DNA of 27,926 nt, from contig CAMLMI010000016.1 of assembly GCA_946480965.1 (NCBI GenBank), positions 1 through 27,926 on the forward strand, in the 5' to 3' direction. Within the stretch, counting starts at the first letter, position 1, and every line of letters begins with the position of its first letter. Position numbers and translations under genes: made by a program. The notes beneath the pieces were generated by a model. The model made no database searches. It had not been told where the DNA came from and worked only from the letters and a program-made list of their open reading frames with translations. Below, piece by piece: positions 1-27,926 of this stretch. Origin of the DNA: an uncultured Verrucomicrobiales bacterium. GTDB taxonomy: Bacteria > Verrucomicrobiota > Verrucomicrobiae > Limisphaerales > CANJSG01.

Positions 1-2
1 AG

Positions 3-3000
3 GTGGGGCCGAGCACGCTGCTGCCCGTGGTGCTGGAGGGACTGCCGGTGGAGACGGAGTTCCGCTTCGAGGGAGCGGCCAAACCGGAACGTGTGGGCGC
101 GACCTTCGTTAGCCATTTGCCGCCGGACGGTTCGGTGAAGCTGGCGTGGAAGACGGCGCGGCCGGAGGCGGAGGGACGGCTTTTCTACGCGGCGGAAATG
201 CTCTCGGAGATCAGCGTCGGTCCCGGATTGATGCGGCAAGTGGCCTTGCTCGACGGCAAGGTCATGCAGGGAGAACTGGGGCGTCTGGCGCTGCGTCTGC
301 GCGGCGCTGGAGAGGTGACGCGGGTGCTGGGCGACGCGGTGCTGTCGTGGAATCTGGAGCCGATCGAAGGCTCCAAGGACCGGCGTTTGGTCGTGCAGTT
401 CAACCAGCCGCAGAAGGTCGCCTTCGCGCTCCAGGTGCAGATGCAGACGGCGCTGGCGGCGTTTCCGTTGGCGGCCGAGCCGCTATTGCTCCAGCCGGAA
501 GAGGCGACGCGGTTCTCGGGCCACTATCGCATCGTGAACGACGGCGCGGTGCGGCTGGAGGTGGTGCAGGCGACGGGGCTTTCGCAGGTTTCGCCGGAGC
601 AGTTTCCCGAGACGGACGCGACCAAGGCGGCCTTCCGCGCGGCGGGACAACAGCGCTTCGCCTACCGCTTCTCCGGCGGCGATCTCGCGCTGCGCATCCA
701 GGCGGACCAGATCCAGCCCGAGGTCGCGGTCTCGCAACTGCTGGCCTACCACCACGGCGAGAACGAGCGGCGGATCGATGCGGAGATCGAGCTGGATGTG
801 CGGGAAGCGCCGTTGCGCGAGCTGCTGCTCTCCGTGCCGAAGGGCTTCGTGGTGCTCCAGGTGAACGGCGGCGGATTGAACGACCATTTCCTGCGCGACA
901 CGGCCGACGCGGCTACGGCGGAACTGCGCCTCGTCTTCGGCCAGCCGTTGATCGGGCGGCAGATGATCCAGTTGCGGCTGGAGCGGAATCGGAGCGGGAC
1001 GGAGACGAATTGGGCTTTGCCGCGCGTCGCGGTGCTGGGGGCGAAGTCGGTGCGCGGGTTCGTCGGAGTGTCGGCGGACGCGGGTTTCCGGCTGACGCCG
1101 GATCGGACGGAGGCGTTGACCGAGATTGCGACGGCGTTCTTTCCGCGGCGCACGGCGGGCTTGCAAGCGGCGTTCCGCCTGGCCGACGGCGCGTGGGAGG
1201 CGGCGGTGCGGGTGGAACGGCTGCCGCAGACGGTGCAGGCCGAGGCGCTGCATCTCTTCTCCATCGGCGAGGGCGTGGCCTATGGCAGCAGCGTGTTGAA
1301 CTACCAGGTGTCCGGAGCGCCGGTGGCGTCCTTCCGGGTCGAGCTGTCGGACGAGTATTTCAACGTGGAGTTCTCCGGGAAGGATCTCCGCAACTGGCAG
1401 AAGACGACCAACGGCTATGTGGTCCAGCTCCACACGCCGGTTGCGGGAACCTACACGCTGCTGGCCACGTATGAACGGCCGTTCAAGGGGCAGGGCGAGA
1501 CGCTGACCTTCACGGGCGCGCGGCCGCTCGACGCGCAGTCGGAGCAGGGCCACACGCTGGTGACGAGCGCGTATCAGTTCCGCGTGCAACCGGCGGAGGT
1601 GTCCCCCGGATTGCTCGCGCTGGAGCCGGGTGAAGTGCCGGCGGAACACCGGCTGTTCTTCGACGCGCCGATCCTCGCCGCGTATCGCTACACGGCGCGG
1701 CCCTTCAACCTGAGGCTCGCGCTCAGCCCGTTGGCGCAGGGCGACTCGCTCAGCCAGGTGGTGGACCGCGCGTCGCTCGTGACGCGCATCTCGCAGGAGG
1801 GCCAAGTGCTGACGGATGTGCGCTACTACGTGAAGAACCGGGGCAATCCGCACCTGCGCGTGACGCTGCCGCCTGAGACGCAGCTCTGGTCCGCCACGGT
1901 GGACGGACGCGCGGTGGTGCCGGTGACGGACGCGACGGCCAATTTGATCCCGTTGCCGCAGAACGCCGCGCCCGACGCGGTGCTGGTGCTGGATCTGAAG
2001 CTGGCGACGCGCTCGAAGAACGCGACACGCATCGCGCTGTCCGCGCCGGTGGTGGCGGCTCCGGTGATGTTGGCGGAGTGGAAGCTGGAGCCGGACACGG
2101 GGCGGCGTCTGGTCCATCGCACCGGATCGCTCCAGCCGGTCGGGGGCGCGGCGGAATCCTCCGGCTTCGCGCAATGGGGCCGGGCTTTGGCGGGCGGGCG
2201 GGCGGCGGGCGTTTGGTTTCTGGGTTTTGCGGCCCTGGTGCTGGTGGGCATCGCGGTGGGAGTGCTGCGCTGGGCGACGAGGCCTGGAACCCACCGCTTC
2301 AGCTTGGCGCATTGTGGCGGCGCCGTGGTCGCGCTCGTGGCCTTGGTCATGGCGGGTCTGGCTTCGGCGGAACTGGTCGGCCTCTTGGCCAAGCATCGTT
2401 CCTGGCCGACACGGGAGCTGATGTTCCTGGCTCCGGTGCAGCAGGCGAACAGCGCGTTGTCGGTGGAGGTGGGGAACGTTCCTTTGGAAGCGGCGGAGCG
2501 GAGCGCGGCGAGCTGGGGCCTCGCCGTGCTCGCGGTCGGAGCGTGGATCTATGGGGCGATGCGTGGAGCGACTTGGACCATCGCCGTGGGTTGGACGCTG
2601 CTGGCCGTGGCGGCGTTGCTGCGGCCAAACGGCGGGACCGGATTGATCTGGGTCGTGGCGGCGTTCTCCGCGATCCATGTGGTTTGGCCCGAGATCGCGC
2701 GGATGTTCGCCCTGCCCAAGCGGCCACAACCGCCGACGGGTGCTTCCTCTGAAGGCGGCAACGCCGCAGCGACGACGGCCGTGTTGGCGGGATTGCTGTG
2801 GCTGGGAACGACAGCGTCGGTTTCGGCGGCGACGTTGCCGAATCCTTTGCCGCGTGAACCGCGCTTGCCGGAGTCGGTCGTGCAGGAGATCCGGGTGACA
2901 AACGACGTGGCGACGGCCAAGGCGACGCTGCGTTGGACGGCGGAGAAGGGACAGGTGTTGCCGCTGTTGTTCGAACCGGCGGTGCTGGTGCGCGCGGAGC

Positions 3001-6000
3001 ATCCGGCCAGCGCGTTGAAGCTCGTGTCGTCCGTTGTGGACGGGAAGCGCGTCCAGCAACTGGTGGCGCTGGAGAGCGGCACCTTCGACGTGACGCTGAA
3101 CTATCAACTGCCTGTGAAGGGGCTGGAAGGCCCGGACGGCAGCGGACCGGGTCTGGTGTTGCCGACGCAGTCCGGCCTGGTGAACCGGCTCAAGCTGACG
3201 GTTCAGGGACAGGACGTGGACGTGGTTTCCGCCGGTGCTGCCTCGGTGCGCCGCGCCTTGGTCGGAGGAGACACGGTGGCGGAGCTGGTGCTGCGTCCGG
3301 CGAACGGAACGGCGGTGCTCTGGAAACCCTTGAGCCGCGATGTGCGCCGGGAGAAACCGGTCTTCTACGCGGAATGGGCGCAGCTCTACTCGCCGGTGGC
3401 GGGCGTGGTGGAAGGCGTGCACCACGTCCAGATCCGTCCGGCCCAGGGCGAGCTCGGCGAGCTCGTTTTCGACGTGCCCGCCGGTTCCACCATCACGGAC
3501 GTGGCCACGCCGATTCCTCCGGGCGCGGAGCAGAACACGGCCTTCATCCCGCAGCTTGTCTCGCTGTGGCGCTTCGACCCGGAGACGCGGAAGCTGCGGG
3601 TCACGCTGTCCGCGCAGCAGTCGAAGCCCTTCGCGCTCCTGATCCGATCGCAGATCGCGACCGGGCCGTTGCCGATGGAGCGGACGACGGGCTTGCTGGA
3701 GGTGATCGGTGCTGCCGGACAGGTGGGATCGGTCGGCGTGGCGACGGGGAACGAAGTGCAGCTCGACGAGGTCGCGGCGGAGACCTTTCCCGCGATCAAT
3801 CTGGAGGACTTCCCCGCGCATGTGCTGGAGCCGCTGCGGCATCACATTGGCGGGCTCACCTTGCGCCGGGCGTTCCGCCAATCCGAGGAGAAGGGAACGC
3901 TGTCGTTGAAGGCGTCGGCGGTCGCGGCCGACGTGCGGGTCGAGGCGCAGGACACCGTTTCCTTGGGCGAAGACCGGACGCTTCTGGCCTCCACCTTGGA
4001 CGTGACCGTGACGCGGGCGGGGATCTTCCGTCTGAGCTTCGAGCTGCCCGCAGGCATGGATGTGGAGACGATCAGCGGCGCGGCCCTGAGCCATTGGACC
4101 GAGCTGAAGGCGGGCACGAACCGCATCGTGACCTTGAACCTGCGCGGCCGGACGGAGGGCGCGCAGCAGTTCAAGGTGAACCTCGTGGGCGGCGGCGTGA
4201 AGGCGACGAACGGCTGGGCGGTGCCGAAGCTGGTGCTGCGCGAGGCCAGCAAGCAGACGGGCACTTTGGTGCTGGTGCCGGAACAGGGGATGCGGCTCCA
4301 GGCGGAGCGGCGCGAGGGCGTGTCGCAGCTCGATCCGCAGCAGTCCGGCATCCGTCAGAAGGGCGTGCTGGCCTTCCGCGTCTTGCAGGCGGACTGGGCG
4401 GTGGCGCTGGAGATCGAGCAGGTCGATCCGTGGATCCAGGTGACGGGCTTGCAGCACGCGAACGTGGGCGAAGCGCAGATCAAGGTGACGGCCAATCTCC
4501 AGTTCCAGATCGAGAACACGGGGCTGAAGGCGTTCCGCGTATTGCTGGCGACCAACGCGGAGAACGTGCGCTTCCTGGGCGAACAGGTGGCCGACTTCCT
4601 GCCGGTGGAAGACGGCGCGACGAACGGGCTGCGCGCCTGGGACGTGAAGCTGCATCGGCGCGTGATCGGCGCGTATCTGCTGCAAGCGACGTATCAATTG
4701 CCGGTGGCGGGCGGGGTGAACCAAGTGTCGTTGCGCGGCGTCGAGCTGGTCGGGGTGAATCTCCAGCGCGGCTTCGTCACGGTGCAGTCCGGCGGACGTT
4801 TGCAGGTGCGGGCCAAGGCACCCTCGCAGCTCCAGCCGACGGAGTGGCAGGGCATCCCGAGGAATCTCCAGAAGGACCTGCCCGAAGCGGCGGCGAGCTT
4901 CGCGTTCCGTCTGGTGGAGCCGGGATTCGAGCTGCCGTTGACCCTTGAACGGCATGAAGCGGCGAAGCTGCTTCCGGCGCGGGTGACGCGGGCGACCTTC
5001 ACCTCGGTGATCTCCGACGACGGCGCGATGCTGACCCAGGCGCGGCTCGATCTGTTGCCGGGCGACAAGCGGCTGCTGCATCTCTCGCTGCCGAAGGACG
5101 CGACCTTCTGGTTCGCCTTCGTGAACCAGAACGGCGTCTGGCCGTGGACGGAACAGGACCGGATCTTGATTCCGCTGGAGCAGCAGGCGGCGGACGGCAA
5201 GCCGGTGCCGGTGGAGATCTTCTTCACCAGCAAGGTCGGTTCGGGCGGCAAACGCGCGCTCGATCTGGCGCTGGTCGCGCCGAAGTTCGACCTGCCGCTG
5301 GAGGACATCCGTTGGCGGGTCTTTCTAGGCGAGAAGTGGGACGTGAGCCGTTGGAGCGGGGCGCTGCAACTGGAGCGCGACGAGGTGGTGGCCCTGCCGG
5401 CCTCGGCCGAGCTGGGCAGCTACCTGCAAAAGGAGGCCGTGCAGCGGCAGGAGAAATCGCGCGAGGCCGAACAGATGCTCGTGCTCGGCAACCAGGCCCT
5501 GGCGCAGGGCGATCCGCAGCAGGCCCGGCGCGCCTTCCAGAACGCCTACGGGCTTTCGCAGCACGACAACGCCTTCAACGAGGACGCGCGGGTGCAGTTG
5601 AGCAACCTCAAGAAGCAGCAGGCGTGGATGGGATTGAACAACCTCCAGAACATCGCGGATGGCGGCGAGCAGCGGCGCTTGAACTACACGCAGGAGGACG
5701 CCAAGCGCCTGATGGAGCGCAATCCGGCGGACGACAACACCGCTTTGATGCGCCTGGCCGAACGGATCGTGCAGCAGCAGGACGCGGCCGTGGCCAGCCC
5801 GGCGGTCATCCGTGCCAGCGTGCCGGAGCAGGGACGGCTGCTGACCTTCAAGCGCGCAGTGATGGTGGAGACCTGGGCGGACCTGGGGATACGGTTGAAG
5901 GCTGAGGCGCAGCGCGCTTTCTCCGGCTGGATGCGGGTCGGCATCGTGGCGGGCCTGGCCGCGATCTTCGCGGTGGGTTTGGGCACTCGCCGTGCGCCGC

Positions 6001-6005
6001 GGTGA
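3..6005 (+). CDS. Giant two-module multi-TM envelope protein, unknown function (5' end probably missing)
   Basis: The frame is open from the left edge; the first possible start (GTG at 3) is arbitrary and there is no signal peptide, so the gene probably begins upstream. At least 2000 residues are encoded. Residues 1-730 are beta-rich and look extracytoplasmic. Hydrophobic segments follow at about 735-757, 770-797, 838-855, 860-876 and 883-900, then 925-945 (ending SVSAA, like an internal export signal). A second large extracytoplasmic region runs 950-1975, with a helical, TPR-like stretch (about 1820-1860) and a last TM at about 1977-1993 ending in Arg-rich residues. Segments near 60-200 (LFYAAEM, QGELGRLALRL) and 1119-1260 (VFYAEWAQ, QGELGELVFDV) resemble each other, which suggests an internal duplication. 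I recognise no catalytic motif and no named family. Coding preference strongly favours this strand over the long antisense frame. Confidence is high that it is a gene; function is unknown. Confidence 0.9.
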   Translation: MGPSTLLPVVLEGLPVETEFRFEGAAKPERVGATFVSHLPPDGSVKLAWKTARPEAEGRLFYAAEMLSEISVGPGLMRQVALLDGKVMQGELGRLALRLRGAGEVTRVLGDAVLSWNLEPIEGSKDRRLVVQFNQPQKVAFALQVQMQTALAAFPLAAEPLLLQPEEATRFSGHYRIVNDGAVRLEVVQATGLSQVSPEQFPETDATKAAFRAAGQQRFAYRFSGGDLALRIQADQIQPEVAVSQLLAYHHGENERRIDAEIELDVREAPLRELLLSVPKGFVVLQVNGGGLNDHFLRDTADAATAELRLVFGQPLIGRQMIQLRLERNRSGTETNWALPRVAVLGAKSVRGFVGVSADAGFRLTPDRTEALTEIATAFFPRRTAGLQAAFRLADGAWEAAVRVERLPQTVQAEALHLFSIGEGVAYGSSVLNYQVSGAPVASFRVELSDEYFNVEFSGKDLRNWQKTTNGYVVQLHTPVAGTYTLLATYERPFKGQGETLTFTGARPLDAQSEQGHTLVTSAYQFRVQPAEVSPGLLALEPGEVPAEHRLFFDAPILAAYRYTARPFNLRLALSPLAQGDSLSQVVDRASLVTRISQEGQVLTDVRYYVKNRGNPHLRVTLPPETQLWSATVDGRAVVPVTDATANLIPLPQNAAPDAVLVLDLKLATRSKNATRIALSAPVVAAPVMLAEWKLEPDTGRRLVHRTGSLQPVGGAAESSGFAQWGRALAGGRAAGVWFLGFAALVLVGIAVGVLRWATRPGTHRFSLAHCGGAVVALVALVMAGLASAELVGLLAKHRSWPTRELMFLAPVQQANSALSVEVGNVPLEAAERSAASWGLAVLAVGAWIYGAMRGATWTIAVGWTLLAVAALLRPNGGTGLIWVVAAFSAIHVVWPEIARMFALPKRPQPPTGASSEGGNAAATTAVLAGLLWLGTTASVSAATLPNPLPREPRLPESVVQEIRVTNDVATAKATLRWTAEKGQVLPLLFEPAVLVRAEHPASALKLVSSVVDGKRVQQLVALESGTFDVTLNYQLPVKGLEGPDGSGPGLVLPTQSGLVNRLKLTVQGQDVDVVSAGAASVRRALVGGDTVAELVLRPANGTAVLWKPLSRDVRREKPVFYAEWAQLYSPVAGVVEGVHHVQIRPAQGELGELVFDVPAGSTITDVATPIPPGAEQNTAFIPQLVSLWRFDPETRKLRVTLSAQQSKPFALLIRSQIATGPLPMERTTGLLEVIGAAGQVGSVGVATGNEVQLDEVAAETFPAINLEDFPAHVLEPLRHHIGGLTLRRAFRQSEEKGTLSLKASAVAADVRVEAQDTVSLGEDRTLLASTLDVTVTRAGIFRLSFELPAGMDVETISGAALSHWTELKAGTNRIVTLNLRGRTEGAQQFKVNLVGGGVKATNGWAVPKLVLREASKQTGTLVLVPEQGMRLQAERREGVSQLDPQQSGIRQKGVLAFRVLQADWAVALEIEQVDPWIQVTGLQHANVGEAQIKVTANLQFQIENTGLKAFRVLLATNAENVRFLGEQVADFLPVEDGATNGLRAWDVKLHRRVIGAYLLQATYQLPVAGGVNQVSLRGVELVGVNLQRGFVTVQSGGRLQVRAKAPSQLQPTEWQGIPRNLQKDLPEAAASFAFRLVEPGFELPLTLERHEAAKLLPARVTRATFTSVISDDGAMLTQARLDLLPGDKRLLHLSLPKDATFWFAFVNQNGVWPWTEQDRILIPLEQQAADGKPVPVEIFFTSKVGSGGKRALDLALVAPKFDLPLEDIRWRVFLGEKWDVSRWSGALQLERDEVVALPASAELGSYLQKEAVQRQEKSREAEQMLVLGNQALAQGDPQQARRAFQNAYGLSQHDNAFNEDARVQLSNLKKQQAWMGLNNLQNIADGGEQRRLNYTQEDAKRLMERNPADDNTALMRLAERIVQQQDAAVASPAVIRASVPEQGRLLTFKRAVMVETWADLGIRLKAEAQRAFSGWMRVGIVAGLAAIFAVGLGTRRAPR

Positions 6006-6355
6006 CGCCCCTTGTTCCGGTCCTTTCGGCAGCTCCGCAGGCAGGTGGTTGCCAATTTGTTCTTGATGTGAACAAATACACTGCCTAACTAGGCGCGTTA
6101 CCCAAAAACACGTCGTGCCGCGCACCCGCGAACCAGTGGATGCGTCATGGCCGCAACCCGGAAATCCAGCGCCCTGCCATGTGCAGACCCGCCGTGCCGA
6201 AACCGCCGATGATTCGTCCGCCCGGGATTCCACGGCGGGCGGGCAGCGGTCACGCGCGCGTTTTCCGTCCACCGTTTTGTCCCAGAAACCGGGCGGCACG
6301 GAAGTAGATGGAACCCCTATGCCTCTCGGAGATCCATGAAGTGCATTCCCCTCCC
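6006..6355. other. 350-nt non-coding region upstream of the PATR gene
   Basis: No plausible gene lies here. The left part is noticeably AT-richer than its surroundings (about 6050-6090) and holds the inverted repeat described separately plus a small palindrome GCCTA-AC-TAGGC (6083-6094). Near the right side is a GC-only hairpin, CCGCCCG (6218-6224) with CGGGCGG (6236-6242), without a following T-run, so it is a poor intrinsic terminator. A weak promoter-like pair, TTGATG (6063-6068) and TAACTA (6086-6091) at 17-nt spacing, overlaps the inverted repeat; the match to consensus is low. The region probably carries the promoter and regulatory DNA of the downstream PATR gene. Confidence 0.6.
6055..6077. 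promoter_or_regulatory. Operator-like perfect inverted repeat
   Basis: ATTTGTTC (6055-6062) and GAACAAAT (6070-6077) form a perfect 8-bp inverted repeat with a 7-nt spacer, in an AT-rich island of an otherwise GC-rich window. Two half-sites whose centres are about 15 nt apart fit a dimeric helix-turn-helix repressor. It overlaps a weak promoter-like pair about 280 nt upstream of the PATR start. A ROK-family regulator is encoded on the far side of that gene, but a link between the two is speculation. Confidence 0.45.
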
Positions 6356-9300
6356 ATGAAAACCAGACAACCCATGTTCAAACCGATCCTGGCCCTGAGC
6401 GCCCTCGTGGCGGGCGCGGTCCACGGCCAGACCACCTACACGTGGACCAACGCGCTCGGCGGCAACATCGCCACGGCCGCCAATTGGGACCCCAACGGCC
6501 AGCCCAGCGGCGCCACCCAGGACAACGCCGTGTTCGACGGACGGACGGCCGGTCCGCTGACGGTCGTCTCCACCGCGACCAGCCTGCCGTCCACCGGCTT
6601 CGGCTCGCAGGGCATCAATCTCCTGTTCACGGCCAACCAGGTCAGTTCGGTGACGTTCACCTCGGCGGTGCCGACGGGCATGGCGGCCTACGGCGTGAAC
6701 AACATCCAGATCGACAGCGGAGCGGGCGCGGTGACGTTCGGCAACCCGAACACCACAGGCTACCGCTACGAGCTCTTCGGCCGGCCGGCCGGCGCGGTCC
6801 ATGCGCTGATCAACAACTCGGCGAACCCGGCGACGCTGCATGGCAACGTGCGCTTCCAGGCGGGGGGCGGCGCCGCCTTCACGCTGGACTTCCAGGGCAC
6901 GGGACAGTGGAACGCGAACAACTACCTGCTGAACGACAACAACGCCGGCATGATCATCACCGTCACCGGCCCCGGCACCACGGTCTGGACGCCCGGCGGC
7001 TACCTGGGCAACGGCGGCATCGACAGCCCGGTCACGATCAACGACGGCAGGCTGGTCTTGGCGGCCTCCCATCCCAAGCTGGGCAACCAGGCGTGGAACA
7101 TCAACGGCACCTTCCAGTTCAACGCCCCGTCGCAGGCGCAGGTGCTCACCGGGGCCATGTCCGGAGCCGGCACGAACATCGTCACGGCGGGCACGCTCAC
7201 GCTCTCGTCCGGCACGAGCGCCTTCACGGGCACGACGCTCCTCCAGGGCGGATCGCTGGTGGTGAACGGCGCGGAGAACCCCGGGGTGAGCGGACCGCTC
7301 GGCTTCGGCGGACCGATCGTCTTCGCCGGCGGCACGCTGGTCTTCAGCCCCAACAACACCTTCGACTATTCGCCGCGCTTCCTCGCCACCGGCGGACAGT
7401 CCTTCCGCTTCGACACGGCCGGGCAGTCCGTCACCTTCTCCGACCCCGTCGGCCTGAGCGGCGCGGGCAGCACCCTGGCCAAGCTCGGGGCCGGCACCCT
7501 GACCCTGGCGGGCCCGAGCGCCTACACCGGCGAGACCACCGTCGGCGCGGGCCGGCTGGTCTTTCAGGGGGCCAAGACCGGCTCCGGCAACATCACCGTG
7601 GCCGACAGCGCCGCCCTCGGCGTCACGGCCACCGCGTCGCAGGTCACGCCCGCCACGCTGGCCGTGGGCACTACCGGCAGCGCGACCCTGGAGTTCAACA
7701 ATGTCAACAGCACGGCCACGCCCCTGATCGCGGCGGGCACGGTCACCGCGGGCGGACCGATCACGATCAACGTGAACGGCGGCACTTTCTCGGCGGGCCA
7801 GAGCTATCCCCTGCTCTCCTGGTCGAGCGGAACGGCCCCGGCGGTGACGCTCGGAACCCTCATCGGCGCGGCCGGCGACCTCTCCACCAACGGCAACACC
7901 ATCCGTCTGAACGTCGCCAGCCTGGCCCTCGTCTGGTCCGGCGCGGGCAGCGGCGCCTGGGACACGACCGCCGCCAACAACTGGCGCTTGAACGGCGCTC
8001 CGGCCGTCTTCACCGACGGCAGCGCGGTCCTGTTCGACGACACCGCCACCGGCGAAGCGGCCATCGTCCTGGGCAGCCCCGTCTCGCCGTCCGGCACCAC
8101 GGTCAATAGCGGCACCAGGGCCTATTCCATCGCCTCGTCCGGGGCCAACCGCATCGGCGGCTCCGGTGCCCTCGGCAAGAACGGCACCAGCGTGCTCACC
8201 CTCTCCGGAGGCGTGAACGCCTACAGCGGTCCCACCGTGGTCAACGGCGGCGTCCTGAGCGTGGGCGTCCTCGCCAACGGCGGCGCCCCCAGCGACATCG
8301 GCGCCTCCGCCAGCGGCGCGGGCAACCTGGTGCTCAACGGCGGCACGCTCGAATACACCGGCGGCGCGCAGACCTCCGACCGCCTCTTCACCCTTGGCAC
8401 CGGCGGCGGCGTGCTCAACCAGGCGGGCAGCGGCGCGCTGGTCTTGAACAACGCCGAGCCCATCGGCCTCGCGGGAGCCGGGGCGCGGTCCTTGACGCTC
8501 GCCGGGGCCAGCACGGAGAACAACCTCCTCGCGGCCGCGCTGGGCGACGGCGGCGGCGCGACCGCCCTGACCAAAAGCGGACCCGGCAAGTGGATTCTCA
8601 CTGGGACGAACACCCACTCCGGAGTCACCACCGTGTCCGGCGGCGTGCTGCAGATCGGCAACGGCGGCACCTCGGGCGACATCGGCCTCGGCCCGGTCGT
8701 CAACAACGGCGGCCTGGAGTTCAACCGCACGGACACCGTCACCGTCTCCGGCGCCGTCAGCGGCTCGGGCTCCCTGACCAACAGCGGCACCGGCACCCTC
8801 GTCCTCGCCGCCAACAACACCTACTCCGGCACCACGGCCATCAACGCCGGCGTGCTCCAGGCCGGGACCGGCGGCGCCACGGGCCAGCTGCCCTCCGGAA
8901 CCCCCATCGTCAACAACGGCACGCTCGTCTATCACACCGAGGGCCTCTACGTCTCCTCCGGCTTCTTCGCCACCCACTCCGGCACCGGCAACGTCCGCGT
9001 GCGCAGCGGCTACGTTAAGGCCATCGGCCAGAATACCTACACCGGCTGGACGCTGATCGATCCGGGCGCGACCTTCCAGGTCACGGAGGGCAACACCGGC
9101 AACCTCCTCAGCTCCGTCGTCACCAACAACGGCACGCTCGTCTTCGGCCGCCAGGACAACGGCGTCTGGGGCTACACCAACAACATCGTGGGCACCGGAG
9201 CCGTCATCAAGGAGGTGAACAACACCCAGGGCGGCGGCGACATCACCCTGGCCGGGACGAACACCTACACCGGCGGCACCTTCATCGCCGGCGGCGGCAT

Positions 9301-10363
9301 CATCCTCGGCGACACCCTCACGCCCCTCGCCGGATCGATCGTCGGCGACGTGATCTTCACCAACAGCCCCGTGGGCGACAATCCGCGCTTCCTCCGCCTG
9401 CACCGCCCCGACGACTTCACCTTCACCAACGCCCTCCACAGCGTCGTGACCGGGGCCGCCGCCGGGAACTCTGGCCGCCTCGAGAAGTCCGGTCCGAACG
9501 CCGTCACCCTTACCGGCAACAGCACCCATCCGAGCGGCACCGTCATCAACGAGGGCACGCTCGAGGTCGGCAACGGCGGCGCCTCCGGGGCGATCGGCAC
9601 CGGCGACGTCACGGACAACGGCGTCCTCGTCTGGAACCGCTCGGACGATGTCGCGTTCGGCGGCGTCATCAGCGGCACCGGATCGCTCGTGAAGCGCGGC
9701 GCGGGCACCCTGACCCTCGGCGCGGTCCACACCTACACGGGCCAGACCATCGTCAGCAACGGCACCCTAGTCATGGTCAGCGGCGTCGTGCCCGGCGAAC
9801 TCGTGCTGGAAGGCGGCACCTACGTCGGCGGCGGCCTAGCCACCATCGTAACCAACGCCATCGTCGGCGGCCTGACCGTCAATTCGGGCACGCTCGTCGC
9901 CACGCTGAACAAGTCCCAGGCCCAGCCGAACACGGTCTATGAGGCCGCGTCGTTCACGGCGTCGGCGGGCGGCGTCCTCCGCCTCGTCAACGCCGGACCG
10001 GTCCCGGTCGTCGGCGACAAGTTCACCCTGTTCAACCAGCCCGTGAGCGGCGGCGCCGCCATGGCCATCAACGCCACGGGCTTCACCGTGCGAAACGATC
10101 TCGAGGTCGATGGCTCGGTCACGGTCACGGCGGTGCAGAACCAGGAACCTCCGACCCTCGTCACCAGCGTCGTGGGTTCGCAGCTCACCCTGTCCTGGCC
10201 CGCCGCCTGGATCGGGGCGGCCTCGCTCCAGGTGCAGACCAACCCGATCACCATTGGTCTGAGCTCGAACTGGTTCACCATCCCCGGCACCGGCACGAGC
10301 AACACCTTCAACGCGCCCATCGGCGGCGACGGCACCGTCTTCTACCGGTTGATCGCACCTTGA
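6356..10363 (+). CDS. Secreted autotransporter-associated beta-strand repeat (PATR) protein without barrel
   Basis: A 1335-residue exported protein. I chose ATG 6356 because it opens a normal signal peptide: MKTRQPMFK, then hydrophobic PILALSALVAG and a likely cut near AVHG/QTTY. An in-frame ATG at 6308 would add 16 residues before the signal. Repeated units of the type GTLTLxGxNTYSGxTxVxxGxL occur near residues 380, 611, 740, 811, 890, 962, 1045 and 1116, the signature of PATR repeats that form a parallel beta-helix. Two Trp-rich blocks (about 28-44 and 525-543, with TAANW or TAANNW) each precede a repeat run, suggesting duplication. The C-terminal ~75 residues (about 1261-1335, ending FYRLIAP) resemble an end domain I associate with verrucomicrobial secreted proteins. 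There is no autotransporter beta-barrel and no PEP-CTERM anchor. It is probably a surface or extracellular fibre or adhesin-like protein; its ligand is unknown. A strong terminator follows. Confidence 0.88.
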   Translation: MKTRQPMFKPILALSALVAGAVHGQTTYTWTNALGGNIATAANWDPNGQPSGATQDNAVFDGRTAGPLTVVSTATSLPSTGFGSQGINLLFTANQVSSVTFTSAVPTGMAAYGVNNIQIDSGAGAVTFGNPNTTGYRYELFGRPAGAVHALINNSANPATLHGNVRFQAGGGAAFTLDFQGTGQWNANNYLLNDNNAGMIITVTGPGTTVWTPGGYLGNGGIDSPVTINDGRLVLAASHPKLGNQAWNINGTFQFNAPSQAQVLTGAMSGAGTNIVTAGTLTLSSGTSAFTGTTLLQGGSLVVNGAENPGVSGPLGFGGPIVFAGGTLVFSPNNTFDYSPRFLATGGQSFRFDTAGQSVTFSDPVGLSGAGSTLAKLGAGTLTLAGPSAYTGETTVGAGRLVFQGAKTGSGNITVADSAALGVTATASQVTPATLAVGTTGSATLEFNNVNSTATPLIAAGTVTAGGPITINVNGGTFSAGQSYPLLSWSSGTAPAVTLGTLIGAAGDLSTNGNTIRLNVASLALVWSGAGSGAWDTTAANNWRLNGAPAVFTDGSAVLFDDTATGEAAIVLGSPVSPSGTTVNSGTRAYSIASSGANRIGGSGALGKNGTSVLTLSGGVNAYSGPTVVNGGVLSVGVLANGGAPSDIGASASGAGNLVLNGGTLEYTGGAQTSDRLFTLGTGGGVLNQAGSGALVLNNAEPIGLAGAGARSLTLAGASTENNLLAAALGDGGGATALTKSGPGKWILTGTNTHSGVTTVSGGVLQIGNGGTSGDIGLGPVVNNGGLEFNRTDTVTVSGAVSGSGSLTNSGTGTLVLAANNTYSGTTAINAGVLQAGTGGATGQLPSGTPIVNNGTLVYHTEGLYVSSGFFATHSGTGNVRVRSGYVKAIGQNTYTGWTLIDPGATFQVTEGNTGNLLSSVVTNNGTLVFGRQDNGVWGYTNNIVGTGAVIKEVNNTQGGGDITLAGTNTYTGGTFIAGGGIILGDTLTPLAGSIVGDVIFTNSPVGDNPRFLRLHRPDDFTFTNALHSVVTGAAAGNSGRLEKSGPNAVTLTGNSTHPSGTVINEGTLEVGNGGASGAIGTGDVTDNGVLVWNRSDDVAFGGVISGTGSLVKRGAGTLTLGAVHTYTGQTIVSNGTLVMVSGVVPGELVLEGGTYVGGGLATIVTNAIVGGLTVNSGTLVATLNKSQAQPNTVYEAASFTASAGGVLRLVNAGPVPVVGDKFTLFNQPVSGGAAMAINATGFTVRNDLEVDGSVTVTAVQNQEPPTLVTSVVGSQLTLSWPAAWIGAASLQVQTNPITIGLSSNWFTIPGTGTSNTFNAPIGGDGTVFYRLIAP

Positions 10364-10391
10364 TCGGGGGCCGGTAGGTTGGGGAACAACC

Positions 10392-10425
10392 GTGGGTGGC
10401 GGGCAACCGCCACCCACATTTTTTT
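10392..10425 (+). terminator. Intrinsic terminator of the PATR gene
   Basis: A perfect 11-bp stem, GTGGGTGGCGG (10392-10402) and CCGCCACCCAC (10407-10417), with a GCAA loop, followed by A and seven T (10419-10425). It lies 28 nt past the PATR stop. The U-run is present only for rightward transcription; for the convergent regulator gene the same hairpin has no T-run. Confidence 0.9.
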
Positions 10426-10476
10426 GTCCCGATCCGTGGCCGCCGAAGGAACCCGCGCGGACCCGAGGCCCGAGGG

Positions 10477-11664
10477 TCAGACCGTGGACGGCGCGCCGAA
10501 GTGCCTTTGCAGCACCAGGGCCAGCGCGCCGCGCAACCGGGGCTGGGTGTCCGGATCGGTCGGCACGAGACGGACGTTTGCCGGCGTCGTCAGTCCTTCA
10601 TGCAGGGCCTGCTCCACGATGGGGCCGACGCGGCTCCAGGCCCGCGTGATGCGGCCCACGACGACGATCATCTCGGGGGCCAGTCCGGAGGCCAGCATCG
10701 CCAGTCCACGGCCCAGATTCCGGGCCATGTGCTCCAGCACGGTCGCCGCCGGCCCATCCCCCTGCCCGGCCAGGTTCAGCAGGTCGTCGAAGGCGAAGCC
10801 CTCCGGCATCTTCCCGCTCGCCCCCGCCAGGTAGTCGCGCAGCGCGGCGTTGTTCGACGCGTAGGTCTCCCAGCATCCCCGGCCGCCGCAATGGCAGCGG
10901 GGACCGTTGGGATCGAAGCTGACGTGGCCGAACTCCCCGGCCATCCCCGACGCGCCCAGGATGAGCTGCCCGTTGCAGATGAGCCCCACGCCGATGCCCT
11001 CGGAGACGGTGACGGCCACGAGGTTGCGGATCTTGTCGGAATGGTGGCCGAACCACAGCTCGGCCAGGGCGCAGGCGTTGGCGGCGTTCTCCAGTTCCAC
11101 CGCCAGCCCGGTCTCCCGCTCCAGCGGCGTCTTCAGGTCCAGGTTTTTCCAGCCCAAGTTCGGCGCGAACACCAGCCGCTGCGACTCCCGGTCGGCCCGG
11201 CCCGGCAGGCTGAGTCCGATGCCCACGACGGCGATCCGGCGGTGCGCCCGCATCAGGCGGGAAAGCCGGCCGCGCAGTCGGGGAATGAACACGGCGGGAT
11301 CGCGGTCCGTGGTGAGCGTTTCCCGGGCGATGAAGCGCCCCTCCAGATCGGCCAGGCCCAGGGTCGTCTCCACCGGCCCGATGTCCACGCCCAGCATGCC
11401 CGTCCGCTCCGTGTTCAGATGCAGGGAAGTCGGCCTGCGTCCCCGGGCCGAGGTCTCGGTGGATCCCTCCACGACCCACCGCTCCGAGATCAACTGTTCG
11501 ACGATCGTCGAGACGGTGCTGCGTTGCAGGCCGGACCGCCGGGCGATCTCCGCGCGCGAGATCGAGCCGTGCTGCCGGATCAGGTTCAGGACGATGCGGC
11601 GGTTGATGTCCCGCGCGGTCTCGCTGGAGGCGATCTGGATATTGGAGAGGTCGATCTTTCGCAC
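10477..11664 (-). CDS. ROK-family transcriptional regulator (NagC/Mlc/XylR type)
   Basis: 395 residues, GTG start at 11664. An N-terminal winged helix-turn-helix (about 20-82; ISRAEIARRSGLQRSTVS forms the HTH) is followed by a ROK sugar-sensing domain from about 90 (GVDIGPVETTLGLAD). The ROK zinc site is intact: His247 in EFGH and Cys257, Cys259 and Cys264 in the CHCGGRGC segment, as in Mlc. The position of the catalytic Asp in ROK sugar kinases (END) reads ENAAN, so this should be a non-catalytic sensor. Family members repress sugar or amino-sugar genes and are released by the sugar or by a PTS partner; the effector here cannot be read from sequence. It converges on the PATR gene and starts only 31 nt beyond the 3' end of ffs. 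No clear Shine-Dalgarno is seen. Confidence 0.93.
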   Translation of the reverse strand: MRKIDLSNIQIASSETARDINRRIVLNLIRQHGSISRAEIARRSGLQRSTVSTIVEQLISERWVVEGSTETSARGRRPTSLHLNTERTGMLGVDIGPVETTLGLADLEGRFIARETLTTDRDPAVFIPRLRGRLSRLMRAHRRIAVVGIGLSLPGRADRESQRLVFAPNLGWKNLDLKTPLERETGLAVELENAANACALAELWFGHHSDKIRNLVAVTVSEGIGVGLICNGQLILGASGMAGEFGHVSFDPNGPRCHCGGRGCWETYASNNAALRDYLAGASGKMPEGFAFDDLLNLAGQGDGPAATVLEHMARNLGRGLAMLASGLAPEMIVVVGRITRAWSRVGPIVEQALHEGLTTPANVRLVPTDPDTQPRLRGALALVLQRHFGAPSTV

Positions 11665-11695
11665 CGGACGGTCGGGAACGAGGGGAAAAGAAATG

Positions 11696-11784
11696 TCAGG
11701 GAAACCACGACTGCACGGAGCAAACTACCGTTGCTGCCTTCCGGCCCTGGCGGGGTTCGTAAGTCCGAGCCCCATGGCCCCTGA
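11696..11784 (-). ncRNA. ffs: Bacterial small signal recognition particle RNA (4.5S type)
   Basis: On the minus strand the conserved SRP domain IV is clear: CCAGGGCCGGAAGGCAGCAA, with the GGAA tetraloop and the asymmetric bulge that binds Ffh. The ends TCAGGG (5', at 11784) and CCCTGA (3', at 11696) pair to close the rod, giving about 89 nt. There is no Alu domain, as expected for the short Gram-negative-type RNA. It forms the core of the SRP that targets nascent membrane proteins to FtsY and SecYEG. T-rich sequence (CATTTCTTTT) follows the 3' end. The exact ends are inferred from pairing. Confidence 0.95.
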
Positions 11785-11883
11785 CGCGGTCAACGTGGCC
11801 TGTTCCTCCGCACGAAGGCAATCGGGAAATCGCGGCGATCCACGCCCGTTCTGCCGCAGGCGGTTCCGGACGCCGCCGCTGCT

Positions 11884-13047
11884 TCAAGGCAAAGGCTCGA
11901 GCCCGACCGGTGTAACCGGCGCGAAGACCGCCTGCATCGACTGGAACAACGGTTCGGCCAGTTCCTTGCCGCCGAAGACCCAGACGAGCGCGGCGACCGC
12001 GATGTAGGGGCCGTAGGGGATCTTGGACGACCATTCGTGGCGCTTGAGCGCGATCAGCGTCACGCCCACGAACGCCCCGAGCACGCTGCTGGCGAAGAGG
12101 CTGAACATCGCGCCTTGCCAGCCGGTGAACGCACCGATGGCCGCCACGAACTTCACGTCCCCGAAGCCCATCGCCTCGCGCGGCAGGACGATCTGGTCCG
12201 TGACCGCCTCCATGCTGCCGACGGTCTCGGGCTTGAACTCCTCGTCGCCGATCTTGAGCAGCACGGGCGACATCGCGACGTCCACGTCAGTGAAGGTCTT
12301 CTCGGGCAGCGTGAGCGTCTTGGCGCGGAAGCGGATGACGTCGCTGTCGCGGTAGAACAGGTCTTCGTAGGGGATTTCTTGGTCGGGCAGCTTCACGCCC
12401 GTTTCGCCGAAGACGATCTTGGAATCGGGCTCCAGCGCGACCGTTTGTTTGCCGAAGAGCAGCTTGCCGCCGCGCAGGATCGCATAGACCACGCCGCCGC
12501 CGATGGCCAGGCCCCAGAAGCCGGACTTCATCGCGTCCACCGCGTTCGTCGCCCCGTGCATCGCCGGCACGAGGAAGGAGAAGACCATGCCTACGATCAT
12601 TCCGCCGATGGTGATCTCGTCCGGGATGATGAAGTGTTCCAGGTCGATGAACGTGGCCACCAGCAGCCCGCTGACCAGCACGCACATCGCGAGCGCCACG
12701 CCCGGACTGGTCTTTCCGTAGAGCAGCCAACAAACGAGGAAGAGGATGCCGGTGAGCAGTTCCACGAGAAAATAGCGGGGAGAGATCGGAGCCTTGCAGT
12801 TGGCGCACTTGCCCTGCAGCCAGAGCCAGGTGACGAGCGGGATGTTCAGGTAGAACGGGATGGAATACTTGCAGTGCGGGCAGTGCGACGGCGGGGAGAC
12901 GACGCTTTGACCCAGCGGCATCCGGTAGATGCAGACGTTGAAGAAGCTGCCGCACATGCTGCCGAAGACGAAGAGCACGAACGACCAGAAGTGGAACGGC
13001 ACCGCCGCCCAGCGTTCCGCGTCGAAGATGTTGGTGAAGATTTCCAT
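11884..13047 (-). CDS. pilD: Type IV prepilin peptidase / N-methyltransferase (PilD/GspO) with inserted loop
   Basis: 387 residues, ATG at 13047 directly abutting the aroE stop (TAAATG). It cleaves and methylates type IV pilin or pseudopilin leaders in the inner membrane. The N-terminal domain has the zinc tetracysteine Cys56-x2-Cys59 and Cys81-x2-Cys84 after GSFFNVCIYR. The two catalytic aspartates of the aspartyl protease are present: Asp135 in FIDLEHFIIPD and Asp297 in GFGDVKF. Several TM helices are visible. Unusually, about 90 polar residues (about 200-290; charged, with EDLFYRDSD and VLLKIGDEEF) lie between the usual membrane core and the GxGD motif, making it longer than the common 250-290 residue form. 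No pilin gene is nearby. aroE and this gene are probably co-transcribed. Confidence 0.94.
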   Translation of the reverse strand: MEIFTNIFDAERWAAVPFHFWSFVLFVFGSMCGSFFNVCIYRMPLGQSVVSPPSHCPHCKYSIPFYLNIPLVTWLWLQGKCANCKAPISPRYFLVELLTGILFLVCWLLYGKTSPGVALAMCVLVSGLLVATFIDLEHFIIPDEITIGGMIVGMVFSFLVPAMHGATNAVDAMKSGFWGLAIGGGVVYAILRGGKLLFGKQTVALEPDSKIVFGETGVKLPDQEIPYEDLFYRDSDVIRFRAKTLTLPEKTFTDVDVAMSPVLLKIGDEEFKPETVGSMEAVTDQIVLPREAMGFGDVKFVAAIGAFTGWQGAMFSLFASSVLGAFVGVTLIALKRHEWSSKIPYGPYIAVAALVWVFGGKELAEPLFQSMQAVFAPVTPVGLEPLP

Positions 13048-13965
13048 TTAACCGTAGATCGCCTTCTTCAGAGCCTTCCGCATTTTCTCCACGGGAGCCG
13101 GTTGGCCGGTCCAGATCTCCAGCGCCTTCGCGCCCTGGTAGAGCAACATGCCGAGACCGTTGGCCGTCTTCAGTCCGGCCTTCTCGGCCAGCTCCAGGAA
13201 CGGCGTCTCGGCCGGTCGATAGATCATGTCGTAGGCGAACCGCGCCTGCTTCAGGTCGAACATTCCCCCGTCCAACGGCAGCGCGTCCTCCGGCTTGAGG
13301 CCCAAAGACGTCGCGTTCAGCACCAGATCCACGGGGCCGGTCGGATACCCCACGGAAACCCCGGTGGCGGGGAAGCGTTGCCGGATGTCCGTCGCGACCG
13401 CCTCGGCCTTCGCCGCCGTGCGGTTGACCAGCCAGAGATGGCCCGCGCCTTCCGCCGCCAGACGCAGCGCGGCCACGCTGCCCGCGCCGCCTGCGCCGAG
13501 GAGCAGGATCTTCCCGCCGCGCGGCTCGTAGTCGAGGTCCTCGCGCAGCGCGCGGATGATGGCGTCGGCATCGGTGTTGAAGCCCACGGCGCGGGTTACC
13601 TGGATCGCCGAGACCGGCACGTCGCGCAGGGGAACCCATTCGCCGGACGGGTTCTTCGCCTCGAAACGCACGGTGTTGACCGCGCCCCAGACGCGGGCCG
13701 AAGCGTCGAGCGCGTCCATCATTTCCAGCGCGAGCAGCTTGTGCGGCACGGTCAGGTTCAGGCCGATGAAGCGCATCGCCTCCGCGCCTTTGAGCGCTGC
13801 GCGAAGCTGTTCCGGCAACACGTCGAAGGCGGCGTAGCGCCACGGCAGGCCCAGCTCGGCCAAGCCCGCGTTCTGCATCGCCGGAGAGGCGGAGTGCTGG
13901 ATGGGATGTCCATAGACCGCGCAGAAACGCGTGGTCGCGCTGATCGAATGGTCGGCCGAGAACAC
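13048..13965 (-). CDS. aroE: Shikimate 5-dehydrogenase
   Basis: Reduces 3-dehydroshikimate to shikimate with NADPH in the chorismate pathway (cytosol). From the GTG at 13965 (305 residues): the substrate site YGHPIQHSASP (18-28), catalytic Lys76 in NLTVPHK and Asp132 in GFNTDAD; the nucleotide-binding turn GAGGAG (157-162) and NADP-type NRT (181-183); then NATSLG and a C-terminal LLYQGAKALEIWTG helix. The frame stays open to a GTG at 14118, which would add 51 residues, largely acidic (EDEEDEEDEDEE) and encoded by a purine-rich repeat. That extension has no counterpart in AroE and is probably not native, so I prefer 13965; a TTG between the two is also possible. No Shine-Dalgarno decides it. 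The stop directly abuts the prepilin peptidase ATG. Confidence 0.93.
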   Translation of the reverse strand: MFSADHSISATTRFCAVYGHPIQHSASPAMQNAGLAELGLPWRYAAFDVLPEQLRAALKGAEAMRFIGLNLTVPHKLLALEMMDALDASARVWGAVNTVRFEAKNPSGEWVPLRDVPVSAIQVTRAVGFNTDADAIIRALREDLDYEPRGGKILLLGAGGAGSVAALRLAAEGAGHLWLVNRTAAKAEAVATDIRQRFPATGVSVGYPTGPVDLVLNATSLGLKPEDALPLDGGMFDLKQARFAYDMIYRPAETPFLELAEKAGLKTANGLGMLLYQGAKALEIWTGQPAPVEKMRKALKKAIYG

Positions 13966-14060
13966 GCGCGGGTTATCCCAGAGCGGCGACCGACGAAGCA
14001 AATCCGAATCCCGAAGGAGCGCGCGGAAGGGTGTGACCAACGATGGAGAGCCCCTGTTTG

Positions 14061-14144
14061 CTTCTTCGTCCTCGTCTTCCTCATCCTCTTCGTCCTCCCC
14101 AGAAATGTCGGAGACCACCCGACGAAGACGAAGACGAAGACGAG
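14061..14144. repeat. Purine/pyrimidine-rich inverted repeat upstream of aroE
   Basis: The left arm 14061-14098 is built from CTTCGTC/CCTC units and the right arm 14121-14144 from GACGAA units; they are imperfectly complementary around a 22-nt centre and can fold into a long hairpin. A second copy of the same design lies at 26838-26923 in the ccoI tail. It sits in the divergent gap between aroE and the small membrane protein gene, so it may affect aroE expression or simply be inserted there. Confidence 0.7.
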
Positions 14145-14231
14145 ATGCACCGCCACTTTCATTGCCCCTCGTCCGAACCGTCGAAGAATCCCTTTGCCTG
14201 CCGCCGTGCGCCGCTCAATCTCCCCGCTTAA

Positions 14232-14519
14232 ATGACAGTCACACTCTGGATCTACATCGCCCTGTTGCTCGCCGGTGGCCTCATGGGCTTCATCAAGGGC
14301 AAGAGCAAGGCCTCGCTGATCGCCTCCTCGATCTTCGCCGTCCCGCTCATCCTTGCGGGCCTCGGCGTCATCCAGCCGTTCTTCGCCGACTTCACGCTCT
14401 TCGTCCTGCTGATCTTCTTCGGCATCCGCTTCATCAAGAACCGGAAGTTCATGCCCGGCGGCCTGATGCTCACCCTGACCATCGCGGCCATCCTCGTCCG
14501 GCTCGTGCTGCGCGACTGA
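14232..14519 (+). CDS. Small TMEM14-like (UPF0136) membrane protein
   Basis: 95 residues, ATG at 14232. Mostly hydrophobic, with segments at about 5-20, 28-50, 52-67 and 74-92, and a short GFIKGKSKASL loop after the first helix. The glycine-rich first helix (LLLAGGLMGFIKG) and the overall length fit the Tmemb_14/TMEM14 family, small membrane proteins of unclear bacterial function. The start follows a TAA triplet directly and has no Shine-Dalgarno. It ends 3 nt before the helicase start, so the two are probably co-transcribed, but no functional link is evident. The family call rests on overall pattern. Confidence 0.8.
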   Translation: MTVTLWIYIALLLAGGLMGFIKGKSKASLIASSIFAVPLILAGLGVIQPFFADFTLFVLLIFFGIRFIKNRKFMPGGLMLTLTIAAILVRLVLRD

Positions 14520-14522
14520 TCC

Positions 14523-17402
14523 GTGGCCCGCGACCTGCCCATCTGGAAGGTGGCGGACGACATCGTCCGTCATCTCACCGGGAACAATCGCCTCGTCCTC
14601 GTCGCGCCGACCGGCTCCGGCAAGTCCACCCAAGTCCCTCAATTGCTCGCGGACTCGGGCCTGGTCGGTGGTAAACGCATCGTCGTGCTCCAGCCCCGCC
14701 GCGTGGCGGCCCGCACCTTGGCCGGGCGTGTGGCTTGGGAACGCGGCGGCAAGCTGGGTGGCGAAGTGGGCTACCAAGTGCGCTTCGAGGACCGCATCGG
14801 CGACGCCACCCGGATCTGCTTCGTCACCGAAGGCATTCTGCTCCGCTGGATGCAGGACGATCCGCAGCTCGCGGACATCGGCGTGATCGTCTTCGACGAA
14901 TTCCACGAGCGGAACCTGCTGAGCGACGTGGCGCTGGCCTTGGCCAAGCAGCTTCAATCGGGCACGTCCGTTTCCCATCCCTCGCCCCTCGGAGGGGAGA
15001 GGGTCAGGGTGAGGGGTGAAGCCACTCCGTCTAACGAGAGTTCCTCGCTCCTGAGCGGCCAACCCACCCCTGCCCCCTCCCAAGAGGGGAACCTTGAACG
15101 CGCGCCCGGCGGTCAAGAATCGTCCTGTCTTATCCCCTCCTCGGAGGGGTCAGGGGTGGGTTCCGGCAATCGACCGAAGAACCAAGCTCCAAGCCTTCGC
15201 CCCGACCTCAAGCTGATCGTCATGTCCGCCACGCTCGACGCCGAGCCGGTGGCGGACTACCTGACCATCGGCGGCGCGCGCTGCCCCATCGTCGTGTCCG
15301 AAGGGCAGATGTTCCCGGTGCAGATCACGCACTCCTTCGTGCCGGACGAAACGCCGATTCCCCAGCAGGCCGCCCGCGCCGTGGCCGAGCTGATCGATGC
15401 CGGCGAAGCGGGCGACGTGCTGGTCTTTATGCCCGGCATGGGCGAGATCCAGGCCACGATCAACGCGCTCCGTGCCGAACGGCTGGACGAACGCCTCGCG
15501 CTCATCCCGCTGCACGGCGAGCTGTCGCCGCAGGACCAGGACCTCGCCTTCGAGCCCAGTCCGCTCCGCAAGGTCGTTGTCGCCACCAACGTGGCCGAGA
15601 CCTCCGTGACCATCGACGGCGTCCGCCATGTCGTCGATTCCGGCCTGGCCCGCGTGGCGCGCTACGATTCGAACCGGGGATTGCAGACGCTGTTGATCGA
15701 GGAGATCAGCCGCGCTTCGGCCGATCAGCGCAAGGGCCGCGCCGGCCGCACCGGACCCGGCACCTGCCGCCGGCTCTGGACCGAGAGCAACCATCTCAAT
15801 CGTCCCGAGCGCAACACCCCGGAGATCCGCCGCGCCGACCTCGCGGAAACCGTCCTCCTGCTCCACTCGCTGGGCGTGCCGGACGCGACGACCTTCGACT
15901 GGTTGGACAAGCCCGAGACGCAGGCCGTGGCCCGGGCCGAGCGGCTGTTGCGCACGCTCGGAGCCATTGATCCGGTCACGAACCACCTCACGCCGGTCGG
16001 CCGGAAAATGCTGCGGCTGCCGATGCACCCGCGCTTCAGCCGGATGTTGGTCGAGGCCCAGCGCTTCAATTGCGTGGAGCAGGCCGCGCTCTGCGCCGCG
16101 CTCGTCAGCGGACGCGATCTGCTCACGCGCGTCAGCCGCGACGAGAAGCACATCGCCGACGCGCGCGAGACGTTTGAAGGCAGCCCGCTCTCGGACTTCT
16201 TCACCCTGCTGCGCGCCTACCAGCACGCGCGGAATCAGCGCTTCGATTTCGAATCCTGCCGCCGCTACGGCATCAACGCCAAGGTGGCCCGCGAAATGGA
16301 TCTGACCTTCCAGCAGTTGCTGGGTCTGGCGGAACGGGAAGGAATGCTGCGCAGCGAGAGTAGGACAGGCTTCCAGCCTGTCCCGGCCACTCCGTCCGAA
16401 TCAGCCGCCCAGACCCAGAGGGGCGGGCAGGATGCCCACCCTACCTCGTCCGACGAAGGCCTGCTCCGCAGCCTCTTCACCGGCTTCGCCGACCAGCTTT
16501 GCCAGCGCCTCAGCTCCGGCACGCTTGACGTGCAGCTGACCGAAGGCCGCACCGCCGCGCTCGTCCGCGAGAGCGTCGTGCAGAGCCCGCTCTTCGTCGC
16601 CGCGATGCTGAAGGAAGTGCAGAACCGCGGCGGCGGCACCACCACGCTGGTGGGCTTAGCCACGGCGGTGAAACGCGAGTGGATCGAGGAGTCGTTCCCC
16701 GATCAGCTTCAGATCGCCACCCGGCACGAATACGACCGCATCCACCGCCGCATCGCCGCCATCCGGCAAGTGCAGTTCCACGGCCTCACGCTCGCGCGCG
16801 ACCATCAGAAGGAGCTCGATCCCGCCGCCTGCGGCCGCGCTTTGGCCGACGCCTTTGGCCAAGGCGCGTTCGATCTGCCGAACCTCACGCACGAGGTGAA
16901 GCAGCTCATCGCGCGGACGAACTTCGTGGCCGCAGCCGCGCCCGAACTGGAGTTTCCCAAGCTGGCCGATGCCGGGCTCGTGGAGTTCTTCGCGCAGGCC
17001 TTCCACGGCATGTCCCTCGCCAAGGAAGCCCAAACCGCCGACCTCAAGGCCGCGTTCCTCCGGTTCCTCGGCAAGGACCGCCGCGAATGGCTCGACGCGC
17101 TCGCGCCCATCTCCATTCCGTGGCCCAGCGGCAAACCCGTGAAGCTCGCCTACGTTCCGGCCGGCACGGACGAGGACGGCATCCTCCAACCGCCCGAAGC
17201 CCAGGTGAAGCTGCTGGAATGCTTCGATCTGACGGAGCATCCCAAGCTCGTGGAAGGCACCGTGCCGGTCCGCCTCGCGCTGACCACGCCCGACGGCAAG
17301 CGCCTCGACGCGACGACCGATTGGCCGAGCTTCAAGGCGCTGACCTATCCGAAGCTGCGGGCGGGATTGGCCAAGAAGTTTCCCGGCTTCACCTGGCGCT
17401 GA
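14523..17402 (+). CDS. hrpB: ATP-dependent DExH helicase HrpB with two repeat-encoded insertions
   Basis: 959 residues, GTG at 14523. RecA-like helicase core: Walker A APTGSGKST (28-36), motif II DEFH (125-128) with the HrpB-type DEFHER, motif III SATL (235-238), and motif VI QRKGRAGRTG (402-411), then helicase-associated and HrpB C-terminal domains ending PGFTWR. The family is a DEAH/RHA-type putative RNA helicase whose cellular role is poorly defined. Two stretches have no counterpart in the family: about 146-226 (VSHPSPLGGERVRVRG..., between motifs II and III) and about 612-644 (RTGFQPVP ... GGQDAHPTS). Both coincide exactly with hairpin repeats in the DNA and keep the frame. Both lie at points where a surface loop is plausible, so the enzyme may stay active; this is inference. 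It converges with the dehydrogenase gene, with a 63-nt gap. Confidence 0.93.
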   Translation: MARDLPIWKVADDIVRHLTGNNRLVLVAPTGSGKSTQVPQLLADSGLVGGKRIVVLQPRRVAARTLAGRVAWERGGKLGGEVGYQVRFEDRIGDATRICFVTEGILLRWMQDDPQLADIGVIVFDEFHERNLLSDVALALAKQLQSGTSVSHPSPLGGERVRVRGEATPSNESSSLLSGQPTPAPSQEGNLERAPGGQESSCLIPSSEGSGVGSGNRPKNQAPSLRPDLKLIVMSATLDAEPVADYLTIGGARCPIVVSEGQMFPVQITHSFVPDETPIPQQAARAVAELIDAGEAGDVLVFMPGMGEIQATINALRAERLDERLALIPLHGELSPQDQDLAFEPSPLRKVVVATNVAETSVTIDGVRHVVDSGLARVARYDSNRGLQTLLIEEISRASADQRKGRAGRTGPGTCRRLWTESNHLNRPERNTPEIRRADLAETVLLLHSLGVPDATTFDWLDKPETQAVARAERLLRTLGAIDPVTNHLTPVGRKMLRLPMHPRFSRMLVEAQRFNCVEQAALCAALVSGRDLLTRVSRDEKHIADARETFEGSPLSDFFTLLRAYQHARNQRFDFESCRRYGINAKVAREMDLTFQQLLGLAEREGMLRSESRTGFQPVPATPSESAAQTQRGGQDAHPTSSDEGLLRSLFTGFADQLCQRLSSGTLDVQLTEGRTAALVRESVVQSPLFVAAMLKEVQNRGGGTTTLVGLATAVKREWIEESFPDQLQIATRHEYDRIHRRIAAIRQVQFHGLTLARDHQKELDPAACGRALADAFGQGAFDLPNLTHEVKQLIARTNFVAAAAPELEFPKLADAGLVEFFAQAFHGMSLAKEAQTADLKAAFLRFLGKDRREWLDALAPISIPWPSGKPVKLAYVPAGTDEDGILQPPEAQVKLLECFDLTEHPKLVEGTVPVRLALTTPDGKRLDATTDWPSFKALTYPKLRAGLAKKFPGFTWR
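14979..15003. repeat. Hairpin repeat inside hrpB (first insertion, left part)
   Basis: CCCTC (14979-14983) with GAGGG (14999-15003), and inside it CCCCTC-G-GAGGGG (14985-14997), form an almost perfect stem-loop. The following GTCAGGGTGAGGGGTG tail completes a repeat that I associate with dispersed intergenic elements in Verrucomicrobiota. Here it is translated as SPLGGERVRVRG within the helicase. Confidence 0.75.
15061..15162. repeat. Inverted-repeat pair inside hrpB (first insertion, right part)
   Basis: The arms 15061-15080 and 15143-15162 match as inverted repeats at 19 of 20 positions; the outer 12 bp (AACCCACCCCTG / CAGGGGTGGGTT) are perfect. Each arm continues into its own small hairpin (CCCTC/GAGGG on the left; CCCCTCC/GGAGGGG on the right). 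The 62-nt centre is non-repetitive. This is the layout of a two-REP (REPIN-like) element, of a different sequence family from the GTAG type elsewhere in the window. Confidence 0.8.
16360..16444. repeat. GTAG-type REP pair inside hrpB (second insertion)
   Basis: Left unit: GTAG (16360-16363), whose last G opens a 9-bp perfect stem GGACAGGCT/AGCCTGTCC (16363-16371, 16375-16383) with loop TCC. Right unit, inverted: a 9-bp stem with one mismatch (16421-16429 with 16433-16441), loop TCC when read on the minus strand, and CTAC at 16441-16444. Two facing units with the same foot and loop are the layout of a REPIN. It is translated as RTGFQPVP ... GGQDAHPTS. Confidence 0.85.
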
Positions 17403-17465
17403 ACCGCCAAAGCAGCGGGCACCGCGGCACGGCGTTCCGTCAATCGTGGCCTGTCCTGGCGGGCC

Positions 17466-20400
17466 TCATTCTCCCGGGACCTGCGCAGGATGCATCAGGT
17501 AGGCGACCAGGTCGCGGCGTTGCCGGGCGGAGAGGGATTCGAGCAAACCTTCGGGCATCATCGAGGCGGTGGATTCTTCGGCCTCCTCGATGGCGGTTCG
17601 CTCCAGCGTGGCGGTTTCGGTCTGGGTCTGGAGGGTCAGCGTCCGGTCGGTGCGCGCGGTGACGACGCCGTTGAGCACGCGGCCGTCCTTCAAGGTCAGC
17701 ACGGTCATCCGGTAAGTGGCGGCCACGACTGCGCCGGGATCGACGATGTTCTCCAGCAGGTAGTCGAGGTTCGCGCGCCCGGAACCCGTGAGATCGGGAC
17801 CGACCGAACCGCCTTCGCCGTAGAGCCGATGGCACGCAGCACAGGCTTGCTCGTAGAGCCGACGGCCTTGGGCAAGGTCGGCTTGGCGGAGGGTTTCGGG
17901 GAAAAGTTCGGCGCGGAGTTTTTCGATCGAAGCACGCTTGTCGGCGGCGGTGGTGGCGACGGTGCCCCAGACGTCGCCGAGGCGGGCGGTGAGCGCGGCG
18001 TCGTTCAAGCCGGCGATCTGGCGGGCGTGGAAGGGCGTGAGATGCGCCTTGGGCACGCGGCCATCGGCGAGCGCGTCGAGCAACGCGCGGGCGGCGGCGG
18101 AGCGCGTGACCATCGCGCCGAGCACGCGGGCGCGTTCGTCGGCGACAATCCACGGGTATTGCCCGAGGGCGAGCCCGGGAGCCTCGGGTGCTCCGAGCTG
18201 GAGCAGGCCCACCATGATGTCGGCCCGCAGCATGGGATCGCCGACCAGGGGTTTGAGCAGGGGCGCAAGATCCGGAGCGCCGGCGTCGAGCAATGCGCGC
18301 AGGGCGGTGCGGCGGGCATTGGCGTCGGCCTGGCCATCGGCGACGACGGCGCGGAGTTCGTCGAGCGCGCGACCGCTGCCGAAAAGAAGGTCGAGCTCGG
18401 CCAAGGTCTTGTTCAGCGTGGCGTCGGTCGTTGAGGTGAACGTGTCGCGGAAGGCGGCCCAACCCTCGGGCTCGGGCAGTTTGCGCCAGCCGCGCCAGGC
18501 TTCGGCGAAGCCTTGGAGAAGATCGGTTCGTAAGGCGGGATTTTTGGACAGGGAACCTTGCAGCAAGGCCGTCACGGGTTGGGATCGGGACTCGATGGCT
18601 TCGCCCAGACGACGCGCGATCAGCCGGCGCACGGTCGGAATCTCGGCGATGAGCGCGAGACGGACGCCACTGGCCGGATCGGCGGAGACGAGCGGCTCGA
18701 CGCCATACCAGAGCATGAGCGGGAGATTGTGGTCGGAGGCGTCCCCGGCATGGGCCAGGAGCGCCTGGGCAAGATTCACACGAGCCGCTGTCGGCAGCTT
18801 GGGCAGCGCGCTGGCCAGCGCGAGACGGACGGACGGAGCCGGATCGTTCTTGGCCAAATCGAGGAACGCCTTCTCGACCGAAGGCCAAGCGAACGAGTCA
18901 ACCGAGAAGCCGACACGCTCCGCCAGCAAACGCACGGCCCAGAGACGAAGATGCTCATCCCCGTCGCGAGTGGCCCCGGTGATCCGCTGGACCAGCCAAT
19001 CGGTCGATGGTCCGCCCACGGCGTTGAGGGCCCAAAGAACCCGGAGCCGTTCGGCGCGGTTCTGGTAGCTGTGGCGGCCAAACTCCTTGGTCAATTCGGC
19101 GAGAGGAATCGCGGGGTTGGCCTCCCGCGCCGTGCGCGTGGCCAGCACTTGGCGCGCTTGGCGGGCGGTCCATTCGTTGGAGCCGGTGAGCAGCGGCAAC
19201 AGTTCTTGGCCCGAGAGCCGGGTGAGATCACCAAAGACGGGTTTGGCCGGATCGCCGTAGGTGATCTTGTAGATGCGGCCGGAGCTGCGGTGGACACCGT
19301 CGTGTTCGTGGCATTCGCCGGTATCGGACCAGTCGGACAGGAAGACGCCGCCGTCGGGGCCCTGGATCAGATCGAGCCCGCGAAACCACGGGTCGCCGGA
19401 CTGGAAGAGGTCCGGTTCATGCCGCGCCACGTAGCCCGAGCCTCGGCGTTCGATCCGTTCCACGTTCAAACGGCGGCCGTGGAGATTCACGGTGAAAACC
19501 TTGCCGCGAAAGGCCGCGGGCCAGTTGTCGCCCTGATAGATCATCAAGCCGCTGTGGGCGTGGCCGCCGCCGAGGTTGTCGCTCTCGGCGGCGAAGGTTG
19601 TGCCGTCCTGCGAAGCGCGGCTCTTGGTCCAGCTCTGGCCGGTGTCGAAGTGGTAGTGGTCCGCGTGCTGGGGGATCAGCTCGTAGCTGTGCGGGTTCAC
19701 GTCCGCGCCGTGCATCCGCTGGAAATGCGCGCCGGGGATTGCGTGCCAGAAATGGCCGATGACCGTGTTGATGAAGAACGGTTCGCCCTCCGCGTTCCAG
19801 TCGAGGCCCCAGGGGTTCGTCGTGCCGTGGCTGACAGCCTCGATCACGCGGCGCACGGGATGGTAACGCCAGATGCCGCCGTTCATCACGACCCGGTTCG
19901 TCCCGGGCGTGCCGGGGCGGCCGATGTTCGCCTGGCTGGAGATGCCGACGCGACCCCAGAGCCAGCCATCGGGGCCCCACTTCAAACCGTTGGCGAAGGT
20001 GTGGTGGTTGCCGCCGCCGGTATCGAAGCCGTCGAGCAAGACCTCGGGTTCGCCGTCGGGAATGTCGTCGCCGTTCTTGTCCGCGACGAAGAGCAGTTGC
20101 GGCGGGCAAAGCAGGAACGCGCCGCCGTATCCGGTCTCGACGCTGGTGAGGATCTTGGCCCGGTCGAAGAAGACGGTGCGTTTATCGAACCGGCCGTCGT
20201 GGTCCGCGTCCTCGAAGATCAGCACGCGGTCCGAGAGGTTGGTGGCGAACTTCACCGCCGCCTCGGCGTAGGTGTAGTTCTCCGCCACCCAGAGCCGACC
20301 ACGCGGATCGAAGGCCATCGCGATGGGCTGACGCACATCGGGTTCGCTGGCGAAGACGGAGACCTTGAAGCAGGGCGGAAGCCGGAAAGACTTCGCCGCC

Positions 20401-20552
20401 GCTTCGGCCGACATGGGTTCGCGGCCGGGCTTCTCGGTGTTGTAGGCGTCGGGAAAACGGTCGGCGGCGTGCAGCGAATGGCCGGTAGGCAGGAGGCAGA
20501 GCAGCGCCGAGAGCACAGAGACGCTGGGCAGGATCGCTCGGACGGTGGGCAT
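17466..20552 (-). CDS. PVC-type membrane-bound dehydrogenase with HEAT-like repeats and C-terminal haem-c domain
   Basis: 1028 residues from ATG 20552; a TTG three codons upstream (20561) is less likely. The signal peptide (about 1-29, ending SLHAA) exports it to the periplasm. N-terminal beta-propeller-like dehydrogenase domain (about 45-440) with AMAFDPRGRLWVAENYTY, GNHHTFANGLKWGPDGWLWG and a GHAHSG segment; alpha-helical HEAT-like repeats (about 450-880); then a cytochrome c domain with CAACH (Cys904, Cys907, His908) and a GPDLTGSGR segment. This order is typical of the large putative dehydrogenases abundant in Planctomycetota and Verrucomicrobiota, thought to oxidise sugars or polyols; the substrate cannot be told here. 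It lies downstream of the cbb3 cluster on the same strand, 104 nt past the TauE/SafE-like gene, so transcription could continue into it. It ends convergent with hrpB. No intrinsic terminator is visible in the gap. Confidence 0.92.
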   Translation of the reverse strand: MPTVRAILPSVSVLSALLCLLPTGHSLHAADRFPDAYNTEKPGREPMSAEAAAKSFRLPPCFKVSVFASEPDVRQPIAMAFDPRGRLWVAENYTYAEAAVKFATNLSDRVLIFEDADHDGRFDKRTVFFDRAKILTSVETGYGGAFLLCPPQLLFVADKNGDDIPDGEPEVLLDGFDTGGGNHHTFANGLKWGPDGWLWGRVGISSQANIGRPGTPGTNRVVMNGGIWRYHPVRRVIEAVSHGTTNPWGLDWNAEGEPFFINTVIGHFWHAIPGAHFQRMHGADVNPHSYELIPQHADHYHFDTGQSWTKSRASQDGTTFAAESDNLGGGHAHSGLMIYQGDNWPAAFRGKVFTVNLHGRRLNVERIERRGSGYVARHEPDLFQSGDPWFRGLDLIQGPDGGVFLSDWSDTGECHEHDGVHRSSGRIYKITYGDPAKPVFGDLTRLSGQELLPLLTGSNEWTARQARQVLATRTAREANPAIPLAELTKEFGRHSYQNRAERLRVLWALNAVGGPSTDWLVQRITGATRDGDEHLRLWAVRLLAERVGFSVDSFAWPSVEKAFLDLAKNDPAPSVRLALASALPKLPTAARVNLAQALLAHAGDASDHNLPLMLWYGVEPLVSADPASGVRLALIAEIPTVRRLIARRLGEAIESRSQPVTALLQGSLSKNPALRTDLLQGFAEAWRGWRKLPEPEGWAAFRDTFTSTTDATLNKTLAELDLLFGSGRALDELRAVVADGQADANARRTALRALLDAGAPDLAPLLKPLVGDPMLRADIMVGLLQLGAPEAPGLALGQYPWIVADERARVLGAMVTRSAAARALLDALADGRVPKAHLTPFHARQIAGLNDAALTARLGDVWGTVATTAADKRASIEKLRAELFPETLRQADLAQGRRLYEQACAACHRLYGEGGSVGPDLTGSGRANLDYLLENIVDPGAVVAATYRMTVLTLKDGRVLNGVVTARTDRTLTLQTQTETATLERTAIEEAEESTASMMPEGLLESLSARQRRDLVAYLMHPAQVPGE

Positions 20553-20656
20553 GGGAGGCAATGGACGGGTTTGGGTCGAGTCGGCGCAATGGCGAAGTGC
20601 GCGATTCGACGGTGGGCCGTTGCCCCGCCTTCACGTGATCTTGGGGGCGATGGAAT

Positions 20657-21340
20657 TCAATGCGCGGCGCAGCAGGCCGGGGTTCCCGCGGAGAGGTCGG
20701 GGCTCAGGTAGGGGATGCCGAGGGACAGGCCCCGCAGGATGAGGAGCAGGGCCACGACGGCGAGGGAAGCGGGGATGAGCTTCTGCAAATGGAGACGGAA
20801 GGGGGCGAGGAAGGTCTTCCCCGAGAGCGACACGCCGAACATCAGCGGCACGGTGCCAAGGCCGAAGGCGGCCATGTATTCCATGCCGTGGGTCCAGTGG
20901 CCGGTGGCGAGGGACGCGGCGGCGGCGGCATAGACGAGGCCGCAGGGCAACAGGCCGTTGAGCATTCCCAGAAGGAGCAACGAGGACAGGGAGCGTTGTT
21001 GCAGCAGGCGACCGAGCTTGCCCTTCAACCAACCGACGGCGCGCACGACGGGCGGGGTGGTATAGCGGGTGGAGACGATCAGTCCGAGCAGGATGGCCAC
21101 GCCCGCGACGATGGAGAGCCAGCGCTGGACCCCGGCCAAGGCCAGGCTGCGGCCGAGCAGGCCGAAGATCGCACCGATGAGCGTGTAGGTGACGATGCGG
21201 CCGAGGTTGTAGGCGAGCCGACCGGTGATGAAGGAGGTCCACCCGCGTCCGGGATGGGGCAGGGCCAGGGCGATGGCACCGCACATGCCGACGCAGTGCA
21301 GGCTACCGACAAGGCCGAGCATGAACGCGGTCCAGATCAT
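20657..21340 (-). CDS. TauE/SafE-like (DsbD_2-type) membrane protein of the cbb3 cluster
   Basis: 227 residues, ATG 21340, about six TM helices. The paired motifs GLVGSLHCVGMCG (Cys16, Cys20) and GMLNGLLPCGLVYAA are those of the UreH/DsbD_2 domain usually annotated as sulfite exporter TauE/SafE. Members next to cbb3 genes have been proposed to act in copper supply or thiol redox during oxidase assembly; transport of sulfite is not implied. The C-terminus ends in a CysCys pair (TPACCAAH), possible metal ligands. It is separated from fixH by 198 nt containing a large inverted-repeat element, which may lower its expression relative to the upstream operon. Confidence 0.85.
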   Translation of the reverse strand: MIWTAFMLGLVGSLHCVGMCGAIALALPHPGRGWTSFITGRLAYNLGRIVTYTLIGAIFGLLGRSLALAGVQRWLSIVAGVAILLGLIVSTRYTTPPVVRAVGWLKGKLGRLLQQRSLSSLLLLGMLNGLLPCGLVYAAAAASLATGHWTHGMEYMAAFGLGTVPLMFGVSLSGKTFLAPFRLHLQKLIPASLAVVALLLILRGLSLGIPYLSPDLSAGTPACCAAH

Positions 21341-21355
21341 GGGATGGGCTGGACC

Positions 21356-21508
21356 AGGTAAGGCGAAGGCTCCGGCCGAGCCGCCGGAGGATTTCCACCG
21401 TTCAGGAAGGCGTCTTTGGCAACTCCGGAACGTCGGGGAGTTGCCAGTGAAGCTTCGGAAAACTTGAGGAACCGCAACGGCGGCTCGGCGGGAGCCTTCG
21501 CCCTACCT
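21356..21508. repeat. 153-bp MITE/REPIN-like element with 31-bp terminal inverted repeats
   Basis: The arms 21356-21386 and 21478-21508 are inverted repeats matching at 29 of 31 positions. An inner perfect 10-bp stem TGGCAACTCC/GGAGTTGCCA (21417-21426 with 21437-21446) sits near the centre. The right end reads CTAC (21503-21506) as in the GTAG-type REPs; the left has GTAA. It fills most of the gap between tauE/safE-like and fixH. It has no coding capacity that looks real, so it would need an enzyme supplied in trans. Confidence 0.85.
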
Positions 21509-21538
21509 GTGATCGTCCCGGTGATTTGCATCGCGCTC

Positions 21539-22003
21539 TCAGAGAACGACCGACTGGTCGTGGAAGAATTCCTCGTCGCCGACCTTCCAGGTCACGCGGA
21601 CTTTCCAGAGGCCGGACTGGAGCGACCTGGTGTCGATGCTCTGGACGGCTTCGCCTCCGAGCGAGAGCGGGATCTGCTGGTCCAGCTTGGCGTTGGAGGG
21701 GCGGTAGAGGTGGACGGTGCCGGTGGGTTTCTGGCGGGCGTGTTCCGGCGGCAAGACAATGCGGATGGCGCCTTCGGCGCGGGTGATGGCGACTTGGCGT
21801 TCGACGGCTTTGGTGCGGTTCACGCGGTCGATCTGCTGCTGGAACTTGATCTCCTCGTCGTAGTAGTCGGCACGGACGAGGTCCATCTTGTGGCCTTGGG
21901 CGAAGACGATGTAGCTGAAGACGCCGGTGGCGAAAAGAGCCATCCAAGCGATGATCGCGTAGGGCCAGAGGGAGCGCGGGGGCTGGGGGGCTGGGGTGTT
22001 CAT
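21539..22003 (-). CDS. ccoH: FixH/CcoH family cbb3 oxidase assembly protein
   Basis: 154 residues from ATG 22003. The frame is open further upstream, but the extra residues are Arg-rich and come from non-conserved intergenic DNA. One N-terminal TM helix (about 11-32, LWPYAIIAWMALFATGVFSYIVF) is followed by a periplasmic domain; VRADYYDEEIKFQQQIDRVNRT just after the helix is characteristic of FixH, and a beta-sandwich region follows (TGTVHLYRPS, GLWKVRVTW). The family is needed for assembly or stability of the cbb3 oxidase. It lies 109 nt downstream of ccoG, with a hairpin repeat in the gap, and 198 nt upstream of the TauE/SafE-like gene. Confidence 0.9.
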   Translation of the reverse strand: MNTPAPQPPRSLWPYAIIAWMALFATGVFSYIVFAQGHKMDLVRADYYDEEIKFQQQIDRVNRTKAVERQVAITRAEGAIRIVLPPEHARQKPTGTVHLYRPSNAKLDQQIPLSLGGEAVQSIDTRSLQSGLWKVRVTWKVGDEEFFHDQSVVL

Positions 22004-22073
22004 GGGAGCGAAGATGGGTTGGGCGACGGAGCGGCACCGGAAACGACGCTGCGCTGGTTTCCTCCGGATGTTT

Positions 22074-22098
22074 GGGCTGCGCGGCAACGCAGCCCTAC
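22074..22098. repeat. GTAG-type hairpin repeat between ccoG and ccoH
   Basis: A perfect 8-bp stem GGGCTGCG (22074-22081) and CGCAGCCC (22088-22095), 6-nt loop, with CTAC at 22095-22098 (GTAG on the minus strand). It is a single unit, between the stop of ccoG and the start of ccoH in the transcribed strand, where it could shape mRNA processing or decay. There is no T-run, so it is not a standard terminator. Confidence 0.8.
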
Positions 22099-22112
22099 CG
22101 ACTTGGTGAGGT

Positions 22113-23585
22113 TCATGGCACGATCTGGTCGGCGCGGGGGCCGACGAACGAGGTTTTCACGGTTTCCAGGCGGCGACCGTTGGAATAGACGCCGATGACG
22201 AGCGGGGTGGACTGGCCCTGGAGCTTGTCGGGCGCGAGTTCGATGAGGACGGAGGTTTCGGCCAGCTTTTCGGCCGGAGCCACGAGCTGTTGGCCGGTCA
22301 TCACGCGCAGGGAGCCTGCGGTGTTTTCCAGACGGAACTCCACGGGCAGGTCGTGGCCGCGTTTGTTGATGACCTTCACCGTGTAGAGATTGCTGAAGTT
22401 GCCCTCGGCGGTCTTCTGGAACAGTCCGCCCTTGGCGCGGAGGAAAAGGGTTTCCACTTCGGAACGGGTAAAGACGAGGTAGGCCAGCAACGCGACGAGG
22501 CCGGCGATGATCGTCGTGTAGAGCTTCATGCGCGCGGTGTAGCGCAGGGGTTCGCCTTTCTGGATGCCGTTGAGCGAGGCGTAGCGGATCAGGCCCTTGG
22601 GGCGGCCGACCTTGGTCATCACGGTGTCGCAGGCGTCGATGCAGGCGGTGCAGTTCACGCACTCCATCTGGGTGCCGTTGCGGATGTCGATGCCGGTGGG
22701 ACATACGGCGACGCACTGGTGGCAATCGACACAGTCGCCGAGCCCGGCGGCCCGGCGGGCTTCGACGGGCTGCTCGCGTTTCAACGGAGCCCGGCCTTCT
22801 CCGCGCTTGTGGTCATAGGCCACAACCATGGTGTTCTCGTCGATCAGCGCCGACATGAAGCGGCCGTAGGGACAGATGAAGGTGCAGGCCTGTTCCCGGA
22901 ACCGGGCGAAGATGCCGTAGAACAGCAGGCTGAAGGCGATCATGAAGCCGAGCCCGACGAGGTGCTTGCGCGGATCGTCGGTGCTGATGGCGATCATCTG
23001 CTCGCTGCCGATGATGTAGCTGAGGAGCGTGTTCCCAACGACGAACGAGAGGAAGAAATAGATCGCGTGCTTGAGGAGCTTCTTCGCCAGCTTCTTTCCC
23101 TTCCACGGCAGCTTGTCGAGGGCCCGCTGCGCGTGGGCGTCGCCTTCGATGAGGTATTCGATGGGCCGGAAAACCATCTCCATCATCACCGTCTGGGGAC
23201 AGGCCCAGCCACACCAGAGGCGGCCGAATGCCGTCGTGAAGATCATGATGCTGGCGAAGAAGAGCAGCATGGTGACCGCGAAGATGATCGAGTCCTCGGG
23301 CCAGAAGATCTGGCCGAGGATGGAAAACTTGCGCTCCACGATGTTCAGCATCAGGAGCGGGTTGCCGTCGATCCGGATGAAGGGACCGGCGAACATGATG
23401 GCGATGAGGGCCCAGGCGAACCACGTCCGCCGCGTTGTCCAGGTGCCGCAGGGTTTCTTGGCATAGACCCACTTGCGGCTGCCGTCCTGGTGGGCGGTCG
23501 CCAAGTGGTCGCGGTAGTCGCCCCAGTTGATCTCCTGCTCGGCCCCGGTGGACGGCTTGGTGGCGGGATTGGCAGGAGGCTTCAT
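22113..23585 (-). CDS. ccoG: Cytochrome c oxidase accessory protein CcoG (FixG/RdxA)
   Basis: 490 residues, ATG 23585. A polytopic inner-membrane Fe-S protein, known in the family as a cupric reductase that helps supply Cu(I) for the CuB site of cbb3 oxidase. Features: TM helices at about 55-72, 98-118, 172-193 and 209-227; conserved Cys pairs CGWACP (125, 129) and CTFICP (234, 238); two 4Fe-4S clusters with Cys285/288/291/295 (followed by PTGIDIRNG) and Cys309/312/315/319; a fifth TM (about 350-367); then an Ig-like FixG C-terminal domain. Length is normal. It starts 15 nt after ccoP, with no clear Shine-Dalgarno. Confidence 0.96.
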   Translation of the reverse strand: MKPPANPATKPSTGAEQEINWGDYRDHLATAHQDGSRKWVYAKKPCGTWTTRRTWFAWALIAIMFAGPFIRIDGNPLLMLNIVERKFSILGQIFWPEDSIIFAVTMLLFFASIMIFTTAFGRLWCGWACPQTVMMEMVFRPIEYLIEGDAHAQRALDKLPWKGKKLAKKLLKHAIYFFLSFVVGNTLLSYIIGSEQMIAISTDDPRKHLVGLGFMIAFSLLFYGIFARFREQACTFICPYGRFMSALIDENTMVVAYDHKRGEGRAPLKREQPVEARRAAGLGDCVDCHQCVAVCPTGIDIRNGTQMECVNCTACIDACDTVMTKVGRPKGLIRYASLNGIQKGEPLRYTARMKLYTTIIAGLVALLAYLVFTRSEVETLFLRAKGGLFQKTAEGNFSNLYTVKVINKRGHDLPVEFRLENTAGSLRVMTGQQLVAPAEKLAETSVLIELAPDKLQGQSTPLVIGVYSNGRRLETVKTSFVGPRADQIVP

Positions 23586-23600
23586 GGGGAACTGATCGCC

Positions 23601-24212
23601 TTACTCGAAGGCGTTGGGCTGTTCCTGCGCGGGGGCCTGGTCTTCGCGGGGTTTCGGGTTCTCCGGCGTGGTGCCGCGGAACTTCTGGATGTAGCTGGCC
23701 ACGGCGTAGATTTCCTGCGGCTTCAACGTCTCTTTCCAGGCCAACATGCCTTTGTCGGGCACGCCGTTCATGATCACCTTCAGATGGTCGGCGAAGGTCG
23801 CGCCGTGGATCCAGTAGTCGTCGCAGAGGTTGGGGCCGACCAAGCCGCCGCCGTCCTCGCGATGGCAGGGGGCGCAGAGGCTGGTGTAGGTCTGCTTGCC
23901 GGTGGCGAGCACGGCGTCGTCCTTCGACGGCTCCATCGAGCCGAGGTTGGCGACGAACTTCTCCTGCGCAGCCTTCTTGATGGCATCGCCCTTGGCCATC
24001 TCGGCCCGGTATTCGGTGAGCTGGACGCCGCCGTTCTTGTTGAACTCGTCGGCCTTCAGGACGTGGTAGTAGCCCATGTAGGCGATGGAGAACGCGATGG
24101 TGAGGTAGAAGAGCCAGACCCACCAGCGCGGCAGGTTGTTGTCCAGCTCCTTGATGCCGTCGGCCTCGTGGTCGAGCAGCAGCGGGTCCTTGGGTTCGTC
24201 CGGGTTATTCAT
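23601..24212 (-). CDS. ccoP: Short single-haem CcoP subunit of cbb3 oxidase
   Basis: 203 residues, ATG 24212. An N-terminal FixP-type stretch (KELDNNLPRWWVWLFYLTI, with the TM at about 30-48) anchors the subunit. One cytochrome c site is present, CAPCH (Cys113, Cys116, His117), with Met156 (DKGML) as the likely sixth ligand. Classical proteobacterial CcoP carries two CxxCH sites in about 300 residues; only one is present here, and no second site is found on reading the protein. The C-terminal tail is Pro/Glu/Gln-rich. A strong AAAGGAGA lies 8 nt upstream of the ATG, and the start overlaps the end of ccoQ by 8 nt, indicating translational coupling. Confidence 0.94.
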   Translation of the reverse strand: MNNPDEPKDPLLLDHEADGIKELDNNLPRWWVWLFYLTIAFSIAYMGYYHVLKADEFNKNGGVQLTEYRAEMAKGDAIKKAAQEKFVANLGSMEPSKDDAVLATGKQTYTSLCAPCHREDGGGLVGPNLCDDYWIHGATFADHLKVIMNGVPDKGMLAWKETLKPQEIYAVASYIQKFRGTTPENPKPREDQAPAQEQPNAFE

Positions 24213-24396
24213 GGCGGGAATCTCCTTTCGTCACCTCGCCGCCATCGAGCGGGAGGCTTTCCATGCGCTGCACGAGCGCCTTCTTCTGGAACAGGGCCCA
24301 GGCGACGGCGACGAGGAAGGTGGCGAAGAACAGGCAGATCGAGACGATGCCGTAGTTCTCGATGCCTCCGAGGTGGCTGAGGACGTTCTTGATCAT
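24205..24396 (-). CDS. ccoQ: CcoQ/FixQ-like small subunit
   Basis: 63 residues, ATG 24396, 7 nt after the ccoNO stop, with a weak GAGG upstream. A single TM helix (about 16-36, YGIVSICLFFATFLVAVAWAL) is followed by a basic QKKALVQRM segment and a polar tail, the usual CcoQ layout. In other bacteria CcoQ stabilises the interaction of CcoP with the CcoNO core. Its position between ccoNO and ccoP supports the call. The last codons overlap the ccoP start. Confidence 0.9.
   Translation of the reverse strand: MIKNVLSHLGGIENYGIVSICLFFATFLVAVAWALFQKKALVQRMESLPLDGGEVTKGDSRHE
24221..24228 (-). promoter_or_regulatory. Strong ribosome binding site of ccoP
   Basis: AAAGGAGA on the minus strand, 8 nt before the ccoP ATG and inside the ccoQ coding sequence. 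One of the few clear Shine-Dalgarno sites in the window; it fixes the start of ccoP. Confidence 0.85.
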
Positions 24397-24403
24397 GGGA
24401 GCC

Positions 24404-26557
24404 TCAATTCTTGGGAGCGGTGGACGCCTCCGAGCCCTTGATGTCGGTGCCGAGCCGCTGGAGGTAGGCGATCATGGCGATGATTTCCTTGTTGGGCTGG
24501 CCCTGGATGGAACCGGCCTTGAGGTTCTCGACGATCTTCGCCGCCTGCGCGTCGAGATCCTTCTGGGCCTCGCCGTTCTCGTAGCCGGCGGGATACGGGA
24601 CGCCGACCTTGCGGAGGGCCTTGATGCGGGCGGGGAGCGAGTTCGTGTCCATGTTCTGGGTCAAGAGCCACGGGTAGCGCGGCATGATGGAGTTCGGTGA
24701 TGTGATCTCCGGGTTGTCCATGTGGTTGTAGTGCCAGGCGTCGGGATACTTGCCGCCGATGCGGTGCAGGTCCGGGCCGGTGCGTTTGGAGCCCCAGAGG
24801 AACGGGTGGTCATAGACGTATTCGCCCGCCTTGGAGTATTCGCCGTAGCGTTCGGTCTCGCTGCGGAAGGGGCGGATCATCTGCGAATGGCAGCCGACGC
24901 AGCCCTCGCGGATGTAGATGTCGCGGCCGAGGACTTCGAGCGGCGTGTAGGGCTTCACCGAGGAGATGGTCGGGACGTTCTCCTTGATGAGGTAGAGCGG
25001 GACGATCTCGACCAGGCCGCCGATGGCGACGGCCACGAGGGACAGGACCGTGAAGAGGATGGGCTTCGATTCCAGCGCGCGGTGCCAGTAGCTGTGCTTG
25101 GCGTGGGCGGGCGCGGCGTGGGCTTCCTGTGCGGCGAGCGAAGGGGCCTGGGCCTCGACCTCGGCCTCGAAGACGCCGCTCTTGGCCGTCTTCCACAGGT
25201 TGTAGGCCATGATGAAGGCACCGACGATGTAGAGCGTGCCGCCGATGGCGCGCAGCACATACATCGGGATGAGCTGGATGACGGTCTCCAGGAAGTTCGG
25301 GTATTTCATGAACCCGTCCTCGGTGAACTCCTTCCACATGAGGCCCTGGGTGATGCCGCTCCAGTAGATGGGGATGGCGTAGAACATCATGCCCAGCAGC
25401 CCGAGCCAGAAGTGCCAGTTCACCAGCTTCATGGAATACAGCTTCGTGTTCCACATCTTGGGGAAGAGCCAGTAGAGCATGGAAAAGGCGATGAAGCCGT
25501 TCCAACCGAGCGCGCCGGTGTGGACGTGGGCGATGGTCCAGTCGGTGTAATGGGAGAGGGAATTGACGCTCTTGATCGAGAGCATCGGGCCTTCCAGCGT
25601 GGCCATGCCGTAGGCGGTGAGGGCCACGACCATGAACTTCAGCATGGGCTCCTCGCGCAGCTTGTGCCACGCGCCGCGCAGGGTGAGCAGGCCGTTCAAC
25701 ATGCCGCCCCAGCTCGGGGCCACCAGCATCACGGAGAAGACCATGCCCAGCGACTGCGCCCAATCTGGCAGCGCCGTGTAGAGCAGATGGTGCGGCCCGG
25801 CCCAGATGTAGATGAAGATCAGGCCCCAGAAATGGATGATCGAGAGCCGGTAGCTGAACACCGGGCGGTTCGCCGCCTTGGGCAGGAAGTAATACATGAT
25901 GCCGAGGAACGGCGTGGTGAGGAAGAAGGCGACGGCGTTGTGCCCATACCACCACTGCACCATCGCGTCCTGCACGCCGGCGTAGATCGAGTAGCTCTTG
26001 AAGGCCCCGGCCGGAATGACCAGCGAATTGACGATGTGCAGCATCGCGACGGTCAGCGCGGTGGCGATGTAGAACCAGATGGCGACGTAGAGGTGCTTCT
26101 CGCGGCGCTTCAGGATGGTGCCGATCAGGTTGACGGTGAAGGCCACCCAGACGAGGGCGATGGCGATGTCGATGGGCCATTCCAGCTCGGCGTATTCCTT
26201 CGAGGAGGTGAGGCCGAGCGGCAGGGTGATCGCCGCGGAGACGATGATGAGCTGCCAGCCCCAAAAGTTCAGCCAGCTGAGCGTGTCGTTGAACATCCGC
26301 GCCTTGCAGAGCCGCTGGAGCGAATAGTAGATGCCCATGAACATGGCGTTGCCCACGAAGGCGAAGATCACCGCGTTCGTGTGCAGCGGGCGCAGGCGGC
26401 CGAAGGTGGTGTATTGCAGGTTCAGGTTCGCCGCCGGCCAGAAGAGCTGGACCGCGATCAGCAGGCCCGCGCAGAAGCCCACGATGCCCCAGACGATGGT
26501 GGCGATGGCGAAGGCGCGGACGATCCGGTTGTCGTATTTGAAGGTTTCCACGTTCAT
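24404..26557 (-). CDS. ccoNO: Fused CcoN-CcoO: catalytic and monohaem subunits of cbb3 oxidase
   Basis: 717 residues, ATG 26557, preceded by AAGGAG at 7 nt. Residues 1 to about 455 are CcoN, the haem-copper catalytic subunit: low-spin haem ligand His59 (RLRPLHTN), the [15 protein letters not shown] helix with a CuB His, GPHHLLY with the CuB His pair, and [12 protein letters not shown] with the other haem ligands. A Glu/Ala-rich linker (about 455-490) leads to CcoO: TM at about 499-523, cytochrome c site CVGCH (Cys553, Cys556, His557), then [17 protein letters not shown] and MPRYPW typical of CcoO. The complex reduces O2 with high affinity and pumps protons. The fusion is in one unbroken frame, not a sequencing artefact by any visible sign. 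Confidence 0.97.
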
Positions 26558-26564
26558 GCGGAGG

Positions 26565-26570
26565 CTCCTT
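26565..26570 (-). promoter_or_regulatory. Ribosome binding site of ccoNO
   Basis: AAGGAG, 7 nt upstream of the ccoNO ATG on the minus strand, in the 25-nt gap after ccoS. It supports the chosen start. Confidence 0.85.
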
Positions 26571-26582
26571 GGGTCATGGGGA

Positions 26583-26765
26583 TCATTCTGGTTTGGTGAA
26601 ATGGTCTTCGGCCGTCTTCTTCGTCGGCGCGTCGTCGGTCAGCATCCGCATCGAGGGCGTGGTGGTGTCGTCGTATTGGCCCGAGCTGACGGCCCAGATG
26701 AAGCCGACCAGGAACGCGGCGGCGACCAGCACGCTCACGGGAATGAGGATAAGGATGACGCTCAT
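26583..26765 (-). CDS. ccoS: CcoS, cbb3 oxidase maturation protein
   Basis: 60 residues, ATG 26765. An N-terminal TM (about 3-26, [24 protein letters not shown]) followed by SGQYDD and a short polar tail is the CcoS signature. In the family it is required for insertion of redox cofactors into the cbb3 oxidase. The ATG overlaps the ccoI stop as ATGA, and a strong GGGAGGT lies 9 nt upstream within the ccoI 3' end, so translation of the two is coupled. Confidence 0.93.
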
Positions 26766-27926
26766 GGGGACTGCACCTCCCTTGCCCGACCCTGAACGGC
26801 TTTTGTGGATGAGGCGGGCTCATGGGGCGATTTTGTTTCCTCGTCTTCGTCTTCCTCCTCGTCCTCCTCAAAGGCTGAGTTGCTTCCAGAAGACGAAGAG
26901 GAAGAGGGGGACGAAGAGGAGGATGCCTGAAGGCCGCTCCTCCGCCCCAACCACCCCGTCAGCCCCACCGCGACCAGCACCACGCTGATCGAACTCAGCG
27001 GCATCAACACCGCGCAGACCACGGGCGAGAGCTTTCCCGCGGCGGCGATGGCGATGCCGACGATGTTGTAGAGGGTGGAGACCAGGAAGCTGACGCGCAC
27101 GACGGTGGTCGTGGACTTGGCGTAGCGCAGCAGCGCGTGGATCTGCGGCACCTGCCCCGCTTGGAGGATCACGTCGCTGGCGGGGGAAAAGGCTCCGACG
27201 TTCTCGACGACGGCCACGCCCACGTCGCTCTGCTGGAGCGCGCCGGCGTCGTTCAAACCGTCGCCGACCATCATCACGGTGCGGCCGGCTTGCTGGCGTT
27301 GCCGGATGAAGCCGAGCTTGTTCAACGGGCTTTGGTTGAAATGGAGCGTGGCGCGTTCGCCGAAGAGCTGCCGGAAGGTTTCGCGCTCGCGTTCGTTGTC
27401 GCCGCTGAGCAGGGAAAGTTCGCCCTGCTGGGCCAAAGCGTGGAGCAGGCGGTCCGTCTCGGGACGCACGCGGTTGCCGAGGACGAAGTGGCCGCGATAA
27501 GTGCCAGCGACCAGGACGTGGACGGTGCTGCCGTTGGTAGGACGGGCCGCTGGCCCGTCAGGTAGTTCAGGCTGCCAGCCTGAACGGTCGGCGGGTCCAA
27601 ACTGGCAGCTTGGACTACGTGCCGAGCTGGCAGCCCGGCCTACTAACCAATCCTTCGCTCCCAACAACACTTCGCGGCCATCGACCACGCCTTCGATCCC
27701 GCAGCCGGGAGTCTCGCGGAACGACGAGATGGACGGCTTGGCACGGGCTTCGCGCGAGCGCAGCGCTTCGGTCAGTTGGACCGACAAGGGATGCGTGGAA
27801 TGCGAGGCAAGTTCGGCGATCCAGGATGTTTCTTCGGCGGTCAGGCTCCCCGGTTCAGCAGGCTGCAAGCCTGCCCCACTGGCTGGAACAAACCGCACAT
27901 CGCCGCCTTCCGCCGAAGTCAGCGTG
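26762..27926 (-). CDS. ccoI: CcoI copper-transporting P-type ATPase, C-terminal part, with repeat-encoded insertions
   Basis: The frame runs off the right edge; the first codons read TLTSAEGG, the end of the DKTGTLT phosphorylation motif, so the metal-binding domain and first TM helices lie outside. Visible: the nucleotide-binding HPLS motif, GDNERE (DxxR-type), the hinge GDGLNDAGAL, and the last TM pair with VLMPLSSISVVLVA. CcoI supplies copper for cbb3 oxidase. Three stretches are not typical of the family: QPAEPG near the start, about 38 residues (AASSARSPSCQFGP ...) after KDWLVG, and a 55-60 residue tail of Ser runs then EEDEEEDEDEE after GRRSGLQ. Each coincides with a hairpin repeat in the DNA and keeps the frame. 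A GTG at 27898 is internal, not the start. The stop overlaps the ccoS start. Confidence 0.94.
   Translation of the reverse strand, partial: TLTSAEGGDVRFVPASGAGLQPAEPGSLTAEETSWIAELASHSTHPLSVQLTEALRSREARAKPSISSFRETPGCGIEGVVDGREVLLGAKDWLVGRAASSARSPSCQFGPADRSGWQPELPDGPAARPTNGSTVHVLVAGTYRGHFVLGNRVRPETDRLLHALAQQGELSLLSGDNERERETFRQLFGERATLHFNQSPLNKLGFIRQRQQAGRTVMMVGDGLNDAGALQQSDVGVAVVENVGAFSPASDVILQAGQVPQIHALLRYAKSTTTVVRVSFLVSTLYNIVGIAIAAAGKLSPVVCAVLMPLSSISVVLVAVGLTGWLGRRSGLQASSSSSPSSSSSSGSNSAFEEDEEEDEDEETKSPHEPASSTKAVQGRAREVQSP
26775..26781 (-). promoter_or_regulatory. Ribosome binding site of ccoS
   Basis: GGGAGGT on the minus strand, 9 nt upstream of the ccoS ATG and inside the last codons of ccoI. 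It is preserved just beyond the repeat-derived tail of ccoI. Confidence 0.85.
26838..26923. repeat. Purine/pyrimidine-rich inverted repeat in the ccoI tail
   Basis: The left arm (26838-26869) is made of CTCGTC/TTCCTC units, the right arm (26889-26923) of GAAGACGAAGAG units; they are imperfectly complementary around a 19-nt centre. It is the same design as 14061-14144. Translated on the minus strand it gives poly-Ser followed by a Glu/Asp run at the end of CcoI. Confidence 0.75.
27538..27643. repeat. Quartet of GTAG-type REP hairpins inside ccoI
   Basis: Four hairpins in 106 bp. Two point right: GTAG 27538-27541 with GACGGGCC/GGCCCGTC and loop GCT; GTAG 27562-27565 with GTTCAGGCT/AGCCTGAAC and loop GCC. 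Two point left: stem 27595-27603 with 27607-27615 and CTAC 27615-27618; stem 27621-27628 with 27632-27639 and CTAC 27640-27643; both have loop GCC on the minus strand and one mismatch. The whole is an inverted arrangement, flanked by TTGG and CCAA, like a BIME. It is translated in frame within the ATPase. Confidence 0.88.
27857..27879. repeat. Degenerate REP hairpin inside ccoI
   Basis: AGCAGGCT (27857-27864), loop GCA, AGCCTGCC (27868-27875), pairing at 7 of 8 positions, with CCAC at 27876-27879 where the other units have CTAC. The shared CAGGCT/AGCCTG core marks it as an older member of the same family. It encodes LQPAEPG shortly after the phosphorylation motif. Confidence 0.65.

What the first reader, a model, noticed from the sequence alone, without database searches (positions are those of the whole stretch)
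16360..27879. A REP family with a fixed GTAG foot and 3-nt loop, spread through the window
Seen: at least six well-formed units (two at 16360-16444, four at 27538-27643) share GTAG (or CTAC inverted), an 8-9 bp stem and a 3-nt loop, mostly TCC or GCC. The foot and stem position are conserved while the stem sequences vary (ACAGGCT, ACGGGCC, TTCAGGCT, TCCAAGCT) by compensatory changes. Units at 22074-22098, 21356-21508 and 27857-27879 are related but looser. Known: RAYT (TnpA-REP) Y1-HUH enzymes recognise a GTAG-type tetranucleotide at the foot of a REP hairpin. Inference: a RAYT elsewhere in this genome mobilises these and tolerates wide stem variation, recognising structure plus foot.
Basis: partly seen in the sequence, partly recalled or inferred. 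Interest (0 to 1): 0.75.

Follow-up and report, generated by a model that had tools for sequence, protein, structure and literature searches.

The report
Hairpin repeats inserted inside working genes
Short mobile hairpins sit in frame inside two protein-coding genes of this bacterium, and in related bacteria hairpins of the same family flank a transposase gene that is itself carried in frame inside housekeeping genes.

Summary
The six GTAG hairpins (8-bp stem, 3-nt loop) are real and far exceed shuffled expectation; a seventh with a GTGG foot joins them, and their stems covary. GTAG REPs inside verrucomicrobial genes were already reported (PMC3733652). No genome is held for the window, so its own RAYT could not be sought. 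In 320 related genomes the hairpin pattern occurs in 61. There, a clade of RAYT (Y1 HUH) transposases lies in frame inside host genes (DinG, SNF2, PriA, ClpB, DnaE and others). Nothing ends the frame on either side, and such hairpins were detectable beside 11 of 24 copies examined. HUH and tyrosine residues are invariant in the aligned copies. DinG orthologues exist without insert, with hairpins only, and with hairpins plus transposase. RAYT lineages mostly follow the host gene. Best reading: the window shows small derivatives of an in-frame, intein-like (but unspliced) RAYT element. I saw no report of embedded RAYTs in the papers searched. Mobility and translation as one protein are untested.

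The parts
14523..17402 (+). HrpB ATP-dependent helicase gene, host of units 1 and 2
   Evidence: HrpB_C, DEAD, Helicase_C, HA2
16360..16382 (+). REP unit 1, GTAG foot, 8-bp stem, loop TCC; read as SRTGFQPV
16422..16444 (-). REP unit 2, GTAG foot, 8-bp stem with one G-U, loop TCC; with unit 1 forms an 85-bp inverted pair (REPIN), feet outward; read as GGQDAHPT
26762..27926 (-). copper-type P-ATPase gene, cut by the window end, host of units 3 to 7
   Evidence: frame open to the window end
27537..27559 (+). REP unit 3, loop GCT; antisense to the host, read as DGPAARPT
27562..27584 (+). REP unit 4, loop GCC; antisense to the host, read as RSGWQPELP
27596..27618 (-). REP unit 5, loop GCC; read as RSPSCQFG
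27621..27643 (-). REP unit 6, loop GCC; read as VGRAASSA
27857..27879 (-). REP unit 7, GTGG foot, 8-bp stem with one G-U, loop TGC; read as SGAGLQPA

Best explanation
The hairpins are GTAG REP sequences, partly in inverted pairs (REPINs), inserted in frame into variable loop regions of HrpB and of a copper-type P-ATPase. Shown: pairing, covariation and frame in the window; in relatives, hairpins of the same family beside RAYT genes that are open in frame inside host genes. Inferred: a RAYT of this clade in the same organism cuts single-stranded REP DNA and spreads the pairs; inside genes only readable copies survive. The pairs seen here are the small non-autonomous form, or what remains when a RAYT between two pairs is lost. 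A RAYT that rides in frame in a housekeeping gene would borrow that gene's expression and could not decay by frameshift or stop without harming the host.
For: Family and covariation. All seven units in frame. HrpB site: P0002-P0004 carry another REP-like segment, P0005 a short linker. ATPase site: P0242 and P0243 carry REPIN-like peptides, 4 of 14 homologues no insert, 8 other inserts. Relatives: pattern in 61 of 320 genomes, 582 matches against 3 control matches. RAYT in frame inside hosts: 14 of 20 fetched loci, chosen partly for long frames; host Pfam domains beside or around it; host frame without stop in 7 of 7 intervals tested, 1-14 stops in each other frame. HUH and Tyr invariant in 10 of 10 and 40 of 40. 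DinG site: 6 of 30 loci with RAYT, 2 with a REP pair only, 22 with neither by the scan. dN/dS 0.18 in RAYT, 0.19 in the DinG N-part for the one close pair. Best PDB profile hit is the E. coli RAYT 4er8, E 2.2e-5; the DinG fusion model matches DinG 6fwr and 4er8.
Against: No RAYT is in the window and its genome is not held. Hairpins were detectable within 300 bp of only 11 of 24 RAYT copies examined. REP and embedded RAYT co-occur only partly (16 of 37 against 45 of 283 genomes, p 2.6e-4). REPs are not enriched in genes: 24 of 59 inside, against 2217 of 2900 random positions. The nearest HrpB loci show no excess of GTAG hairpins (1 in 80 loci; GCAG 4, GGAG 3). No movement was observed.
Confidence: 0.72

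Rival explanations
1. The embedded RAYT has become a working part of its host protein (an HUH nuclease-helicase fusion, for instance); the REPs are old products and no longer move.
For: RAYTs cluster by host gene: 15 host changes against 36.7 (minimum 35) in shuffles on 135 non-redundant domains; purifying selection in one close pair.
Against: Closely similar DinG sites occur with and without RAYT; at least 13 unrelated host families; tens of near-identical hairpins in some genomes.
Confidence: 0.35
2. The in-frame repeats are kept for the peptide they encode, as proposed for Rickettsia palindromic elements.
For: All seven units are in frame; REP-like segments recur at the same HrpB and ATPase sites.
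Against: The units are read in several frames and both orientations, giving different peptides; stems covary as DNA; residues 615-641 of the HrpB model fall below pLDDT 50, though other parts do too.
Confidence: 0.07
3. Ordinary intergenic REPs or terminators that only appear coding because of high GC or wrong gene calls.
For: 28 of 59 REP copies sampled in relatives are intergenic.
Against: HrpB and ATPase align with homologues on both sides of the units.
Confidence: 0.03
4. The insert is removed by splicing, as an intein or intron.
For: In-frame presence inside conserved enzymes, as with inteins (inference).
Against: No intein domain among Pfam hits of 19 scanned proteins; no intron family at gathering threshold in 5 embedded loci.
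Confidence: 0.05

Closest known systems
GTAG REP families, including Opitutus terrae (Di Nocera et al. 2013, PMC3733652; passages and section 16 read)
   Same: GTAG foot (mostly GTGG in O. terrae GTAG-20), short stem, pairs, verrucomicrobial hosts, copies inside genes, RAYT genes flanked by REPs
   Different: The passages read do not describe the transposase gene itself in frame inside host genes
Group 3 REPs and TnpA-REP (RAYT) of Stenotrophomonas (PMC8266576; passages read)
   Same: 23-nt REP with 8-bp stem and 3-nt loop; HUH and Tyr enzyme
   Different: Loop and stem sequences; no in-frame embedding described in the passages; group placement of the new RAYTs not tested
Rickettsia palindromic elements (PMC10969869 and PMC3733652; passages read)
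   Same: Palindromic repeats inserted in frame in many genes
   Different: CGTC foot in the R. conorii repeats named in PMC3733652; no transposase association reported for CGTC repeats there
Inteins (general knowledge)
   Same: A selfish enzyme carried in frame, by host gene and site, patchy among orthologues
   Different: No splicing domain found; HUH transposase; REP hairpins at the ends

Membership tests
GTAG REP | GTAG (or GTGG) tetranucleotide at the foot of a short hairpin | tested here: met
   6 GTAG and 1 GTGG
GTAG REP | many dispersed copies in the genome | tested here: inconclusive
   own genome not held; met in relatives, 61 of 320
GTAG REP | cognate RAYT gene flanked by the same hairpins | tested here: inconclusive
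   met in relatives for 11 of 24 copies examined, two of them with another stem type; not testable in the own genome
RAYT (TnpA-REP), for the embedded genes of relatives | HUH motif and catalytic tyrosine, homology to TnpA-REP | tested here: met
RAYT group 3 | placement with group 3 reference enzymes in a tree | not tested
   no reference set was aligned
Rickettsia palindromic / CGTC repeats | CGTC foot | tested here: not met
   feet are GTAG or GTGG
Intein | splicing domain | tested here: not met
   none among Pfam hits of 19 proteins
Self-splicing intron | match to an intron RNA family | tested here: not met
   none at gathering threshold in 5 embedded loci

The most novel reading that the evidence does not exclude
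There is a clade of RAYT transposases whose usual state is to be translated inside another protein: no start or stop codon of its own closes the frame, REP hairpins that are open in the host frame bracket it, and it descends mainly host gene by host gene (DinG, PriA, ClpB, DnaE, SNF2, AlaRS, MetH and others), like an intein that does not splice. The REP pairs in the window are its small in-frame offspring. Being locked into a housekeeping gene would explain how such a transposase persists.
Probability: 0.6. Interest if true: 0.85.

Novelty: new variant of a known kind. Interest (0 to 1): 0.72.

Why it matters
How RAYT genes persist is an open question (my knowledge of the field). A clade that rides in frame inside housekeeping proteins suggests an answer: it cannot decay without damaging its host gene. 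It also shows an element whose ends and coding region both fit host translation. One survey set aside unexpectedly long Y1 proteins as gene fusions or annotation errors (PMC6006769, passage), which may have hidden such cases. The idea can be tested with purified enzymes and proteomics.

Tried and rejected
Looked for the window's own genome: not held. Presence of Y1_Tnp as a test: 258 of 320 genomes have it, so it does not discriminate. HrpB neighbourhoods of 80 relatives: no excess of hairpins. Splicing: not supported. A PDB alignment could not show the ATPase insert, because the human enzyme has a longer loop there; bacterial homologues showed a variable loop. Three DinG frames above 900 aa without a RAYT hit were checked: two (G028, G032) have long open leaders and no HUH motif, the third (G034) was not resolved.

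Rows dropped or limits: one search dropped 4 REP hits near locus ends, its gene caller was trained on the same loci, and the loci were the first listed hits of each genome. One search parsed 24 of 30 loci by motif. One search scored at most 9 candidates per genome, so its counts are lower bounds; one search used its 114 best rows. One search had redundant rows and labels without host; one search repeats it on 135 domains. DinG labels of the P entries rest on Pfam strings (P0136 and P0150 lack PF13307); some host labels (UDPGP-type L169, PriA L176, AlaRS L179 and L180) are my reading of the sequence. The 208-aa core length depends on motif-anchored cutting.

Full report
OBSERVATION. The window holds six hairpins of the form GTAG, 8-bp stem, 3-nt loop at the places given (the third begins at 27537), and a seventh with foot GTGG at 27857-27879. 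With G-U pairs allowed, 7 GTAG hairpins are found, six of the family and one unrelated at 17153, against a mean of 0.02 in 200 dinucleotide shuffles; GTGG gives 2 against 0.12; three control feet give none. Without G-U pairs, exact stems of 7 bp or more number 3 against 0.04, and stems with one mismatch 6 against 0.62 (100 shuffles). In the seven-row alignment 56 of 56 cells pair, 13 cells differ on both sides (3.8 in shuffles), and sliding the partners gives 20-51%. The compensatory changes are real, but seven rows are few.

WHERE THEY LIE. All seven units are in frame inside genes. Units 1 and 2 lie in an HrpB helicase gene (14523-17402, +). Units 3 to 7 lie in a copper-type P-ATPase gene on the minus strand, open to the window end. 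They are read in several frames and both orientations. At the HrpB site P0002, P0003 and P0004 carry another segment (RRPGFQP...GQD(A/G)RPT) and P0005 a short linker; other homologues have linkers of varied length (14 rows). At the ATPase site, of 14 homologues aligned out of 120 listed, P0242 and P0243 carry REPIN-like peptides, four (P0246, P0247, P0319, P0329) have no insert and eight have other inserts, so the loop is generally variable. The AlphaFold model of HrpB has mean pLDDT 69.8; the REP-coded residues 615-641 are below 50, as are several other stretches.

RELATIVES. No genome is held for the window. HrpB led to 80 kept loci of 92 found; these 1.23 Mb hold one exact GTAG hairpin, no more than other feet. 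The pattern GTAGNNNRGGCTNCCAGCCY was searched in 320 genomes of the order of G001, which was reached through a locus titled Verrucomicrobia: 61 have it, 582 matches in all, against 3 matches of the reversed control in 3 genomes. Richest are G136 (94), G135 (79), G103 (60), G282 (56), G134 (31) and G008 (25). In 58 loci around such hits, 24 of 59 REPs lie at least 30 codons inside called genes, 28 are intergenic and 7 are at gene ends; random positions give 2217 of 2900 inside. REPs do not prefer genes, but many live there.

RAYT GENES INSIDE HOST GENES. Y1_Tnp is found in 258 of 320 genomes and does not discriminate. In 14 REP-rich genomes many Y1 hits lie in long open frames. Of 20 regions fetched, partly chosen for long frames, 14 have the Y1 domain inside a frame of 960-1505 aa: DinG five times, PriA and AlaRS twice each, and one each of ClpB, SNF2, HsdR, an N6-methylase and a UDPGP-type gene; five have a frame of 216-274 aa, and one none (names by Pfam where scanned, otherwise by my reading). 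The RAYT core is 208 aa in 9 of 10 aligned copies by motif-anchored cutting. In several cases it is bracketed by REP pairs read through as linkers such as VGQASSL...GKMPVLP; of 24 copies examined, 11 have a detectable hairpin within 300 bp and 13 have none, presumably diverged. Pfam places host domains beside or around the insert: PF00176 spans residues 407-968 of L228 around it, PriA domains lie on both sides in L172, L229 and L234, ClpB domains in L227, and DNA polymerase III alpha domains in L237 and L243. In 7 embedded intervals tested of 14, the host frame has no stop while every other frame has 1 to 14, so openness is not an effect of high GC.

HOW GENERAL. A profile of ten embedded copies hits 144 of 320 genomes at E 1e-15 (at most 9 candidates scored per genome). 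Of its 114 best rows, hits starting at model position 6 or earlier lie in frames of at least 500 aa in 39 of 50 cases, hits starting at 12-16 in 4 of 61 (Fisher p 1.8e-15). All 17 rows of 300 bits or more lie in frames of at least 960 aa. Of 44 rows of 255 bits or more, 36 are in frames of at least 500 aa, and three of the 44 have a stop inside. The profile was made from embedded copies, so scores favour them; frame length is a separate measure. A search of the RAYT part of a DinG fusion against 5.8 billion proteins gave 932 long proteins; of the 120 listed I count 104 DinG-type and 16 others, among them SNF2, MetH, AlaRS, IspG, UDPGP, DNA methylases and a glycosyltransferase. P0126 (AlaRS), P0129 (MetH) and P0204 (IspG) carry two RAYT domains each.

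STATES OF ONE SITE. DinG was found in 292 of 320 genomes; in the rows listed most frames are about 700-800 aa, and eight RAYT-bearing ones 960-1040 aa. Of three other frames above 900 aa, two have long open leaders without HUH motif and one was not resolved. Of 30 DinG loci, 6 carry RAYT (5 of them with detectable hairpins in the frame), 2 carry a REP pair only (G024, G201), and 22 neither by the scan, though at least two of these keep REP-like peptides. The G024 pair encodes nearly the same peptide as the downstream pair of the RAYT alleles of G023 and G025, as expected if the RAYT was lost between two pairs or has not come.

SELECTION AND DESCENT. HUH histidines and the tyrosine are invariant in 10 of 10 and 40 of 40 aligned copies. 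For the one close pair, G023/G025, dN/dS is 0.18 in RAYT, 0.19 in the DinG N-part and 0.11 in the C-part; many other RAYT comparisons are saturated. On a tree of 135 non-redundant RAYT domains with 14 host labels, host changes number 15 against 36.7 (minimum 35) in 500 shuffles (20 against 47.6 in the redundant set). RAYTs mostly descend with their host gene, or move between copies of it. Against pure descent, the G083 RAYT is closer to those of G023 and G025 (pN 0.15) than its DinG N-part is (0.19-0.21). The best PDB profile hit is 4er8, E 2.2e-5. The model of one DinG fusion (mean pLDDT 60; RAYT residues 541-720 at 55-86 by blocks, linkers mostly below 50) matches DinG 6fwr (E 9e-20) and 4er8 (E 8.8e-4).

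ASSOCIATION. Of 37 genomes with an embedded-clade hit of 255 bits or more, 16 have the REP pattern; of the other 283, 45 do (p 2.6e-4). The link is positive but incomplete. The pattern covers one stem type; hairpins beside ClpB-borne RAYTs of G201 and G241 have another stem and the same foot. At least five REP-positive genomes have no Y1 hit; completeness is not given.

LITERATURE. PMC3733652 (passages incl. abstract, section 16) reports GTAG REPs in the PVC group, the most intragenic GTAG repeats in O. terrae, and RAYT genes flanked by REPs. PMC8266576 (passages), PMC6006769 (passages), PMC10969869 (passages) and PMC2817692 (passages) were used as cited above. Nine searches listed nothing that appeared to describe RAYT genes nested in frame in host genes; most entries were seen as titles and abstract starts only, and most subscription journals are not held. 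JGI names such as 'Rad3-related DNA helicase/REP element-mobilizing transposase RayT' show that annotation pipelines see both parts.

VERDICT. For the window alone: real REPs, a member of a known kind, all in frame in two genes. With the relatives: evidence for a RAYT clade embedded in host genes, a new variant of a known kind. Mobility, translation as one protein, and the RAYT of this organism remain to be shown.

Noticed in passing
window about 14961-15200 (HrpB residues about 147-226): A second in-frame insert in HrpB, encoding SHPSPLGGERVRVRGE and similar repeat-like peptides; absent from P0002, shorter in P0003; predicted disordered.
   Followed up: partly
window 21356-21508: A roughly 150-bp element with long imperfect inverted ends and CTACCT at one end, near a gene boundary; not of the REP family.
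   Followed up: no
window 22074-22098: An isolated hairpin with 8-bp stem and 6-nt loop overlapping GTA, near a gene boundary.
   Followed up: no
window 11691-11786 (-): Bacterial small SRP RNA, 65.9 bits.
   Followed up: no
P0243, P0248 (ATPase homologues): Other repeat-like peptides in the loop after DKTGTLT, near where unit 7 lies in the window.
   Followed up: no
P0196: A protein named transposase, partial, of the cyanobacterium Microcoleus anatoxicus carries the RAYT with REP-like linkers after a methylase-like part: the embedded form is not only verrucomicrobial.
   Followed up: no
L227, L233: ClpB-borne RAYTs have hairpins with the GTAG foot but a different stem (GCGACG or GCAACG type), suggesting co-change of enzyme and stem.
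   Followed up: no
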